The notes below the pieces were generated by a model. It made no database searches. It was not told the DNA's origin and saw only the letters and a list, made by a program, of their open reading frames with translations. The translations under genes and the position numbers were made by a program. A stretch of DNA of 64,000 nt from Runella sp. SP2 (lineage in GTDB: Bacteria; Bacteroidota; Bacteroidia; Cytophagales; Spirosomataceae): assembly GCF_003711225.1 (NCBI RefSeq), contig NZ_CP031030.1, positions 2,294,001-2,358,000 on the forward strand, read 5' to 3'. This document shows positions 1 to 64,000 of this stretch, one piece after another; the stretch's first letter is position 1, and each line of letters starts with the position of its first letter.

Positions 1-173
1 TTGTAATTTCCTTCTGCATCCGTCACAACCCCAGCTCTCGTACTTTTTACGATTACGTTCACGCCAGGCAAAGCACCTTCGTCTTTTGAAGTAACCGTCC
101 CTTTGACAAACCTTTGGGCATATCCAACCCACGCGATTGTCATTAATGCTGATAAAAGTAGATATTTTTTCAT
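1..173 (-). CDS. SusC/RagA-type TonB-linked outer membrane protein, N-terminal fragment
   Basis: The first 57 residues of a gene that runs off the left edge. It begins MKKYLLLSALMTIAWVGYAQ, a typical signal peptide ending in A-Q, followed by the start of a carboxypeptidase-regulatory-like repeat (KGTVTSKDEGALPGVNV, then TRAGVVTDAEGNY). In Bacteroidota this N-terminal domain precedes the plug and beta-barrel of SusC-family receptors that import oligosaccharides or peptides with a SusD lipoprotein. A standalone CarboxypepD_reg surface protein is the alternative, because the plug and barrel lie outside the window. The start is the ATG at 173, immediately followed by Lys-Lys. Confidence 0.8.
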   Translation of the reverse strand, partial: MKKYLLLSALMTIAWVGYAQRFVKGTVTSKDEGALPGVNVIVKSTRAGVVTDAEGNY

Positions 174-1039
174 CTGGTAACAGTTTTGTTTTAGGTATTC
201 GTGTGATTCCTTTCACGCATTGCACCGACTGAACAGTTGCTAATCTATACTGGCCGCATTAGCATAAACTAACCATCCGAACAGTCGGGCAAGCGTGGCC
301 AAGCAAGAGGATTTTTCCTCCTTTATCTTTCGATTGAAAACAGCAAATGGAAAAGCCAAGCTTTTCGTTTGGGTTTCAATCTGAATGCCATTTTGGAATT
401 TCAAGTAACTGCGATACTCAGCGAGCAAACGTCCATAACCTCGTTTGCTTTCCTTGCAAGAAATACGGTGGTCTGCACAGAGACCTTTCAATTTTTATTG
501 TTGAAGCAACCCCTACAAGTGCGGCTCTGGAGTTTCTCAACTAGAAGAAAATTGTACTATTCCTTAGTTTGTTGACTCGAAAGTATATCATCATCTCCAA
601 ATTGCCAAATATATTTTAAAATATTTTGCAAAATATTCCTTATTTATCATTTTAATGCAATTATTTATTGATTTTACATTATTTTATTCTATATTATCAA
701 TCATTAACAAACTATTTACAACAGTAAAATTGCAAAATAAGCTTGTTTCTATTTAAAGCTATTTTGATTACATTTTTGATTTTTTACCATATTTTAGTTT
801 AATTTTTGATGTATATACGCCAAAATATTGATTTTTATCGATTTTTTAATTTAATTTTTTTAAAATATGTATTGACATTAAATTATATTTTTCTAATTTT
901 GCATCATCAAAGACGCAGTCACTTATTCACACCATTAGTATATATAGATAAGAATAAGTACTTCCGTTTTATCGCCGCCAAGCGAGAGTCCAGTTTTTCT
1001 TTTGGGAAACAAAACGAAAACCTTTTTACCGCTATCACT
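174..1039. other. Long intergenic region with an AT-rich half
   Basis: This 866-bp gap lies between the SusC-like start and the aminotransferase. The left part (about 174-590) has ordinary base composition and only short overlapping frames. An 83-codon minus-strand frame at 240..491 resembles no family I recognise and may be decayed coding sequence. From about 590 to 935 the DNA becomes strongly AT-rich with long A and T runs, the kind of flexible upstream DNA that carries a promoter. A good promoter match lies at 872..901. Confidence 0.6.
872..901 (+). promoter_or_regulatory. Bacteroidota-type promoter for the aminotransferase
   Basis: TTG at 872-874, a 19-nt spacer and TAATTTTG at 894-901 match the Bacteroidota sigma-ABfr consensus (TTTG at -33, TAnnTTTG at -7). 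Transcription would start near 908, leaving a leader of about 130 nt before the ATG at 1040. This argues against the longer reading frame that opens at 806, because its start would lie upstream of the promoter. Confidence 0.6.
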
Positions 1040-2224
1040 ATGTCTTTTATTGTAAATCGTCGGGATTGGTTAAAGTCTGGGCTATTGGCCTCTACAGGAC
1101 TTGCTTTGGGTTCAGCAACTACAGCTCAAGCGTCAACGACTTATTCATCACTTGGGATTTTTGATGTCTATGCTGAGCGCGAACGAGAAATTGTTCAAGA
1201 AGCCCTGTTGGCAGCGGCGCCGCAAGTGAAAGCGCGCTTGTCATCCAATGAAAACCCTTGGGGTCCCGCGCCAACGGCAATCAAAGCCATTGCCGACAAC
1301 GCACCAAAAGCCTTTTTGTACGCTGGCCCCGTAACTGCCGAGCTCAAAAAGACCATTGCAGACATGCACGGCGTAACAACCGACCAAGTGATGCTGGGGG
1401 CAGGTTCTTCGGAATTGTTGATGGCAAGCCTTTTATTGGCCGCCACCAAAGGAAAAGTGATGATGGCTGAAACTTGCTACATCTCTGGACGCGATGCCCG
1501 CGAAGATGGCGCGACAATGAAAACGGAAAAAGTGCCTTTGACCAAGGATTATCAATATGATTTGGAAGCGATGGCAACGCGCGTAAATAGCGAAACTAGC
1601 ATGATTTACGTGTGCAACCCCAACAACCCAACGGGTGTGATGTTGCCTTCGGCTAAATTAAAGTCTTTTTGCGATTCGGTTTCTCCCAAAGCAACGGTTT
1701 TGGTGGACGAAGCCTACATCGACTACGCACCCAATCCTGCCACGGATAGCATGGTAGAATGTGTTCGTAAAGGACAAAATGTACTCATCTTGCGTACGCT
1801 TTCTAAGCTCCACGGTTTTGCGGGCTTGCGAATTGGCTACGCTTTGGGGCAACCTGCTTTGTTGAAAGATTTACGCAAATTCTGCTCGGGCGGCTTTACC
1901 GTTTCTACCACTTCGGCAGCGGCGGCAACTGCGTCTTTTAAAGACAAAGCATTTCAGGACATGGTTTTAAAAAACACCATTGAATCTAAGAAATTCCTCT
2001 GCGACAGCCTTACTTCAATGGGATACAGTTATTTACCTTCATCAGCAAACTTCGTTTTATTTCCCATCAAAATGAAAGGGCCGATGCTCCTTCAAAAAAT
2101 GATGGCTGAGGGCGTCAGTGTTAAAAGTTGGTTTTTTGACCAACAACACTGGTGCCGCGTAAGCATCGGAACCATGGACGAAATGAAAGCCTTTAAAGAT
2201 GCTTTTGCAAAATCGGTCAGCTAA
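1040..2224 (+). CDS. Tat-exported PLP-dependent aminotransferase, histidinol-phosphate aminotransferase-like
   Basis: A 394-aa fold-type I aminotransferase. The start at 1040 puts a twin-arginine signal at the very N-terminus (NRRDWLKSGLLASTG, residues 6-20, then a hydrophobic run and AQA), so the folded, cofactor-loaded enzyme is probably exported to the periplasm. Family motifs follow: SSNENPWGP near 68, CNPNNPTG, VDEAYIDYA and the PLP lysine K256 in TLSKLHGFAGLRIGYA. These are HisC-type signatures, but an exported enzyme cannot serve cytoplasmic histidine synthesis, so the substrate is unknown. The frame is open back to 806, but that extension is AT-rich, lacks family similarity and overlaps the promoter. 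The Hint-domain gene follows after 6 bp and is probably co-transcribed. Confidence 0.85.
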   Translation: MSFIVNRRDWLKSGLLASTGLALGSATTAQASTTYSSLGIFDVYAEREREIVQEALLAAAPQVKARLSSNENPWGPAPTAIKAIADNAPKAFLYAGPVTAELKKTIADMHGVTTDQVMLGAGSSELLMASLLLAATKGKVMMAETCYISGRDAREDGATMKTEKVPLTKDYQYDLEAMATRVNSETSMIYVCNPNNPTGVMLPSAKLKSFCDSVSPKATVLVDEAYIDYAPNPATDSMVECVRKGQNVLILRTLSKLHGFAGLRIGYALGQPALLKDLRKFCSGGFTVSTTSAAAATASFKDKAFQDMVLKNTIESKKFLCDSLTSMGYSYLPSSANFVLFPIKMKGPMLLQKMMAEGVSVKSWFFDQQHWCRVSIGTMDEMKAFKDAFAKSVS

Positions 2225-2230
2225 AAAGTC

Positions 2231-3136
2231 ATGAGATTTATTCCCTTTGTTTTAGTCGCTGTCAGTTGGGCAACGTTTGCTCAGGAAAGGCAGCAAGGAA
2301 TGACTTTGGCTGAATTTGATAAAGCAAAAACCGTAGAGATTCGTAGTGGCTCCCCAAAAAAACATTTTCGGAGCCACGGCCTCTCCTATCGTCAGCACGA
2401 AACCCCGCAGTCGTTTCAGTTTAACGATGGCGTGGAACACAAGGTGTCGTTTTATGACATTTCGGAACGTACTGGCCAAAGCGCACTTGGACAACTGGTC
2501 GTGTATTCGTCGCAAAACCGCCTCGTAACGCTCGTTTTACCCAACGAAACTTCGTCTAAAACGGTCAAGGATAATTTCTTAGCTGACTTAAAAGCCCAAA
2601 GCCTCACCAACGACGGACTAGGTATCTGTTTTGCTTTAGCATTAGGCCAAGCTACACCTCGCACAAACAGCGCTTTGGCTCATCCTCAGGAATTTTGTTT
2701 TCCTGCCGAGACTTTTGTCAACCTCGTGGATGGTACCGAAAGGAAAATTTCGGGCATTAAAGTTGGTGATGAAATTACGGGCATAAGTGCCAATCGGGTT
2801 GAAAAAGTGGTTGTCAATGAAGGCGTTTTTTCGCTTACGCGCCTGCTTGTTCGTCCCAACGGGCAAGCGTGGGTAAGTACGCGCAATGAAAGTGGTTTGC
2901 TTTCTTTGGAAGTAACGCCCAACCATCCTGTACTGACGCTGCTGGGTGAAAAACGCGTAGAAAACTTGCAAAAAGGCGACTGGCTCTTTGTTCGAGACGC
3001 GGTTACAGGAAGGTACCTGACGGCTGAATTGACCAACATTGCTCCAGCTTTCCGAACCGTTGACAAAGTGTATCACTTACAAACTGAAGGCGGCACCTAC
3101 GAAGCCGAAAATATTGTCGTACTGAACAAGCACTAG
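2231..3136 (+). CDS. Secreted Hint-domain (hedgehog/intein-like) protein
   Basis: A 301-aa protein with a signal peptide (MRFIPFVLVAVSWATFAQ), an N-terminal region of about 135 residues that I do not recognise, and a C-terminal Hint domain from about 154. Hint features are the first-position Cys C156 in EFCFPAETFV, the block-B-like TPNHPVLT (229-236) carrying the conserved Thr and His, and the last strands YHLQTEGGTYEAENIVVLNKH. Hint domains perform an N-S acyl shift at their first Cys and can cleave or ligate their N-terminal partner. Here the residue normally His before the terminal Asn is Leu (VLN), so full intein splicing is unlikely, while N-terminal thioester chemistry could persist. 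No C-terminal extein exists. It probably shares a transcript with the preceding aminotransferase. Confidence 0.75.
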   Translation: MRFIPFVLVAVSWATFAQERQQGMTLAEFDKAKTVEIRSGSPKKHFRSHGLSYRQHETPQSFQFNDGVEHKVSFYDISERTGQSALGQLVVYSSQNRLVTLVLPNETSSKTVKDNFLADLKAQSLTNDGLGICFALALGQATPRTNSALAHPQEFCFPAETFVNLVDGTERKISGIKVGDEITGISANRVEKVVVNEGVFSLTRLLVRPNGQAWVSTRNESGLLSLEVTPNHPVLTLLGEKRVENLQKGDWLFVRDAVTGRYLTAELTNIAPAFRTVDKVYHLQTEGGTYEAENIVVLNKH

Positions 3137-3161
3137 CATTCCGAACCCTTCTATATACAAG

Positions 3162-3212
3162 AACTGTCTTAAAAAGAAAGGGCGCTCTCCAGCGCCCCCT
3201 TTTTAGACAGTT
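3162..3212. terminator. Bidirectional intrinsic terminator
   Basis: Inner stem GGGCGCT (3180-3186) pairs with AGCGCCC (3191-3197) across a CTCC loop. An outer stem AACTGTCT (3162-3169) pairs with AGACAGTT (3205-3212). A and T tracts lie on either side of the inner stem. It separates the convergent Hint-protein and deacetylase genes and can serve both. Confidence 0.85.
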
Positions 3213-3222
3213 TCTTTTTTTA

Positions 3223-4074
3223 TTACTTCCCCGCCATTGCCTCTTTGATACTTATAAGTTTGATACCACGCTCGGCAACGACTTTTTTTACTTCAGCACT
3301 CGTAAAAGCGCGCGTCACCCCTTCGCGGTCGTAGGCGACGTTTTCGTAGCCCACGTGTCCTACGCCTTTCATGTCTCCCGAATCATAACCTGGGTGTTCG
3401 ACCAAAAAGTGCGTTCCTGCGGGGAGGTTTTTGAGGATTTCAACCAAATCTTTTTCCTTTTGTTCGGGCGATTTATCGGCCCCGCCAAACCCACGAACGT
3501 ACTGAACGTCTTTTGGCATTTGAATGGGTAAATTATATTCTTTCGACAAACGCTCTACCATCGTTTTTACCTCGGGGGTAGCGTTGGTGCAGCCCATGTG
3601 CGCCGATAAGTGACTTGCCCACGGCAAATGCTTTTTGACGAGTTCGATTTGCGCCCGAAATTCGCGTTCTACTTCAGCTACGTTGATGGTTTTTTGAAGC
3701 AAATAGGGGCTGTCTCTTAATTTTTTGTTTTCCCAAATGAACTGCGGAAAATACCCGTCGGCGTCCGTCAACGAAGGAGCTGACGTTAAGGGACGCCATT
3801 TTAAGTTTTCCCACTCGCTCGTCAAGCACAAATGCACGCCGACGTCGTAATTGGGCTGGGTTTTAAGCATTTTCACGGCTTCCATAAACCACGGGGCGGT
3901 GGCGAGGATTTCAACCGAACGACTGATTCCATTGGTATAGACTTTCATGCAGGCGTCGTTAGCCGTGTGACAAAATCCAATATCGTCCGAGCGAATAATC
4001 AGACGGATTTCGTTGGAGGTTTGGGCCAATAAGCCCTGAGTCAGGCATAATAATGCTAGGAGTATCTTTTTCAT
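3223..4074 (-). CDS. ChbG/YdjC-family carbohydrate deacetylase, exported
   Basis: A 283-aa protein. It has a signal peptide (MKKILLALLCLTQGLLAQ) and then the YdjC fold: IRSDDIGFCHTAN carries the metal-binding Asp pair, GVHLCLTSEW and LSAHMG supply the metal-binding histidines, and VEHPGYDSGDM lies near the C-terminus. YdjC/ChbG enzymes remove acetyl groups from N-acetylglucosamine-containing oligosaccharides. This copy is predicted to act in the periplasm on an unknown sugar. I chose the ATG at 4074 over the upstream in-frame ATG at 4116 because it places MKK and the hydrophobic core at the N-terminus. The S51 peptidase gene lies just upstream in the same orientation with a short gap, so the two may be one transcript. 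Confidence 0.82.
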   Translation of the reverse strand: MKKILLALLCLTQGLLAQTSNEIRLIIRSDDIGFCHTANDACMKVYTNGISRSVEILATAPWFMEAVKMLKTQPNYDVGVHLCLTSEWENLKWRPLTSAPSLTDADGYFPQFIWENKKLRDSPYLLQKTINVAEVEREFRAQIELVKKHLPWASHLSAHMGCTNATPEVKTMVERLSKEYNLPIQMPKDVQYVRGFGGADKSPEQKEKDLVEILKNLPAGTHFLVEHPGYDSGDMKGVGHVGYENVAYDREGVTRAFTSAEVKKVVAERGIKLISIKEAMAGK

Positions 4075-4121
4075 GGGTTTATTTTTTTCTCGCAGATGGG
4101 CGCAGATTAAATGCACGCTGA

Positions 4122-5114
4122 TTATTCGGTTATTGTGCCTTCGTTAGCAAACCAGTACGTCCACGTTTGGCCTTTGGGGAGTTTCCAAGTGTTTAGGTCA
4201 AAGCGCCCGTCTCCGTTGAGGGTCGCGGGGATTTTATACACTTTTACGGCTTTTCCGCCACGGTTCCACGTCAGTTTTTGTCCTGATTCGCAGCGCTCTG
4301 GTTTTTTTTTGTTGGCCATAATAAAATAAGCTGCTTGACTCCCAAAGACACGGGCAATGCCTTTTTCATCAATGCACACCGAAGTTTTTTCATCAACCCC
4401 AATTCCTTTGGCCTTCATTCCCCAATCTTGTTTCATTCTAGCCAAAAAAGCCAAATGCCGCCCGTGCCGACTGCGGTTGCTATAGTGAGTATCGGTAATG
4501 GTGTTTTTTAGGATTGGTATATCAATAAAACCGCCGTTTAAAAGTGTCATTTTGGGATGAAAAGGATTCGTTAGGGCTTCTTCCGAGTTGATACCGTCGT
4601 TGAGCGCGGCAAAACCTACTTCCCCCAAAATAGCGCAACCCGCACTCGTTCCACCGATAGGTGCTTTTTTGACGTGAATCAAATAATTGATGGCTTCTTC
4701 AACGGGGGTATCTTGCCAAAACTTTACATAATTTCCTTGGTCACCACCCGCAATAAAAAGAAGTTCGGCTTGCTTAATTCGCTGTCCAACAGCGGGATTC
4801 AACGCCAATTCTCGGTTGTTAATCAGCAATGTTTCTACCGAATTGACTCCACCTAAGCCATAAATAAAATCATTGTAGCCCGTAGCGCCACTGGCACGAA
4901 TAATGACGACATCGCCGCCTTTGGCATGTTCAATCATCCACTGCAAAGCTTCTTTGACATCGGTACTTCCGCCTCCTAACACAAAGCCCGTTTGGGTCGG
5001 GACGGTGACATCGGCCGTGTCGCCTACTATCCCAATGGAAGCAGGGGTAGCACCCTTTGTTTGGGCAAATAAGGTGGTTATTTTTAAAAATAGAAGTAAA
5101 CAAATCAAGCGCAT
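4122..5114 (-). CDS. Cyanophycinase-like S51-family serine peptidase, exported
   Basis: A 330-aa protein with an N-terminal signal (MRLICLLLFLKITTLFAQ). The peptidase family S51 fold is indicated by the nucleophile elbow GGTSAGC with S157, the preceding LLFIAGGDQGNYV, and DTHYSNRSRHGR, which supplies the family histidine. Family members include cyanophycinase and aspartyl dipeptidase. The exported, longer form is usual in Bacteroidota and its peptide substrate is unknown. The C-terminal 70 residues (KKPERCESGQKLTWNRGG onward) look like a small beta domain. The start at 5114 is preferred to that at 5144 because it begins the hydrophobic signal. The gene is divergent from the nuclease at 5228. 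Confidence 0.82.
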   Translation of the reverse strand: MRLICLLLFLKITTLFAQTKGATPASIGIVGDTADVTVPTQTGFVLGGGSTDVKEALQWMIEHAKGGDVVIIRASGATGYNDFIYGLGGVNSVETLLINNRELALNPAVGQRIKQAELLFIAGGDQGNYVKFWQDTPVEEAINYLIHVKKAPIGGTSAGCAILGEVGFAALNDGINSEEALTNPFHPKMTLLNGGFIDIPILKNTITDTHYSNRSRHGRHLAFLARMKQDWGMKAKGIGVDEKTSVCIDEKGIARVFGSQAAYFIMANKKKPERCESGQKLTWNRGGKAVKVYKIPATLNGDGRFDLNTWKLPKGQTWTYWFANEGTITE

Positions 5115-5227
5115 TGGGAGAGTAAGTTTAGATGAAGTGTACAAATAAAAGAGTTATTCCTTCGTTTTTTGTGTGCCGTGAAAAAAATAAGACCTTTGGG
5201 GTCGAATTTATTGTAAAATTTATTTGT

Positions 5228-6202
5228 ATGAATCTTTTCCGTTCGTTGGCTGTCCTTGCGCTGGTAGCTGTTGTTGTATCAAGTTGTGCTCCAGGTTACA
5301 CGCCTGTTACCAACCAAAGTCCGCATTTAGCCCTTGGAAATCCAAGTAATGCCCAAACCAATCCTTCGTCGTACGACAATTATTTATTGAACAAACCCCA
5401 ATTTGCGCTTTCGTACAACCGTTCCAAAGGCCATGCCAACTGGGTAGCGTGGGAGTTGTCGCCAAAATGGTTGGGAACGATTGACCGCCAAAACGATTTC
5501 CGTCCTGACGAAGCTTTGCCGCAAGATTGGCCTAAAATAAAACCCAGCGACTATTCAAGTTCAGGATTTGACCGTGGGCATTTGTGCCCGTCGGCCGACC
5601 GTACCAATTCGACGAGTAGCAATTCGAGCACTTTTTTGATGACTAATATGATTCCACAAGCGCCCGACCTCAACCGAGAAGCGTGGGAGCACTTGGAACA
5701 ATTTAGTCGGGAATTAGTCGAGAAAGGCTACAAACTGTACATAACAGCAGGTGCCTATGGCACAGGTGGCGAAGGAAGCAAAGGCACTGCTACGAAGCTC
5801 GACGATGTGGTCAATGTCCCTGCGCGGGTGTATAAAATCATCGTAGTATTGCCAGGAAATGCGTCGGTAAATGAAATCAATAGCTCCACGCCCGTAATTG
5901 CCGTCGATTTCCCGAACAAAAACAGTACGGTCAAGAACACAAGCTGGATTCGCTATATCACAACCGTGAGCGAATTGGAGAGAAAAACGGGCATGGATTT
6001 TTTCAGCAGTCTCCCCTCTTCTACCCAATCGGCACTCCAAAACGCACGATTTGACTACCGCAGCACGTCCATTAATGTTGACACCAGATGCAGCGTTTAT
6101 AACGGCAACTCTCTCTATATTGGCAAAAGTGGGGGCTGTTATTACCTCACGGCCAGTGGCAAAAAAACGTACGTTGACCGCGACTTATGCGACTGTAAAT
6201 AA
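5228..6202 (+). CDS. DNA/RNA non-specific endonuclease, lipoprotein
   Basis: A 324-aa NucA/Serratia-type beta-beta-alpha-metal nuclease. The N-terminal signal ends in the lipobox VSSC (C20), so the enzyme is probably a membrane-anchored lipoprotein outside the cytoplasm. The catalytic DRGH motif is D115-H118 (FDRGHLCPSADRT), followed by the metal-site helix TNMIPQAPDLNREAWEHLE. Such enzymes cut DNA and RNA without sequence preference, usually for nutrient scavenging. The last 45 residues form a Cys-containing tail (YIGKSGGCYYLTASGKK, then YVDRDLCDCK) resembling the small PBCV basic adaptor repeat, a possible binding module. Start 5228 was chosen over 5132 because it opens the lipoprotein signal. 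Confidence 0.88.
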   Translation: MNLFRSLAVLALVAVVVSSCAPGYTPVTNQSPHLALGNPSNAQTNPSSYDNYLLNKPQFALSYNRSKGHANWVAWELSPKWLGTIDRQNDFRPDEALPQDWPKIKPSDYSSSGFDRGHLCPSADRTNSTSSNSSTFLMTNMIPQAPDLNREAWEHLEQFSRELVEKGYKLYITAGAYGTGGEGSKGTATKLDDVVNVPARVYKIIVVLPGNASVNEINSSTPVIAVDFPNKNSTVKNTSWIRYITTVSELERKTGMDFFSSLPSSTQSALQNARFDYRSTSINVDTRCSVYNGNSLYIGKSGGCYYLTASGKKTYVDRDLCDCK

Positions 6203-6207
6203 GCGCT

Positions 6208-6630
6208 TTACTCTCCCCAAGCGGTTATCATTACTGTGCGAGCACCTCCATCGTTGCGGTGTTCGCACAAATAAATTCCCTGCCAAGTTCCTAGCGCTAA
6301 ACGCCCATTTCTTACGGGAATCAGCACCGAAGCACCTAACATTGAAGCTTTTAAATGCGCAGGCATGTCGTCAGAACCTTCGTAATCGTGGCGATAATCG
6401 GGGTCGTTTTCTGGGACGGCCTTGTTAAAAAACGTTTCAAAATCTTGACGAACCGTAGGGTCTGCGTTTTCATTGATGGTCAACGATGCTGACGTGTGTT
6501 GGATAAATACTTGGCACATTCCTACGGAGATTTCGCGCAGTTGCGGAAAAGCCTGCAAAACTTCGGCAGTTATGAGATGAAAGCCTCGTTTACGGGGTTT
6601 TAATTGGAGTTGTTGTTGAAAGAGTTTCAT
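6208..6630 (-). CDS. YjbQ/UPF0047 family protein
   Basis: A 140-aa protein covering the whole UPF0047 domain. Diagnostic segments are HTSASLTINENADPTV, DYEGSDDMPAHLKAS and the signature LGTWQGIYLCEHRN near the C-terminus, with the conserved histidines and aspartates of the predicted active site. The family is annotated as a secondary thiamine-phosphate synthase on genetic grounds in Escherichia coli, but its physiological reaction is not firmly settled. It is cytoplasmic, with no signal. It is convergent with the nuclease gene, the two stops being 5 bp apart. Confidence 0.9.
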   Translation of the reverse strand: MKLFQQQLQLKPRKRGFHLITAEVLQAFPQLREISVGMCQVFIQHTSASLTINENADPTVRQDFETFFNKAVPENDPDYRHDYEGSDDMPAHLKASMLGASVLIPVRNGRLALGTWQGIYLCEHRNDGGARTVMITAWGE

Positions 6631-6692
6631 TGAAGAATAAATGGCTAAATTATCAAACTGTAAAGATTGCTAAATTATATCCATCCTAAAAT

Positions 6693-6759
6693 CCCACGCC
6701 TTCAGGCTAGGGCTATATAATTGTTCAACACTTGCATTTCCCAACCTAAAGGCATGGGG
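6693..6759. repeat. Imperfect inverted repeat, REP-like
   Basis: The left arm CCCACGCCTTCAGGCTAGG (6693-6711) pairs imperfectly with CCAACCTAAAGGCATGGGG (6741-6759). This is the shape of REP-type palindromes mobilised by IS200-like tyrosine transposases. No transposase is encoded nearby. Confidence 0.5.
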
Positions 6760-6843
6760 TTTGTTGAAGAAAGTATAAAATGGCTATATTCGTGTATTAG
6801 TTTAAAACTTGTAGAGCCAAAAAATTTTTAGTAAATTCATTTC

Positions 6844-7314
6844 GTGAACAAGAGACAACATATTGAGCTTGACTTCTTGATAGATAAGTTAACCAACTCT
6901 ATTTAAAATATAGTAACTGTACGCGAACTTATCAAAAAATGTGCCTATAGGCACTACCTATTTGTAGTTATAGAGACCTATTTTCTTATTTTAGTGTGCC
7001 GTAGGTACACAACATCGCTTACAAGTAGTGTACCTACGGCACACCAAATCGGACAAACCCTCATTGTTCTACAAATGTTAAGCCTCTATGAGGCACAAAA
7101 CCAAGTACTTATCTTGAAAACTATTGCTTTTGCTTGCCGTCTATCTTTTCAAAGAGGACACGAAGGCAATATTTCGTTTTTATCAAAATCACAACTCATT
7201 GAACATTACGAAAAAACTCTTGGCGCCATCCATTTTGGGGGACGTATTATGATTATTGAAACGACGGCAGCCCTCAAACTAATTAATAAATATTTCAAAA
7301 ACACAAACTTATGA
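6844..7314 (+). pseudogene. Remnant of a small gene (GNAT-like or toxin-like), broken by a stop and a palindromic insertion
   Basis: A GTG at 6844 opens MNKRQHIELDFLIDKLTNSI, ended by TAA at 6904. One base change from GAA would restore the frame (next codons N-I-V-T-V). In the same frame the segment near 7095-7314 reads FACRLSFQRGHEGNISFLSK, then QLIEHYEKTLGAIHFGGR and MIIETTAALKLINKYF. From memory, the two pieces match the two ends of one small protein family of about 170 aa in Bacteroidota, with the middle missing and replaced by palindromic DNA (6941-7044). The family's function is uncertain to me; its C-terminal half resembles acetyltransferase folds. Its stop overlaps the next ORF (ATGA), as in coupled two-gene units. 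Probably non-functional. Confidence 0.6.
6941..7044. repeat. Palindromic element inside the pseudogene
   Basis: GTGCCTATAGGCAC at 6941-6954 is a perfect 14-bp palindrome. At 6994-7010 and 7028-7044 lies a perfect 17-bp inverted repeat (GTGTGCCGTAGGTACAC) around a 17-nt loop. The GTGCC/GGCAC cores of the two hairpins are related, so they may be two ends of one REP/BIME-like or miniature transposable element. The element replaces the middle of the host gene. Confidence 0.7.
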
Positions 7315-7463
7315 AAAAACAAATCATAGAACCCGATTTTATCGGTGGTCAGGGCGGATTAACTAAAGAAGAAGAAAATGCCCTATCAAAATACTTTGCA
7401 GATAAAAAAGTAAAAAACAAAAAAAGGATTAATGCACAGGCAGTACCCACTAAGATGTTTTAA
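7311..7463 (+). CDS. Small 50-aa protein, partner of the broken upstream gene
   Basis: The peptide starts MKKQIIEPDFIGGQGGLTKE, continues EENALSKYF and ends in a Lys-rich tail and VPTKMF. The EPDFIGGQG...LT.EEE..LS.YF pattern recurs, from memory, in short Bacteroidota ORFs placed directly after the gene family whose remnant lies upstream. The ATGA overlap indicates translational coupling in the intact ancestor. An antitoxin-like or accessory role would fit the arrangement but is only inference. With the upstream gene broken, this ORF may be an orphan. It ends 6 bp before the convergent AraC gene. Confidence 0.55.
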   Translation: MKKQIIEPDFIGGQGGLTKEEENALSKYFADKKVKNKKRINAQAVPTKMF

Positions 7464-7469
7464 CTCCCT

Positions 7470-8369
7470 CTACGCCCGAAACGCCGTAGGGGTCATTCCT
7501 GCGTGTTTTTTGAAGAAATGATTAAAATGAGCAGGCTCTTCAAACCCCAATGAGTAACTGATTTCGGACACATTCCGATGCGTGTGGCGCAACATCGCTT
7601 TGGCCTCCCCCATCAATCGTTCGGCAATGTGCTCGGTGGTCGTTTTTCCCGTACTTAGTTTTATCGCTCGATTGAGGTGATTGACGTGGACATTCAACTT
7701 TTCGGCGAAGTCTTTGGCAGAGCGCAATTGGAATTTTTGAGTAGTAGGCTCAACGGGAAACTGACGTTCGAGCAGTTCCATAAAAACATTCGTAATGCGC
7801 GCATTGGCATCAATGTTCCGATACAGTTTTTCGGAGGGCTGGATTTTCAGCGCATTATGAATAATTTCCATAATGTAGTTCCGAATGAGGTCGTTTTTAA
7901 AACGATAATCGGACTGAATTTCTTCGAGCATTTTTTCATAAATCGCCCCAAAACTGCGAAACTGAGCTTCGTCCAGCATGTAAGCAGGCTTTCCTCCAGG
8001 GGCATACATGGGCAATTCTCGCAAACTATTTCGGAGGTGGTCGCTAAAATATTCTCCTCTAAAAATGCAAAAAAAACCCGTACGCTCGTTTCCCAAATGC
8101 TCCATGGTGTAGGGAACTTCGGGGTTAAAAAACAACAATGTCGCTCCGTTTACTTCCAAGCTTTTATCGGCATAGTGATACACAAAATGCCCTTTTATCA
8201 GCGAAATTTTGTAAAATTCTCGACGCGCATACTTCAGCGGCGCTTTTTGAGTAGGCGCGTGGTCTTCTACCCGAAATACGTTGAAATGCCCAGGGTCGTT
8301 GGGATGGACTTCAGGAAGCGTCGCATATTTTTGCCGATAAAATTCTTCTAGGGTTTCGACGGTTGACAT
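7470..8369 (-). CDS. AraC-family transcriptional regulator
   Basis: A 299-aa regulator. Residues 1-170 form the sensor half (cupin-like, with FYKISLIKGHFVYHYADK and LLFFNPEVPYTMEH), and the last 100 residues hold the two helix-turn-helix motifs of AraC/XylS proteins (AKDFAEKLNVHVNHLNRAIK and the signature ISYSLGFEEPAHFNHFFKKH). It is 38 bp downstream of the aldo/keto reductase gene on the same strand and probably co-transcribed with it. Two 15-bp direct repeats upstream of that reductase are a plausible binding site. The inducer is unknown. Confidence 0.9.
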   Translation of the reverse strand: MSTVETLEEFYRQKYATLPEVHPNDPGHFNVFRVEDHAPTQKAPLKYARREFYKISLIKGHFVYHYADKSLEVNGATLLFFNPEVPYTMEHLGNERTGFFCIFRGEYFSDHLRNSLRELPMYAPGGKPAYMLDEAQFRSFGAIYEKMLEEIQSDYRFKNDLIRNYIMEIIHNALKIQPSEKLYRNIDANARITNVFMELLERQFPVEPTTQKFQLRSAKDFAEKLNVHVNHLNRAIKLSTGKTTTEHIAERLMGEAKAMLRHTHRNVSEISYSLGFEEPAHFNHFFKKHAGMTPTAFRA

Positions 8370-8407
8370 TGCTGTTTTCTTTAATTACTCAAATACAATA
8401 CAATGGT

Positions 8408-9421
8408 TTATCGACGATCAGCACCTTGGCGTTCAATCATCCAAGCGGGGTATTCAGCAGGTAATTTGCTGATTAAATCCAAACGTGCCAATTCTTCGGC
8501 GGTTAGACTCACCTCGGTCGATTTGATGTTGTCGGCCAACTGTTCTGGTTTTTTAGCGCCAATAATAACCGTAGAAACCGAAGGTTGATGCAGCAACCAA
8601 GCAAGCGCAATTTGAGCTACGGTTACTCCTTTTTCGGTAGCTATTTCGCGCATCACTTCAATGATGTCATAGGCTTTTTCTTTGTTGATAGGCGGAAAGT
8701 CAAAATTGGCGCGGCGAGCATCTTCGGGTGTTTCGTGGCGACCATATTTCCCGCTTAATAAACCGCCCGCCAACGGACTCCAAACCATCAAGCCTACTTT
8801 TTGGTCTTGAAGCAACGGTACAATTTCGCGTTCCAAATCACGACCTGCAATCGTATAATAAGCTTGTAAAGAAACGAATTTTGACCAATGGTTACGCTCC
8901 GAAATCCCCAAGGCTTTCATGATGTGCCAAGCCGCCAAATTGCTGCAACCGATGTAGCGAACTTTCCCGCTCTGAACCAGTATATCCAGCGCAGACAAGG
9001 TTTCTTCCAAAGGCGTAACGGGGTCAAACCCATGGATTTGGTACAAGTCGATGTAGTCTATTTGGAGGCGTTTGAGGCTTTCGTCAGCTTGTTGCAAAAT
9101 GTGCTTGCGAGTCAAACCCGTTTGGTTAGGCCCCGCGCCCATGCGCCCTCGTACTTTCGTAGCAATCACCAATTCATCGCGATTTAAGCCCAATTCACGA
9201 ATGGCCTTGCCAGTCATTTCTTCGCTAAGGCCCTCGCTGTAAACGTTGGCCGTATCAATAAAATTAATCCCCGCCTCTACCGAGGCTTTCACCAAGGCAT
9301 TTACTTCGTCTTGTGGCAACGTACCAATGGCAGTCCACATTCCTTTGCCTCCAAAGGTCATGGTACCTAAACACAATTCCGATACTTTCAGTCCTGTGTT
9401 TCCTAACAAGTTGTACTTCAT
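8408..9421 (-). CDS. Aldo/keto reductase
   Basis: A 337-aa NADPH-dependent oxidoreductase of the AKR superfamily with a complete catalytic tetrad: D56 and Y61 in FIDTANVYSEG, K89 in VIATKV and H130 in YQIHGFD. The C-terminal TVIIGAKKPEQLADNI binds the cofactor. It reduces aldehydes or ketones, substrate unknown. The ATG at 9421 begins MKYNLLGNTGLKVS, the usual N-terminus. The frame is open further upstream to 9529 only because it reads through the promoter repeats. The AraC regulator gene follows on the same strand, and the upstream direct repeats suggest inducible control. Confidence 0.92.
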   Translation of the reverse strand: MKYNLLGNTGLKVSELCLGTMTFGGKGMWTAIGTLPQDEVNALVKASVEAGINFIDTANVYSEGLSEEMTGKAIRELGLNRDELVIATKVRGRMGAGPNQTGLTRKHILQQADESLKRLQIDYIDLYQIHGFDPVTPLEETLSALDILVQSGKVRYIGCSNLAAWHIMKALGISERNHWSKFVSLQAYYTIAGRDLEREIVPLLQDQKVGLMVWSPLAGGLLSGKYGRHETPEDARRANFDFPPINKEKAYDIIEVMREIATEKGVTVAQIALAWLLHQPSVSTVIIGAKKPEQLADNIKSTEVSLTAEELARLDLISKLPAEYPAWMIERQGADRR

Positions 9422-9461
9422 AGCTCGTTTGTTTTTAACTTTTGATTGAAAATTAACAATG

Positions 9462-9516
9462 CAAAAGTAGAAGTTGGTTACAAACGGATGCTTGTTTGAA
9501 TCAAACGGATGCTTGT
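9462..9516 (-). promoter_or_regulatory. Candidate AraC-controlled promoter with two direct repeats
   Basis: CAAACGGATGCTTGT occurs exactly at 9481-9495 and again at 9502-9516, 21 bp apart, or two helical turns, the spacing at which AraC-type monomers bind side by side. Downstream on the minus strand, TACTTTTG (9469-9462) matches the -7 element TAnnTTTG, but no TTTG lies 19-21 nt upstream. The repeats cover that position instead, as expected of an activator-dependent promoter. Confidence 0.65.
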
Positions 9517-9537
9517 AAAATTCAAACAATTATCTTT

Positions 9538-11442
9538 TTATTCCACAACCCGAACTCCGACGTACGAGGAGGCATTTCCCGAACAAAATACTTTATGTAC
9601 TGCTTTTTGAAAATCGCTCGCTTCTGCTTTGTAAATATTCAAGAACTTCTGGGGGTTACGGTCAACCAACGGAAACCAGCTACTTTGCACCTGAACCATG
9701 ATTTTATGGCCTTTTTTGAAACGGTGCGCCGCATCTTGCATATCGAACTTTACGTGTTCAATTTTGCCAGGCTTCATCGGTTCTGGAGTGGTAAAGCTAT
9801 TTCTAAACTTAGCGCGCATTACTTCGCCACGCACTAACAATTGAAAACCGCCCATCGCTTTACGGGGATTCTCGGGGCTGTCGTTTGGCGCATCGCCAGG
9901 ATAGACGTCGATTAATTTTACAATAAAATCGGCATCAGTTCCCGTTGTTGATACAAAAAGGTCAGCAAAAACATTACCCGAAATCGTAACGTCCTCCGTT
10001 AACACGTCTGACTCAAACACCAATACATCGGGGCGTTGCGAGGCAAAACGCTGATCTTCGTACATAAAGTCACTACCTCTAATCACCCGAATCTCCGATG
10101 TATAAGGCACAGGCCGCGCTGGGTCGCTGGTGTATTCGTTGTACGCGGGTTCTTTTCCTTTTTGAACACTTTCGGGGGTTGGGTTAAACGAAAGTTTACC
10201 GTCGGGGTGGAAGTACAATTTCTTTTCTACCGAATTTTTGGGCGGCCACTGGTCGTAGGTACGCCATTGGTTAGCACCCGTTTCAAAAATGTATGCCTCG
10301 GGTAATTTAGGATCGGGCGCATCTTTCAAATGGTGATTGAAAAAAGGCAATTCAATGTTTTTTTGGTAAAACTCACTCGTCGCTGAGCCAAAACGAATGT
10401 GCCCCAACGACTCGCCTTTTCCGCGCGCCCAACCTCCGTGAATCCACGGCCCCATCACCAAACGGTTCGACGAGGATGGGCTATTTTTTTCAATACCTTC
10501 GTAGGCTTTCAACGGCCCGTACAAATCCTCTTGGTCAAACCAGCCCCCAACAACCATTACGGCAGGTTTTACATTTTTGAAATGTGGAACAGGCGTGCGC
10601 GACTGCCAAAACTCGTTGTAGGTTTCGTTTTCCATCAACTGATTCCAAATGCGGTTTTCGCCTTTAAAAATCCGCTCGTTAACATTTTTCAATGGCCCCA
10701 ATTTCATGTAAAAGTCATAGCCATCGGGCGTACCATAGGCCGAAAAAGCAGGGCGAGCTTTGGGTGCAGGGACGGGACGTGGCGCACCAAAACCTGAAAT
10801 AAAAGCAAATGTTCCCATCAAAAAGAAAGCGCCGTTGTGATGGCGGTCGTCACCCATAAACCAGTCGGTCACAGGGGCTTGCGGGGAGGCTGCTTTAAGC
10901 GCAGGATGGGACTCAATGGTCGTCATGGTTGAATAATAACCAGGCGACGAGATTCCCCAAGTCCCCACTTTGCCGTTGTTACCTTCAATATTTTTCACCA
11001 ACCATTCAATCGCATCGTAGGCATCGGAGCTTTCGTCGTTGTCGGTTGCGTTTTTCTTATTCGGAATAAAAGGTCGGTAGGCTTCAAAACTGCCTTCCGA
11101 CATGTATTTCCCACGGACATCTTGGTAAACAAAAATATACCCATCGCGCGCAAATAGCATCGACGGCCCTAAGGAAGTTTTGTAGAGTGTATCTCCGTAG
11201 GGTGCGACACTATAAGGAGTCCGATTAAGCATAATCGGGTACTTTTTCCCGCTTGCAATGTCTTTGGGAACATAAATCGACGTAAAAAGTTTAACACCGT
11301 CGCGCATCGGAACCATGCGTTCCATTTTGGTATAATGCTGGCGTATATAGACAGAATCTTCATTGATTTTAGGGGTTTGCGCCATCGATAGCTGCACCAA
11401 ACCAACCAGTAAGAGGGTAAACAAAAACTTCATTTGGGTCAT
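9538..11442 (-). CDS. CocE/NonD-family (S15-like) hydrolase, exported
   Basis: A 634-aa protein with a signal peptide (KFLFTLLLVGLVQLSMAQ). The N-terminal alpha/beta hydrolase domain contains MRDGVKLFTSIYVPKD, YQDVRGKYMSEG and the nucleophile elbow WGISSPGYY. The C-terminal jelly-roll domain (ISGNVFADLFVSTTGTDADF) is typical of X-Pro dipeptidyl-peptidase, cocaine esterase and alpha-amino-acid ester hydrolase relatives. It probably hydrolyses amide or ester bonds of short acylated substrates in the periplasm. ATGs at 11442 and 11433 are both plausible. It is preceded by mnmE on the same strand (32-bp gap). Confidence 0.88.
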   Translation of the reverse strand: MTQMKFLFTLLLVGLVQLSMAQTPKINEDSVYIRQHYTKMERMVPMRDGVKLFTSIYVPKDIASGKKYPIMLNRTPYSVAPYGDTLYKTSLGPSMLFARDGYIFVYQDVRGKYMSEGSFEAYRPFIPNKKNATDNDESSDAYDAIEWLVKNIEGNNGKVGTWGISSPGYYSTMTTIESHPALKAASPQAPVTDWFMGDDRHHNGAFFLMGTFAFISGFGAPRPVPAPKARPAFSAYGTPDGYDFYMKLGPLKNVNERIFKGENRIWNQLMENETYNEFWQSRTPVPHFKNVKPAVMVVGGWFDQEDLYGPLKAYEGIEKNSPSSSNRLVMGPWIHGGWARGKGESLGHIRFGSATSEFYQKNIELPFFNHHLKDAPDPKLPEAYIFETGANQWRTYDQWPPKNSVEKKLYFHPDGKLSFNPTPESVQKGKEPAYNEYTSDPARPVPYTSEIRVIRGSDFMYEDQRFASQRPDVLVFESDVLTEDVTISGNVFADLFVSTTGTDADFIVKLIDVYPGDAPNDSPENPRKAMGGFQLLVRGEVMRAKFRNSFTTPEPMKPGKIEHVKFDMQDAAHRFKKGHKIMVQVQSSWFPLVDRNPQKFLNIYKAEASDFQKAVHKVFCSGNASSYVGVRVVE

Positions 11443-11474
11443 GGATTATAGTGAAGTGTAAAATAGAAAAATTG

Positions 11475-13361
11475 TTACTTTCCAATGCAAAACTTACTGA
11501 AAATATTGGCTAATAAATCATCCGTAGCGATTTGACCCGTGATTTCTCCCAAGTGGTGCAATGCCAAACGAATATCTTGTGCCAAAAAGTCTCCCGTAAT
11601 TCCTATCGCAAGGCCATTCAGAACGTCCGATAGGGCTTGTTGCGTTTTTACCAAGTGTTCATAATGGCGTAAATTGGTCACCACGGTATCGTCAGCGGCT
11701 TTGGCAGCCACTGCCACTGCGACCAATGCTTTTTTAAGGTCTTCGATGCCCGTACCTGTTTTGGCGGAAATGTGGATTTCAACCTCACCCCCTGCCCCTC
11801 TCCTTTCTGGAGAGGGGAGTAATGTTAAGCCCTCTCCAGAAAGGACGGGGCCGTCCAACGGAGGGTTGGGTGAGGTTAACCTTATAATCTCTTCTAAAAC
11901 CGTATCGATTTTATCCAGAACTTGCTCATTCGTAAAACGGAGGGTGGTTATTCCGTAAATTTTATTTAGCTCATCCGTTCTTAACGTATCATACGCCTTT
12001 TGTTCAGGATTTTCGTGAATCCCGCCATCCAGTTCAATAGCTAACCGATGTTCTGCACAATAAAAATCCAACACAAAACCCTCTTGAACAGGATGCTGAC
12101 GCCTAAACTTTAGATTATTTAACTTTCTGTTTCTCAGGATTTCCCACAAAAATTGTTCAGCCTCCGTTTCTCTTTGACGCAAATTTCGTGCATTCTCCAA
12201 GACTTCGGGCGGGATTTTATAGTTCATGGGTTTAAATCCTTCTTCGACGAGAAGTTGAGATTTTGTTTTAACCTCACCCCCTGCCCCTCTCCTTTCTGGA
12301 GAAGGGAGTAATGTTAAGCCCTCTCCAGAAAGGAGAGAGTTGGGTGAGGTTAAATCCGCTTTATTCCTTACCCACAACACTTTTTTTCCCTCCTCTAGCC
12401 CTTCCGCCAACTGCTCCACTTCGGCGTAGGTTTCTGGGCTATCAAACAACAGCACCACCACGTCGGCTTGGTTCATGGCTTTTTTAGAACGCTCAATCCC
12501 AATTGACTCCACCACGTCAACCGTCTCACGAATACCTGCCGTATCAATGATTCGGAATTTGATACCATCTAGGTAAAGGAGATCTTCGATAACGTCGCGG
12601 GTGGTTCCTGCAATCGACGTCACAATGGCTTTTTCTTCGTTCAAAAGCGCGTTCAGCAACGTCGATTTCCCCACATTCGGCGCCCCAATGATGGCCACGG
12701 GAATCCCTTCTTTAAGAGCATTTCCATAATCGAAGGAATCAATGAGGGGTGCGATGGTCGTTTGAAGGTTATTTATCAACGCCCGTAAATCGTCCCGATT
12801 GGCAAATTCAACATCTTCTTCGCCAAAATCCAGCTCCAATTCTACCATGCTGGCAAAATGAATCAGGTCTTCGCGCAGAAATGCCAATTTTTTTGAAAAT
12901 CCACCCCGAAGTTGGTTCAAGGCCGTGCGGTGACTCGCTGCCGAATCGGCAGCAATCAAATCGGCTACAGCCTCAGCCTGCACCAAATCAAACTGCCCAT
13001 TGAGAAACGCGCGTTGCGTAAACTCCCCTGGACGCGCCAACCGTGCGCCATTTTGAACGAGGAGCTTCAAAATTTGGCGAATGATATAATCTGAGCCGTG
13101 GCAAGAGATTTCGACCGTATCTTCTTTGGTAAACGAAGTTGGCGTTTTAAAAACGGCGATTAAAACTTCATCAATGATTTCGTTGCCCGAACGAATGGTT
13201 CCAAAATGAACCGTATGGGAATCAACTTTTGTCAGGTCTTTGCCCTTAAAAAGTTTATTGACGACCGCAAATGTCCCTTCTCCTGACACCCGAATAACGC
13301 CAATGGCTCCTACCCCCGACGGAGTCGCCAAGGCACAAATAGGTTCTTGCTGAAAAACCAT
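11475..13361 (-). CDS. mnmE: tRNA modification GTPase MnmE carrying an in-frame DUF559 endonuclease insertion
   Basis: MnmE with MnmG makes the 5-carboxymethylaminomethyl group on wobble uridine 34 of certain tRNAs. All landmarks are present: N-terminal folate-binding domain (ICALATPSGVGAIGVIRVSG; HGSDYIIRQIL; ARPGEFTQRAFLNGQFDLVQ), P-loop GAPNVGKST (226-234), GTTRD, DTAG (273-276), G4 NKAD (333-336), SAKTG (532-536) and the C-terminal catalytic FCIGK. The protein is 628 aa against a usual 450-460. The excess, residues about 338-527, lies between G4 and G5 and holds a DUF559 domain flanked by two copies of a repeat-encoded peptide ending SPERRGAGGEV. There is no stop or frameshift, so one long protein is predicted. 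The G4-G5 loop is surface-exposed, so GTPase function may survive. The start overlaps the DUF4177 stop (TAATG). Confidence 0.93.
   Translation of the reverse strand: MVFQQEPICALATPSGVGAIGVIRVSGEGTFAVVNKLFKGKDLTKVDSHTVHFGTIRSGNEIIDEVLIAVFKTPTSFTKEDTVEISCHGSDYIIRQILKLLVQNGARLARPGEFTQRAFLNGQFDLVQAEAVADLIAADSAASHRTALNQLRGGFSKKLAFLREDLIHFASMVELELDFGEEDVEFANRDDLRALINNLQTTIAPLIDSFDYGNALKEGIPVAIIGAPNVGKSTLLNALLNEEKAIVTSIAGTTRDVIEDLLYLDGIKFRIIDTAGIRETVDVVESIGIERSKKAMNQADVVVLLFDSPETYAEVEQLAEGLEEGKKVLWVRNKADLTSPNSLLSGEGLTLLPSPERRGAGGEVKTKSQLLVEEGFKPMNYKIPPEVLENARNLRQRETEAEQFLWEILRNRKLNNLKFRRQHPVQEGFVLDFYCAEHRLAIELDGGIHENPEQKAYDTLRTDELNKIYGITTLRFTNEQVLDKIDTVLEEIIRLTSPNPPLDGPVLSGEGLTLLPSPERRGAGGEVEIHISAKTGTGIEDLKKALVAVAVAAKAADDTVVTNLRHYEHLVKTQQALSDVLNGLAIGITGDFLAQDIRLALHHLGEITGQIATDDLLANIFSKFCIGK
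11781..11877. repeat. Palindromic repeat copy A (AACCTCACCC family)
   Basis: A 97-bp element with perfect 10-bp terminal inverted repeats AACCTCACCC and GGGTGAGGTT, and an internal hairpin around CCTCTCCTTTCTGGAGAGG. Read on the minus strand in the mnmE frame it encodes LTSPNPPLDGP...LSGEG...SPERRGAGGEV. It contains 15 bp more than copy B. Confidence 0.85.
12270..12351. repeat. Palindromic repeat copy B (AACCTCACCC family)
   Basis: An 82-bp copy in the same orientation as copy A, with the same 10-bp terminal inverted repeats and the same CTCTCCTTTCTGGAGA core. It encodes LTSPNSLLSGEG...SPERRGAGGEV and forms the junction directly after the G4 motif NKAD of mnmE. Confidence 0.85.
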
Positions 13362-13561
13362 TAGAAAGTTTTTGCACGTTTAAAAATAAAGACAATTTTA
13401 GAAGTCATTCCTTCATAAGCATTCATATCCAAAGAATTTACCAACTCCCATCCTTCGCTTGCCATGCTATTGAGCTTATCTTCAATGTCTTGTGGGTCAA
13501 GTTTTGTTCCCCAAAAACCTCCAGGTTTTACCTCAATTACTTTGTATTCGTAGGTTTGCAT
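13361..13561 (-). CDS. DUF4177 domain-containing small protein
   Basis: A 66-aa cytoplasmic protein with the DUF4177 pattern: YEYKVIEVKPGG at the start, KLNSMASEGWELVNSLD in the middle and a final hydrophobic strand IVFIFKRAK. The function is unknown; such proteins are small alpha/beta domains. Its stop overlaps the mnmE start (TAATG on the minus strand), so the two are translationally coupled and probably co-transcribed. Confidence 0.8.
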   Translation of the reverse strand: MQTYEYKVIEVKPGGFWGTKLDPQDIEDKLNSMASEGWELVNSLDMNAYEGMTSKIVFIFKRAKTF

Positions 13562-13601
13562 TTTTATCCTATTTTGTCTGTTAGCAGTATCTCTTTTTTT
13601 G

Positions 13602-14315
13602 CTAACGCAAAGGTAATGCTTTCGGGTTTCGTTGTCCTAGAAGAATTCCTAAACTAAATCCGCCCGTAATTGAAGGCGTAGTTTCGTAACTGCCTGGGCG
13701 AAGGGTACGAAAATTAAATAAGTCTCGATTCCAAAACCAGTTGTTTATAGTTCCCTCCTCAGCATCGTTGGTAACCAAGAGTTTACGAAATCCGCCTCCA
13801 AGATACAAATCAATCACCAAACGCCTTGGCACAACTACCTGATAACCAGCTTTTACGTGACTAGCCGAAACCCGACGGCGGGTTTTCACGAGCCCTTCTT
13901 CAAAATAAGCACATCCCCCCGTTGCGGGGTTACAATCTCTGCCCAATGCCCGATTTTCTTTGATAAAAACCTCTTTTCGGTAATATTCAGCAGCCAAATA
14001 CCAGCTTCCTCGCTGTGAATAAGGGTCAGAAAAATAATAACGGCCTTGGGTTCGGAATCGGAAATTATTTTTGCTGGCAAACTTTTTCCCATCTTCCCAA
14101 GGACTCAGGGCCGCATTACCCCAACCAGCTTCTTGATAGATACTCCAACGCGTTGCAATCGGTATTTCTGCCCCAAGTGTGAGCGTATTATCGGGGTCTA
14201 TGAGGGTTGTGGGAACTGTTTTTAAAATTACTTTGGGACGAAGTGTGTCTTGAGCCCAAAGCGTTTTGCCCATTAAACTAAACAAAAAGAGCCAGTACAA
14301 GCTAAGTTTTTTCAT
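13602..14315 (-). CDS. DUF3575-like outer-membrane barrel protein
   Basis: A 237-aa exported protein. The signal MKKLSLYWLFLFSLMGKTLWAQ is followed by VILKTVPTTLIDPDNTLTLG and alternating beta strands (WSIYQEAGWGNAALSPW, SWYLAAEYYRKEVF, IDLYLGGGFRKLLV, SITGGFSLGILLG). This resembles DUF3575-type barrels of Bacteroidota, with no enzyme motif. The start at 14315 is preferred over 14336, since it gives MKK at once. It is the last gene of a four-gene minus-strand operon after two LVIVD lipoproteins, with a 10-bp gap. A shared role in the outer envelope is inferred from this linkage only. Confidence 0.65.
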   Translation of the reverse strand: MKKLSLYWLFLFSLMGKTLWAQDTLRPKVILKTVPTTLIDPDNTLTLGAEIPIATRWSIYQEAGWGNAALSPWEDGKKFASKNNFRFRTQGRYYFSDPYSQRGSWYLAAEYYRKEVFIKENRALGRDCNPATGGCAYFEEGLVKTRRRVSASHVKAGYQVVVPRRLVIDLYLGGGFRKLLVTNDAEEGTINNWFWNRDLFNFRTLRPGSYETTPSITGGFSLGILLGQRNPKALPLR

Positions 14316-14325
14316 GCTATTAGTG

Positions 14326-15087
14326 TTACGGTTCAATGGCTAATTTGCTCAACACCTCCAGCTTACCGCTCTCTTGCAAGCCGTATTGAACCAAGCCGCC
14401 GTCGCCCGTCACAATTAAACTTTTGCTCGTGGGTATCACATCGTACGCTTTAATGTCTCCTATGACGTGTTTCAATTTAGGCTGTTTGGGGTCAACTAGG
14501 TCAAAAATTTTCATTCCCCGATCACCTTCACATACAAACAGTTGTTCGCCAATAACGCCCAAACCGTAGGGCGATTCCATCGTTTGGGAATTGATTAACC
14601 TTGGGCTTTTCAAATCAGTGACGTCAACCACGTCCAACGTACTAGCGGTTGCCACTCTTCGGCAGCCCGAGCCACCACGGAGCGTAACATAAGCATAATT
14701 GCCCTGCACCACCACGGGGTCGCAACTTTGAACGTGAAAATAGCTCGACAACAACACAGGAGAGTCAGGCTGCTGGTTATCAAAAATGTACATCCCAGCA
14801 TTTGCCCCGATGAAAAGGGCATTTTTGTACGGAAAAATCGTCTCCAAACCCACCGTCAAAGGGATAGTTTTTGCCGACACAGGATTGGTTGGGTTAGCGA
14901 TATTATACACTTGTAGTTTGTCGGGTAAGACGCAATAAAGCACATCTCCCACAATGGCAAATCGGGCCATCGAACCGCCCGTACCCGTTTGACTGTTAGG
15001 GTTCACGTCAGCACTTTTGTCGGTTGCACAGCCAAGGGCTACTGCAAAACAGAGCGCACAAAGGGTAGCTAAGTTAAAATTTTTCAT
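14326..15087 (-). CDS. LVIVD-repeat lipoprotein
   Basis: A 253-aa protein with a lipoprotein signal (FAVALGCATD, Cys at about 20). The mature part is a series of LVIVD-type beta-propeller repeats: LQVYNIANPTNPVSAKTIPL, MYIFDNQQPDSPVLLSSYF, LDVVDVTDLKSPRLINSQTM and MKIFDLVDPKQPKLKHVI. Such repeats form surface propellers; no catalytic function is known. It is 9 bp downstream of a second LVIVD lipoprotein and 10 bp upstream of the barrel gene, so the three are likely co-expressed and may act together at the cell surface. Confidence 0.85.
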   Translation of the reverse strand: MKNFNLATLCALCFAVALGCATDKSADVNPNSQTGTGGSMARFAIVGDVLYCVLPDKLQVYNIANPTNPVSAKTIPLTVGLETIFPYKNALFIGANAGMYIFDNQQPDSPVLLSSYFHVQSCDPVVVQGNYAYVTLRGGSGCRRVATASTLDVVDVTDLKSPRLINSQTMESPYGLGVIGEQLFVCEGDRGMKIFDLVDPKQPKLKHVIGDIKAYDVIPTSKSLIVTGDGGLVQYGLQESGKLEVLSKLAIEP

Positions 15088-15096
15088 AACGATTGC

Positions 15097-15642
15097 TTAA
15101 CGGAAACATTTAGGACGATTCATTTTCACTTTTTCCCAACCCACCACAACACCTTTAGAAGGTTCTACGCACTCAAAATAAGTCTCATTATAGGGCGGAT
15201 ACAAAGGAGACGGAAACGCATTTTTGATTCGTTTCTCTACTTTCACTTGGGCGGGGTCTGCGATGTTGAGCACCACAAAATCAGGACCACTATCCGCATA
15301 CAAGAAGTTTCCTTTCACTGCCATGTCAACATTCCCCCAAATCTTGATGAACGACATCTTTTTGGGGTTTCGTGGGTCGGCGTTGTCTATCAAATGAATC
15401 CCTTTACCTTGTTCATTGATAAACAAATAATTACCTCGAACGTAGATTTTTCCAGGTTTTTTCAACGGCTGCGGCGCTTCGGTTGTTACTTGGTTCACCT
15501 CATTTTCAGAAGCATAAATCGGGCGGTAAGCTTCCCCGCTGAACGCAGGTGCTCCCGCAGGGGGTTCATTGACATCCACACCAGATTGGCACCCCAGTAC
15601 CAGCCCTATGCCGATGAGTACAAGGAAATGTAATTTTTTCAT
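15097..15642 (-). CDS. Short LVIVD-repeat lipoprotein
   Basis: A 181-aa protein with the lipobox VLGC (Cys 18) after MKKLHFLVLIGIGL. Two LVIVD-like blades are visible: IHLIDNADPRNPKKMSFIKI and FVVLNIADPAQVKVEKRI, with KIYVRGNYLFINEQGKG before them. It is much shorter than its neighbour and has too few blades for a closed propeller alone, so it might pair with the neighbour's blades. It ends with a conserved-looking tail (FECVEPSKGVVVGWEK). It is 14 bp after the metallophosphoesterase and 9 bp before the larger LVIVD lipoprotein. Confidence 0.78.
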   Translation of the reverse strand: MKKLHFLVLIGIGLVLGCQSGVDVNEPPAGAPAFSGEAYRPIYASENEVNQVTTEAPQPLKKPGKIYVRGNYLFINEQGKGIHLIDNADPRNPKKMSFIKIWGNVDMAVKGNFLYADSGPDFVVLNIADPAQVKVEKRIKNAFPSPLYPPYNETYFECVEPSKGVVVGWEKVKMNRPKCFR

Positions 15643-15656
15643 ACGTTTTCCAATTT

Positions 15657-16838
15657 TTATTTGATTGACAAAAACTCAAGTTTACCTTCTTTAACCCGAA
15701 TAACCTCTTTGTAAACCAACGTATCGTTAATGTCACGGTACTCCATAGAAAGATGTTCTCGGTCGAAAGTTAGCCAGGCAAATCCGTTGAAACCGACGTC
15801 AATGCGCCGTAATGTAGTACGTTTTCGCTGATCATAAAAGGCAATCGCCTCTTTGTTATTTTTCGGTTCATCAATTTCCGAAGGCATCCCTCCGTTCCCA
15901 ATACACCGACCATTAATAGTTAAGTTGGTGAGTTGTTTAGGATGATATACCACCATTCGGTGCTCGTGCCCCCATATCCATATAACAGGACGCACGGCAT
16001 CGCCCAAAAGTTGGGAAAGCTGCTTGGCGGGCTCTGGAAACGACTTACGAAACGAAGAAAAAGGAGGATGATGACTCAGAAACACGATACCACGTTGGTC
16101 GGCGGGGTTTCCTAATTGCACTTGTTCGCGAAGCCACGAAAGTTGTTCTTTTCGAAAATGACAATCGGGGGGTGAAAGCACTTCTAAAAACGGGCGCCCC
16201 ACCGACGTATAACCCGTATCTAGCCCAATAACGCGCCAGTGGTCATTTTCCAAACAAAAAAATCCCGCTTTCTGAATCCGTACCGAATCCCCTTCTCGAA
16301 CCCCCATCGTGGGGAGTAAATACTTGAAAAAAGCGTCCCCGTTGGAATACATTTCGTGGTTTCCCGACAAGGCCAAACTGCCCCATTTCCCGCGTGGCCA
16401 AGATGCCTTGGGGCTCGTAAAATTGGCAGCTACTTCGCTGGGTGTACCGACAAAATAAATATCGCCCAAGTGAATCGAATAGTCAGGTGAGTGCGATGCC
16501 ACTACTGCTCCCACAGCGTCGGATTCTGGGGTATCTGATGCCCAATCTGAAAGCAACGCAAGTTGGGTTAAGCCATTTTTTTCTTCCATTCGGAAAATGC
16601 CATTATCGTCACCCTGGGGATAGCTTTGGTAGGGATGACGCTTTCCAAAACGGCTTTTAAGATAATGGTAAGCAAAACCAAAGACATTGTGCCACAAAAA
16701 CTCCGTTAGGGTACGGGTAGTATCGAAAGAATTGGAGGATAATTGGGTCTGCGACTGTTGCGTTCGGAAGTGGTTTTCGGCTTCGGTATGACCAACGGCA
16801 ACATACTCTTTTAGTTCACGTTTGGGTGGTTGTGACAT
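15657..16838 (-). CDS. Calcineurin-like metallophosphoesterase
   Basis: A 393-aa cytoplasmic protein with the complete metal-binding set: HLGDIYFVG (GD motif), SGNHEMYSNG (GNHE), VFLSHHPPFSS (GH-like HH) and IWGHEHRM (GHEH). The N-terminal 80 residues are charged and not part of the catalytic fold. The substrate (phosphodiester or phosphomonoester) cannot be told. It is the first gene of the run that continues into the two LVIVD lipoproteins and the barrel protein. Whether it functions with them is unknown. Confidence 0.85.
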   Translation of the reverse strand: MSQPPKRELKEYVAVGHTEAENHFRTQQSQTQLSSNSFDTTRTLTEFLWHNVFGFAYHYLKSRFGKRHPYQSYPQGDDNGIFRMEEKNGLTQLALLSDWASDTPESDAVGAVVASHSPDYSIHLGDIYFVGTPSEVAANFTSPKASWPRGKWGSLALSGNHEMYSNGDAFFKYLLPTMGVREGDSVRIQKAGFFCLENDHWRVIGLDTGYTSVGRPFLEVLSPPDCHFRKEQLSWLREQVQLGNPADQRGIVFLSHHPPFSSFRKSFPEPAKQLSQLLGDAVRPVIWIWGHEHRMVVYHPKQLTNLTINGRCIGNGGMPSEIDEPKNNKEAIAFYDQRKRTTLRRIDVGFNGFAWLTFDREHLSMEYRDINDTLVYKEVIRVKEGKLEFLSIK

Positions 16839-16893
16839 GTAGAAAAAATTACGAATCGATAAAATGCTGTAAAACCACTTAATTTATATTTTT

Positions 16894-17568
16894 TTAGTTT
16901 ATCTCAATAAAATACCCAATCTGCAAAAAATCACGACCAGTTTCATCGTTTATTTTGTAATCAAGTTGGTGTAAATAGCCAACTTGTAGGACTGTAGATT
17001 TGGACGGCTTTAGATTGAGCGCAACCTGCACTCGGTTTCTTTCAAAATAGGGTTCTCTATCGGTAAAAAACAGTTCATTGCTCAAGCTAATTTGGAAAGG
17101 TTTGTAGCCATTTTTTTCTTTTCCAAACGGATAAGCCAGCCCCAATCTGTACCTGAATCGATTACGGTACCCATTGATGGTAAATCTTAGTTCAGCACGG
17201 TACCGCTGTTCTACTTTTAGCTTTCCCAATGATTGATTGACAACTATTTGGGGCCAAATTCGGAACTCATCATTGTTTTTTGGCAACACAAAGTTGCCCC
17301 CTTCTGCGTAGGTTTGATAACTACCCGCCCCCAATGTCAGCATTGCATTGGGATGAATTTTATAAGTAACCCCACCCTTGTATTCGTAGTAATGGAAGTT
17401 ATTATAAAACAGCAAAGACCGTAGCTGGGCCTCTCCAAATACACTCCATTTATCGCTTACATTGTACTTCACGTTTATAATGTTCCAACTACCTAAGTCC
17501 TTTTTTTGGGCGTTAACTTTTGTAACATAAACAACTGGAACAAAAATTAAAGGCAATAGTTTTTTCAT
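16894..17568 (-). CDS. DUF2490 family outer-membrane protein
   Basis: A 224-aa exported protein: signal MKKLLPLIFVPVVYVTKVNA, then the DUF2490 pattern (DLGSWNIINVKYNVSDKWSV, GEAQLRSLLFYNNFHYYEYK, VEQRYRAELRF) and C-terminal amphipathic strands ending in GYFIEIN. DUF2490 proteins are predicted barrels of unknown role in Bacteroidota. The start at 17568 is chosen over 17583 for the MKK signal. The OmpA-family gene upstream is separated by a terminator, so this gene is probably transcribed alone. Confidence 0.8.
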   Translation of the reverse strand: MKKLLPLIFVPVVYVTKVNAQKKDLGSWNIINVKYNVSDKWSVFGEAQLRSLLFYNNFHYYEYKGGVTYKIHPNAMLTLGAGSYQTYAEGGNFVLPKNNDEFRIWPQIVVNQSLGKLKVEQRYRAELRFTINGYRNRFRYRLGLAYPFGKEKNGYKPFQISLSNELFFTDREPYFERNRVQVALNLKPSKSTVLQVGYLHQLDYKINDETGRDFLQIGYFIEIN

Positions 17569-17601
17569 TTTATTCTTACCCACTCTCTGTTTATTTTAAA
17601 C

Positions 17602-17622
17602 AAAAAAAGCGTCAGAGACGCT
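17602..17622 (-). terminator. Intrinsic terminator of the OmpA/PD40 gene
   Basis: On the minus strand AGCGTC, loop TCT, GACGCT is followed by a run of seven T (17608-17602). It lies 67 bp downstream of the OmpA-family stop and just upstream of the DUF2490 gene. Confidence 0.8.
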
Positions 17623-17688
17623 AAACTATATTCGTCCCAAAATAACGGAACAAGCAAACAACTATATTACTCTGTGTTTAGTAACACC

Positions 17689-19710
17689 TCAGACCTTCAG
17701 AATCGTAAACTCCACTCGGCGGTTTTTCTTACGAGTTTCTTCGATTTCGTTACTGGCGACGGGTTTGGTGGAGCCCCAACCTTTAATTTGGATGCGCGTC
17801 TCGGCAATTCCTTTTCCCATTAAGTATTTCTTGACCTCTTTCACTCGATTATCCGACAGCTCCATGTTAAGGTTAAAATCGCCCTGGTTGTCGGTATGAC
17901 CTTCCACCAAAATTTCCATGTTGGTGTACTTATTCATCATTTCGGCGATGCGGTCCAAATCGGGCAGTGACTGGGGTACAAGCTCAAATTTACTTTGCTC
18001 AAACACCACCGTATTGAGCGTAATCTTCTTTCCTTCTTTGATAGGAACCAATAAAATATTCCGTTTGATGTCGCGGTAGCGTTTGTCTTTGGAAAGATCA
18101 ACGATTTCGTCCAATGGAAAAAAACCATCTTTCACCGCGCTCAGTCGATACGATTCTTGCACTGGAAGCAAAATTTTATATTCCCCCGTTTCGGGGTCGT
18201 ACTCAACTTTCGAAACGTTTGAATTGTCTTTCAGCAAGTTTGTCACTACTTCCGTTGTCACAGGTTTTTTGGTATCAGCATCCAACACACTCCCCGAAAT
18301 CATGGCTACGGGTTCGGGACGAATGGCGGAATATACCTTGAAACGAAAAATATCTTCACCACCCATGGAATTTTGCATTGAACTCACGTAGGCATAGTCA
18401 CCAGAAGCTGGTATGCTCAAAAAACCGTCCCATTGAGGTGTATTGATAGCGGGCCCTAAGTTCTCAGGTTGCGACCATTTCGTCCAGCTTTCGTCTAATC
18501 GGCGCGTGATAAAAATGTCGCCTCCGCCGTAGCCCGCGTGGCCGTAGGACGTAAAGTAGAGCGTTTTGTTATCAGTAGCAATAAAAGGCGCACTTTCTAC
18601 GTCGGCAGTATTAATGACACTTCCCATGTTGAGGGGTTTGCTCCACGTGCCGTCGCTCTTTAAAAATGACACGTACAAATCGCGATCACCGTTGGTATCT
18701 TGCCGCTTGACCGACATGACCAATACATTTCCTTTGGGGGAAAGGGCAAACTCAGTGTTGTTGCGTTTATCAAGGTTGTAAATATCTTCAATTTTACACT
18801 CAACTGGCATACTCCATCCCGATTTTGAACGGGTTGACTTCGATAAACCAAAAGTCATTGTTCCATCTGGACGATAGACGTTCATCAAGTACAACGTCTT
18901 TCCGTCGGGAGAAATACTTACGATGGCATTGTTGTCGGCATTATTAATAGGATTTCCCATGTTCTGAGCTTCCCCCCACAGTTCGCCTTGACGGGTTGAA
19001 AACCAAACATCTTGATTTTCTGCACCGCCAATATTTTTCTCAAATTTCCCCCTTGTAAAAAATATCGTTTTCCCATCGGGCGAAATCACTGGTGCTACTT
19101 CTTGGGCCTTAGAATTGACCCCTACGCCTAAGTTCTCTTTAATGATTTCTTTGGGAGCATCTTTATACACATTGATTTTAAGATCAAAGGGCTTGGCAGA
19201 AGCGTTTAAGCCAATGGCATCAATTTGATTGTAACCCTTTACCCGAATCGGATTTAAGACTACTTTGACTGAACTAACCTCAAACGTAGTGTCGGGCATG
19301 TTAAGCGATAGTACACGGCCTACATCCGACAGAACGGGCATCCCATTGTCAAGCACTGACACCTCTTTTCCAGCAGCATCGTAGGCAAAAACTTTGGTAA
19401 TACAACCCTGATTAAAATTTTCGACAATTACTATTTGGCGTGCTTTTTGTGGGCGCTCGAAACCAACTTTTATCCACTCTTCTACATTAGAATCGGCATT
19501 GTAGGGCGACCATGCACAGGCAGTTTCGCCAAAAGGAGGTATCGAATTGGGATAGCCCAAGGCTTGCACCGCCCTGTATTCTTTGCCCGTTGACTCTTTG
19601 ATGTATTCAGAAGAAAAACCCTGTAACTTGCTGGCCCACTGCACCTCTTGTGCGCGGCAAAGACCCACAAAACCCAAAAAACAGTACAACCAACACGTTA
19701 TCTTGGTCAT
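17689..19710 (-). CDS. OmpA-family protein with PD40 propeller
   Basis: A 673-aa exported protein. After the signal there is an unusual N-terminal beta domain (about 25-170; WIKVGFERPQKARQIVIVEN, discoidin-like), then a WD40-like PD40 propeller at about 195-460 (VISPDGKTIFFTRG, VSISPDGKTLYLMNV, FIATDNKTLYFTSYGH), a carboxypeptidase-regulatory-like domain (SGSVLDADTKKPVTTEVV) and a C-terminal OmpA domain binding peptidoglycan (MEILVEGHTDNQGDFNLNME, LSDNRVKEVKKYL). OmpA/PD40 proteins of Bacteroidota tie the outer membrane to the cell wall, and some relatives work in gliding or type IX secretion; that role is not shown here. It is monocistronic, with a terminator downstream. Confidence 0.9.
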   Translation of the reverse strand: MTKITCWLYCFLGFVGLCRAQEVQWASKLQGFSSEYIKESTGKEYRAVQALGYPNSIPPFGETACAWSPYNADSNVEEWIKVGFERPQKARQIVIVENFNQGCITKVFAYDAAGKEVSVLDNGMPVLSDVGRVLSLNMPDTTFEVSSVKVVLNPIRVKGYNQIDAIGLNASAKPFDLKINVYKDAPKEIIKENLGVGVNSKAQEVAPVISPDGKTIFFTRGKFEKNIGGAENQDVWFSTRQGELWGEAQNMGNPINNADNNAIVSISPDGKTLYLMNVYRPDGTMTFGLSKSTRSKSGWSMPVECKIEDIYNLDKRNNTEFALSPKGNVLVMSVKRQDTNGDRDLYVSFLKSDGTWSKPLNMGSVINTADVESAPFIATDNKTLYFTSYGHAGYGGGDIFITRRLDESWTKWSQPENLGPAINTPQWDGFLSIPASGDYAYVSSMQNSMGGEDIFRFKVYSAIRPEPVAMISGSVLDADTKKPVTTEVVTNLLKDNSNVSKVEYDPETGEYKILLPVQESYRLSAVKDGFFPLDEIVDLSKDKRYRDIKRNILLVPIKEGKKITLNTVVFEQSKFELVPQSLPDLDRIAEMMNKYTNMEILVEGHTDNQGDFNLNMELSDNRVKEVKKYLMGKGIAETRIQIKGWGSTKPVASNEIEETRKKNRRVEFTILKV

Positions 19711-19806
19711 TACAGCGATGAAGTAAGTTCTATTTTATGTGTTTATTTTCGGTAAAAATAAGCAAAAATCGTTCCAAAAACACCTTCTGGTACAGATTTG
19801 ACGGAT

Positions 19807-21177
19807 TTACTTGCGGCCTACATTTCCCAGCAACAATAGCCAATCTTCATCCAAGGTAGGTGGCGTAAGTTCCCTGATTCCCTGCGGTTTAAAATAGCCA
19901 CCAATGAAGCGTTTGTTGGTCTGGGGATTAATCCATAAAGCGCGAATATTTGTACCATTTATTTTGCCAACATTCACTTTTAATGTCCTACTTGTGGGTA
20001 TATAAATGGCCGCCATTCGGTTGTTGGGCAATACCGACACCACACTATAATCATCATTTCCGTACGTACCCCGCCCTTCAACCAAAACCTCATCGGTGGT
20101 ATCGGGTCGAAACAAGTACCATGGCAATCCGCTAAAAATTTTGTAATACAGCTCCATATCCTGTGCGCCTCGTAGTTGGAGTTTTTGCCGCCAATCGTCC
20201 CCAAAATCAGCGACTGAGCTTCCGTAACAATGCCCACTCCCACCACTTAAAAGCGACCAATATGCCTGCCGACGAATCATTTGAGCATTTCCATCTTTTT
20301 CATCTTCATACTGTGATTCACCTAAAATAAACACCTTTCTGGGGTTTTTGTTATGTTCTTTTAACGAGGCTTCATAAACCTGGGGCATTTCCATCGTCCA
20401 CGCACCAGTTTTTCCCCGAAAGTAAGTATATGTCATACTAAAATCTAGCCAAGCCTCTTTTCCCGCCACATCTGTACTGGAGTGTGAACTTGCCGCGTGG
20501 TAAGTCATCAGGTGATGCGGTGCTTCGGCTTTGATGCCCTCTGCCATTGCCCGCTGCACTATTTCCTCCTGTTGCGGGTCACGGTCGCCGCCCATTACCC
20601 AGAGTATATTTGAAAATTTATTAAAGCGTTTCCCCAAATACCCCCCATACAAGCGGCATTTGTCGGTGCCATTCTTTCGTTGTACCTCATCCCAATTCGT
20701 TTTACAACAGCCTAGCCAAGCGGGTGCAAGCGCCACCACAATTTGCAAATGAGCCGCATAACGAACTACCTCTTCTACGTATTGAAAATACTTTTCGTTT
20801 GGGTTGGAAAAATCGCCTTTGGACGCAAATGGAAACTGCCCATACGCATTCGCTTCGTCGGGCTCGGTTGGGAGCAACTGAACAAAAACCGTATTGAATT
20901 GCTGGGCATTTCGGGCCGACAAATACACTTTTGCTTCTTCTATTTTAAGTTTAGAAAGAAGATTCCAACCCGCATCCGCATTTAGTAAAAAGGGGCGACC
21001 GTGTTTGTCGGTAAGATAACGGCCATTTTTACTGACTTTCAACGGAAAAATTCCTTGGCTCACTACGGTCACTGGTGCCTTCTTTTTTCGAGAAGACGAT
21101 TTTCTTTTTTTCTTTTGGGCAAAGAGGGTAGTTGTTGCAAGAAGCAACAGTAACATCACACGTAACGTTTGGGGCAT
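19807..21177 (-). CDS. Apiosidase-like (DUF4038) glycoside hydrolase
   Basis: A 456-aa exported enzyme. After the signal comes a basic Lys/Ser linker (KKKRKSSSRKKK). The TIM-barrel domain begins FPLKVSKNGRYLTDKHGRPF, then LLNADAGWNLL, YLSARNAQQFNTVFVQLLP, NILWVMGGDRDP and VFILGESQYEDE with the candidate catalytic Glu, and LLSGGSGHCYGS. This is the DUF4038 fold related to GH140 apiosidases, which cut apiose from pectic rhamnogalacturonan II; the actual sugar is unknown. A C-terminal beta domain (about 370-456) resembles the putative collagen-binding domain that follows DUF4038. No SusCD pair is adjacent. Confidence 0.85.
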   Translation of the reverse strand: MPQTLRVMLLLLLATTTLFAQKKKRKSSSRKKKAPVTVVSQGIFPLKVSKNGRYLTDKHGRPFLLNADAGWNLLSKLKIEEAKVYLSARNAQQFNTVFVQLLPTEPDEANAYGQFPFASKGDFSNPNEKYFQYVEEVVRYAAHLQIVVALAPAWLGCCKTNWDEVQRKNGTDKCRLYGGYLGKRFNKFSNILWVMGGDRDPQQEEIVQRAMAEGIKAEAPHHLMTYHAASSHSSTDVAGKEAWLDFSMTYTYFRGKTGAWTMEMPQVYEASLKEHNKNPRKVFILGESQYEDEKDGNAQMIRRQAYWSLLSGGSGHCYGSSVADFGDDWRQKLQLRGAQDMELYYKIFSGLPWYLFRPDTTDEVLVEGRGTYGNDDYSVVSVLPNNRMAAIYIPTSRTLKVNVGKINGTNIRALWINPQTNKRFIGGYFKPQGIRELTPPTLDEDWLLLLGNVGRK

Positions 21178-21239
21178 AACAAAAGAGTCAAGAAGGTTAG
21201 GAAAGGGGCAAAACTAATAAAAAACGAAGAACTACCCAC

Positions 21240-24200
21240 TTACTTCACCGTCAGTTCTTCCAAGACCTTGCGTAGCTCAGGCAAGCTCCTAACGTCGGAG
21301 CAAGTAAGCAGCAATTTGTTTTTAAGGTCTTTGAGCGCAAAACGCTTGGGATTGCGTTGGATATGACTGAGGATATGCCCAAATTTTGGAGACTGGAAGA
21401 ATGAATCATTGCCAGTTGAAATAATGTAGCCTTTGAGCGTATTATTTTTGAGGGTCAACTTATCCATAAAAAGCGCTTCGGCCATCCACCTGATTCTCAC
21501 CATCTCAATCAACCACGTTACTTCCTCAGGTAAAGGACCGAAGCGATCTGCAACCTCATCACCAAAAGCGCTCAATTCTTCTTCACTCTTGAGGTTGTCC
21601 AGACGAGTATATAACGACAAACGTTCCGAAATATTTTTTACGTAATAATCTGGAATCAAAATCGACAAGTCGGTTTCAATCTGGCAATCGACCTGAATGG
21701 CCTGCACCGCCTCACCCAAATCGAACAAATCCTTGAACGTAGTCTGTTTTAATTCTTGCACGGCTTCGTCCAAAATCTTATGGTACATTTCATACCCAAG
21801 GTCATTGACAAAACCACTTTGTTCGGCGCCCAATAAATTTCCCGCCCCCCGAATATCAAGGTCACGCATCGCTACTTTGAAGCCATCGCCTAGCTCCGAA
21901 AACTCTTCCAACGTTTGAAGTCGCTTGCGGGCATCGGTAGTCAAGTGGGAAATGGGCGGCGTCAACAAATAACAAAATGCTTTTCGGTTGGAACGCCCTA
22001 CCCTACCCCGCATTTGGTGAAGGTCTGACATCCCAAAATAATGGGCTGAATTGATGATGATGGTATTGGCATTTGGTATATCAATCCCTGATTCGATGAT
22101 GTTTGTACTGACTAAAATATCGTATTCGCCCTCGATGAAGCGCATCATCACCTTCTCCAGTTTATCGCCTTCCATTTGGCCGTGCGCAACCCCAATACGC
22201 GCCTCAGGTACCAAGCGCAAAATCAAGTTGGCAATTGACTCAATGTCGTTGACACGATTATGGACAAAGAAGACCTGTCCACCACGGTTAAGCTCATAAC
22301 TCACCGCATCACGAATAAATATCTCGCTAAACACCTGCACCTCAGTCGTTACGGGCTGACGGTTTGGTGGAGGCGTTGCAATCACCGACAAGTCGCGGGC
22401 TCCCATGAGTGAAAAGTGAAGCGTTCGCGGAATAGGGGTTGCCGTCAGGGTCAGCACGTCGATATTGACGCGCATTTCTTTTAAACGGTCTTTGACCTTC
22501 ACCCCAAACTTTTGTTCTTCATCAATAATCAACAGGCCCAAATCTTTGAACTTGATGTCTTTGTTAACGATGCGGTGCGTACCTACCAAAATATCAATTT
22601 TGCCCGCTTCCACCTCTTTCAAAATTTCCTTGATTTGCTTTTCAGATTTGAAACGGTTGATGTATTCCACCCGCGCAGGAAAATCAGCCAAACGTTCGCT
22701 AAAAGTCTTGTAATGTTGCATGGCCAAAATCGTCGTTGGCACCAACACTGCCACTTGTTTGCTGTCGGTTACGGCCTTAAACGCCGCCCGAATGGCAATT
22801 TCTGTTTTCCCAAAACCAACATCCCCGCAAACCAAACGATCCATTGGGTGCGGTTTTTCCATGTCCTCTTTCACATCCGCCGTTGACTTGGCTTGGTCAG
22901 GCGTATCTTCGTACAAAAACGACGATTCGAGTTCGGCTTGTAGGTAGGTATCTTTGGTAAATGCAAAACCCTGGGCATTTCGGCGTTTGGCATAAAGTCC
23001 AATCAACTCCTGGGCAATGTCCTTGAGTTGTCGTTTTACTTTCGATTTTTTGTTTTCCCACTCTGGCGAGCCCAATTTACTCATGGTCACTACGCCGCCT
23101 TCCTTTCCTGTGTATTTCGCGATTTTGTGCAAACTGTGGATGCTGACAAACAAAATGTCATTGTCGCGATAAATGAGACGAATGGCTTCTTGGTCGCGAC
23201 CGCCTACATCTACCTTTTCCAAACCCGCAAAACGCCCAATGCCATAGTCCACGTGGGTTACAAAATCACCCGTCTTCAACGACTTCAACTCCTTCAACGT
23301 CAAGGCTTTGGACTTACTAAATTTCTCCTTGACGTGGTATTTGTGGAAGCGTGAAAATATTTGGTGATCGGTATAACAAATCACCTTGAGTTGATCGTCG
23401 ATGTACCCCTCTCGAAGCGAAATATTCATCGGCCGAAACTTCACATACGGGTCGAGCTCATTCACTATTTTCTCCAAACGTTCCAATTGCTTGGCCGATT
23501 CCGCCACAATCACGTTGGTGTAACCTTGGTGCTGGCGTTCAGACAAATCATCAATCAATCGTTTGAAATCTTTGTTAAAAGAAGGCTGCGGCTTTGCTCC
23601 CCATGTTTCTCGAGACGAAGCATTGTTTGTTTCACTTTTGGGGCTAAATGGGCCATAAAAACGCCTTCCAAACTCAATCGTTTTGAAAGTTTTTATTTGG
23701 TTCAAAAATCCACGACGCGTTTCAAAAATCTCATTCGGATCAGATACCAATTGAATATCGCCACTTTTAACCCCTGTCAAAGCATTTTCGGCCTTTTCAA
23801 AACATTCTTCAATCACCTCAAGGGTCAACTCTACGTCTTTAAACCACAAAAGGGCATTGGTTGGAAGAAAACTCAAAAACGACTCACGGGTTTCGAGCGT
23901 CAATTTATTTTGAATATCAGGAATGATGTTGACGTGTTTAACGGACTCTACCGACAGTTGAGAATCAGGATTAAAGGAACGGATGCTTTCTACTTCATCC
24001 CCAAATAATTCGATTCGATAAGGAAATTCACTGGCATAAGAAAACACGTCAATAATCCCCCCTCGCACCGAAAACTGACCCGCTTCAAACACAAAATCAG
24101 TTATTTCGAAGTCGTATCCCAACAAAAATTCGCGCAAAAACTGCGCATCTAACCGCTCGCCAACTCTTACAGTGAAGGTATTGGTAAGCAACGATCGTTT

Positions 24201-24605
24201 GTTGATTACTTTTTCAAAAAGTGCCTCAGGGTAAGTCACTACCAAAAAATTATCAGGTACGGCCACGTTGAGTTTATTCAAAATCTCAGCGCGCATGAGC
24301 ACATTGGCATTTTCAATTTCCTCGTAATGGTAAGGTCGTTTGTAGGAGGTTGGGTAATACAAAACTTCTTTGCCAAGTAAATTTTGCAAGTCGTTTTGTA
24401 GGTAAGCGGCCTCTTCGCGGTCGCTGGCTACAAATAGGCACAATCGAGGCAAACTTTGATGAACTGCCGCCCCTATGACGGCATCCAAACTACCCGCAAG
24501 CCCTTTGAGCTGAATGTGCTGCTGCGAGCTTGATATTTGATTTACAATCACTTGAACGAGGCTGTCGTTGGCGTATAGCTGAAGAAAATCGTGGGTTGAA
24601 AGCAT
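21240..24605 (-). CDS. mfd: Transcription-repair coupling factor
   Basis: A 1121-aa protein that displaces RNA polymerase stalled at DNA lesions and recruits UvrA. Domains in order: UvrB-like N-terminal module (about 20-330), RNA-polymerase-interacting CarD-like domain (LKTGDFVTHVDYGIGRFAGL, about 443-462), the RecG-like translocase with Walker A GDVGFGKT (594-601), DEEQ (695-698), TATPIPRTLHFSLMG and QMRGRVGRS, and the C-terminal TRCF domain. The length is normal for the family. A TAATTTTG -7 element lies at 24682-24675 on the minus strand, about 70 bp before the start, with no clear -33 box. It is a housekeeping DNA repair gene and is not linked to other repair genes here. Confidence 0.96.
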   Translation of the reverse strand: MLSTHDFLQLYANDSLVQVIVNQISSSQQHIQLKGLAGSLDAVIGAAVHQSLPRLCLFVASDREEAAYLQNDLQNLLGKEVLYYPTSYKRPYHYEEIENANVLMRAEILNKLNVAVPDNFLVVTYPEALFEKVINKRSLLTNTFTVRVGERLDAQFLREFLLGYDFEITDFVFEAGQFSVRGGIIDVFSYASEFPYRIELFGDEVESIRSFNPDSQLSVESVKHVNIIPDIQNKLTLETRESFLSFLPTNALLWFKDVELTLEVIEECFEKAENALTGVKSGDIQLVSDPNEIFETRRGFLNQIKTFKTIEFGRRFYGPFSPKSETNNASSRETWGAKPQPSFNKDFKRLIDDLSERQHQGYTNVIVAESAKQLERLEKIVNELDPYVKFRPMNISLREGYIDDQLKVICYTDHQIFSRFHKYHVKEKFSKSKALTLKELKSLKTGDFVTHVDYGIGRFAGLEKVDVGGRDQEAIRLIYRDNDILFVSIHSLHKIAKYTGKEGGVVTMSKLGSPEWENKKSKVKRQLKDIAQELIGLYAKRRNAQGFAFTKDTYLQAELESSFLYEDTPDQAKSTADVKEDMEKPHPMDRLVCGDVGFGKTEIAIRAAFKAVTDSKQVAVLVPTTILAMQHYKTFSERLADFPARVEYINRFKSEKQIKEILKEVEAGKIDILVGTHRIVNKDIKFKDLGLLIIDEEQKFGVKVKDRLKEMRVNIDVLTLTATPIPRTLHFSLMGARDLSVIATPPPNRQPVTTEVQVFSEIFIRDAVSYELNRGGQVFFVHNRVNDIESIANLILRLVPEARIGVAHGQMEGDKLEKVMMRFIEGEYDILVSTNIIESGIDIPNANTIIINSAHYFGMSDLHQMRGRVGRSNRKAFCYLLTPPISHLTTDARKRLQTLEEFSELGDGFKVAMRDLDIRGAGNLLGAEQSGFVNDLGYEMYHKILDEAVQELKQTTFKDLFDLGEAVQAIQVDCQIETDLSILIPDYYVKNISERLSLYTRLDNLKSEEELSAFGDEVADRFGPLPEEVTWLIEMVRIRWMAEALFMDKLTLKNNTLKGYIISTGNDSFFQSPKFGHILSHIQRNPKRFALKDLKNKLLLTCSDVRSLPELRKVLEELTVK

Positions 24606-24792
24606 TTTTTAATTTCAAGTCTTTAAAACAGCAAAAGGCCGACGAGGGGTTTCTCATCGGCACCATTTGAATAACAAAATTAGGAAGAATTTGATTTAAA
24701 GCGCATGGAATTCTTTTCAAAGCCCCGTTTCAGAAATATTCTAGCCCCGAGTTCTTCCAATTCATAGCATGGCGTGATGAAGGAAAACTTTT

Positions 24793-25704
24793 TTATTTAT
24801 GCGCTAATCGCATTTTTTTAACAACATCCAGAGTCACGTCGGCCAAACTTGCGATTTGAGCATCATCAAAATCGGTAGATTTTATCATTTTAACCACAAA
24901 AGCCAACTTTTGAGCCTCTTTTCCTTTTTTTTCACCTCTTTGCTCACTGAGACGCCGTTCTCTATCTAATACAAACTCAACAATTCCCATTGTCTCTTTT
25001 GGTTTATTTAATAATTGCTCCAATGACCTATCAAATTTAACATCATTTTCAGGATTCCCAAAGCGTACGTATAATTTTAGAAAGCCCATCAATGCTTCTA
25101 TCTTAGCTCTTCCAAAGTTGTTTGACACCAAACGTTTAAGCACCCCTATCTTCTGCTCTAAAAGCTCACTTTCTGATATTTTACCGCTTTTTAGCGCCGT
25201 TAACGCGGTTAGAACTACCATTGCAAACGGGTTGTCGCTCTTTGCAAGTTCTAACTCATTTTGCTCTAAAATTTTATACCTGTTAAAATCATAGCGGAGC
25301 GAGGTACCCATAAATTTTTCTTCAAAATACCTAGGTTGAAAGCTTTTGTTACGGTCTGTCAGAATTGCGAAAGCGATAATTGGATGATCATACTTATCGT
25401 AAATTCGGTAAAAATATTGAAACATTCTTTTGGCAAACGCCCTATCACTACTTCCTTGCACTTCAACGTGAACCAACACCCACTGTTCTTCCCCAGCTTT
25501 TGTAAAAACCTTTACAAGCTTATCGACATATTTTGGAGAAAAATCATCTGAATTGACAGGAAAAAGTTGTTCTAGTTCTTTGTCTAAAAACTCAAATGGT
25601 CTGCCAAAATCAAATACTTCGTCTGCTTTTTCAAAGAAAAAACGGAGAAAATCATCAAATACATCTTCTAATATTGCTTTCCATAGACTGTCATCACGTT
25701 TCAT
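24793..25704 (-). CDS. Rpn-family recombination-promoting nuclease / PD-(D/E)XK transposase-like
   Basis: A 303-aa protein. The N-terminal half has the RpnA/COG5464-like PD-(D/E)XK core: DDFLRFFFEKADEVFDFGRP, FLDKELEQLFP, then QWVLVHVEVQGSSDRAFAKR with the E-x-Q catalytic strand, and RMFQYFYRIYDKYDHPIIAF. The second half is helical and ends in a Lys/Arg-rich stretch (RRLSEQRGEKKGKEAQKLA). Family members are annotated as transposases but are thought to act as DNA nucleases that promote recombination; many occur in multicopy. No inverted repeats or target duplication are visible around it, so it looks like a resident gene. Confidence 0.85.
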   Translation of the reverse strand: MKRDDSLWKAILEDVFDDFLRFFFEKADEVFDFGRPFEFLDKELEQLFPVNSDDFSPKYVDKLVKVFTKAGEEQWVLVHVEVQGSSDRAFAKRMFQYFYRIYDKYDHPIIAFAILTDRNKSFQPRYFEEKFMGTSLRYDFNRYKILEQNELELAKSDNPFAMVVLTALTALKSGKISESELLEQKIGVLKRLVSNNFGRAKIEALMGFLKLYVRFGNPENDVKFDRSLEQLLNKPKETMGIVEFVLDRERRLSEQRGEKKGKEAQKLAFVVKMIKSTDFDDAQIASLADVTLDVVKKMRLAHK

Positions 25705-25743
25705 AATAACCTTATTTTTAACATTGACAGTTCCGTTTTTACC

Positions 25744-26466
25744 CTAAAATGCAAATCGTAAACCTCCAGTTACATTGACAACTCCTACATTTTGCTGAAT
25801 ATCTACCGATTGCGTAACGGGAGGAAAACCTGTCGTTGTTACTTTATTATTTACACCCTTAAAGGTTGTGCTTATCAAACTTGCATCGGCATTGACCACA
25901 AGCGCTACTCCGCTAAAAAGCCCAATATGAAACGTAGCCCCTGCACCATATGCTAAATCTGACGCCATTTGGCTCGAAGTTTCTACATTAATGTTATAAT
26001 TTTGAAAAGCACCCGTTGTTACAAACATTGGACTATTCACTTTGGCATAACCCACCAATAGACGCCCTTCTAATCCAAGACGACTACCACCTAGGCGCAA
26101 GGTAGGTCCAATCATCGCACTCAATACATCCCATTCTTTTGCTTCTACCACCACTGGATTAAGGATGCCATATTGGTTTGACGCAATTTTCTGAATTCCT
26201 TCTTCCCTAGTTTCGTTTTTATTGTAAGAAACCCTCGCCGCTAACCCAAGACGTTTGGTTGGATAATAGCAGGCCACAAATTGCGCACCAATACCGTCTC
26301 CCGCAATTTCACCGCGTGTTTCTCCAAAAACTTTGGTAGCAAGTTCCCGAACCGACAAGCTTTTGCCAGCCGCAATGTTCAGGGTGAAACGGTCATAATC
26401 TTGTGCAAAACCAGTTGATATACAAATAGCAACTAAAAAAAATCCCAAAAAGCCAGAACGTATCAT
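25744..26466 (-). CDS. Outer-membrane beta-barrel protein
   Basis: A 240-aa exported protein: signal IRSGFLGFFLVAICISTGFAQ, then successive amphipathic strands and loops (RLGLAARVSYNKNETREEG, LSAMIGPTLRLGGSRLGLEG, DLAYGAGATFHIGLFSGVAL) and a last strand GVVNVTGGLRFAF ending in aromatic Phe, the typical C-terminus of an outer-membrane barrel. There is no enzymatic motif, and the family is not recognised beyond a generic small barrel. It stands alone between the Rpn-type gene and the divergent MBL-fold gene. Confidence 0.65.
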   Translation of the reverse strand: MIRSGFLGFFLVAICISTGFAQDYDRFTLNIAAGKSLSVRELATKVFGETRGEIAGDGIGAQFVACYYPTKRLGLAARVSYNKNETREEGIQKIASNQYGILNPVVVEAKEWDVLSAMIGPTLRLGGSRLGLEGRLLVGYAKVNSPMFVTTGAFQNYNINVETSSQMASDLAYGAGATFHIGLFSGVALVVNADASLISTTFKGVNNKVTTTGFPPVTQSVDIQQNVGVVNVTGGLRFAF

Positions 26467-26619
26467 GGGTAGTTAATAAGGTTTATTGATAAAGACGGGA
26501 ACAAGGCGCTAATTACGGTCGAAAGTCTTAAAAAACGAAACAATAAGCGATTAGATTATTTTTCGGCGGTATTTCCCGTCGTTTTTTTGCTTTTATACAC
26601 CAAAGAAAATGGTTGTAAC

Positions 26620-27465
26620 ATGGCCCTCATTCATGCGTTTCAAAAGGACGAAGCACTACTTGTTGATATTAGAAAAAGTCAATCAAACCCTTCAGGTTTT
26701 CGGACATGGTGGCTGGGACAAAGTGGTTTTTTGATTCAATGGCAAGGGAAGCATTTATTGTTTGACCCCTATTTGTCCGATTCGTTAAGCATCAAGTACG
26801 CCCAAACCGACAAACCCCACGTTCGTATGAGTGAACGGGTGATTGCGCCTGAATTGCTTGAAGGTATCGACATCGTCACGTCGTCGCACAACCATACCGA
26901 CCACCTCGATGCCGAAACGCTTTTACCTATTTTTGGCCAAAACCCATCCATCCAAATGGTCATTCCTGAAGCTAATCGGGTATTTGTGTGTCAAAGATTA
27001 GGCTGTTCTACCGCTTGGCCAAAAGGAGTAAACGACGGAGAAAGCCTTGAAATAAAAGGCTTTACACTGCATGGCATCCCTGCCGCCCACAATACGGTTG
27101 AGCGGGATGACCAAGGCCGCTGCAAATTCATGGGCTTGGTGGTTGAATTTGGCCCCTATCGGGTGTATCATTCGGGCGATACCCTTTGGTTCGATGGTTT
27201 GGCCGAACTTCTGGCGCCTTACCAAGTTGACATAGCATTTTTGCCTATCAACGGCAACAAGCCTGAGCGGCGGGTAGCAGGCAACCTCAATGCCGAAGAA
27301 GCAGCCCGACTTGGGAAGGAGATTGGGGCAAAACTGGTTATTCCCCACCATTACCATCTGTTTGAATTTAATACAGCCGAACCAAGTGAATTTGAACACT
27401 TTGCTCGGCTGTATCAGACGCCTTATAAAGTTTTACAATTGGGAGAAGGCATTGAAATTGAATAA
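26620..27465 (+). CDS. UlaG-like MBL-fold metallo-hydrolase
   Basis: A 281-aa cytoplasmic protein of the metallo-beta-lactamase superfamily with the metal motif SSHNHTDHLD (H90, H92, D94, H95), a following WLGQSGFLIQWQGKHLLFDP start, and later HSGDTLWFDG and LVIPHHYHLFEFN carrying the remaining metal ligands. It is closest in layout to UlaG, the L-ascorbate-6-phosphate lactonase, but no ascorbate genes are nearby. The ATG at 26620 is preferred; a TTG at 26587 in the same frame would add 11 unrelated residues. It is convergent with the membrane phosphoesterase. Confidence 0.85.
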   Translation: MALIHAFQKDEALLVDIRKSQSNPSGFRTWWLGQSGFLIQWQGKHLLFDPYLSDSLSIKYAQTDKPHVRMSERVIAPELLEGIDIVTSSHNHTDHLDAETLLPIFGQNPSIQMVIPEANRVFVCQRLGCSTAWPKGVNDGESLEIKGFTLHGIPAAHNTVERDDQGRCKFMGLVVEFGPYRVYHSGDTLWFDGLAELLAPYQVDIAFLPINGNKPERRVAGNLNAEEAARLGKEIGAKLVIPHHYHLFEFNTAEPSEFEHFARLYQTPYKVLQLGEGIEIE

Positions 27466-27478
27466 CCATTTTGGTTGG

Positions 27479-28738
27479 TTACGCCCTTACCAGTTCCATC
27501 AGCGTAATTTCTGGCAAAATTCCTACTCGACCAGGGTAACCAAGGTACCCAAAACCGCGATTAACGTACAAATGTTGGTCGCCTTGGGTATATAAACCAC
27601 CCCACTGTTTGTACCGATACTGTACGGGGCTCCATTGAAAACCGCCTATTTCTACCCCAAATTGCATTCCGTGGGTATGTCCCGCAAAGGCAACGTCAAT
27701 GTCCTTAAACTGCGAAGTTACTTGGGCGTTCCAATGGCTAGGGTCGTGCGACAGAAGCAATTTTACGGGAAAATCATCGGTACGTTGGTGGGCTTTTTCC
27801 AAGCTTCCGTATTTGGCAAAACCACCCATACCCCAGTTTTGAATCCCTAATAAACCAATTTGTTCATTATCAACTTTGATGGCACGGTGTTCGTCTAGGA
27901 GCAAGTCCCAGCCCAACAAACGGTGCGCATCTTTCAAATCATTGAGATTTTTTATTTTGGCTTCTACCGAAGGCCATTGGTAATAATCGCCGTAATCGTG
28001 GTTGCCCAACACCGAAAATTGCCCCAATGGTGCTTTTACTTTTTTGAAAATATCAATGTAATTTTTTACTTCATCGGCGGTATTATTGACCAAATCTCCC
28101 GTAAAGAAAAACAAATCGGGTTTTTCGGCCATCAGCATATCGACACCGCCTTGAACGGCTGTTTTGTTAAAAAAACTCCCCGAGTGAATATCCGACAACT
28201 GGGCAATTTTTATTCCTTCAAACGCTTTTGGCAAGTTTTTAACTGGCACCCGAACGCGGCGAATGCGGTAATCGTGCGCTCCTGAAATGATACCATAAGT
28301 AAATCCCGCGACCGTCGTACCCGCTACGGCCAAGGCAGATTTCATCAAAAACTCCGAACGAGGAATCGTAGGAGCGTCCACGACGGGAGCTGTTGTAGGA
28401 GGCTGTGATTGAAAGAGACTGACCACCCATTTTCCAAAACGCACGACATCATCGATGAGGAGTAAAAATAAGCTAAAAAATTTGGCAAAATAGGGAATCA
28501 ATAACGCGCTCCAGATGAGTTGGCGCGTGGTTCTTGAAAGGGAATCGGGCGGAATGATGAACTGAGTGACAATCCAAACCACTAAACTTACCACAGGAAT
28601 TGCCCAATAAATGGTTGAAATGAGTCGGCGGGTTTCTAGTGAACTAGCGCGAGAAAGGGTTTTTACGGCCTGAAAAACGTACAAATCCAACAGAAAAAAA
28701 AAGCCTATCGTCAGGAGAATGGCTGGTAATCGGTTCAT
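27479..28738 (-). CDS. Membrane-anchored metallophosphoesterase
   Basis: A 419-aa protein. Three to four transmembrane helices occupy the first 115 residues (LPAILLTIGFFFLLDLYVFQ; YWAIPVVSLVVWIVTQFIIP), followed by another hydrophobic segment (ALAVAGTTVAGFTYGIISG). The catalytic domain carries QLSDIHSGSF (DxH), FFTGDLVNN (GD), LGNHDYGDYYQW (GNHD), LLSHDPSHW and FAGHTHGMQFG (GHTH). Layout and motifs match the YkuE/YaeI-type phosphoesterases that act on lipid or membrane-associated phosphate esters. The substrate is not predictable. Confidence 0.87.
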   Translation of the reverse strand: MNRLPAILLTIGFFFLLDLYVFQAVKTLSRASSLETRRLISTIYWAIPVVSLVVWIVTQFIIPPDSLSRTTRQLIWSALLIPYFAKFFSLFLLLIDDVVRFGKWVVSLFQSQPPTTAPVVDAPTIPRSEFLMKSALAVAGTTVAGFTYGIISGAHDYRIRRVRVPVKNLPKAFEGIKIAQLSDIHSGSFFNKTAVQGGVDMLMAEKPDLFFFTGDLVNNTADEVKNYIDIFKKVKAPLGQFSVLGNHDYGDYYQWPSVEAKIKNLNDLKDAHRLLGWDLLLDEHRAIKVDNEQIGLLGIQNWGMGGFAKYGSLEKAHQRTDDFPVKLLLSHDPSHWNAQVTSQFKDIDVAFAGHTHGMQFGVEIGGFQWSPVQYRYKQWGGLYTQGDQHLYVNRGFGYLGYPGRVGILPEITLMELVRA

Positions 28739-28894
28739 AAAGCTAGAAGGGAAAATTACAATTTTGACAATGGATGAGTAACAAAAGACGCTTTAAAAAA
28801 GTGTTTTTCTTCGCCAGAATTGTGGGAAACGGCAAATAGTTGGGATGAACTGACTATTTTTGAGGCCGAGTAATTTTGTTAAGCTTTTGACACA

Positions 28895-29311
28895 ATGATA
28901 GACATTCAACTCACCGACGCTCCACTTTCGCTTGATGCCTGTTATCAATACGTTCTTTCTGACGATGCGGGGGGACTTGTCACTTTTGTCGGCACGGTTC
29001 GTAATCAAACCAAAGGGAAGCGGGTGTTACGGTTAGAATTTGAGGCTTATGCCCCTATGGCCATCAAAGAAATGCAGAAAATCGCCGAAGAAGCGGTGCG
29101 TCGCTGGCCAGTGTTAAAGATTTCGATTCATCATCGCGTGGGCGTGCTTGCCATCGGCGAAGTTCCAGTCATCATTGCTGTTGCTTGCGCCCACCGAAGG
29201 GCTGCCTTTGAAGCCTGTCAATTTGCGATTGATACCTTAAAAGAAACGGTACCGATTTGGAAAAAAGAATTTTTTGAAGACGGCGAAGTTTGGGTCGCCG
29301 CCCACCCATAA
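28895..29311 (+). CDS. moaE: Molybdopterin synthase catalytic subunit
   Basis: A 138-aa protein covering the MoaE domain: LSLDACYQYVLSDDAGGLVT, FVGTVRNQTKGKRVLRLEFE, YAPMAIKEMQKIAEEA, IHHRVGVLAIGEVPVIIAV and the C-terminal TLKETVPIWKKEFFEDGEVW, which contains the lysines that receive sulfur from MoaD. It converts precursor Z (cPMP) to molybdopterin with MoaD. No moaA, moaC, moaD or moeB is in the window, so the partner is elsewhere. A TAATTTTG -7 element at 28871-28878 precedes the gene by 16 bp, without a clear -33 box. Confidence 0.92.
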   Translation: MIDIQLTDAPLSLDACYQYVLSDDAGGLVTFVGTVRNQTKGKRVLRLEFEAYAPMAIKEMQKIAEEAVRRWPVLKISIHHRVGVLAIGEVPVIIAVACAHRRAAFEACQFAIDTLKETVPIWKKEFFEDGEVWVAAHP

Positions 29312-29329
29312 GAGCACTCGACGCTCCCC

Positions 29330-30007
29330 TTACATTCCCTTCAACACTTTCCACATTTCGTCCGCTACGAGCTGATTTCCAGCGTCATTGAGGTGAACAC
29401 GATCAGTTGTGAGGATGTTTTTTTCGTCGTTGTTCGGATTATTTTTCAGGTTGTAGTCTAAGAAAGCTTTACGAAGGTCAATCAAAGGCAAGCCTTGTTT
29501 TTTGGCCAAATCGCGAATCAACTGTGAATAACGGTTCAAATCTCCATCTTGTTGGTTAGAGAAATCGGTGCGTTCGCCAATCACTGCGGGCGTACACATG
29601 GCCACGCGAATGTTGGCAGCTTTAAACTTCTTCAGCAATGCTTCGTAAAAGCGAACAAACTTATCAGGGTCAGTGCCTGTTCCTGACGACGCTTTGTGCC
29701 AAACATCATTTACGCCTACGTAAATCACCACCATATTGGGCTGTTTTGCTAATACATCATCTTCCAAACGTAGGTAAAGGTCATATACTTTATTCCCCCC
29801 AATCCCCGCTCCAATTAGCTCATATTTATCCTTTAGCCCTTGTTTTTCAAGCATTTCGCCCATTTTAACAATATACCCACCAGGTTTAACGGCAGCTTGG
29901 GTAATCGAATCGCCAAAGAAAACAATTCGGAGTGGTTTGTCTTGTTGAAATGCCAACAAAGGAATGGCCACAAGGGCTAATTTGAGGTAGTGAATAAAGG
30001 ATTTCAT
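29330..30007 (-). CDS. SGNH/GDSL hydrolase, exported
   Basis: A 225-aa exported esterase. The signal KSFIHYLKLALVAIPLLAFQ precedes the catalytic blocks: GDSITQA (Ser nucleophile), ELIGAGIGGNKV (oxyanion Gly), IYVGVNDVWH (Asn) and TDRVHLNDAGNQLV (catalytic Asp-His). SGNH hydrolases remove acyl or acetyl groups from lipids or polysaccharides. Specificity is unknown. It is convergent with moaE (19 bp between stops). Confidence 0.9.
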   Translation of the reverse strand: MKSFIHYLKLALVAIPLLAFQQDKPLRIVFFGDSITQAAVKPGGYIVKMGEMLEKQGLKDKYELIGAGIGGNKVYDLYLRLEDDVLAKQPNMVVIYVGVNDVWHKASSGTGTDPDKFVRFYEALLKKFKAANIRVAMCTPAVIGERTDFSNQQDGDLNRYSQLIRDLAKKQGLPLIDLRKAFLDYNLKNNPNNDEKNILTTDRVHLNDAGNQLVADEMWKVLKGM

Positions 30008-30156
30008 TGAAAAGAGTATAAAATTGATTCGTTTGGTAAAGCAGTTTCTTACTTAAATCTAACCCTGACAACCTCAAAATGCCGAGCGTTTACTTTATTT
30101 GGGTTGTGAGCAACCCACTTGTTCTTCCAATGCGGTAACCAGCTGCACGGCAGGTT

Positions 30157-33100
30157 TTAACTAAACAACTGCAAAATATCGTCTTTATCCAGTTTTTTCA
30201 AGAACCCAGCATCCGTCGAAATCAAATCATCGGCCAAGGCGCGTTTTCGTTCTTGGAGTTGCATGATTTTTTCCTCGATGGTGTCTTTGCAAATCATCCG
30301 ATAAGCAAAAACCCGTTTGGTTTGGCCAATGCGGTGAACGCGGTCAATCGCCTGTTGTTCCACGGCGGGGTTCCACCACGGATCTACAATATACACATAA
30401 TCGGCTTCCGTCAAATTCAGACCAACGCCCCCTGCTTTTAGACTCATCAAAAACACCCGACAGGATTCATCGCCTTGAAAACGATTCACCCGTTCGGCAC
30501 GGTCGTTGGTCTGGCCGTCTAAGTATTCGTAAGGAATTCGGTCGCGTTCGAGTTTTACTTTGATGAGGTCAAGCATTTTTAAGAACTGACTGAAAATGAC
30601 AATTTTATGATCAGAAGCATTTTCTTCAATTTCTCTCACAATTTCGTCCAGCTTCACCGAGTCGTTTCCATAATCTTCATCATCGGAAAGCAAGGCGGGC
30701 GAATCACAAATTTGACGTAGTTTTAATAACCCTTCCAAAATCAAGAACGATGCTTGTTCACGGCCTACTTCGTCCATTTTTCCCGCAATTAAATCACGGT
30801 ATTTGTCCTTAAAAGCATTGTAAACTTTGCGTTGACGTTTGTCCATTTCGCAAAACAGCACCGTTTCTGTCTTTTCTGGCAAGTCTTTGGCCACCTCTTC
30901 TTTGGTACGTTTGAGCATGAATGGATATACCATTCGGCGTAGCTCCGCCGCGCGCGTTTTGTCTTGGTATTTATCAATTAATACTGCGTATTCGGCGCGG
31001 AAGAAATCCTCAGCCCCCAAAAAACCAGGGTTTAGAAAATCAAATTGGGAGTATAAATCAAAGGTGTTGTTTTCAACGGGCGTCCCTGTCATTGTCAAGC
31101 GGTTTTTGGCGTTAATCAATTTTACCGCCTTCGCAATCATCGAGTCAGGATTTTTAATGGCCTGCGCTTCGTCCAAAATCACGTAATGAAACCGAAAATC
31201 CTGCAGCAACTCTATGTCCGAACGTACGGAGCCGTAGGTGGACAAAATGATGTCGTATTTGTTAAAAACGCGCGTATTTTTGGTTCTTTGTGGCCCCGTA
31301 TGGACGTATAAACGCAATTCGGGGCAAAATTTAGCGGCTTCGGCTTGCCAGTTAAAAATCAAGGTTTTGGGCACTACCACCAAATGAACCCCTTTGGGAA
31401 AACGATTTTTTTGTTCTTGCAAAAACGTCAGCATCTGCAACGTTTTTCCCAACCCCATATCATCGGCCAAGCAGCCTCCCCAGCCAAATTCATCCAAAAA
31501 ATTGAGCCACTTGTAGCCTTCTTCTTGGTAAGGTCGCAACTGCGCCTGCACATTTTTGGGCAATGCAATGTCTTTAATTTCGCGAAAATCAAGCAATTTC
31601 TCACGTTTATCATCTAGTTCACGTATCAATTTCGGATTTTCGATATACTCTTTGTAACGTTCCAAAATTGTAAAATGCTGTTTTGATAAACGGAGGGTGT
31701 CTTTCTTGTCATCCACTTTTCCAAAACGAAACAGCTGGGCGTACTGCGCTACCCACTCATCGGGCAATAAGCCAAACGAACCGTCTTTTAACTCAACGTA
31801 ATTTTGTTTCTTTAAAATAGCCTTTCGTACTTGCGCCAAGGAGACGACCTGTTCGCCAAACGAAATTTCTATCTGTAAATCAAACCAGTCGATTCCCGAC
31901 GAGTTTTTGATTTTGAAGGTCGCCTTGTTGGGATTGTATCGGAATTTTTTGAGGTTATTGAAGCCAAAAAGTTTGGCGCCACGTTGGTTCAATGCTTCAT
32001 AAAACTGAAACAACCAGCCATTTTCCAACACCGAATCGGCAGGCAAATAAAAATATTCGTCCGTTTGGTGGGCAAAATCAGGATGTTGGCTTTGCAAAAA
32101 TTGCACAAACTGTTCTTCCGCATCTCGGTCACGCCGCTGAATTTGCACCGTATTTTTATAAGCATTTACGCGTGCTTGCCGAAAATCTCGCGGTAATTCT
32201 ATCGACGCTTCATCGTCGCTGGAATAAATAAAAGCGGGGACTATCAGCAAATTATCCTCAACTTCTTTCAAATACACCCGACCTTCCTGCCATTCTAAAT
32301 CGGCTTGCGTAATGGATTGGCCTTTGTCAAATTCCAACGAAAACTGGTCGGCCAATGGAATCACAAACCCATTAAAAAAGTCATCGTCGCGTACACTTCG
32401 TAGGCGAATAGCCCCGCCCAATTCCAAGAAATGGCGTGCTACTTTGGCTGCTGCTGTTGACCGAAAACGGCATAAAAGGTTATCGGGCAACACAACCAGC
32501 CAGTACGTTCCGACATCTTGTAATTGCTGAAAAGAAATTTGTTCTCCCGTTGGAAGCACCACAAATGCCTCCAACAAAGTCTCCTGCCCCGTCCGAGATA
32601 GTTTAAAATGCAAATCAAGCGGTGTTTCTGTCACCTTTACTGCATGGCCCGTATTTCCATAACTGTCATTTTTTTTGTTGACCCGAACCACTTTTTCCAC
32701 CAACATCGGAAACAATTTTTCCAGTACCTTGCCCGTAATTTCCAGCGCTTCGTCGATGGCCTCGCTGGTGTAGTTCAAGTTCCAAGAATTGGCGGAAATT
32801 TTATGCCCACGTTGGCGAAGGGTCTCGTGCAAAAACTCTTGTTCCAGCAAACGGCTGGTTTTGATAATCTCTAAGTCTTCCGTTTGGGTAGTTGGTCGTT
32901 CTTTGTCGCCCCACGTACTGCGGGTGACGTTCGTTACTTTGCCTGATTTAGCGTTGAGGTTTCCTTTGGCAATTTCCAGGCGCATAAAGGGCAGGGTTTT
33001 TACCGAAAATTGCTCAAAAATATACACGTAAACCAACCGCTCTTTACCCGCATTAACGGGGACAAAAGGGCTATTGGACTTCACAGGCAGGGTACTTTTC

Positions 33101-34014
33101 AGAATGTTGTTCCATTCCACCCCCTCAATGGGCTGAATGCTTTTGTCCAACAAAATAATTTCTAGTTCCCCTTTTGGATTGATTTTAAAATCAAATTTCC
33201 CCTCCAAATTATCGTCCAATGTATATCCATAACGCTCCAATAAAGCGCTTTTTTCTGGGCTCCAATCCCGCAGCGATTCGAGGTAATGAGCACCGTATTG
33301 CATTTTTAACCAAACCAATGCCCCCATCATGTGTTCGCACAGCGGCGTGCGCAGCTTTTGCTCACAACTACACGACAGATGTACACACCCTTTTTCCAAA
33401 CGCTTCACCGTCACGGCATATCGTCCGTCTTTTTTTACATACACATCCAGCGTCTCAGAGTCGTTTTCTTTCAAAACCGAAAACACATTCAAATAATGAC
33501 GCCGCCCCATCCAGTGCTGAGGTGAGCAATGCCGCTGAATATAGTGCTCCTCCAAGGACGGAATTTCGAGGGTGACATCCGACATCGAAAACAGCCCCTT
33601 GTCCTGAAACTCTATGACTTTGGGCGCTTGCGGGCGTTTACCATTGGTCAGGTCAATGATCACCTTTTGAAGGTCTTGCACCGATGCTTTCGGTTTTTTA
33701 TTGTCACGCTCAAGGTATTCATCTAAGGCCAACGACGCCGCCACGGCGTGCTTGCAAGGGTAATGCTCTGAAGAACAATCACAATAACTTTGAACGCCCT
33801 CGGCATCGTCGAGGTTAACCAGTTCTAATTCATATTTTTCAAAACTAGACTGGCTTTCTACTTCAAATTTAGCCCCATAATAATCTCCGTTGAAGGACGT
33901 CATTTTCACCCCTCCATTTCGGTAAATATCATTCCCTCGCTGCCGCACTGCTGTCGATGCTTCCCTTCGTAACGCTGCTAAACTCTCAAAAATAAGTCCT
34001 TTATAAAAAGCCAT
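30157..34014 (-). CDS. SNF2/RapA-type helicase with two SWIM zinc fingers
   Basis: A 1285-aa protein. The N-terminal region carries two SWIM zinc fingers: C78-x-C80-x6-C87-x-H89 (CDCSSEHYPCKH) and C215-x-C217-x8-C226-x-H228 (CSCEQKLRTPLCEH). The middle (about 250-810) is the poorly characterised bacterial SNF2-associated region. The C-terminal ATPase has Walker A LADDMGLGKTLQ near residue 855, the Walker B/DEAQ box VILDEAQAIKNPDS near 947, LTMTGTPVENNTFDLYSQFD, and helicase-C motifs SLKAGGVGLNLTEADYV and AVEQQAIDRVHRIGQT. SNF2 translocases remodel protein-DNA complexes; the bacterial SWIM type has no fixed role. A short hypothetical gene lies just upstream on the same strand (36 bp). Confidence 0.93.
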   Translation of the reverse strand: MAFYKGLIFESLAALRREASTAVRQRGNDIYRNGGVKMTSFNGDYYGAKFEVESQSSFEKYELELVNLDDAEGVQSYCDCSSEHYPCKHAVAASLALDEYLERDNKKPKASVQDLQKVIIDLTNGKRPQAPKVIEFQDKGLFSMSDVTLEIPSLEEHYIQRHCSPQHWMGRRHYLNVFSVLKENDSETLDVYVKKDGRYAVTVKRLEKGCVHLSCSCEQKLRTPLCEHMMGALVWLKMQYGAHYLESLRDWSPEKSALLERYGYTLDDNLEGKFDFKINPKGELEIILLDKSIQPIEGVEWNNILKSTLPVKSNSPFVPVNAGKERLVYVYIFEQFSVKTLPFMRLEIAKGNLNAKSGKVTNVTRSTWGDKERPTTQTEDLEIIKTSRLLEQEFLHETLRQRGHKISANSWNLNYTSEAIDEALEITGKVLEKLFPMLVEKVVRVNKKNDSYGNTGHAVKVTETPLDLHFKLSRTGQETLLEAFVVLPTGEQISFQQLQDVGTYWLVVLPDNLLCRFRSTAAAKVARHFLELGGAIRLRSVRDDDFFNGFVIPLADQFSLEFDKGQSITQADLEWQEGRVYLKEVEDNLLIVPAFIYSSDDEASIELPRDFRQARVNAYKNTVQIQRRDRDAEEQFVQFLQSQHPDFAHQTDEYFYLPADSVLENGWLFQFYEALNQRGAKLFGFNNLKKFRYNPNKATFKIKNSSGIDWFDLQIEISFGEQVVSLAQVRKAILKKQNYVELKDGSFGLLPDEWVAQYAQLFRFGKVDDKKDTLRLSKQHFTILERYKEYIENPKLIRELDDKREKLLDFREIKDIALPKNVQAQLRPYQEEGYKWLNFLDEFGWGGCLADDMGLGKTLQMLTFLQEQKNRFPKGVHLVVVPKTLIFNWQAEAAKFCPELRLYVHTGPQRTKNTRVFNKYDIILSTYGSVRSDIELLQDFRFHYVILDEAQAIKNPDSMIAKAVKLINAKNRLTMTGTPVENNTFDLYSQFDFLNPGFLGAEDFFRAEYAVLIDKYQDKTRAAELRRMVYPFMLKRTKEEVAKDLPEKTETVLFCEMDKRQRKVYNAFKDKYRDLIAGKMDEVGREQASFLILEGLLKLRQICDSPALLSDDEDYGNDSVKLDEIVREIEENASDHKIVIFSQFLKMLDLIKVKLERDRIPYEYLDGQTNDRAERVNRFQGDESCRVFLMSLKAGGVGLNLTEADYVYIVDPWWNPAVEQQAIDRVHRIGQTKRVFAYRMICKDTIEEKIMQLQERKRALADDLISTDAGFLKKLDKDDILQLFS

Positions 34015-34050
34015 GAATCTTGTAATCTCGTCTAAACTGTACTGTTTTTT

Positions 34051-34350
34051 CTACCCACATTCTTCTAAATACGCCTCGGGCAAATCATAAAGTTGATTTT
34101 CAACTTCTTTCATTTTGGGAAAATTGGTTGTATCAGGTAATACTCCGTAGCGAAACGTAAGCTCCGCCAATTCATACTCAACATTCGCTTTGGTCGCCGA
34201 GAGCAATGGAAATGCCACCCGAACTTGATACACTGTCCCTTCAATCACCTCGTAGGGTGGTTTTTTGTAGAGGGTCACGATATGAACCCGTACTTTATCT
34301 CCTACTTTGAACGGAGACACTATTTCTGTTTGTGGAAATATCACTTTCAT
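34051..34350 (-). CDS. Hypothetical protein with KOW-like beta segment
   Basis: A 99-aa protein I do not recognise. It contains a GDKVRVHIVTL segment followed by PPYEVIEGTVYQVRVAFPLL, the look of a small beta-barrel (KOW/Tudor-like) domain, then an acidic C-terminus. The ATG at 34350 (MKVIFPQTEIVSPFKVGDKV) is preferred to 34500, which overlaps the region upstream of the divergent barrel gene and would add 50 unrelated residues. It is close to and co-directional with the SNF2 helicase gene, so it may be co-transcribed, but no function can be inferred. Confidence 0.6.
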   Translation of the reverse strand: MKVIFPQTEIVSPFKVGDKVRVHIVTLYKKPPYEVIEGTVYQVRVAFPLLSATKANVEYELAELTFRYGVLPDTTNFPKMKEVENQLYDLPEAYLEECG

Positions 34351-34439
34351 AATTGCGCGAATAACGATAAAACAACCCACCTTTGCAACGAAGTTCCGCA
34401 CGGAATCGTAATATTGTACAACATCCATCAACGAACCAA

Positions 34440-35282
34440 ATGCTGCGAACTCTATTCTTTGTTTTGTTTTGGGCAACCCTCCTTCCTGCTTCTTTTGCAC
34501 AAATCGAAGACTATTATACCCCCCGAAGAAAGAGTACTCCTATGATCTTCAACCATCCTGATTTAATAAAAGTTGACAACCATTGGTACATGGGTCTCGA
34601 AGGGGGAGGAAAATGGATGGGAACTAACCTCAGTAGTTCGTTGACAGGGCTAATTGGATTCCAAAAATCGGTCATTGATGGATACGCAGCAGCACAATTT
34701 GGCTACTTGCACCACCTCAAATGGGGCATCGAAACGGGTTATATTCGCAATCCTTCGCGCATGGTTTTGGCCATCAATAGCGCGCGTCCTTTTGTTTATC
34801 GAATAGAAGATTTACAACATAGTATTCCTCTCCGCTTCAAGTGGCGGGTATTTCGGCTTGGCAGAATCCAAAAAAAATCGGGCATGTACGTTGGGACAGG
34901 ATTCGTCTGGACACCCACCCGAAATCGTACCCAAATCAATCAATTTGATTTGGCGGGGCTGGCGCGTGCAAGTGGTTCGCGAACCCAATTTGATACGCTA
35001 ATCGTTGAAAATTACGCTTATACAACAGGCAAAGCCAAACTCGAATGGGAAGGGAATTTGGAGTTTGTCGGGCGGATTTCTCAGCATTTTGAGATTGTTG
35101 CATACGGTCGAGCTACCCTTGCTCCTGCATCAAGTATTGAGTCACGCACCGAACTTTTTGTCAATCGTACTTCTCAAAGCACTTCGGTTGCGTCATTAAA
35201 ACCAATGACCTACCAATTTGGCATTACCTTTCGGTATTTATACGGCTTTATGAATACCTACCGAAGTGCGTATGAAGAATAA
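34440..35282 (+). CDS. Hypothetical outer-membrane barrel-like protein
   Basis: A 280-aa protein with a signal (MLRTLFFVLFWATLLPASFAQ), then beta-rich sequence: WYMGLEGGGKWMGTNLSSSL, GYAAAQFGYLHHLKWGIETG, IPLRFKWRVF, MYVGTGFVWTPT and a last strand FGITFRYLYGF. It lacks enzymatic motifs, and a small barrel or periplasmic protein is most likely. The 34440 start (preferred over 34383) gives the compact signal peptide. It ends 4 bp before the convergent permease gene. Confidence 0.6.
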   Translation: MLRTLFFVLFWATLLPASFAQIEDYYTPRRKSTPMIFNHPDLIKVDNHWYMGLEGGGKWMGTNLSSSLTGLIGFQKSVIDGYAAAQFGYLHHLKWGIETGYIRNPSRMVLAINSARPFVYRIEDLQHSIPLRFKWRVFRLGRIQKKSGMYVGTGFVWTPTRNRTQINQFDLAGLARASGSRTQFDTLIVENYAYTTGKAKLEWEGNLEFVGRISQHFEIVAYGRATLAPASSIESRTELFVNRTSQSTSVASLKPMTYQFGITFRYLYGFMNTYRSAYEE

Positions 35283-35286
35283 AACG

Positions 35287-36600
35287 CTAATTATTTCTTT
35301 TGCGCGTCCACACAAACATCCCCAATGTAGCGGTAAGCATCCCTAAAAACAGCAAGCTTAGGTATGCGTTGTAATACACTATGGCAACCAAACAAAGCAC
35401 CGCAAGCCCCAATGCCAAAAGAGGCACCCACGGATAAAAAGGTGTTAGGTAGGGTCTTTCCAATTGTGGCTCCGTTTGTCTCAAACGAAATAAGCTCAGT
35501 AAACTCGTCAGGTACATTACCATTGCCCCAAGTACTGAAAAAATGATAATTTCATCCGTTTTACCGACAAAAAGCGCCACCAAGCCCACAACTCCACCCG
35601 CTAATAATGCCCAGTGAGGGGTCCGAAAACAGTGATTTAAAGCGGCTAATTTTTGAGGTAAGTAACCCTCGCGCGCCAGCGCATAGATTTGGCGTGAATA
35701 ACTAATCGTATTGCAGTGAAAGGAAGCGAGTAGTCCAAATAACCCTAAACTTGCAAAGAGCTTAGTCCATGCGTTATTTCTTCCCAACGTGACCGATAGT
35801 GTCTCTGGCAATGGATAATCCATGTCAATCAACGTCCGCCAATCGGTAGCTCCGCCACTCAACACCATCGTCCCCAAGGCCAGAACAACGAGAGTCAAAA
35901 TACTCATAATATACCCTTTGGCAATGGTTCGTTTAGGCTCTTTTACTTCTTCGGCAACCATGGCAACACCCTCTATCGCGACGTAAAACCAGATAGCAAA
36001 GGGCAAGGCTTCAAAAACACCTCCAGCGGTGATAGGCGGATTATGGGCAATAAAATTTTCGGTTTTGTAAAACGGCCAAACCAATCCCATAAACACCAGC
36101 AGTTCCACCACTGATAGCGCCGTGATAATCAACGAAAAATTGGCCGAATCGCGCATTCCGAACAGGTTGATTGCTATGAATACAACGTAAGTGCCAACAG
36201 CCACGCCCATCACCGACAAATCGGGGTGTAAAAAATGAGCATAACCACCTAATGCAAACGCGATAGCAGGAGGTCCCATGACAAAATCGACCAAGGTGGC
36301 AAACCCCGCCACAAAGCCCATGATGGGTCCAAACGCCCGATAGGCATAACTAAATGCCCCACCTGCTTCGGGAATAGCAGCGGTGAGTTCGGTATAACTA
36401 AAAATAAACGTGAGGTAAAAAACAGTGACGATGAGTGTTGCCACCAAAAAGCCCAACGTACCTGCAACGGCCCAGCCGTAATTCCAACCAAAATAAACAC
36501 CCGAGATAACCAGCCCAACGGCAATGGCCCAGAGCTGGGGCGTTGTGATGACTTTATGAAGCGTGGTGGTTGGTTGTGACGGTGGCTCGTAGGTGGACAT
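35287..36600 (-). CDS. APC-family amino-acid/ethanolamine permease
   Basis: A 437-aa inner-membrane transporter with about 12 transmembrane helices. APC landmarks are QLWAIAVGLVISGVYFGWNY (TM1), TAAIPEAGGAFSYAYRAFGP, LPFAIWFYVAIEGVAMVAEE, VKEPKRTIAKGYI and FHCNTISYSRQIYALARE. The pattern fits the ethanolamine permease subfamily (2A0305/Eat) rather than a general amino-acid permease. No ethanolamine ammonia-lyase genes are present here, so the substrate assignment rests on sequence pattern alone. It is flanked by a LOG gene upstream on the same strand. Confidence 0.82.
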   Translation of the reverse strand: MSTYEPPSQPTTTLHKVITTPQLWAIAVGLVISGVYFGWNYGWAVAGTLGFLVATLIVTVFYLTFIFSYTELTAAIPEAGGAFSYAYRAFGPIMGFVAGFATLVDFVMGPPAIAFALGGYAHFLHPDLSVMGVAVGTYVVFIAINLFGMRDSANFSLIITALSVVELLVFMGLVWPFYKTENFIAHNPPITAGGVFEALPFAIWFYVAIEGVAMVAEEVKEPKRTIAKGYIMSILTLVVLALGTMVLSGGATDWRTLIDMDYPLPETLSVTLGRNNAWTKLFASLGLFGLLASFHCNTISYSRQIYALAREGYLPQKLAALNHCFRTPHWALLAGGVVGLVALFVGKTDEIIIFSVLGAMVMYLTSLLSLFRLRQTEPQLERPYLTPFYPWVPLLALGLAVLCLVAIVYYNAYLSLLFLGMLTATLGMFVWTRKRNN

Positions 36601-36644
36601 AGTAAAAAATGGTTCTGTGGGTAATCCACAGAACCAAAGTAACC

Positions 36645-37376
36645 CTAAAAGTTAGGTTTGAGCAAGTATTTAGCGTAGAAATCGTCAATGACTTTCACTG
36701 CTTCCTCGGCAGTGTCCACCACGCTAAACAATTTTAAGTCTTCGGGATTGATATTACGTTCGGTTTCCAGCATGGTGTCTTTTATCCAATCAATCAGTCC
36801 CGACCAATAGCTTCTTCCCACCAACACAATCGGGAAACGCCCAATTTTCTTGGTTTGAATCAAGGTCAAGGCTTCAAAAAGTTCGTCTAACGTTCCGAAC
36901 CCGCCAGGCATTACCACAAATCCTTGGGCGTACTTGACAAACATCACTTTCCGAACAAAAAAGAAATCAAAGTTGATATTTTTGTCGGCGTCGATGTACA
37001 AGTTTGAGTGTTGTTCAAAGGGTAATACGATATTTAAACCCACCGATTTTCCACCTTGTTCAAACGCTCCTTTATTCCCCGCTTCCATGATACCTGGGCC
37101 ACCGCCTGTTATCACACCGTATCCGTGGCGCACCAATTTGGCCGCGATTTCTTCCGTCATTTTATAATAAGGATGGTCGGGTTTGGTTCGGGCCGAACCA
37201 AAAATTGACACACATGGGCCAATTTTTGCCAACTTATCAAAACCTTCTACAAACTCGGCAAGTACCTTAAATATTACCCAAGAATCGGCTGTTTTTATTT
37301 CGTTCCAATTGCGATCTTCAAAAGCTACACGAATCCGATCTTCTTCATTCAATGCTTCAAATTCTGACATACTCAT
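36645..37376 (-). CDS. LOG family protein (Rossmann-fold nucleotide phosphoribohydrolase-like)
   Basis: A 243-aa cytoplasmic protein with the LOG core: ISTFGSARTKPDHPYY-like start (VSIFGSARTKP), YGVITGGGPGIMEAGNKGAF and MPGGFGTLDELFEALTLIQT, the PGGxGTxxE active-site motif. LOG enzymes hydrolyse nucleoside 5'-monophosphates, releasing a free base; in plants and some bacteria they produce cytokinins. The second Met (MSMSEFEAL; 37370) is an alternative start. It is divergent from rpiB with a 92-bp gap that holds the rpiB promoter. Confidence 0.88.
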   Translation of the reverse strand: MSMSEFEALNEEDRIRVAFEDRNWNEIKTADSWVIFKVLAEFVEGFDKLAKIGPCVSIFGSARTKPDHPYYKMTEEIAAKLVRHGYGVITGGGPGIMEAGNKGAFEQGGKSVGLNIVLPFEQHSNLYIDADKNINFDFFFVRKVMFVKYAQGFVVMPGGFGTLDELFEALTLIQTKKIGRFPIVLVGRSYWSGLIDWIKDTMLETERNINPEDLKLFSVVDTAEEAVKVIDDFYAKYLLKPNF

Positions 37377-37391
37377 TTTGGTTTTTTAGGG

Positions 37392-37421
37392 TTGTTCTTA
37401 ATGAAGACATCCGTACCTTTG
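37392..37421 (+). promoter_or_regulatory. Promoter of rpiB
   Basis: TTG at 37392-37394, a 19-nt spacer and TACCTTTG at 37414-37421 fit the Bacteroidota consensus. The expected start is near 37428, 41 bp before the rpiB ATG. Confidence 0.7.
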
Positions 37422-37468
37422 CGGTAGGGATTACAATAACGAAAACTTTTCTAAAAATAGTTCTATAA

Positions 37469-37903
37469 ATGGCTAAAAAAATTGCAATTGGAGGCGACCA
37501 CGCAGGTTTCCCCCTTAAACAACCGTTGGTAGATTGGCTCATTCAACAAGGATATGAAGTAAAAGATTTTGGTACATATAGTGCCGACTCCGCCGACTAT
37601 GCTGACTTTGCGCACCCTGTCGCATTGGCGGTAGAAAGTGGCGAATTTGAGGCAGGTGTGCTTGTGTGTGGCAGCGGCCAAGGCGTGGCTATTACGGCCA
37701 ACAAACACCAAGGAATTCGTGCGGCATTGGTTTGGGACAAACCTTTGGCAGAACTTGCACGACAGCACAATGATGCCAACATTATCTGCCTTCCTGCCCG
37801 TTTCATCAGCCAGGAAGTCGCTTTTGAGTGCGTTAATCTCTTTTTAAATACTGCATTTGAAGGCGGGCGCCACGCAATTCGCGTAGGGAAGATTTCTTGT
37901 TAA
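37469..37903 (+). CDS. rpiB: Ribose-5-phosphate isomerase B
   Basis: A 144-aa cytoplasmic enzyme interconverting ribose 5-phosphate and ribulose 5-phosphate in the pentose phosphate pathway. LacAB/RpiB motifs are complete: IAIGGDHAGFPLKQPL at the N-terminus, VKDFGTYSADSADYADFAHP, VLVCGSGQGVAITANKHQGI with the catalytic Cys, and LARQHNDANIICLPAR. A promoter lies at 37392-37421 and a strong terminator at 37958-37985, so it is a single-gene transcript. Confidence 0.95.
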   Translation: MAKKIAIGGDHAGFPLKQPLVDWLIQQGYEVKDFGTYSADSADYADFAHPVALAVESGEFEAGVLVCGSGQGVAITANKHQGIRAALVWDKPLAELARQHNDANIICLPARFISQEVAFECVNLFLNTAFEGGRHAIRVGKISC

Positions 37904-37916
37904 GAGTACAGGATAT

Positions 37917-37946
37917 GTACGTCGGGGTGTAAGCCCCCCGACGTAC
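37917..37946. repeat. Palindrome GTACGTCGGGG, first copy
   Basis: GTACGTCGGGG and CCCCGACGTAC form an 11-bp perfect stem around TGTAAGCC, 14 bp after rpiB. A related palindrome with the same TGTAAGC loop is at 38018-38041. Confidence 0.7.
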
Positions 37947-37957
37947 GCAATATGTGT

Positions 37958-37985
37958 GTCAGGTTGCTCACAACCTGACTTTTTT
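37958..37985 (+). terminator. rpiB intrinsic terminator
   Basis: GTCAGGTTG (37958-37966), loop CTCA and CAACCTGAC (37971-37979) form a 9-bp perfect stem followed by six T. It ends rpiB transcription before the convergent SpmA/SpmB-like gene. Confidence 0.85.
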
Positions 37986-38017
37986 ATGATGGTATAACAA
38001 CCCATGTTATAAAGGCT

Positions 38018-38041
38018 CGTCGGGATGTAAGCTTCCCGACG
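38018..38041. repeat. Palindrome CGTCGGGA, second copy
   Basis: CGTCGGGA and TCCCGACG pair around a loop TGTAAGCT, matching the first palindrome at 37917-37946 in loop and CGTCGGG arms. It ends 10 bp before the convergent gene's stop. Confidence 0.65.
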
Positions 38042-38051
38042 CACACATCAC

Positions 38052-39290
38052 TTACTCATAGAAGAACAAATAGCCAAGTAATATCCCCGCAATGACCCCT
38101 ACAAAATCAGCGATAAGCCCCGCGATAATTGCGTAGCGGGTATTCTTGATTCCTACGGATCCAAAATAAAGGGCAACGATGTAAAAAGTAGTATCGGCCG
38201 AGCCTTGGAAGATACACACCAATCGCCCAATGAACGAATCAGGGCCAAATTGCTTCATGCTATCAATCATCAACGCCCGTGCACCACTTCCGCTTAGGGG
38301 CTTCATCAAGGCTACTGGCAAAGCGTCGGTAAAATCAGTATTTACTCCTGTTAATCCAATTACCCACTTGAAACCTTCCACCAAGTAACTCATGGCACCC
38401 GCATTTCGGAAAGCGCTGATAGCGACCAACATTCCGACAAGATAAGGCATAATTTTAACGGAAGTTTCAAAGCCTACTTTTGCCCCTTCAATGAAGGTGT
38501 CAAAAATATTGACTTTCCGCACCATCCCTCCCACAAGAAACGAAACAATAATTGACATCAAAATCAGGCTTCCCGTTATTTTTGAAAAGGTTTCAAGTCC
38601 TTCCTTCGATAGCCCTGACAAATACCAAAGTAGCAGTGCAATGCCCAGCGTAATTCCGCCTAACCAACCGATGACGGTTCGATTCCATAAATTGATGCGT
38701 TGGTATGTACCCACAATTAAAATACTCACCAGCGTCGTTACGTAGGTACCAATCAAACACGGGATAAAAATATCAGAAGGGTCTTTCGCCCCCAAAATCG
38801 CCCGTTGCGCCATAATCGACAACGGAATGATGGTCAAACCCGAGGTGTGCAGCACCAAAAACATGATTTGAGCATTGGAAGCCGTGTCTTTGGACGGATT
38901 TAGCTCTTGTAAACTTTGCATGGCTTTGAGACCAAAAGGCGTAGCAGCATTATCCAACCCCAGCATGTTGGCCGAAAAATTCATAATCATCTGCCCGTTT
39001 GCGGGGTGATTTTTAGGAACTTCGGGAAACAATTTATTAAAAAATGGCCCAATGATTCGTGCCATGAAATTGATGGCCCCCGCTTTTTCGCCGATGTTTA
39101 GAATCCCCAAAAAGAAGGTCATCACCCCCGCTAATGGCAGCGCAATGTCCATCACAGCCACTTTTGCCGAGTCGAACATCCCCTCCACCATGAGTTTGAA
39201 AATTTCGGTGTCGCCCAAAAAGATTAATTTTAGCAACGCCACCACGAACGCCACGACAAAAAATGCCGCCCAAATATAATTCAATGCCAT
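38052..39290 (-). CDS. SpmA/SpmB-like nucleoside-recognition (Gate) membrane protein
   Basis: A 412-aa membrane protein fusing both halves of the spore maturation pair, as often seen in Bacteroidota. The first half (1-200) begins LNYIWAAFFVVAFVVALLKL and contains NFSANMLGLDNAATPFGLKA, a Gate-domain signature. The second half (about 230-410) repeats the fold with LPVALMKPLSGSGARALMID and GSADTTFYIVALYFGSVG. Despite the SpmA/SpmB name, this bacterium does not sporulate; the family is probably a transporter of unknown substrate. It is convergent with rpiB and separated by the palindromes and the terminator. Confidence 0.88.
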   Translation of the reverse strand: MALNYIWAAFFVVAFVVALLKLIFLGDTEIFKLMVEGMFDSAKVAVMDIALPLAGVMTFFLGILNIGEKAGAINFMARIIGPFFNKLFPEVPKNHPANGQMIMNFSANMLGLDNAATPFGLKAMQSLQELNPSKDTASNAQIMFLVLHTSGLTIIPLSIMAQRAILGAKDPSDIFIPCLIGTYVTTLVSILIVGTYQRINLWNRTVIGWLGGITLGIALLLWYLSGLSKEGLETFSKITGSLILMSIIVSFLVGGMVRKVNIFDTFIEGAKVGFETSVKIMPYLVGMLVAISAFRNAGAMSYLVEGFKWVIGLTGVNTDFTDALPVALMKPLSGSGARALMIDSMKQFGPDSFIGRLVCIFQGSADTTFYIVALYFGSVGIKNTRYAIIAGLIADFVGVIAGILLGYLFFYE

Positions 39291-39327
39291 AGGTATAGGG
39301 TTTAGGAAAAAACAAAGTCTGAGCTAT

Positions 39328-40350
39328 TTACTTTCCGATTAGCTTTTTGACAAAACCATAAGTATGAATCAATCCAAGCCACGACTTGCGTTTGAACAAA
39401 TCATAATAGTAAGAAATTGTCACTGCCGAACTGAATTGAATCTGTCCAAACTTCTCATTGATGTATTTTTCGGCGTTTCGTTCGGCATTCCAATACGTTT
39501 CTGAGCTAGAATTGGCTTTTGTTCCGCTCCCTGTGGTATCAAACGCCGCGTGACGCGTATAATCTTCGAGGGTTAAATGACGAAACGTATATCCCCGCTT
39601 AAACATATCGTGCGACCATACCGTGGCCGTATCAACCCCGTTCCAACCACCACCATAACACCCAATATCACCATGGGGAAGCGTCTCTTTGCGGTATTTT
39701 TCAAGGTCAATCATGGCACAATATTCGTTCAAACGACACTCGGGTAAAATGTGCGTGCGGCCATTGCGAATCACTTTCAGTTGAATATCACGTCGAGGTG
39801 TAGCGTGAGCTTCGGCCAATGCAATAGCTTCTTCGGTCGTTGGCACATATTGCTCAAACATCTTTGAATTACACTTATTGCCCCAGTCAGGCCCAGCAGG
39901 ACAGCTCCAGCACTGCCCGATTGACCCCACTCCTACCAAGTTTTTGGGTCCTTTTTCAAACTCTTTGAGCATATCGCCAATCATATCCCCGTAAAAAAGC
40001 ATATCGTTGTGCATGACAACCAAGTACTTTTTATCCGAAACTTCTAGCGGATATTGGTACATGATGCTCTGACGAAAACGAGTGTCAACTTTGGCCCGTT
40101 CATGGTCGCGTACGCCCAGTCCCAAAAAATAATGCGGGTATTGCACCACTAATTTGACCGATGGGTCGTTACGGAAATAATCAATGATTTTAAAAATGCC
40201 GACGTAATCGTCGTGGGGTTGGAGTCGCTCGCGGGAAAGGTAAATTTTATCAATGTGCTGACCACTGTACTGCATCAAGGTTTTAATAGTGACAATGGCT
40301 TGGTAAGGCTTGCCGTAAAAGGCTATGCTTACATCTACTTTTTGACTCAT
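39328..40350 (-). CDS. Putative GT-A-type glycosyltransferase-like protein
   Basis: A 340-aa cytoplasmic protein that I recognise only in part. It starts like a GT-A nucleotide-sugar enzyme (VSIAFYGKPYQAIVTIKTLM), has a DxD-like acidic segment within LVVMHNDMLFYGDMIGDML, and a W/G/H-rich acceptor region (IGCYGGGWNGVDTATVWSHD). Cysteines near SIGQCWSCPAGPDWGNKCN are notable and could bind metal. A glycosyltransferase acting in surface-polysaccharide synthesis is the best guess, but the family is not certain. It follows the SpmA/SpmB gene by a 37-bp gap on the same strand. Confidence 0.55.
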   Translation of the reverse strand: MSQKVDVSIAFYGKPYQAIVTIKTLMQYSGQHIDKIYLSRERLQPHDDYVGIFKIIDYFRNDPSVKLVVQYPHYFLGLGVRDHERAKVDTRFRQSIMYQYPLEVSDKKYLVVMHNDMLFYGDMIGDMLKEFEKGPKNLVGVGSIGQCWSCPAGPDWGNKCNSKMFEQYVPTTEEAIALAEAHATPRRDIQLKVIRNGRTHILPECRLNEYCAMIDLEKYRKETLPHGDIGCYGGGWNGVDTATVWSHDMFKRGYTFRHLTLEDYTRHAAFDTTGSGTKANSSSETYWNAERNAEKYINEKFGQIQFSSAVTISYYYDLFKRKSWLGLIHTYGFVKKLIGK

Positions 40351-40434
40351 TCGGGAGGAGTTAGAGGCGGTTTTCGACCGTTGATGGTTAAAAAATCAAA
40401 AATCTAAGTTCCAAAATTACGACGACGGCTTGAT

Positions 40435-40467
40435 TTTGCCAAAGTAACTTGATTTTTCATAACTTTG
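40435..40467 (+). promoter_or_regulatory. Promoter of the DUF4290-aminotransferase unit
   Basis: TTTG at 40435-40438, 21 nt, then TAACTTTG at 40460-40467. Transcription would start near 40474, about 20 bp before the TTG start of the DUF4290 gene. Confidence 0.55.
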
Positions 40468-40493
40468 TATGTGATTTATAAACTTCAATCCCC

Positions 40494-41237
40494 TTGAAAG
40501 AATACGGTAGTAACGTCCAAAAATTAGCCGATTATCTCGTTTCCATTCCTGAACGTGATAAACGAACCCTCCAAGCTCACGTCTTGGTCGAATTAATGCG
40601 TCAAATCCACCCCAATATGCGTGATGGTCAAGATTATTCTCAAAAACTTTGGGATGATTTGTACATCATGACCAACTTTAAATTGGACATTGACAGTCCT
40701 TTCCCGCCTCCGTCGCCAGATGCCGTTGGGAAAAAACCGCTCCAAGTTCCTTACACCCAAGAACATATTCGTTACAAACAATACGGTAAGAACCTGCTTT
40801 TACTCGTTGAAAAAGCCATTGCTTGTACCGACCGCGAAGAAAAACTCGCCTTTATTTCGTATTTGATTCGTCAAATGCGTACTTTTTATAACACTTGGAA
40901 CAAAGACAACCCCGAAGACAACGTCGTTTTTACCCAACTTGACGAGATTTCGCAGGGACGTTTGAAGGAAGAATTGACTTACCTTCGCCAAAATGGACTG
41001 GTTGATTCGACACCGCGCGATAAAGGAACTCACGTAGAACGCTATCAGCGGAATTTACAAAACAATCGCGGCAATTATCAAAACAATAATCGCGATCGTG
41101 ACCGCGACCGTGGTAACAACAAGAACCATAACCGTAATAACAACAACAATAATAATAACAATAACGGCGGCGGAAACGGCAACAATCGAAACAACAATAA
41201 CAAGTTTCGAAGCAATAAGAACAATCGAAGAAGTTGA
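40494..41237 (+). CDS. DUF4290 protein with Asn/Arg-rich tail
   Basis: A 247-aa cytoplasmic protein. Residues 1-175 are the DUF4290 domain (EYGSNVQKLADYLVSIPERD, LVELMRQIHPNMRDGQDYSQ, KLWDDLYIMTNFKLDIDSPF, TFYNTWNKDNPED). The function is unknown; it is restricted to Bacteroidota. From about 185 the tail is low-complexity: Asn and Arg repeats with some Asp, Gly and Lys, probably disordered and basic, suggesting nucleic-acid contact. The start is TTG at 40494; no ATG in frame gives the usual MKEYG N-terminus. It is 16 bp upstream of an aminotransferase gene. Confidence 0.85.
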   Translation: MKEYGSNVQKLADYLVSIPERDKRTLQAHVLVELMRQIHPNMRDGQDYSQKLWDDLYIMTNFKLDIDSPFPPPSPDAVGKKPLQVPYTQEHIRYKQYGKNLLLLVEKAIACTDREEKLAFISYLIRQMRTFYNTWNKDNPEDNVVFTQLDEISQGRLKEELTYLRQNGLVDSTPRDKGTHVERYQRNLQNNRGNYQNNNRDRDRDRGNNKNHNRNNNNNNNNNNGGGNGNNRNNNNKFRSNKNNRRS

Positions 41238-41253
41238 TTTATTTAGTACTGAC

Positions 41254-42498
41254 ATGCAAATCCAAAAAAGCAAACGCCTTGAACATCTACGCTACGATAT
41301 TCGAGGCCCCGTTTACGAAAAAGCGTTAGAGCTTGAAAGCCAAGGGTACAAAATTGTTAATTTGAACATTGGAAACCCCGCCCCTTTTGGTTTTGACGCC
41401 CCCGATGAAATCATTCACGATATCATCCTCAACATTCGTAACGCCCAAGGGTACGTTGACTCTCGGGGATTGTTTGCCGCCCGCAAGGCAGTAATGCACT
41501 ATACTCAGACACAAGGAATCAAAGGGGTCGAAATCAATGACGTTTATATTGGCAACGGCGTAAGTGAGCTTATTGTGATGGCTATGCAAGCGTTACTCAA
41601 CGAGGGTGACGAAATCCTCGTTCCTTCGCCCGACTACCCTCTTTGGACTACTTCAGTTGCCCTCAGTGGTGGAAAACCTGTTCACTATATTTGCGACGAA
41701 CAAAGCGATTGGAATCCCGATTTAGAAGATTTGGAGAGTAAAATCACACCACGTACCAAAGGGATAGTGATGATTAATCCCAACAACCCGACGGGTGCGG
41801 TCTATGAAAAAGAGGTCATTCAGAAAATCGCCGAAATCGCCGAACGCCACCAGCTAATTTTATTTTCTGACGAAATCTACGACAAAATTCTTTACGATGG
41901 GGCCAAACATTACCCCGTGGCAACGATGGTTCACGATACACTTTGTGTCACCTTCGGAGGACTTTCCAAAAACTACCGTGCGGCGGGTTTCCGTGGAGGT
42001 TGGTTGATTTTGAGTGGGGCAAAACACCGTGCCAAATCGTACATCGAAGGCTTGACATTTTTGGCGAGTATGCGTTTATGTGCCAACGTTCCAACACAAT
42101 ACGCCATTCAAACTGCTTTGGGAGGATATCAAAGTATTCAGGACTTGGTGCTTCCGATGGGGCGCCTTCACAAACAGATGAACTTGGTCTATGACCGACT
42201 CATTGCCATTCCTGGCGTAAGCTGTGTAAAGCCCAAGGGGTCTTTGTACGTTTTCCCTAAAATTGACCTGCGTAAGTTTGATTTTGAAAACGACGGGGAC
42301 TTTGTTTTTCAATTACTTTCTGAGCAAAAAGTGCTTGTTGTGGCAGGCACTGGGTTCAATTATATTCACAATGACCACTTCCGAATTGTGTTTTTGCCTA
42401 CTACCGACGAGCTTACGATTGCCATGAATCGGATAGAGCTGATGCTCGGTGAACACCGCATTCATGCTACCAAGTCGGTGGAGGAATACTTGGTTTGA
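41254..42498 (+). CDS. AlaA-like PLP-dependent aminotransferase
   Basis: A 414-aa cytoplasmic fold-type I aminotransferase of the alanine aminotransferase (AlaA) group. Motifs: VNLNIGNPAPFGFDAPDEII, GNGVSELIVMAMQALLNEGD, MINPNNPTGAVYEKEV, FSDEIYDKILYDGAK and the PLP lysine K239 in GGLSKNYRAAGFRGGW. It probably transfers amino groups between alanine or related amino acids and 2-oxoglutarate. The ATG at 41254 (MQIQKSKRLEHLRYDIRGPV) is the start; the open frame to 41098 is a shadow reading of the Asn/Arg-rich tail of the previous gene. A large inverted repeat follows the stop. Confidence 0.92.
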   Translation: MQIQKSKRLEHLRYDIRGPVYEKALELESQGYKIVNLNIGNPAPFGFDAPDEIIHDIILNIRNAQGYVDSRGLFAARKAVMHYTQTQGIKGVEINDVYIGNGVSELIVMAMQALLNEGDEILVPSPDYPLWTTSVALSGGKPVHYICDEQSDWNPDLEDLESKITPRTKGIVMINPNNPTGAVYEKEVIQKIAEIAERHQLILFSDEIYDKILYDGAKHYPVATMVHDTLCVTFGGLSKNYRAAGFRGGWLILSGAKHRAKSYIEGLTFLASMRLCANVPTQYAIQTALGGYQSIQDLVLPMGRLHKQMNLVYDRLIAIPGVSCVKPKGSLYVFPKIDLRKFDFENDGDFVFQLLSEQKVLVVAGTGFNYIHNDHFRIVFLPTTDELTIAMNRIELMLGEHRIHATKSVEEYLV

Positions 42499-42499
42499 C

Positions 42500-42682
42500 A
42501 AAAAAGCGTCTGTTTCAAAAGTCTGATAATACCAATTTATCTTTGTTTTCACCTCATCCCAACCCTTCTCCTTTCTGGAGAAGGGCTTTAAGAAGTCCCC
42601 CTCTACTGAAAGGAGAGGGGGATTTAGGGGGTGAGGTTGATAAATATTGGTAACAAATGACTTTTGAAACAGACGCTTTTTT
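42500..42682. terminator. Giant inverted repeat between convergent genes, terminator-like
   Basis: A perfect 24-bp inverted repeat has arms at 42500-42523 (AAAAAAGCGTCTGTTTCAAA then AGTC) and 42659-42682 (ending TTTTTT). The adjoining bases (ATACCAATTTATC against GATAAATATTGGTA) continue the pairing imperfectly. The 135-bp interior contains a copy of the AACCTCACCC-type repeat. A-runs and T-runs at the ends fit a bidirectional terminator whose loop was enlarged by that repeat. Confidence 0.7.
42550..42638. repeat. Palindromic repeat copy C (AACCTCACCC family)
   Basis: Begins CACCTCATCCCAACCC, holds the same CTTCTCCTTTCTGGAGAAGG hairpin core as the mnmE copies, and ends GGGTGAGGTT. It is intergenic and carries no DUF559 gene, so the repeat exists independently of the nuclease. 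Confidence 0.78.
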
Positions 42683-42701
42683 ATATGGGCAAGCACTATT
42701 T

Positions 42702-43421
42702 TTACTCTCCAATCGCTTTCATAAACTCCTCAACGTACTGTTCTCCCACTGGAATAACGGCTTCGCCGATGTGGATTTTTAGGTTACGTACCGATTGAAT
42801 TTTGTCAAGAGAAACAATGTATGACTTGTGTATCCGCATAAACTCATGGGAGGGAAGTTTTTGCTCGATTCCTTTGAGGGTCATTCTGGTAATCACAGGA
42901 TGACGCGCCGAGGAAAGATAAATCTTAACGTAGTCTTTCAACCCTTCGATGTACAAAATTTCGTCGTAACGAATTTTTACCAAAGCGTAGTTTGCATTTA
43001 CAAAAAAATGCGTTGCAGTTTGCTCGGGAGGCGTTTGTTGGTGAAGTTTAAATAGGTCATACGCTTTATTGACCGATTTCAAAAACCGCTCAAAAGCCAC
43101 TGGTTTCAACAAATAATCTACAACGTCCAACTCAAATCCTTCTAGCGCATACTGTTCGTAGGCAGTAATAAAAATCACCATCGGGGTTGTATTTTGCCCC
43201 TGAATAGATTTTAAAAACTGAACCCCCGTAATACCAGGCATTTGAATATCCAAAAAAATCAAGTCGGCTCCCTGTTCGTGCAATATATCCATGGCCTCAA
43301 ACGCATTATGGCAACTTGCTACTAGCTCCAAAAAAGGCACTTGGCGAATGTTGTCTTCTAAAAGTTCGAGGGCTAAGGGTTCGTCATCAACCGCTATGCA
43401 ACGTAGCTTAGGCATGTTCAT
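42702..43421 (-). CDS. LytTR-family response regulator
   Basis: A 239-aa response regulator. Residues 1-120 are the receiver (AVDDEPLALELLEDNI, phospho-acceptor D58 in DLIFLDIQMPG, VIFITAYEQYALEGFELD, DYLLKP). The LytTR DNA-binding domain occupies about 140-235 (FVNANYALVKIRYDEILYIE, HEFMRIHKSYIVSLDKI, IPVGEQYVEEF). It is 10 bp after the histidine kinase gene and pairs with it. Regulated genes are not obvious; LytTR proteins in Bacteroidota often control their own transcription and surface functions. Confidence 0.93.
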   Translation of the reverse strand: MNMPKLRCIAVDDEPLALELLEDNIRQVPFLELVASCHNAFEAMDILHEQGADLIFLDIQMPGITGVQFLKSIQGQNTTPMVIFITAYEQYALEGFELDVVDYLLKPVAFERFLKSVNKAYDLFKLHQQTPPEQTATHFFVNANYALVKIRYDEILYIEGLKDYVKIYLSSARHPVITRMTLKGIEQKLPSHEFMRIHKSYIVSLDKIQSVRNLKIHIGEAVIPVGEQYVEEFMKAIGE

Positions 43422-43431
43422 TGTTTGTTAT

Positions 43432-44529
43432 TTACTTCAAAACTATTTCTAAATCTGTCACAAACATAGCCTTATCTTTTGAAATTTGTAATGTATGGGT
43501 TTCTGGATATAGCAATTCGAGGCGGCGTTTTACGTTGGCTAGTCCAATTCCCGAGCTGTTGTCTTTGGCTTCCACAAAGTCGGAATTGTAACGATTTTGT
43601 ACTTTAAACCGTATTTTATTATCGCCCGACACCAGCATGATTTGAATAAAAGGTTCACGAATAAGCCCTGTACCGTGTTTAAACGCATTTTCTACAAACG
43701 GAATCAGCAGCATTGGCTCAAGTGCGAGGTTGTTGTAGGACGTATCAAAAACCATGTCCACCTTCACTTTGTTTCCAAAACGCAATTGTTGCAGCTCCAC
43801 ATAGCTTTTCAAATAATTTATTTCTTTGTCCAAAGGAATTTTTGAATCGTCTGAATCGTACAACATGTAGCGCAACAAATCCGACATTTTGACAATCATT
43901 GGTTCTAGCAAATCTGATTTTTTTCGGGCCAATGCCGCCAAGCTATTCATCAAATTAAACATAAAATGTGGGCTAATCTGCGAACGCAAAAACGACAATT
44001 CCGACTGCAACCGTACCTTCTCCTGTTCGTTTTGCAAGCGATGTTCACGTTGATAATCGCCCAATAGTCGAAAACAGGTGCTAATGCCAAACGACGAAAT
44101 CAGCGAATAGAAAGTGGTGTAGCTAAACCAAGTCTGAGGCGGCATTCCCCACATCCAATACCGAAAAAAATACGTAATCGTAAGGACTAAAATCAGGGCA
44201 AGCACAATCACCAAAATATACACCCCAAGCCCTCGCTTTTTGAATAACCTTGGAAGTAAAATTTCGGAGTTGGTGTAAAATAACAATACTGAGAAGAACT
44301 GACTAAAATAAAAAATTGTCTGCCAAATTCGGTCCTTTTCTTCTTGTGGCAATTTAAGTTGAGAACTTGCTAAGGCGTTGGCTTGCTGCTGCGATTGTAT
44401 CAACAAAAAGGGCAAAAAGATGAAGCAAGCCCAGAAAAATATGTGGGTAACCACCACCAAAACTTGCCTCCAGCGGATTTGCTTCGTGCCTGGTGGTACT
44501 GGTAACGAAAGAGTCGTAGTAGATGTCAT
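43432..44529 (-). CDS. LytS/YehU-type sensor histidine kinase
   Basis: A 365-aa membrane kinase. Transmembrane helices lie in the first 160 residues (VLVVVTHIFFWACFIFLPFL, VYILVIVLALILVLTITYFF), followed by a coiled linker (REHRLQNEQEKVRLQSELSF), the His_kinase domain with the phospho-acceptor H188 in SQISPHFMFNLMNSLAALAR, and a short ATPase with FVENAFKHGTG and SSGIGLANVKRRLELLY. There is no obvious extracellular sensor, so the signal may be perceived within the membrane. It is the first gene of a two-gene operon with the LytTR regulator. Confidence 0.92.
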   Translation of the reverse strand: MTSTTTLSLPVPPGTKQIRWRQVLVVVTHIFFWACFIFLPFLLIQSQQQANALASSQLKLPQEEKDRIWQTIFYFSQFFSVLLFYTNSEILLPRLFKKRGLGVYILVIVLALILVLTITYFFRYWMWGMPPQTWFSYTTFYSLISSFGISTCFRLLGDYQREHRLQNEQEKVRLQSELSFLRSQISPHFMFNLMNSLAALARKKSDLLEPMIVKMSDLLRYMLYDSDDSKIPLDKEINYLKSYVELQQLRFGNKVKVDMVFDTSYNNLALEPMLLIPFVENAFKHGTGLIREPFIQIMLVSGDNKIRFKVQNRYNSDFVEAKDNSSGIGLANVKRRLELLYPETHTLQISKDKAMFVTDLEIVLK

Positions 44530-44872
44530 GGTAAGTCAGTAAGAGATTTTAAGCTTATAAGGTTTAGAGAGCGTTGATTTAAAAATGTGTAATGGTCATT
44601 TTATCTTTTTGAAAATTAGCAAATAAAAGCCACGATTTCAATAGGAAGCGACGTTTCGGGAAAATGATTAGACAAAGTAGGGCATCATGCCACCCATTCA
44701 GGTATTTTAGCATTTAAAATATGCCTAATCTTCAAAAAAGGCGCTTATTCCCACCATTTTGATAGGTAATTTCTTGCCAAATAGCTAAAATAGTACTACT
44801 CTCTGACAATTAGGACACCACAAAAAAGGGAAAAGATAGCTAGGTTTGTAAAAACTTAAACCCACTCCAACC
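44530..44872. other. Divergent regulatory gap
   Basis: A 343-bp gap between the histidine kinase and the divergent S9 peptidase gene. TAGGTTTG at 44841-44848 matches the -7 element for the peptidase, 24 bp before its ATG, but no TTG lies 19-21 nt upstream. I see no RNA gene or coding frame in it. Confidence 0.5.
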
Positions 44873-47131
44873 ATGCAAACTTTAATTAGGCGCGCTTACC
44901 AAAGTTTGGTTATTCTTCCACTTTTGACTGGGCTGTTGTCTCCTGTTTCAACCTTCAGCCAAGGGAAAGTAGAAGACTACCAACGCTCGGAGACGCTGAA
45001 AAACAAGCTAAAAGACAAAGTTTATAACGCCCCCGCTCAAGTGTTTTGGTCAAAATCGGGCAAAATTGTTTGGTACACCATTCAAACGCCTCGCGGTAAA
45101 GAATTTATTTCCGTAAACCCGCAAACCAAAACGCGTCAGTCAGCCTTTGACCATGAGCAATTGGCCCAACAATTGGCCATGTTATCAAAAACCGAAGCCA
45201 AACCTTTCAGTTTACCTTTCAATGCCATTACTTACGTCAAAGACGACCAAGAGATTGAGTTTAGCGCAGAAGGATTTGTGTGGACGTACGGGCTCACGAC
45301 CAAATCGTTACGCAAAAAAGAACCCATTCGTAACGACCCACAACGTTACTGGGCAGCCGCCCCCAACGATCAACCCGAAAAACCTGTCTATTCTCCCGAT
45401 AGTTTGTGGACGTCGTACATCAAAAACCATAACTTGTACGTTCGTTCGGAGAAGACCAAAAAAGAATCACAACTTACCTTCGATGGCTCCGAAGGTGAAT
45501 ACTATTCGGGCTATGTTCAGTGGTCGCCCGACTCTAAAAAATTGGTAGCCAACAAAATACGTCCCAACCAAAAGCACCTTATCTATTTTGTGCGTTCGTC
45601 GCCCGAAGACCAGCTCCAACCCAAACTCGAAAGCCGCGAGTACCTCAAACCTGGTGATGCGTTACCGATTCGTCGCCCGCATCTTTTTTTGATTGAAGAA
45701 AAAAAACACATTCCCATCGACGACGCGCTGTTTAATCAACAATATAACATTTCGAGGATTGACTGGCGCAAAGACAGCCGCGCTTTTAGCTTTGAATACA
45801 ACCAAAGGGGGCATCAAGTGTATCGGGTCTTGGAGGTCAGTGCTACCAACGGGGCAATTCGTGCGCTCATCGACGAGCAAAGCCCCACTTTCATCGATTA
45901 CAGCGGAAAAAAATATCGCTACGATGTGGCCGACGGCAAAGAAATTATTTGGGCTTCTGAGCGTGACGGCTGGAATCACCTTTATTTGTACGATGGTGTG
46001 ACGGGTAAAGTAAAAAAACAACTAACCAAAGGCGAATGGGTGGTGCGTAACGTGGTAAATGTCAACGAAGAAAAGCGAACCATTACCTTTGCCGCCAGCG
46101 GGATGAACCCAAAACAAGACCCGTATTTCACGCATTACTACCGAATCAATTTTGACGGAACAGGGCTGACGCCGCTAACTTCCGAAAACGCCAACCACAC
46201 GGCCGTATTTTCATCTGACAATCAACTGTTTGTTGACACTTATTCGCGGGTGGATATGCCTCCTGTTACCGTACTTTGCTCGGCAGCCGACGGTTCGGTG
46301 GTAATGGAACTAGAAAAAGCGGACATTTCGGAATGGGTGAATGCGGGTTGGAAAGCACCCGAGGTTTTTACGGCAAAAGGGCGTGACGGGAAAACGGACA
46401 TTTGGGGAATCATTATCCGCCCGACCAATTTTGACCCTAGTAAAAAATACCCCATTATTGAAAACATCTACGCGGGGCCGCACAGCTCCTTTACGCCCAA
46501 GACGTTTATGACTTACAACCGAAGTATGTTTGAATTGGCCGAACTTGGGTTTATTGTGGTTCAATTAGACGGTATGGGCACCTCCAACCGCTCCAAAGCT
46601 TTTCACGATGTATGCTGGAAAAACCTCAAAGATGCGGGCTTCCCCGACCGAATTTTGTGGATGCAGGAAGCTGCTCGCAAATACCCTTCGATGGACGTAA
46701 GTCGGGTAGGAATTTATGGAACGTCGGCGGGTGGACAAAGTTCGACGGGAGGATTACTGTTTTACCCTGATTTTTACAAAGTAGCGGTTTCTTCATGTGG
46801 CTGCCACGACAACCGTATGGACAAAATTTGGTGGAACGAACAATGGATGGGCTACCCCATTGGCCCACACTACGAAGAGTGTTCTAACGTAGTGAATGCC
46901 AGCAAACTACAAGGAAAACTGATGCTTATTTTGGGCGAAGTCGATGACAACGTTGACCCAGCATCTACGATGCAGCTCGTTAATGCCCTCATCAAAGCCA
47001 ACAAAGATTTTGATTTTCTGATGGTTCCCAACATGGGTCACTCCACTGGCGGGGAATACGGTGAGCACAAACGCCGAGACTTTTTTGTCCGTCACTTATA
47101 TAAAATCGAACCTCCAGCTTGGAAAGAATAA
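44873..47131 (+). CDS. DPP IV-like S9-family peptidase, exported
   Basis: A 752-aa exported serine peptidase. After a signal of about 30 residues come the DPP IV N-terminal beta-propeller (QVFWSKSGKIVWYTIQ, PVYSPDSLWTSYIKNHNLYV, VQWSPDSKKLVANKI, WASERDGWNHLYLYDG) and the C-terminal alpha/beta hydrolase with nucleophile S618 (IYGTSAGGQSS), aspartate D692 (GEVDDNVDP) and histidine H723 (NMGHSTGG). The order Ser-Asp-His is the S9 order. It cleaves dipeptides from proline-containing or related peptides and probably feeds peptide uptake. It is divergent from the kinase operon. Confidence 0.92.
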   Translation: MQTLIRRAYQSLVILPLLTGLLSPVSTFSQGKVEDYQRSETLKNKLKDKVYNAPAQVFWSKSGKIVWYTIQTPRGKEFISVNPQTKTRQSAFDHEQLAQQLAMLSKTEAKPFSLPFNAITYVKDDQEIEFSAEGFVWTYGLTTKSLRKKEPIRNDPQRYWAAAPNDQPEKPVYSPDSLWTSYIKNHNLYVRSEKTKKESQLTFDGSEGEYYSGYVQWSPDSKKLVANKIRPNQKHLIYFVRSSPEDQLQPKLESREYLKPGDALPIRRPHLFLIEEKKHIPIDDALFNQQYNISRIDWRKDSRAFSFEYNQRGHQVYRVLEVSATNGAIRALIDEQSPTFIDYSGKKYRYDVADGKEIIWASERDGWNHLYLYDGVTGKVKKQLTKGEWVVRNVVNVNEEKRTITFAASGMNPKQDPYFTHYYRINFDGTGLTPLTSENANHTAVFSSDNQLFVDTYSRVDMPPVTVLCSAADGSVVMELEKADISEWVNAGWKAPEVFTAKGRDGKTDIWGIIIRPTNFDPSKKYPIIENIYAGPHSSFTPKTFMTYNRSMFELAELGFIVVQLDGMGTSNRSKAFHDVCWKNLKDAGFPDRILWMQEAARKYPSMDVSRVGIYGTSAGGQSSTGGLLFYPDFYKVAVSSCGCHDNRMDKIWWNEQWMGYPIGPHYEECSNVVNASKLQGKLMLILGEVDDNVDPASTMQLVNALIKANKDFDFLMVPNMGHSTGGEYGEHKRRDFFVRHLYKIEPPAWKE

Positions 47132-47138
47132 CAGTTAG

Positions 47139-47217
47139 TGTCGAATGCAGAATGTCGAATTTAATACCCATATTCGACATTCTGCATCGCACAGGCGCCC
47201 CCGTCTGCATTCGACAT
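47139..47217. terminator. Nested inverted repeat between convergent genes
   Basis: A perfect 16-bp stem pairs ATGCAGAATGTCGAAT (47145-47160) with 47172-47187 around an 11-nt loop. A further copy of the TCTGCATTCGACA arm (47204-47216) pairs alternatively with 47140-47152. Two mutually exclusive hairpins are therefore possible. Position between convergent stops suggests termination. Confidence 0.65.
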
Positions 47218-48347
47218 TAAAAAACAGTTTTTATTCTCCTAACTACTTCTTCCAAAGTAGCTCGTGGACAGGCAAAATTGAGGCGGATGAAACCTGCGCC
47301 GTCAAATTGTACCCCGTCTGATACACCAACGCCAACAGCTTCCAATTTTTGGGCAAAATCAGCGATACCCGACTCCCGCGTATCAATCCATGCCAAATAG
47401 GTCGCTTCCAACGGAACCATTTTCATTCCTTTCAACTGATTGATTTCGTTCAGTAAAAACTGGTGATTTTGGCGAAGATAGTCCAACAGTTCTTCGTGCC
47501 AAGCAGCGCCGTCGCGGTAAGCTGCCAAGGCCGCCTCATAGGCATAAGCCGAAAGCATGGGCATCAGCCCCGCCTTGGTTTTAATAAATTTAGACCGAAG
47601 TTCATCGTTAGGAATAATGGCCATAGAACAGCCCAAACCCGCAATGTTGAACGTCTTGCTCGGTGCCAATAGCGTAATCGTTTGCTGTGCCGCCTCGGGG
47701 CTAAGGGTAGCAATCGACACGTGGTTTTTGGTTTTGTCTAGTAATAAATCACAGTGAATTTCGTCCGAACAAATGACGATGTCGTTTTTAAGACAAATTT
47801 CGAGCAGTTTTTCTTGTTCTTCTTTGGTAAAAACCGTCCCTGCGGGATTGTGAGGATTGCACAGTAAAAACAGTTTTGTTTGGGGGGTAATCGATGCTTC
47901 TAACGCCTCAAAATCAATGACCCAACGGTTGTTTTCTAGTTGTAAAGGTACTTTTTGTAACGTACGACCCGCCGCATGGGTTTCCAGCATAAAAGGATGA
48001 TAAACGGGTGTAGCAGTCATTACCGCCTCCGCTTCGGTTGTGACCGTTCGGATAGACAAGCCGATACCTGGCACCAAGCCTGGCAACCACACAATCCAAT
48101 CTTTTTTTACGTCCCAGCCATGGCGGTTTTTTAAACGTTCAATAACGACATCATAAAGCTCATCGGGGCATTTGGAATACCCAAAAATGCCGTGCTCAGT
48201 CACTTTTTGTAGCGCCTCCAAAATCGGCGGGGCAGCTTGAAAATCCATGTCTGCTACCCAAACAGGAATCACGTTTGGGTCAGTGTATTTGTCCCACTTA
48301 TAACTATTGGTATTTTTTCTGTCAATAACTTGGTCAAAAATGCTCAT
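47217..48347 (-). CDS. PatB/MalY-family C-S lyase
   Basis: A 376-aa PLP-dependent enzyme of the MalY/PatB aminotransferase-like class that cleaves cystathionine or cysteine conjugates to a thiol, pyruvate and ammonia. The N-terminus SYKWDKYTDPNVIPVWVADM (residues 15-34) is the classic PatB start. Further motifs: WLPGLVPGIGLSIRTVT, LCNPHNPAGTVFTKEE, CSDEIHCDLLLD and the PLP lysine in LAPSKTFNIAGLGCS. It is downstream of an ATP-grasp ligase gene with a 2-bp gap, so both are in one operon. The shared pathway is unknown and could concern a sulfur-containing amino-acid derivative. Confidence 0.9.
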   Translation of the reverse strand: MSIFDQVIDRKNTNSYKWDKYTDPNVIPVWVADMDFQAAPPILEALQKVTEHGIFGYSKCPDELYDVVIERLKNRHGWDVKKDWIVWLPGLVPGIGLSIRTVTTEAEAVMTATPVYHPFMLETHAAGRTLQKVPLQLENNRWVIDFEALEASITPQTKLFLLCNPHNPAGTVFTKEEQEKLLEICLKNDIVICSDEIHCDLLLDKTKNHVSIATLSPEAAQQTITLLAPSKTFNIAGLGCSMAIIPNDELRSKFIKTKAGLMPMLSAYAYEAALAAYRDGAAWHEELLDYLRQNHQFLLNEINQLKGMKMVPLEATYLAWIDTRESGIADFAQKLEAVGVGVSDGVQFDGAGFIRLNFACPRATLEEVVRRIKTVF

Positions 48348-48349
48348 TA

Positions 48350-49558
48350 TTAATGCGTTGGTTTATCTTGGGCGGGTGCTGAGGCATGGTAATCGTGGCG
48401 AATCATCTCAGCATATTTATCCATCAATTCCATGACGCGGTTCCGACTTGGCGATTGCACAATCAGACCGACATGGTATTCTTCTTTCATTTGCCACACA
48501 ATTTCGGGATCATTAAACGGCGACATATCGGGCCATTGCTGACGCGCCAAAGAAATAATGATACCCGAGTATAAATTCTGAACTTCTGGCAACACATAGT
48601 CTGCATTAAGTGCCTTGGCATGTTCGATGCGTGCCCATTCTTTCCACAAATTAATCCCCGACGAATAATCGACCATTTCGGCCAAGTGCGCTCCACCTAC
48701 CCGCGAGGCCGTTTCAAGAAAATAAAACTCTCCATCTTCGTAACATTTAATCACCTCCGTGTGTGAAGCACTGTAATTCATCTGGAATGCTTTCAGCACC
48801 TGTTCATTTACTTTTTTGAGCGCTTTGGCATCTTTGGTACCAAACTCCACCGTCACCGAACGGAAAATACCGCCCCCGTGTGCTACTTCAAATGGGGTAT
48901 TGAGGTATTGGCTGCTTCGTTCAAAAATCACTTTTTTATCCAACGTCAGCGCATCTACGTGATAGACATCGCCTGGCTTAAATTGCTCAATCAGAAACAT
49001 GTGCCGTTCTTCCCCAAGGCTATGAATGGTGTTCCAAGCTTCATCAAAACTATGCACTTTTTTGATGCCTGCCGCCGAAGCCTCAGCCCGTGGCTTGATT
49101 ACCCACGGTGCTTGAGTAGCTCGTAGGTACTCCGTAATCTCCACGTCGTTGAACAAACCCGTAAAAGCGGGCACTTTAATTCCCGCATCGCGGGCTTGTA
49201 CGCGCATCGCCAGTTTGTCCCTAAAAAAACGAGCGGTGGTTTGCCCCATGCCAGGAATTCGGAAATGTTCGCGCAAGATGGCCGCTTTTTCCACATCAAA
49301 ATCATCCAAAGCCACCACGCGGTCTATTTTGCGCGTGCGCATGATATACGCCATTCCCTTGATGATATTTTCAAAGTTTGACAGTGTATTCGAGTCATCC
49401 TCTAAGTAAAAAAACTCATCAATCGACTCGTAAGGCCATTCTTTACCTTCCGTTCGTCTGGCGGTCAACAAATAAACTGTGTTACCAGCCTCTTTACAGG
49501 CACGCAAAAAATCACCGCCTTTAAAATAACACGTAATACACAAAAACGTTAAACTCAT
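48350..49558 (-). CDS. ATP-grasp domain protein
   Basis: A 402-aa cytoplasmic ligase. The pre-ATP-grasp half starts LTFLCITCYFKGGDFLRACK and includes IDRVVALDDFDVEKAAIL. The ATP-grasp fold follows: FRDKLAMRVQARDAGIKVPA, PWVIKPRAEASAAGIKKVHS and metal-binding FYFLETASRVGGAHLAEMV. Such enzymes form amide or thioester bonds between a carboxylate and an amine. The substrate is not evident; the co-transcribed PatB-type lyase suggests an amino-acid or peptide derivative. A -7-like TAAGTTTG lies at 49613-49606 on the minus strand, within an 8-bp periodic CAAAC repeat. Confidence 0.85.
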   Translation of the reverse strand: MSLTFLCITCYFKGGDFLRACKEAGNTVYLLTARRTEGKEWPYESIDEFFYLEDDSNTLSNFENIIKGMAYIMRTRKIDRVVALDDFDVEKAAILREHFRIPGMGQTTARFFRDKLAMRVQARDAGIKVPAFTGLFNDVEITEYLRATQAPWVIKPRAEASAAGIKKVHSFDEAWNTIHSLGEERHMFLIEQFKPGDVYHVDALTLDKKVIFERSSQYLNTPFEVAHGGGIFRSVTVEFGTKDAKALKKVNEQVLKAFQMNYSASHTEVIKCYEDGEFYFLETASRVGGAHLAEMVDYSSGINLWKEWARIEHAKALNADYVLPEVQNLYSGIIISLARQQWPDMSPFNDPEIVWQMKEEYHVGLIVQSPSRNRVMELMDKYAEMIRHDYHASAPAQDKPTH

Positions 49559-49605
49559 GGGTAGTTAAGGTTTAATCAGAAAACGTTAGTATTGTAGGAA
49601 CTTTT

Positions 49606-49634
49606 CAAACTTACAAACTATCAAACATTCAAAC
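49606..49634. repeat. CAAAC motif repeated with exact 8-bp period
   Basis: CAAAC occurs at 49606, 49614, 49622 and 49630. The spacing is exactly 8 bp. It lies in the 87-bp gap between the divergent ATP-grasp and LolE-like genes and may be the promoter core or an operator for either. Confidence 0.55.
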
Positions 49635-49645
49635 AAACACCACTT

Positions 49646-50866
49646 GTGAATTTCCCCTTTTTCGTAGCTCGTCGGATTAGAGAGCCTCAGCAAACCACTT
49701 TTTCTGCGACGGTTTCTCGCGTCGGAATCGTTACTATTGCCTTGGGTGTAGCAGTCGGCATTGTTGCATTATCGGTTTTATTTGGCTTTAAAGATACTAT
49801 TTACCAAAAAGTCTTCCTCTTTGGCTCGCACCTCCAAGTAAACAAACTTTCGCTCAATCAATCTTTTGAAAGTGCGCCCCTCCCCCTTCACACCAAGCCT
49901 TACGACCAATGGCAACAAATCAAAGGGATTCGGCATCGGCAGGCAGTAGCGCACAAAGCTGGCATCCTAAAAACCCCCGACGAACTTCAAGGTGCGGTTA
50001 TCAAGGGCGTGGGGCGCGATTATGATTGGAAATTACTTGCTGAAAATTTGGTGGAAGGTCGGGTGATTCAGTATTCTGACACCGCCTATGCCAACGAAAT
50101 CATCGTCAGTCGCATCATTTCTCAAAAACTCAATTTAAAACTCAATGATGAGGTCTTGATGTATTTTGTGCAAAATCCGCCCCGCGTTCGCAAACTGAAG
50201 ATTGTCGGCGTGTATGAAACAAACCTCGAAGAATTTGATAATCAACTGGTTTTGGGCGACATTGGGCTGGTTCAACGCCTCAACGGTTGGGGGCCAGACT
50301 CGGTAGGGTCGTACGAATATTTTGTCAAAGACTTTGCCCAACTTGAACCTACGGCCAAAGAACTTTACGCCCAACTTCCCAGCTACATGCGCCTCGAACG
50401 GGTCACCGACAAATACCGTCCGCTGTTTGAATGGCTGCAATTGCTCGACCAAAACACCATGGTTTTGCTTGCTTTGGTATTTTTTGTGACTTGTTTCAAC
50501 ATCGCTTCTGTGCTGTTGGTGATGATGATGGAGCGCACACCCATGGTGGGGCTACTCAAAACCCTCGGCAGTCCCGACAGCCAAATCCGTCGCATTTTCT
50601 TTTACGTAGGGCTGCAATTGACGTTGAAAGGCTTGATTATTGGCAATATCGTCGGTTTGGGGCTTTGTTGGCTTCAAAGCAAGTTCCAAATCATCCCACT
50701 CGACCCCGTCAATTATTTTATGAACACCGTTCCAATTGTTTTTGATTGGCCCTCTTACCTGTTTCTCAATGTCGGAATTTTGAGCGTAATCACGTTGATT
50801 TTACTCATCCCAACCCTCATTATCAGTCGCATACGTCCTGCCCAATCATTGGTTTTCAAAAAATAA
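49646..50866 (+). CDS. LolC/LolE-family ABC transporter permease
   Basis: A 406-aa inner-membrane permease of the FtsX/MacB class. TM1 is near residues 25-50 (VGIVTIALGVAVGIVALSVL), a large periplasmic domain spans about 55-270, and three TM helices lie at the C-terminus (LLALVFFVTCFNIASVLLVM, LKGLIIGNIVGLGLCWLQ, LNVGILSVITLILLIPTLII). LolC/E permeases pass lipoproteins from the inner membrane to LolA; no LolD ATPase gene is adjacent, so the pair is elsewhere. The start is GTG at 49646, read MNFPFFVARRIREP, the usual N-terminus. It ends 1 bp before the convergent AraC gene. Confidence 0.87.
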   Translation: MNFPFFVARRIREPQQTTFSATVSRVGIVTIALGVAVGIVALSVLFGFKDTIYQKVFLFGSHLQVNKLSLNQSFESAPLPLHTKPYDQWQQIKGIRHRQAVAHKAGILKTPDELQGAVIKGVGRDYDWKLLAENLVEGRVIQYSDTAYANEIIVSRIISQKLNLKLNDEVLMYFVQNPPRVRKLKIVGVYETNLEEFDNQLVLGDIGLVQRLNGWGPDSVGSYEYFVKDFAQLEPTAKELYAQLPSYMRLERVTDKYRPLFEWLQLLDQNTMVLLALVFFVTCFNIASVLLVMMMERTPMVGLLKTLGSPDSQIRRIFFYVGLQLTLKGLIIGNIVGLGLCWLQSKFQIIPLDPVNYFMNTVPIVFDWPSYLFLNVGILSVITLILLIPTLIISRIRPAQSLVFKK

Positions 50867-50867
50867 T

Positions 50868-51716
50868 CTACTTGCTCAAATATCTTTTCTTAAACGACAA
50901 GGGGTTCTCACCTGTTACTTTTTTAAAGGTTCGGTTAAAATAAGACAAACTATCAAAACCACATTCAAAACAGGTTTCCGTCACGTTTTTGTCCATCAAA
51001 AGCAGTTTTTGGGCTTGATTGATGCGGTAATGGTTTAAAAACTCGGTAAAAGTCAAACGGGTCATTTTTTTAAAATACCGACAAAACGCAGGAATACTCA
51101 GGTGGCACAAACTCGCCACCTCTTCCATCTCTATTTTATGGTGAAAATGCTCGTCGATAAACCCATAAAGTCGTTTTAGACGTTCTTGGTCTTTTTTAGT
51201 GTATTGATTTTCAACGGGTTGATCGTGCAACAAAGTAATATCCGAGGCATTGGCGAGCCTTTGTAGTATTTTCAATATTTCCAGAAACTGCTCAAAAGGT
51301 GGCAGCCCCGTCAAGTGTCGCATTTGTTCGCCAATCAGTTGCTTGGTATCGGCCCCAAAAGCTAAACCGTGCTGTGCCTTCTGAAAAAGCTGCGCAATGC
51401 TCGACAACTCGGGTGTGGTCTCAAAAGCAGCTCCCAAAAAATCACTTTTAATGTGTAAAACGACTTTTTCGTAGTCAGATTTGATGCCATAATCAAAGTT
51501 GAGGTGCGGAATATTGGACCCAATCAGCACCAAATCACTGCCAATAAAACGCGAAATGTGTTCTCCAACGTGCCTCATTCCGCTTTCTGCCTCAATAAAC
51601 ACCAGCTCCAACTCTGGGTGAAAATGCCAGTAAAACACGTCGCTCAATCGAGGATTTAAAAGCAATCGAAATGAGCTATTAGAATCGGGAACGAAAGCCT
51701 CAAAAATAACCTTCAT
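50868..51716 (-). CDS. AraC-family transcriptional regulator
   Basis: A 282-aa regulator with an N-terminal cupin domain (FYWHFHPELELVFIEAESGM, GSNIPHLNFDYGIKS) and a C-terminal AraC DNA-binding domain (MEEVASLCHLSIPAFCRYFK, YRINQAQKLLLMDKNVTETC, FECGFDSLSYFNRTFKKVTG). The cupin half of this type senses carbohydrates in several AraC regulators. It is divergent from the phytanoyl-CoA dioxygenase-type gene with a 151-bp gap and is the obvious candidate for its regulator. Confidence 0.92.
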   Translation of the reverse strand: MKVIFEAFVPDSNSSFRLLLNPRLSDVFYWHFHPELELVFIEAESGMRHVGEHISRFIGSDLVLIGSNIPHLNFDYGIKSDYEKVVLHIKSDFLGAAFETTPELSSIAQLFQKAQHGLAFGADTKQLIGEQMRHLTGLPPFEQFLEILKILQRLANASDITLLHDQPVENQYTKKDQERLKRLYGFIDEHFHHKIEMEEVASLCHLSIPAFCRYFKKMTRLTFTEFLNHYRINQAQKLLLMDKNVTETCFECGFDSLSYFNRTFKKVTGENPLSFKKRYLSK

Positions 51717-51867
51717 ACGGAGTAGTTTGTATCCATTTAACTTTAATATTACTAAAAGAAAGATTTAATATCAATATAATTCAAATTTATGCAATTATTG
51801 GCGAAGATTTTGGGAAGACCATTGCGCTACCTTTGTATCATTATTTTCATTCAAAATAGTACATATC

Positions 51868-52857
51868 ATGGAAGCACATACAATGACCCCAACCATGGCG
51901 CCAGTTAAAATGGCCAATACCAACCACGAGGACATTCCTGGCAACCCCTCAACTGCGACAAGTAGTCATTTGACCCTCAACGACCGTTCCAATGGACAAC
52001 CTTTGCGGGTGTTGAGCGAAGAAGATTGGCAGTTTTGGGTGCACAACGGCTACATTGTCATCAAAAACGCCGTTCCCCGCGAACAAGCCCTAAAAACCGC
52101 CGAGTTTTTGTGGGAGTTTGAGGAAAAAGACCCCACAAATCCAGAAACGTGGTACGCCCCCCCTCGTGCGGAAATGAAAATGAAGGAATTGACGGGAACG
52201 GGAATGGTAGAAGTATATAACAACCAGCACCTTTGGAACAACCGCCAAATGCAACGGGTCTATGACGCCTTTGTTGACATTTGGGGAACGGAGAAACTGT
52301 GGGTGACCATTGACCGCGCCAACTTAAACTTTCCCATTCGTCCAGGTTTTGAATACAAAGGGTTCATTCACTGGGACTATGACCCCGAAACAAAGCCTCA
52401 AAACGTGCAAGGTGTACTGGCGTTGGCCGACCAAACCGACGAAAACATGGGCGGATTTCAGTGCATTCCTGAGCTGTATCGCACCTACGATACGTGGAAA
52501 TTGACCCAACCCGCCAACCGTAATCGTTTCCAACCCGACACGACAGGCTTAGAAGAACACATCGTCAAAGTAAAAATGGAGGCGGGCGATTTATTGATTT
52601 TCAACAGCACGCAGCCACACGGCATCCGCCCCAATTTATCAGGAAACAAAGTTCGGATAGCGCAATATATCTCCATGATGCCCGCCGAGGAAGAAAACGA
52701 GGCCCTACGCGATTGGCGCATCAATTCGTGGAAAAATCGCATTTCGCCCGAAGGGTATGCTTTCCCTGGCGACCCCCGTAACTGGGAACAAACCAAGTAC
52801 GATGTAGCCGAGTTGAACGACCTTGGCAAAAAACTGCTAGGACTTGAAAAATGGTAA
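51868..52857 (+). CDS. Phytanoyl-CoA dioxygenase (PhyH) family oxygenase
   Basis: A 329-aa cytoplasmic Fe(II)/2-oxoglutarate-dependent oxygenase. The iron ligands are H168 and D170 in GFIHWDYDPE and the distal His in NSTQPHGIRPNLS, followed by the 2-oxoglutarate-binding Arg. PhyH enzymes hydroxylate many small molecules; the actual substrate is unknown. The first 45 residues are a polar leader with several alternative Met starts (51868, 51883, 51895). A -7-like TACCTTTG is at 51828-51835. It is divergent from an AraC regulator. A strong terminator follows at 52884. Confidence 0.88.
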   Translation: MEAHTMTPTMAPVKMANTNHEDIPGNPSTATSSHLTLNDRSNGQPLRVLSEEDWQFWVHNGYIVIKNAVPREQALKTAEFLWEFEEKDPTNPETWYAPPRAEMKMKELTGTGMVEVYNNQHLWNNRQMQRVYDAFVDIWGTEKLWVTIDRANLNFPIRPGFEYKGFIHWDYDPETKPQNVQGVLALADQTDENMGGFQCIPELYRTYDTWKLTQPANRNRFQPDTTGLEEHIVKVKMEAGDLLIFNSTQPHGIRPNLSGNKVRIAQYISMMPAEEENEALRDWRINSWKNRISPEGYAFPGDPRNWEQTKYDVAELNDLGKKLLGLEKW

Positions 52858-52883
52858 ATAGGTGCTAACGCACAGTTAATAGT

Positions 52884-52929
52884 TAGCCTAAAGCCCGAGC
52901 AAAACGCTCATGCTTTAGGCTATTTTTTT
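52884..52929 (+). terminator. Intrinsic terminator of the dioxygenase gene
   Basis: TAGCCTAAAGC (52884-52894) pairs with GCTTTAGGCTA (52912-52922), 11 bp perfect, and is followed by a seven-T run. Confidence 0.9.
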
Positions 52930-52995
52930 GTCATTTCGATGATTTCTATCATTTCAACGGCAGGAGAAATCTACAACAACCTCAGATAGCCTCCG

Positions 52996-53025
52996 ATAGT
53001 GCGAGTGGGGACGCTCGTGCCATCA
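52996..53025. repeat. Short copy of the GATAG...CCATC miniature element
   Basis: GATAGTGCGAG and GGGGACGCTCGTGCCATC abut, giving the two ends of the longer elements at 54131-54251 and 55093-55208 without their middle. It lies in the 305-bp gap after the dioxygenase gene; otherwise that gap holds only the terminator. Confidence 0.6.
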
Positions 53026-53162
53026 TAACAATCGACAAACCTCTCATTTTCAATACACTACAACAATCACTTTGAAATTAGTGAGAACTTTTGTAATTTG
53101 GTAATACCAACGCACAAGTTGCGTATATTTGGGAGTTGGTGGTCATTCTATAAAACTAGCAT

Positions 53163-54068
53163 ATGGACAGTAAAGAGCAACTTTTTGAGAAACTCAAAGC
53201 AAATGGACTAGGCAAGTATTTTGACAAGTTAGAGCCAATGGTTCGCAACACAATCAGGCTTTATCTTACTTCATGTAGTGAGGACGATATTCCTATTGGG
53301 CAGTCTAAAATTGGAGGACAACCTGATTTGCCAGCAGGCTTTTCATGGTTTACTGAAACCAATACTGTAACGACGAAGAAGAAATTTTGGATTTTTGGAA
53401 AAGAAACTCAACAGATAATAACAAAATCTCTTTCATTTATTGCCCAAATTAACTTGTTAGAAATTTCACAGTTTGACAGCGAAAATCTTTTACCTAAAAA
53501 TGGAATACTTTATTTTTTCTATGCTGAGGGACAAGATGCTTGGGGATTTGACTTTAAAGATAAAAATAAGTTCAAAATTTTGTACTTTGATGGAGACCTG
53601 ACAACATTAAAACGTTTTGACTTTCCAGAAAATTTGCAAAACTCAGGGTTTAAGCCTTGTTCGATAGTGGCAAAACAAGAAATCAGTTTACCATCTTACG
53701 GTTATGGGTTAGATGATGATTTAAACTTGACAGACGATGAAGTTGACATTTACTATGATAAAATATACGAAGACGGAAATCTAAATAAACTTCTCGGTTA
53801 TGCCGACAATATTCAAGGCGAAATGGAATTGGAATGTGAACTTGTAACTAATGGTCTCTATTGTGGAGACCCCTCAGGTTATAACGACCCAAGAGCAAAA
53901 ACCCTTGAACCCAACGCAAAGAATTGGCGACTTCTATTACAAGTTGACAGCAATGAAGAGAATGAAATGATGTGGGGCGACTGTGGACGGCTTTATTTTT
54001 GGATAAGAAAAGAGGACTTGATAAATAAGCAGTTTGACAAATCTTGGTTTAGCTTACAATGCAGTTAA
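53163..54068 (+). CDS. YwqG/DUF1963 family protein
   Basis: A 301-aa cytoplasmic protein with the DUF1963 layout: IGQSKIGGQPDLPAGFSWF (the conserved GG-P-LP), SLSFIAQINLLEISQFDSEN, GILYFFYAEGQDAWGFDFKD and the C-terminal MWGDCGRLYFWIRKEDL. The biochemical function is unknown; such genes are often found in variable regions near immunity-type genes. The base composition is more AT-rich than that of surrounding genes, and the flanking miniature repeats suggest acquisition by transfer. Confidence 0.85.
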   Translation: MDSKEQLFEKLKANGLGKYFDKLEPMVRNTIRLYLTSCSEDDIPIGQSKIGGQPDLPAGFSWFTETNTVTTKKKFWIFGKETQQIITKSLSFIAQINLLEISQFDSENLLPKNGILYFFYAEGQDAWGFDFKDKNKFKILYFDGDLTTLKRFDFPENLQNSGFKPCSIVAKQEISLPSYGYGLDDDLNLTDDEVDIYYDKIYEDGNLNKLLGYADNIQGEMELECELVTNGLYCGDPSGYNDPRAKTLEPNAKNWRLLLQVDSNEENEMMWGDCGRLYFWIRKEDLINKQFDKSWFSLQCS

Positions 54069-54130
54069 AGTATAACGATCAGCAATAACTAAGGTTTCGT
54101 GGTGGCTGAAAGCCATGCCGTGAAACGCCC

Positions 54131-54251
54131 GATAGCGCGAGTGTCACACTCGTGCTATTTATCTTTAGGCTTCTAGCCTTTTCAACATTATCTAATAGAA
54201 TAGGCTGGAAGCCCTTGAATAGTGACCACGAGCGAGGACGCTTGCGCCATC
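54131..54251. repeat. Miniature element, long copy 1
   Basis: A 121-bp element beginning GATAGCGCGAG and ending GACGCTTGCGCCATC, so its ends are near-perfect inverted repeats. The middle (ATTTATCTTTAGGCTTCTAG, then CCTTTTCAACATTATC) recurs in the copy at 55093-55208. An internal AGGCTTCTAGCC...GGCTGGAAGCC stem is visible. Confidence 0.75.
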
Positions 54252-54276
54252 AAAATACAGAACACCCCACTTCGCC

Positions 54277-55056
54277 ATGCGCCAAAAAACTACGGAAATG
54301 CCATACAAGGTAATTTATCTTATAATTTTTCTTTTCTCAAACTCTTCGTTTGGACAAATTTTTAATAAAAAAGAATTGCATCCAGGATTCAAAAAAATTA
54401 TCACTAAACAATTTAATGGAACAGGAGGGAAAGGTTATTGGAATTTGAAAAATATTGACTCAATTGGAAGAATTTCATCGATTGAATATTTCAAAAAATC
54501 AAATTTATTATCCAAAAATATTTATAAATATAACATAAACAATGATGAAATATTAGCAATTTCTGCCTTCGATATAAACAATCCTAATCGAGTGGACACT
54601 ATTTCTGTAACAGAATATAAATATGATGAAAATTCGCAAATTACGAATTCAAAAACAATTATGGGGCAAACTACAAAAACAACGAACTTGATAAACTCAT
54701 CAAGTGACACTTTAAAGGCTTATGAAGAAATAATTTACACCAAGAGCAGAATTACAAGTAAAGACAATTTAACAGTACATTTAAATCACTTAAACCAAAT
54801 AAAAAGACTTAATATAGTTGATTTAATAAGCAAAAATCATGAAATTCATTACAGAGAATATTACAATAATGGAAGACTTCGGAGAAGAAAAATTGAACGT
54901 TTTCCTAAACCTGAAATGGATATAATCTATGTAGGTGGCCCAGGAAGTGATGACGAGACTTATAAATACAAATATTATAAAAATGGCAAATTAAAGAAAT
55001 TTTACATTATTATAAAAAACAAAAAATACCTACTTGAATCTTATAAATATGAATAA
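54277..55056 (+). CDS. Hypothetical AT-rich exported protein
   Basis: A 259-aa protein, strongly AT-rich and Lys/Asn/Ile-rich, unlike the core genes around it. It has a hydrophobic signal (VIYLIIFLFSNSSFGQ) and then beta-type repeats, each a charged strand with Tyr-Lys patterns (YKYDENSQITNSKTI, HYREYYNNGRLRRRKIER, YKYKYYKNGKLKKFYIII), reminiscent of YD or MORN-like repeats. No enzymatic motif is seen. ATG 54298 is an alternative start that puts the signal first. It sits between two copies of the miniature element and is probably horizontally acquired. Confidence 0.65.
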   Translation: MRQKTTEMPYKVIYLIIFLFSNSSFGQIFNKKELHPGFKKIITKQFNGTGGKGYWNLKNIDSIGRISSIEYFKKSNLLSKNIYKYNINNDEILAISAFDINNPNRVDTISVTEYKYDENSQITNSKTIMGQTTKTTNLINSSSDTLKAYEEIIYTKSRITSKDNLTVHLNHLNQIKRLNIVDLISKNHEIHYREYYNNGRLRRRKIERFPKPEMDIIYVGGPGSDDETYKYKYYKNGKLKKFYIIIKNKKYLLESYKYE

Positions 55057-55092
55057 TATTAAGCTCAAAAAATAAACTGTAACAAGGAAGCC

Positions 55093-55208
55093 GATAGCTT
55101 GCACAACCCAATCATGATATTTATCTTTAAGCTTCTAGCCTTTTCAACATTATCTAATAGGCTGGAAGCCCTTGAATCGTCAGCACGAACGGGGACGCTT
55201 GCGCTATC
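55093..55208. repeat. Miniature element, long copy 2
   Basis: A 116-bp element from GATAGCTTG to GGACGCTTGCGCTATC, with the same TTCTAGCCTTTTCAACATTA core as the copy at 54131-54251. It lacks the 5-bp GAATA duplication of that copy. Confidence 0.75.
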
Positions 55209-55221
55209 ACCCTATCCACGC

Positions 55222-55260
55222 AAAAAGCCGCCCTCGATGAATTATCGGGGCGGCTTTTTT
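55222..55260. terminator. Bidirectional terminator
   Basis: AAAAAGCCGCCC (55222-55233) pairs with GGGCGGCTTTTT (55248-55259) over a 14-nt loop, with A and T tracts at the ends. It lies 13 bp after the stop of the minus-strand plug-domain gene and serves that gene and the islet. Confidence 0.85.
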
Positions 55261-55273
55261 GCTTTTCAGATAC

Positions 55274-57730
55274 TTAGTTAACTTTAAACGTACTTTCTTT
55301 CACTCCCATCGCTCCCGTAGAATTCATGCCTTCTACCCGAACTTTTACGTCGGTTTTGGCGTCTGAGGTAAAGAAAGAGACCTTGGCTTTTCCGTCCTTG
55401 TCCGTCTGTATCATGGGCGACCAAAATACCGTAGCCCGAAAGTCGGGTTGAACGTGTTCGGGTGCTTCTTTATCGTATTTTGGTGCGTAAAATTCCCGCA
55501 CGGGGCTGTAGCCCAGTATTTTTTCCGTAATTACCCCTTCAGCTTTGTCTTTGGTCCAGTCGTAAGTTGAGCCACCGCGCTTGGTTAAAATCGCTACCAC
55601 TCCCCCTCCGCCTTGGCTACCATAAATCGCAGCATTGGCTCCTTTCAAAATATCAACCGCCTCCACATCATTGGGTGGAATTGACATAATGGCATCCTTG
55701 CTCACAGCCATACCATCTAGCAAAAACAAGGGCTCAACCGCTCCGCTAAAGTTGGCCGCGCCTCTGATTTGGATGGAGCGGTTCATGCCACTTCCCGTCA
55801 CTTGAACACCAGGTACTCGCCCCTGAATAACGTCAAAAATCGACAACGCTCCTGCGGTATTCATGTTGTCAAATTTCACGGTATTGCTTGGTTCTCCGTA
55901 CATGGCACGGCGCGAGTCGTCTTTGATTGGGTCGGTGCGTTTGGCTTTTACTACTACTTCATTCAACAATTGCTCCCGGCTCGCTCGAATTTGGCGCTCA
56001 ATTCGCAGGTACTCTTCCGTACGCTTGAGGTATTCTGCTAGTTCGTTTGGGTCAAATTCGATGGGGTTAAAGGGAATTTTGGTTATTGACACTTTGGCAG
56101 GTTGAAACGGATTGAGCATGATGGATAAATTCCGATTTCCACGCTCCGTCATAGCCTGCACCAACACTGTGGTCGTATCACGGACATCGAGGTCATAGAC
56201 CAAAAACTCACCCGTTTCGGCCGTTTCTCCCATCAACACCGAGCGCGTACTGTCCTTTTGAACCAGCATATAGGTCAATTTCACCTTTCCAGGTTGTTTT
56301 TTGTTCATACGCGCTACTTTTCCCGAAAATGAAATGCCTTGTTCAACGTAAAAAGGAGCTGGTGCTAACGAATCTTTCAGTACTTCACCCCAGTTAAAAC
56401 GACGCCACCCCTGTGTCATCAGCAAGATATCCATATGGGCAGCCGCATTTGGGTTTGTTTTGTCAAAATAATAACTTGGTTGCTCAATAGTTCCTTTGAC
56501 ATCAGAAGCCAACAAGAAATACGAACGAATCGACAACGCATTGAGCTCTTTATCAAGTACTTGTTTTGCATCCGTAGCGGCCAACGAAAAATTACCCATT
56601 ACAGGATTGCCCTCAGAGTCTTTTGCCGTAATCTCCAATTCCACTTTTTCCCGTGGTTTGTAGGTATTTTTATCGCTAGCGATTTGCAACTCAATTTCTC
56701 GATTGCGCTGAATATACACCAGCCGCTCTGCGGTCGGAAGGTTATTTTCGTCAAAAAGCGTGATGTGCGTAATTCCGTCGCTCAAATTAGCGCGTGGGAT
56801 GTTGAATAAAACCGTTTTTTTTGCCAAAGTTGCCTTGGCAGCGTAGCCCACTGCCCCACGGGTATGAACAAAAATTGACATTTCAGCCGACGGATTCAGC
56901 GGTTTGTTGTGGCGCACAATCACCCTGACGTTATCTTTATGGGATAGATTATCGACAGTTACCGTAAACCCTTCTTTTTTAACCTTAGGAATAGGGTATT
57001 TCACGTACTGACCGTTGGGTTTTCGTACTTCGATGCGATACTCTTGACCAGCTTCGGGCATAAAACTAAAAAATCCCATACCGAGGTGCGAGGTCGAAAA
57101 CCCTGCCAAGGTATCATTGGTTTGGCTTACCACCGCTCCAGTGATTCCAACGCCTTTCCCTAGCGCGTTGACGGCTTTGAAAGCTACCCGACCTTCTAAC
57201 CCTTGCACCAAATCTCCACCTTCGGGCATAAATTGTACGTCAATGTCATCCGCGTTGGGGGGCAAAGAGGCAACTGGTTTGCTGGATTTGAGTACGCGTA
57301 CGTCGCGGTGGAAGTAAAAATCTTCTGAAAAATTGCGCATCCATTGGGTGTAAGCGCGGAGTTGATACTCTCCCTCTTGTAACGAATCTGTCAGGGTCAT
57401 TTCACCATGACCTATTCCCCCGTTTAGGGCTACTTTTTTGAGCAATACCACTTTTGACGTTGTTTTGTCCACCAAATCAACGTACAAAACACGACTCACC
57501 GAATCAGCGGCGTGGCTGATTCCGTACACCAAATAGGCTTTAAACCAAATCGTTTCCCCCGTTGAATAATAGGGACGGTCGAGGTGCAAATACGCCTTTT
57601 CAGCAGGATAGGTTTGTTGGTACTTTTCAAATTTGGCGACCAATTTGTCTAACCACTTGTCTTCCCACGGAAGTACTTTGGCCCCCAACAACACCGAGCT
57701 AAGGGCAATCAGAATAAAACTACGATACAT
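55274..57730 (-). CDS. MG2-domain protein with TonB-receptor plug domain
   Basis: An 818-aa exported protein. After the signal, residues about 40-330 are macroglobulin-type (MG2) beta domains (AEKAYLHLDRPYYSTGETIW; EYQLRAYTQWMRNFSEDFYF). Further beta domains follow, then a TonB-dependent receptor plug at about 600-720 (FDVIQGRVPGVQVTG, EPLFLLDGMAVSKDAIMSIP, NDVEAVDILKGANAAIYG). There is no beta-barrel after the plug; the C-terminus is another Ig-like domain with the motif ATVFWSPMIQTDKDGKAKVS. This fusion is known in Bacteroidota; the role is unclear. Transcription runs alone from about 57760 to the terminator at 55222-55260. Confidence 0.85.
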   Translation of the reverse strand: MYRSFILIALSSVLLGAKVLPWEDKWLDKLVAKFEKYQQTYPAEKAYLHLDRPYYSTGETIWFKAYLVYGISHAADSVSRVLYVDLVDKTTSKVVLLKKVALNGGIGHGEMTLTDSLQEGEYQLRAYTQWMRNFSEDFYFHRDVRVLKSSKPVASLPPNADDIDVQFMPEGGDLVQGLEGRVAFKAVNALGKGVGITGAVVSQTNDTLAGFSTSHLGMGFFSFMPEAGQEYRIEVRKPNGQYVKYPIPKVKKEGFTVTVDNLSHKDNVRVIVRHNKPLNPSAEMSIFVHTRGAVGYAAKATLAKKTVLFNIPRANLSDGITHITLFDENNLPTAERLVYIQRNREIELQIASDKNTYKPREKVELEITAKDSEGNPVMGNFSLAATDAKQVLDKELNALSIRSYFLLASDVKGTIEQPSYYFDKTNPNAAAHMDILLMTQGWRRFNWGEVLKDSLAPAPFYVEQGISFSGKVARMNKKQPGKVKLTYMLVQKDSTRSVLMGETAETGEFLVYDLDVRDTTTVLVQAMTERGNRNLSIMLNPFQPAKVSITKIPFNPIEFDPNELAEYLKRTEEYLRIERQIRASREQLLNEVVVKAKRTDPIKDDSRRAMYGEPSNTVKFDNMNTAGALSIFDVIQGRVPGVQVTGSGMNRSIQIRGAANFSGAVEPLFLLDGMAVSKDAIMSIPPNDVEAVDILKGANAAIYGSQGGGGVVAILTKRGGSTYDWTKDKAEGVITEKILGYSPVREFYAPKYDKEAPEHVQPDFRATVFWSPMIQTDKDGKAKVSFFTSDAKTDVKVRVEGMNSTGAMGVKESTFKVN

Positions 57731-57860
57731 GGCTGTACACTGTTTTAGTTTGGGTTATTAGAAATAACGCAAGTATAACTAACAATTGTGTACTAAGCAA
57801 CAAAAAAAACTAACCGAATAGTAAAATGACAAAAACGTAAAGTAAACAGGCCAAAATATG

Positions 57861-59570
57861 TCACTTAATTAGAACACGTTCGGATAATCGTCGCCCATTC
57901 ACTTCTACGTGAAGTACGTAAGTACCCGTTGGAAGGTTTGAAGCATTGATTTCACGTTCGTTAATACCTTCTTTGAGAACTGCCTCTTCTTTTGAATGTA
58001 CTTTTCCGACGAGGTCGGTCAGAAAAATGGAGGCCGCCGTGCTCGACACACTTTCAATCCTAAATTGAATTTTTTCGTGGGCGGGATTAGGCGTTACTTT
58101 TATGTCTTTTAATCCATGCGCTTCCTCCACCGACGTAATTGTATTCAAATCAAAAGAACACAAAAACACTTCGCGGCCTTTGAGGGTGATTGTTTTTTGC
58201 CAATTTTGAAAGCTTACATTGATTGTTGTTTCTTGGGTATCCGACGAAACATAGGGATTTTGGGCGGCAATCAGAATGTTAGAGCCTTTAACCACGCCAC
58301 GCCAAATGGCTGATTTTGCTTTCGATGATTCTAAGGCAGGTGTGGGAATGACCAACTGATTGGCTCCCTCAAAAAACTCCTTAAACTGCGATAAACGGTA
58401 CAAACCACCAATAAAATACTCATAACTCGCGTAGTTGTCTTGGCGGCTAGTATCAACGGGTGCCTCCCAAAGCCAGAGCCCTTTTGCCCCCGAAAAGAAA
58501 GGAAAAATGGCCGTTGCCTCTGCCACAAACGAAGGAACAAAAGGCACCGTTGGGTTAAACGCATCGTGGTAGCGCATCCAGATGTAGGGAATTACGGGTT
58601 TGTCAGACCACACTCGATTGGCCTCAATAACAAACAGCAAATACGCCAAATAATCTTTCCCTAATGGCGAGGTATTGTAGTCGTAATAATAATAACAAGA
58701 AGGTGTGAGCAGGTTGAGTTGGTTATAAAAAGGGCCTCCAGGTTGCCCCGACGTCGAGTCTTTCATCACGTGCAGTAGCAAATTGGAGTTGGTTGTCCAA
58801 TCTTTCCAGGTTGTCAAGTCCATGGCCAGCCAATTGGTAAAACTTCCCCGAATCAAAGCATCGCTGTAGCTACCAATTTTCGTAGTTTCCACTGATTTTT
58901 TGCGCAGAAAATCAACGGGTGCTGCATATTGTCGCTGCATATCGCGCTTGTATCGTTCCACAAACTGCGCATCGCTCAAAGAACGGTATGCCTCAGGAAT
59001 CCTTGGTTGGGTTTTGAGGGCTGCTATTTCGCGGTCAGTATCAAAAATCCGTTCGATGTCAAGTCCAACAATGCTGTAAGCCAATGGCTTTCCACCTTGT
59101 GAATCCTGAAACGCATCGGCGTGCCCCCGAAGCTGATTTTCCCAAATCGAATTGTACAAGTTTTGATCATTTCCCCAAGGACTCCTTACGGCCCTGTCGG
59201 CCCAAGGTTGGTTACTTGCTTCGGTGGCTACGTGGTACCAAGTCACTGCTCGCTGCTCAAAGGGCAAGGTTGCACTTTCATTTCCCGAAAAAGTAGCTAA
59301 ATGACTAAACCCTCGGCTGAGTGGGAGCGATTTTGTGTCGCCAAAGCGCGGGCCTTCATAGATAATTGTAAACGGCAGCGAAAAGGCAGGAAATTTTTCC
59401 CATTCGATAACGTTAGTTGCTTTGACGGGTGTCCATTGAAAAGTAGGTGTACATTCCTGGGCCTTTGCAAAAAGATGGGAAACTAACAACAGTACGAAGG
59501 AAGCCACCCATCCATGTTTAGTAACGGAGGATTTATGCGTCAATTTGGTTACTTTATGGTAAAAAGTCAT
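57861..59570 (-). CDS. T9SS-secreted glycoside-hydrolase-like protein
   Basis: A 569-aa protein. The N-terminus has a short polar leader and a hydrophobic signal (WVASFVLLLVSHLFAKAQ). The central part (50-440) looks like a TIM-barrel enzyme of unknown family (PSCYYYYDYNTSPLGKDYLA; KPVIPYIWMRYHDAFN; FFSGAKGLWLWEAPVDTSRQ). The last 80 residues are a type A T9SS sorting domain: KDIKVTPNPAHEKIQFRI, SIFLTDLVGKV, NLPTGTYVLHVEVNGRRLSE. The signal and sorting domain place it on the surface or outside the cell. The catalytic residues and substrate are not identified. It is divergent from a small lipoprotein gene. Confidence 0.82.
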   Translation of the reverse strand: MTFYHKVTKLTHKSSVTKHGWVASFVLLLVSHLFAKAQECTPTFQWTPVKATNVIEWEKFPAFSLPFTIIYEGPRFGDTKSLPLSRGFSHLATFSGNESATLPFEQRAVTWYHVATEASNQPWADRAVRSPWGNDQNLYNSIWENQLRGHADAFQDSQGGKPLAYSIVGLDIERIFDTDREIAALKTQPRIPEAYRSLSDAQFVERYKRDMQRQYAAPVDFLRKKSVETTKIGSYSDALIRGSFTNWLAMDLTTWKDWTTNSNLLLHVMKDSTSGQPGGPFYNQLNLLTPSCYYYYDYNTSPLGKDYLAYLLFVIEANRVWSDKPVIPYIWMRYHDAFNPTVPFVPSFVAEATAIFPFFSGAKGLWLWEAPVDTSRQDNYASYEYFIGGLYRLSQFKEFFEGANQLVIPTPALESSKAKSAIWRGVVKGSNILIAAQNPYVSSDTQETTINVSFQNWQKTITLKGREVFLCSFDLNTITSVEEAHGLKDIKVTPNPAHEKIQFRIESVSSTAASIFLTDLVGKVHSKEEAVLKEGINEREINASNLPTGTYVLHVEVNGRRLSERVLIK

Positions 59571-59659
59571 ATCTTTTCCTCAACCTAACTCCCGTTTAAA
59601 ACGGAATATCCTGTAAAAAAGTTAATTTTGCATACAAATGTAACCCGTAAACAAAAGCT

Positions 59660-60115
59660 ATGAAAAAGTGGTCGGTTATTTGTTTTGTTTTCTTGTCGGT
59701 TTTTCTTGCTAATTGTAAGCAGGTAGAGACGCCTGACAACCCACCAACGCCCGATGCGGCCGTGAGCGTATTGACAACCAATCCTTGGAAAGTTACCAAA
59801 ATCACCGACTTGAACGGTAACGTTATTGACAAAAACTTGTTGCCGACCGAAGTCAAAAGCTTTTTTGAAGTCTATATCTATTTTAAAGAAGATAAAACAG
59901 TTCGTGCCCTCGATCCCGTCGCCCTTACTGTACAACAGGGTGGTGCTTGGGATTTGTTAGATAACTCTAAGACCTTGTACATTGACTTAGGAAAAACGTT
60001 TAGGGGAAATTATCCGATCAACAAATTAGAACGAGCCCGAATGAGCTTACGTCATACCGCTGTTTATAGTGGCCTCAATTTTGACGTGTTTTTGGAACTT
60101 GTCCCTGCCATTTAA
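59660..60115 (+). CDS. Small hypothetical lipoprotein
   Basis: A 151-aa protein with a lipobox (FLANC; Cys 19) after KKWSVICFVFLSVFLAN, then a lipocalin-like beta domain (TTNPWKVTKITDLNGNVIDK, YIYFKEDKTVRALDPVA, GAWDLLDNSKTLYIDLG). Such lipocalin-like lipoproteins are frequent in Cytophagales, with unknown role. A -7-like TAATTTTG is at 59623-59630. The stop overlaps the next gene's start (TAATG), so the two are translationally coupled. Confidence 0.72.
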   Translation: MKKWSVICFVFLSVFLANCKQVETPDNPPTPDAAVSVLTTNPWKVTKITDLNGNVIDKNLLPTEVKSFFEVYIYFKEDKTVRALDPVALTVQQGGAWDLLDNSKTLYIDLGKTFRGNYPINKLERARMSLRHTAVYSGLNFDVFLELVPAI

Positions 60116-60984
60116 TGCCATCTCACCCGATTCGGTTTGAAACAGAGCCTCATTTTTTTCTGTCGGCAGAAGGTTGGGGAAATCCAGCTCATCCACCCTT
60201 AATTTTACTTCATGGTGGCGGTCAAACGCGTCATTCGTGGGGAGATACCGCCCAAAAATTAGCAGACCAAGGTTGGTACGCCATCACCTACGACGCCCGT
60301 GGACACGGAGAAAGCGATTGGTCAGCCACGGGCAACTACTTGGTGGACGGTCTGGTCGCTGATTTAAAAGCAATTATTCGTCAACTTGGTACCAAACCCG
60401 CCCTCGTTGGGGCTTCTATGGGTGGGCTCACCGCCATGGTGTTAGACGGCGAATCGGACGAATCCCTCGCCTCGGCCATTGTTTTGGTGGACATTGCGCC
60501 TAAGGCCGAACAAAAAGGGATTGAGCGCATTTTTGCCTTTATGAGCTCACACCTCGAAAGTGGCTTTGGCAGCTTGGAAGAAGCCGCCGCTGCCGTATCG
60601 GCCTATTTGCCACAGCGCTCAAAAAATTATGACCCCAGTCGGTTAGAAAAAAACCTCCGTTTTCGAGAAGGTCGGTATTATTGGCATTGGGATCCGCAAA
60701 TGCTCAAAGTGTGGAAAAATGCTACGCCCGACCAACAAATTGCGTACGAAGAACGTCTTTATCAGGCTGCCCAGCGGTTAAAAGCACCCACGCTTATCGT
60801 TCGTGGTGGCATGAGCGACGTGGTGAGCGAGCGCGTAATGGCGGAGTTTTTGGATGCAGTACCGCACGTTCGGAGCACTACCGTTTCGGGCGCTGGTCAC
60901 ATGGTAGCAGGTGATTCTAACCATGCTTTTACCAATGCCGTTATCGCTTTTTTAGAGGAAGTATATCCTAGTCATACTTCTTAA
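60115..60984 (+). CDS. Alpha/beta-fold hydrolase
   Basis: A 289-aa cytoplasmic alpha/beta hydrolase. HGGGQTRHSWGDTAQKLADQ supplies the oxyanion HGG motif, YDARGHGESDW is typical, and the nucleophile elbow GASMGG (Ser) and the final histidine VSGAGHMVAGD complete the triad with an Asp near GGMSDVVS. It resembles esterases, haloperoxidase-like enzymes and acyl-lipid hydrolases. The substrate is unknown. It overlaps the lipoprotein stop by one base and is probably in its operon. Confidence 0.88.
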   Translation: MPSHPIRFETEPHFFLSAEGWGNPAHPPLILLHGGGQTRHSWGDTAQKLADQGWYAITYDARGHGESDWSATGNYLVDGLVADLKAIIRQLGTKPALVGASMGGLTAMVLDGESDESLASAIVLVDIAPKAEQKGIERIFAFMSSHLESGFGSLEEAAAAVSAYLPQRSKNYDPSRLEKNLRFREGRYYWHWDPQMLKVWKNATPDQQIAYEERLYQAAQRLKAPTLIVRGGMSDVVSERVMAEFLDAVPHVRSTTVSGAGHMVAGDSNHAFTNAVIAFLEEVYPSHTS

Positions 60985-60988
60985 AACC

Positions 60989-61017
60989 AAACGCCACCGC
61001 TCTGTGCAATGGCGTTT
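60989..61017. terminator. Weak hairpin between convergent genes
   Basis: AAACGCCA (60989-60996) pairs with TGGCGTTT (61010-61017) over a 13-nt loop. T-runs are short, so termination efficiency may be modest. Confidence 0.5.
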
Positions 61018-61025
61018 GACAAATA

Positions 61026-62078
61026 TTAATCTTTGACTTTTCCCCAACCCAGGGTCGCTACCATCCAGTCGGGTAAATGTGTTTGTTTCTTTCTTTTTTT
61101 CAAGTTGAGATAAATCCCCAATTTCTTCACGATAGGCACTTTGTGCGTTTCGACAAACTCAATAAGTGTTCCGTCGGGGTCTTCTACGTACGAGAATCGT
61201 CCTGCGGCTTCGCCCATGTCAAACGAATCGGCGCTATCGACCGTAAACGGAAAACCATTGGCTTGGCACTGATTCTTGAGGGCATCCATGTCAAGGGCAT
61301 CAAAGCAAAGGTGAATAAAGCCTGCATCGCCCCAATCGCGGTCTTCAAAAATTTTGCGGGGTGTTCTGTCCAACGCTTGTACCAATTCAATTTCAATTCC
61401 TCCAAGCAATTTTCCAAAAGCCCCTACTTTTCCTAAAGATTTACGCAACAACACCCGACGAAAAAGTTGTTTGTCAGCACCCAAAAAGGCAAAATCTTCA
61501 AAAGTTCCCGTTTTATCGTAAACAATCTGGTCGATTTGTAAAGTGCCTGCGTAAAAAGCAATGGCTTTGTCGATGTCACTTACGCCGATTACTGCGCCAC
61601 ACACCCCTCCTGTAAGGTGACCATTGGGACGAAACCACGAGTCGTTGGGCACAATTTGAAGAATGTTATTGCGGAAATCTCGCAGCCAAAATTGTTTGCG
61701 GTTTTCGGGAGAAGCACCTAAAGCCGATTTTTTCTCCTTGCTGCTGAGTTGTGTATAAAACGTAGGAACGTCAAGGCATTTAATTTTGATGGAAAAAATC
61801 CCTAAATCACCCAACACAGGCTCAAAGGTGGGTTCGACTGGGATGCGATTTTTGTACTGCCAAATTTCGACACCACCGCCGCCCGCCATGTTTAAGGCCA
61901 TGATGGCATGACGACGACGAACTTCCCCTGAGGTATAACACGTCATCAATTTCGCATCTGCTTCATCATTAAAAATGGGAACGTTCAAACCAAGTGTTTT
62001 TCGATACCACGTAAAGGCGTCATTGGCGTTTGGAACACCAATACCCACTTGTTGAATTCCGCTAATAAGTGCATTCAT
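61026..62078 (-). CDS. VOC-superfamily protein with two glyoxalase-like domains
   Basis: A 350-aa cytoplasmic protein with tandem VOC (glyoxalase/bleomycin-resistance) modules. The first starts ISGIQQVGIGVPNANDAFTW and the second VCGAVIGVSDIDKAIAFYAG, with FIHLCFDALDMDALKNQC and YVEDPDGTLIEFVETHKVP at the end of the second. VOC proteins bind divalent metal and act as dioxygenases, isomerases or binding proteins. The final 35 residues (NLKKRKKQTHLPDWMVATLG) are a basic tail. The function is not assigned. Confidence 0.85.
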   Translation of the reverse strand: MNALISGIQQVGIGVPNANDAFTWYRKTLGLNVPIFNDEADAKLMTCYTSGEVRRRHAIMALNMAGGGGVEIWQYKNRIPVEPTFEPVLGDLGIFSIKIKCLDVPTFYTQLSSKEKKSALGASPENRKQFWLRDFRNNILQIVPNDSWFRPNGHLTGGVCGAVIGVSDIDKAIAFYAGTLQIDQIVYDKTGTFEDFAFLGADKQLFRRVLLRKSLGKVGAFGKLLGGIEIELVQALDRTPRKIFEDRDWGDAGFIHLCFDALDMDALKNQCQANGFPFTVDSADSFDMGEAAGRFSYVEDPDGTLIEFVETHKVPIVKKLGIYLNLKKRKKQTHLPDWMVATLGWGKVKD

Positions 62079-62136
62079 AAAAGTAGAGAAAGAGGGGGTT
62101 GGGTTATTTGATGATGGCTAATATAAGAAGTTTTTT

Positions 62137-64000
62137 TTAATATGAAGACAATTTATCGACCTCTTTCCCCCATTTGGGATTCGGCGTTTCGCTCATTTCT
62201 AATTCTAATACGCCACCATTTTGGATTTGCTCGTGGGTCAAAAAGGCTGTATTCAAAGGTTTTCCATTCAATACAGCCGACCGAATATATCTATTTTTAG
62301 CGTTTTGCTTTTTGGCAATAAGTTGAAAAGATTTCCCATTGGCCAACCGCAACGTTGCTTCTTCCACACTCGGGCTTCCTAAAACATAATAAGGTTTTCC
62401 TGGACAAACTGGATAAAATCCAACCATGCTAAAGACCAACCAAGCCGACATTTGCCCGCCGTCTTCGTTACCGCTCAAGCCGCCCGCATCCGTCGAGTAC
62501 TCCTCTTCTACCAACTGACGCACCCATTTTTGAGTTTTCCAAGGTTCCCCACCGTAGGCATACAAATACACCGTGTGGTTGCCAGGTTCGTTGCCGTGCC
62601 AATATTTCCCTTGTTCAAACATGGTATCCAACTTTGCGATAAAACGCTCACGTCCACCCACTTGTGTAATTAAACCTTGGACATCGTGCGGAACAAACCA
62701 AGTGTATTGCGCAGGAGAGCCTTCCGTAATAAATGGTACCCTCGTGGCATAAGGGTCAAAATTTTTGCTCCATTGTCCGTTTGCATAACGTCCTCTTGCC
62801 CAGCCCGTTGCGGGATCAATAACGTTTTTATAATTCAATGCTCGGCGGCGAAGTTCCTCATAATCTGCCGTTTTGCCCAACGCCTTTGCCAACGTGCTCA
62901 GACAAAAATCGTCGTAGGCATACTCCAGCGTGCGCGAGGTTTGTTCGCGCTTGTGAAACGCCTGCCACACCGAGTCTTCGAGCGGAATGTAGTTGTATTT
63001 CAAATAACTCACCAACGCCCTGCGCCCCTTGCCTGCTTCGTAGCTTTTGGGGTCGGCATTGGGCGTAAAGGCATTTTGATGTAAATAGTGATACCCTTTT
63101 TGAACATCAAAACCTCGAATACCTTTGGCATAGGCATCGGCCATGGCCGACGCCACGTGGTCGCCAATCATGGCAGCCGTAAAATGATTCCAACACGGAA
63201 ATATCGGCATCCATCCGCCTTGTTCGGCTTTGGTCACCAGCGACTGCATAAAATGCGACGAACGCTGGGGTTCTAACAACGTATGGAGCGGCATTCCAGC
63301 CCGAAATGTGTCCCAAAGACTGAAGTCACAATAGTAGTCAAAGCCGTTGGTTGTATGGATTTCGCTGTCATCGGCAAAACCTGGATAGCGCCCGTCCACG
63401 TCCGAAAAAAGCCGAGGTGTATGCTTGGTATGATACAAGGCCGTGTAAAATAACGTTTTGGACTGCTCGCTGCCTTTGATGGCAATACGACCCAGTTCTT
63501 TGTTCCATGCCTCGGCAGCTTGTGCCTTGACTTTATTCAAGTCCCAATGAGAAAGCTCATTTGTAAGATTGGTACGCGCCCCAGCGGCATCCGTAAAGGA
63601 AGAACCCACCCGAACATTGACAACGGGATTGGTCGTTATATCTATTTCTACATAAGCCCCAACCGACACCCGATTTCCTGCCCCTTTCACTTTTTGGCTT
63701 CGGGGCTGAATTTCGTTTCCTTCCCACGTTCCGTAATTTTTAAACGGTTTTTCAAACTGAATGACGTAATATCCGCTAAAGCCTGCCGATTGTCCGCTAC
63801 CTTGATAAATACGATGCACAGGATTATAGACAACCAGTTCGTTTTGGTCGGGTACAATTTCGACGTAGCCTTCGCCTTCATCGCTGTTGGGTTCAATCAG
63901 TAGGTAAGCAGGTGCTTTGTCTTGAAACGTAAATTTCAGCAAGCCCGAGCGCTTCGTTGCCGATAATTCTGCTTTGATGTGCGCGTCGGTTAGTTCAACC
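62137..64000 (-). CDS. GH92 family alpha-mannosidase-like glycosidase, N-terminus cut by the window
   Basis: The gene is open to the right edge, with its start outside. The visible 620 residues hold the GH92 catalytic domain: FYTALYHTKHTPRLFSDVDG, GFDYYCDFSLWDTFRAGMPL, GGWMPIFPCWNHFTAAMIGD, GLSGNEDGGQMSAWLVFSMV and GFYPVCPGKPYYVLGSP. GH92 enzymes are calcium-dependent exo-alpha-mannosidases trimming high-mannose N-glycans or mannans. The frame continues upstream of the first apparent start (TTG at 63942) to at least 64000 without a stop, so the true N-terminus and signal lie beyond the window. Position beside other exported glycosidases supports glycan breakdown. Confidence 0.9.
   Translation of the reverse strand, partial: VELTDAHIKAELSATKRSGLLKFTFQDKAPAYLLIEPNSDEGEGYVEIVPDQNELVVYNPVHRIYQGSGQSAGFSGYYVIQFEKPFKNYGTWEGNEIQPRSQKVKGAGNRVSVGAYVEIDITTNPVVNVRVGSSFTDAAGARTNLTNELSHWDLNKVKAQAAEAWNKELGRIAIKGSEQSKTLFYTALYHTKHTPRLFSDVDGRYPGFADDSEIHTTNGFDYYCDFSLWDTFRAGMPLHTLLEPQRSSHFMQSLVTKAEQGGWMPIFPCWNHFTAAMIGDHVASAMADAYAKGIRGFDVQKGYHYLHQNAFTPNADPKSYEAGKGRRALVSYLKYNYIPLEDSVWQAFHKREQTSRTLEYAYDDFCLSTLAKALGKTADYEELRRRALNYKNVIDPATGWARGRYANGQWSKNFDPYATRVPFITEGSPAQYTWFVPHDVQGLITQVGGRERFIAKLDTMFEQGKYWHGNEPGNHTVYLYAYGGEPWKTQKWVRQLVEEEYSTDAGGLSGNEDGGQMSAWLVFSMVGFYPVCPGKPYYVLGSPSVEEATLRLANGKSFQLIAKKQNAKNRYIRSAVLNGKPLNTAFLTHEQIQNGGVLELEMSETPNPKWGKEVDKLSSY

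Follow-up and report, generated by a model that had tools for sequence, protein, structure and literature searches.

The window, which is the whole stretch of 64,000 nucleotides analyzed here, is part of the genome of Runella sp. SP2 (designated G000; other G numbers refer to further genomes compared). On its minus strand, the mnmE gene (13361..11475) was identified by ORF, Pfam and genome comparison as a single stop-free open frame of 628 codons, coding for 628 aa. Pfam analysis of the encoded protein detected TrmE_N, a G domain (residues 222-334), an MnmE_helical domain split across residues 126-625 and, at residues 388-494, a DUF559 domain (PF04480) with a score of 109.2 bits compared to a curated cut-off of 20.6. 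Alignment with insert-free relatives delimited an in-frame cassette of residues about 338-529 (11775..12350, minus strand), which has the order palindrome, DUF559 nuclease, palindrome and is sited between NKxD and SAK. The distance from NKxD to ISA is 201 aa in the window MnmE vs. 17-29 aa in the insert-free relatives among the 56 MnmE proteins inspected. Thus, ORF and Pfam analyses bore out the preliminary description, made from the sequence alone, of a DUF559 cassette in frame within a 628-codon mnmE that retains the MnmE landmarks, and the alignment confirmed a frame-keeping passenger in the NKxD-SAK loop. A second mnmE was not found in the G000 genome (E≤1e-60). The structure model of full-length MnmE was poor (pLDDT 56) and was left unused.

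The cassette borders were analyzed by sequence, repeat and folding comparison. The upstream palindrome, located 5' in mnmE (12266..12354, minus strand), reads TSPNSLLSGEGLTLLPSPERRGAGGEV, and the downstream palindrome (11777..11880, minus strand) reads TSPNPPLDGPVLSGEGLTLLPSPERRGAGGEV. Each cassette end is here a full palindrome by itself, with AACCTCACCC...GGGTGAGGTT as the ends of both. DNA folding z-scores of the two palindromes were -7.5 and -9.8, with none of 200 shuffles as good, and in-frame translation yields Pro/Gly/Ser-rich peptides. The two repeats at spacings of 489 and 474 that had been noted earlier are real, with 97% identity over 69 nt and 95% identity over 19 nt, respectively. 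These borders belong to a palindromic repeat family that occurs elsewhere in the G000 genome; a solo (nuclease-free) copy lies within the window at 42548..42640 (plus strand), where it is intergenic as judged by sequence and ORFs and matches covariance model R1 (G000:C1:2336548-2336640). Rfam microRNA matches at the palindromes were far under gathering scores and were set aside as a reflection of hairpin shape only.

Evidence for splicing was sought at the domain and RNA levels. No intein/Hint splicing domain was detected by Pfam in the window MnmE (E≤0.01) and no intein domain in the scans of other host proteins (E≤1e-6 or 1e-8), while Rfam (E≤1) revealed no group I or II intron family across window positions 11000-13500. 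An intein or intron identity of the cassette was rejected on this basis, in agreement with the earlier statement that it is not an intein.

The DUF559 (Vsr-like/EDxHD nuclease) domain, which includes D432, E443, D445 and H449, was mapped to 11880..12200 (minus strand) by Pfam, alignment and fold. When 28 in-frame cassettes were aligned, R8, E15, D45, E56, D58, H62 and D71 were among the residues invariant in all 28. The three acidic residues singled out in the preliminary description (D432, E443 and D445) correspond to D45, E56 and D58 of this alignment, and the acidic residues would have a catalytic role. An AF2 model of the window DUF559 (pLDDT 83.6) was compared to known structures by Foldseek and was found to match NGO0050 (3hrl, E 2e-7) and the catalytic domain of I-Bth0305I (3r3p, E 1.4e-4 and 3.1e-4), with Vsr (1vsr) reaching only 0.15. 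The stretch as aligned and modelled starts with M, TTG having been read as a start codon, whereas MnmE has L at this position. Pfam found no DNA-binding region adjoining the catalytic domain in the window cassette; DNA specificity could reside in the DUF559 domain or in the host protein.

We examined the mnmE site in 150 genomes of the family to which the window belongs, 145 of which have mnmE. The full cassette was present in six of the 145, comprising four of the window's genus (G000, G005, G007 and G009, the last being Runella zeae DSM 19591) and one in each of two other genera (G036 and G130), for a total of three genera. Alleles with one palindrome were found in G006 and G012, with MnmE proteins of 461 and 465 aa that are close to the 465-470 aa predicted earlier for a one-repeat product; such alleles could also predate the cassette. 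The mnmE of G001, G004 and G008 retains just a short scar such as CCTCACCCAACGGAGGG...GGGTGAGG, and the first part of MnmE shares 99%, 98% and 96% identity, respectively, with the G000 protein. G094 and G138 have a palindrome-like insert without nuclease, and the loop is clean in G061 and G115, relatives of the carrier G130. Of the 56 MnmE inspected, 13 bear an insert, and each of these keeps the frame. Empty sites exist among relatives. On a tree of the 56 MnmE rows (insert columns left out), the full-cassette state requires six changes, and insert-free loops are interleaved with cassette carriers. Excision by recombination between the cassette ends is plausible.

The mnmE nuclease and its host were found to diverge in step. 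Over 15 carrier pairs, DUF559 identity declines along with that of MnmE, the MnmE/DUF559 values running from 85/78% to 69/43% (Mantel r 0.90, a value reached in 4 of 720 permutations). Among the mnmE cassette pairs, dS was mostly saturated while dN was 0.11-0.56, which indicates long-standing purifying selection on the nuclease. DNA adjoining the site was no more diverged than elsewhere when G000 was compared to G001, and no co-conversion tract was detected in this pair. A mild rise in divergence adjoins the site when G130 is compared to G061 (18-24% vs. 10-18%). Co-conversion was not built on this rise, as more distant bins also reach 23% when the comparison is made to G115. For mnmE alone, old presence with repeated loss accounts for the data as well as homing does.

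The cassette was found not to be special to mnmE but to occur in many hosts and phyla. DUF559 was detected in 69 of the 150 family genomes, and 32 of 82 near-full-length matches sit in stop-to-stop frames of more than 400 aa, with the domain at one end of the frame in four of the 32 (L121, L122, L124 and L125). Hosts assigned by Pfam and NCBIfam on representatives were MnmE, UvrA, IleRS, MetH, methylmalonyl-CoA mutase, a ScoA-ScoB fusion and a PD-(D/E)XK nuclease. One metH gene holds two cassettes, the methylmalonyl-CoA mutase cassette lies between the two domains of the enzyme, and the second DUF559 copy of G000 lies between the ScoA and ScoB parts of a fused gene that is nuclease-free in G001, G004 and G008. 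A wide scan of 84,980 species genomes yielded at least 549 confirmed relatives, the best 80 of which were analyzed. Frames of more than 230 aa surround DUF559 in 29 of these best 80; 28 of the 29 were domain-scanned (the 29th being the R. zeae mnmE), and 26 of the 28 have a domain besides DUF559. Hosts in this set included HsdR, HsdM, a type I specificity domain, a Type ISP enzyme, IleRS (at a second site), MetRS, UvrC, MetH at two sites, riboflavin synthase (RibE), HisF and others, in carriers from Bacteroidota, Cyanobacteria, Planctomycetes, Elusimicrobia, Kiritimatiellae and more; overall, MetH has in-frame cassettes at three sites. In a phylum sample, DUF559 was present in 222 of 395 genomes and at least 47 copies were in frames of more than 400 aa (47 of 150 among the matches listed, which include three LeuRS carriers). 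Further units of repeat, DUF559 and repeat were found in many host genes. Host labels of L107-L109, L114, L116, L125-L127 and L129 were assigned via likeness to scanned relatives plus further checks, the AddB label of L112 and L118 by likeness to L111 by eye, and the HsdR label of L241 likewise by eye; L124, L216, L241 and L306 have no Pfam host domain besides DUF559.

IleRS is essential and was found in 148 of the 150 family genomes, six of the 148 with a cassette. In five of the six carriers a second IleRS was not found (E≤1e-80; four candidates scored per genome), and the fused IleRS presumably works in these five. The sixth carrier (G152) has two contig-end pieces that overlap in part, and a second IleRS copy is possible.

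We next compared the DNA upstream of DUF559 to that downstream, with repeat strength set against 95% of control pairs. Flank repeats exceeded this control in all 25 in-frame loci of the family (26 less L121, an HSDR_N protein with DUF559 at its C-terminal end) and in 22 of 28 other in-frame loci; L210 and L177 were left out as flank was lacking. Free-standing DUF559 loci also had flank repeats above control, in 8 of 12 of the family (those fetched, a subset) and in 29 of 50 elsewhere. The inverted flank match was stronger than the direct one in 20 of the 25 family in-frame loci and in 11 of the 18 non-family loci listed, as in the example AACCCCACCCC-x-CCCCTCCCC...GGGGAGGGG, which is mirrored at the opposite end. 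The direct match was the stronger in L105, L106, L111, L112, L118 and the window's mnmE (direct 63, inverted 22). The borders, described at the outset as two repeat copies, are members of a palindromic repeat family, and in most family loci the two flanks match better in inverted orientation. A common unit is thus an end, a nuclease and a mirrored end. A simple hairpin at each end was rejected as a general rule, the palindrome control being passed by only 4 of 25 upstream and 6 of 25 downstream windows of the family in-frame set. Hairpin and shared-flank measures were computed together and the weight placed on shared-flank repeats was chosen post hoc.

Solo palindromes were found to be dispersed, with R1 matches in 12 of 13 genomes of the genus. 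R1 was built from the mnmE palindromes, both strands were counted and 150 candidates were scored per genome. Genomes with an in-frame cassette had 26 (G000), 16 (G001), 37 (G004), 37 (G005), 34 (G007) and 33 (G009) matches, compared to 11, 7, 3, 2, 1, 1 and 0 for those without, such that every cassette-bearing genome exceeds every cassette-free one in a comparison that is post hoc and among related species. Of 20 solo palindromes fetched, 12 have no frame of more than 200 aa across them and eight do; seven of these eight (7 of 20 overall) are in frame in genes recognizable by a Pfam domain. Hosts included the HisF gene of G000, a C39-peptidase ABC transporter, a class III aminotransferase, an AcrB-type transporter, a histidine kinase and an FG-GAP/ASPIC protein with the palindrome at the same place in G007 and G004. 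No clean target-site duplication was defined from the flanks of uvrA, scoAB and mnmE. RAYT was considered as the mobilizer and rejected, as G000 has one weak Y1_Tnp match and none of four end motifs lies within that locus.

The relation of DUF559 lineage to host was examined by tree. On a 47-row DUF559 tree (free-standing DUF559 counted as one group too), host groups need nine changes, which is the minimum, compared to a shuffled mean of 29.1. MnmE (6/6, support 98/92), IleRS (6/6, 91/88), AddB-like (3/3) and ScoAB (4/4) copies group by host, UvrA needs two changes, and support for MetH is weak (47/78). On a 125-row tree of many phyla (L121, L216 and L170, the last from the same strain as G009, omitted), 23 groups need 22 changes, again the minimum, compared to 46.9 when shuffled; this count covers 58 grouped rows and leaves 67 ungrouped rows uncounted. 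The tree includes a 32-member clade (SH-aLRT 95) with 31 members in frame in metabolic, tRNA or repair genes, and a 14-member clade with restriction-modification hosts for 10. MnmE, MetH sites 1 and 2, HsdR and HsdM are each not one clade, and 59 of 122 inner branches are open. With 40% identity and positions in different clades, the two DUF559 copies of G000 give no sign of recent hopping between genes. Taken together, DUF559 lineages appear mostly to follow one gene and site, with exceptions.

Signs of movement were detected at metH and uvrA. MetH site 1 was represented by 11 loci (three of the window's family, the rest of another order and other families of the phylum, with two named Flavobacteriaceae), and host and insert identities were moderately correlated (r 0.50, p 0.0002). 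Hosts of G018 and G019 are 93% identical while their inserts are 70% identical; for G019 and G491 (of another order) the values are 62% and 67%, respectively. Measured in 30-codon windows, nucleotide divergence of the G018/G019 metH pair is 0.07-0.14 ahead of the site (13 windows) and climbs to 0.22-0.53 within the insert (six of its seven windows). The five windows that follow the site are at 0.11-0.18, with a diverged stretch of up to 0.63 farther downstream. For uvrA of G001 and G004, dS was 0.12 in the insert vs. 0.50 in the host (108 codons, one pair), and divergence was 2-12% in the insert, 7-20% in the upstream 600 bp and 5-15% in the downstream 600 bp. The metH and uvrA cases suggest replacement and recent transfer, and they point to horizontal turnover. 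Values were nearer for scoAB of G000 and G007, with dS of 0.95 in the insert and 1.39 in the host. The dN/dS of DUF559 was 0.09 (bootstrap 0-0.32) and 0.15 (0.07-0.26) in these two pairs, which places the nuclease under purifying selection. Purifying selection was not clear for the uvrA linkers (omega 0.63, 0.26-1.7), whereas scoAB linker windows, which include host sequence, were purifying (omega 0.06).

These results are best accounted for, with a probability of about 0.55 by our estimate, by a small selfish homing-like element in which a DUF559 nuclease lies between palindromic, mostly mirrored ends and is inserted in frame at a permissive loop. Mobility of the cassette is deduced from comparison of sequences, and homing-like spread appears to be the best-supported mechanism. 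The nuclease would be produced within the host protein, from which it might also be freed, and would nick or cut cassette-free alleles at its own site, after which recombination repair would copy the cassette into the cut allele. The repeat ends would serve as homology arms in DNA and, when translated, as flexible Pro/Gly linkers, such that no splicing would be needed. Recombination between the ends would remove the nuclease and leave an in-frame palindrome that then decays. A homing-like element of this type is favored by the patchy distribution at the same sites, the grouping of DUF559 trees by host, the discordance at metH and uvrA, the dN/dS values, the invariant residues, the fold and the flank repeats. 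Against it are the co-divergence of the mnmE nuclease with its host and the absence of a co-conversion tract between G000 and G001 (both of which fit inheritance and loss), the failure to detect a DNA-recognition region beyond the catalytic domain or to define a target site or target-site duplication, the derivation of the low uvrA insert dS from 108 codons of one pair, the scoAB insert and host dS values that are nearer than those of uvrA, the several host groups that are not single clades, and the extension of flank repeats to free-standing DUF559 loci. The homing passenger proposed in the preliminary description finds support for its horizontal part at metH and uvrA; the mnmE data alone fit vertical descent.

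Other explanations were weighed against the same data. The dispersed palindromes could instead mark a minimal transposon, in which mirrored ends and a DUF559 nuclease mobilize the element itself as well as nuclease-free palindromes (MITE-like) and only in-frame insertions survive in genes. The predominance of inverted flanks in the family (20 of 25), the spread of solo palindromes through the genus with 7 of 20 in frame in recognizable genes, the higher R1 counts in every genome with an in-frame cassette and the scarcity of an alternative mobilizer (one weak Y1 transposase in G000) all agree with transposition. We nevertheless consider it unlikely, though the strongest rival, as no recent hopping was seen in G000, DUF559 lineages mostly follow one site, no target duplication was defined, and the R1 counts were compared post hoc, include both strands, come from only 150 scored candidates per genome and depend on a model derived from the mnmE palindromes. 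Less probable still is an old domain insertion, useful to the host or not, that has been inherited vertically with many losses and is not mobile today. The joint fall of MnmE and DUF559 identities over 15 pairs and the unraised divergence adjoining the mnmE site of G000 vs. G001 are as expected of such an insertion, but it leaves unexplained the G018/G019 metH pair, the low insert dS of uvrA, the insert-free loops interleaved with carriers, and the presence of the same nuclease and repeat ends in many unrelated hosts.

The strong hairpins at the cassette borders would be compatible with a bypass of the palindromes or the whole cassette in translation, or its removal by RNA or protein splicing, to give a normal host protein. 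This we regard as very improbable: skipping does not demand that the frame be kept, as it is in all 13 insert-bearing MnmE alleles, and the Pfam scans and Rfam search of the window locus revealed no intein domain or intron family. An assembly or sequencing artefact, including the joining of separate genes envisaged at the start, has a negligible chance of being correct, as the same insert is at the same place in five further genomes (six in all, including Runella zeae DSM 19591) and purifying selection acts on the DUF559 codons of both pairs tested. No observation in favor of an artefact was found.

The homing-like element may extend to a class of mobile element present in several phyla, a generalization to which we give slightly less than even odds. 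Its members would be in-frame, non-splicing homing cassettes, each a Vsr-like nuclease flanked by mirrored palindromic ends, at fixed sites of core genes that copy themselves into empty alleles and are tolerated in the fused protein, with the dispersed palindromes, some of them likewise in frame within genes, as relics or by-products. Hosts named for this class are aminoacyl-tRNA synthetases, MetH, UvrA, MnmE and restriction-modification subunits.

In most descriptions, a homing nuclease invades conserved coding sequence as part of a self-splicing intron or intein. The nuclease element described here instead keeps the frame of the genes that it occupies in several phyla, ileS and mnmE among them, and for these genes mostly no second copy was found. 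If the element moves, it would provide another route for selfish DNA to persist in important genes and would offer an origin for palindromes dispersed through bacterial genomes. The tolerance of proteins to insertion could then also be studied in natural experiments, as alleles with the insert, without it or scarred by it occur in proteins up to 99% identical. For annotation, apparent DUF559 fusions in IleRS, MetH, UvrA or HsdR would be inserts.

The cassette shares with inteins and intron-encoded homing endonucleases (EDxHD, I-Bth0305I) a nuclease gene in conserved genes, fixed sites, a patchy distribution and lineages that follow the site, and the predicted DUF559 fold is close to the catalytic domain of I-Bth0305I of the EDxHD family. 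Unlike inteins and introns, no splicing element was found with the cassette by the Pfam and Rfam scans, and it stays in frame and, as predicted from the gene, in the protein; by contrast to characterized EDxHD homing enzymes, no extended DNA-binding region was detected in it by Pfam beyond the catalytic domain of ~107 aa. Intron-free homing endonuclease genes also occur inside protein genes of organelles or phages and, like the cassette, sit in a host coding region with no splicing element; they are not known to be bordered by dispersed palindromes or to be spread over so many bacterial core genes. A full-text literature search, with most subscription journals and all of bioRxiv outside its range, returned no description of palindrome-ended DUF559 inserts within genes. 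VsrA of Caulobacter, a DUF559-family protein with a proposed role in mismatch repair, is of the same domain family as the cassette and is not described as an insert within other genes in the excerpted text of that source (PMC12907096). Rickettsia palindromic elements (RPE), as outlined in portions of PMC10969869 and PMC3733652, are palindromic repeats of about 150 bp that lie in frame in unrelated protein genes; the solo palindromes, the G006 and G012 mnmE alleles and the G094 and G138 inserts are likewise in frame in genes, but a nuclease gene can sit between the palindromic ends here, whereas RPE are described in those portions without one. REP/RAYT (REPtrons), TIRYT and MITEs, as presented in part of PMC3733652, have a small DNA-processing enzyme gene between palindromic or inverted repeats that also occur alone; by contrast to these systems, the enzyme of the cassette is DUF559 rather than an HUH tyrosine transposase, and many of its insertions are in frame within genes.

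At the ends of the mnmE cassette, two other genomes of the same family were found to carry variant arrangements. In the mnmE gene of genome G005 (locus L007), multiple tandem palindromes were present at the downstream end of the cassette and lengthen the in-frame linker, giving an MnmE of 675 aa. In mnmE of genome G130 (L119), a host-like stretch, CAGCGGCGGCC, was detected ahead of each of the two palindromes. Because this stretch precedes both palindromes, the sequence suggests that the second end was copied together with neighbouring host DNA.

Gene starts are occupied by the DUF559 element as well, since HisF of three Pedobacter species (L226, L227 and L228) has an N-terminal DUF559 domain with a PPLGGGG-like linker. 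A single MetH gene (L106) carried two DUF559 cassettes of different DUF559 lineages at two sites. The hosts of one DUF559 clade were mostly restriction-modification genes, and in this clade a YRGG-x-FSGL-like stretch was often found immediately N-terminal of DUF559. One Elusimicrobia genome had an in-frame DUF559 cassette in both its HsdR and HsdM genes (L202 and L204). Locus L121 of genome G138 encoded an HSDR_N domain followed by a C-terminal DUF559, and the roughly 1 kb downstream of it contained two additional partial matches to DUF559.

Of the 20 nuclease-free copies of the palindrome (solo palindromes) inspected, 7 lay in frame within recognisable genes. A hisF-like gene of Runella sp. 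SP2 contained one such in-frame copy (L280, G000:C1:6542992-6543077). In the window, the solo palindrome at 42548-42640 (+) was enclosed by a longer inverted repeat (AAAGCGTCTGTTTCAAAAGTC...GACTTTTGAAACAGACGCTTT, 42480-42696), which lies between an aminotransferase-like gene and a response-regulator-like gene.
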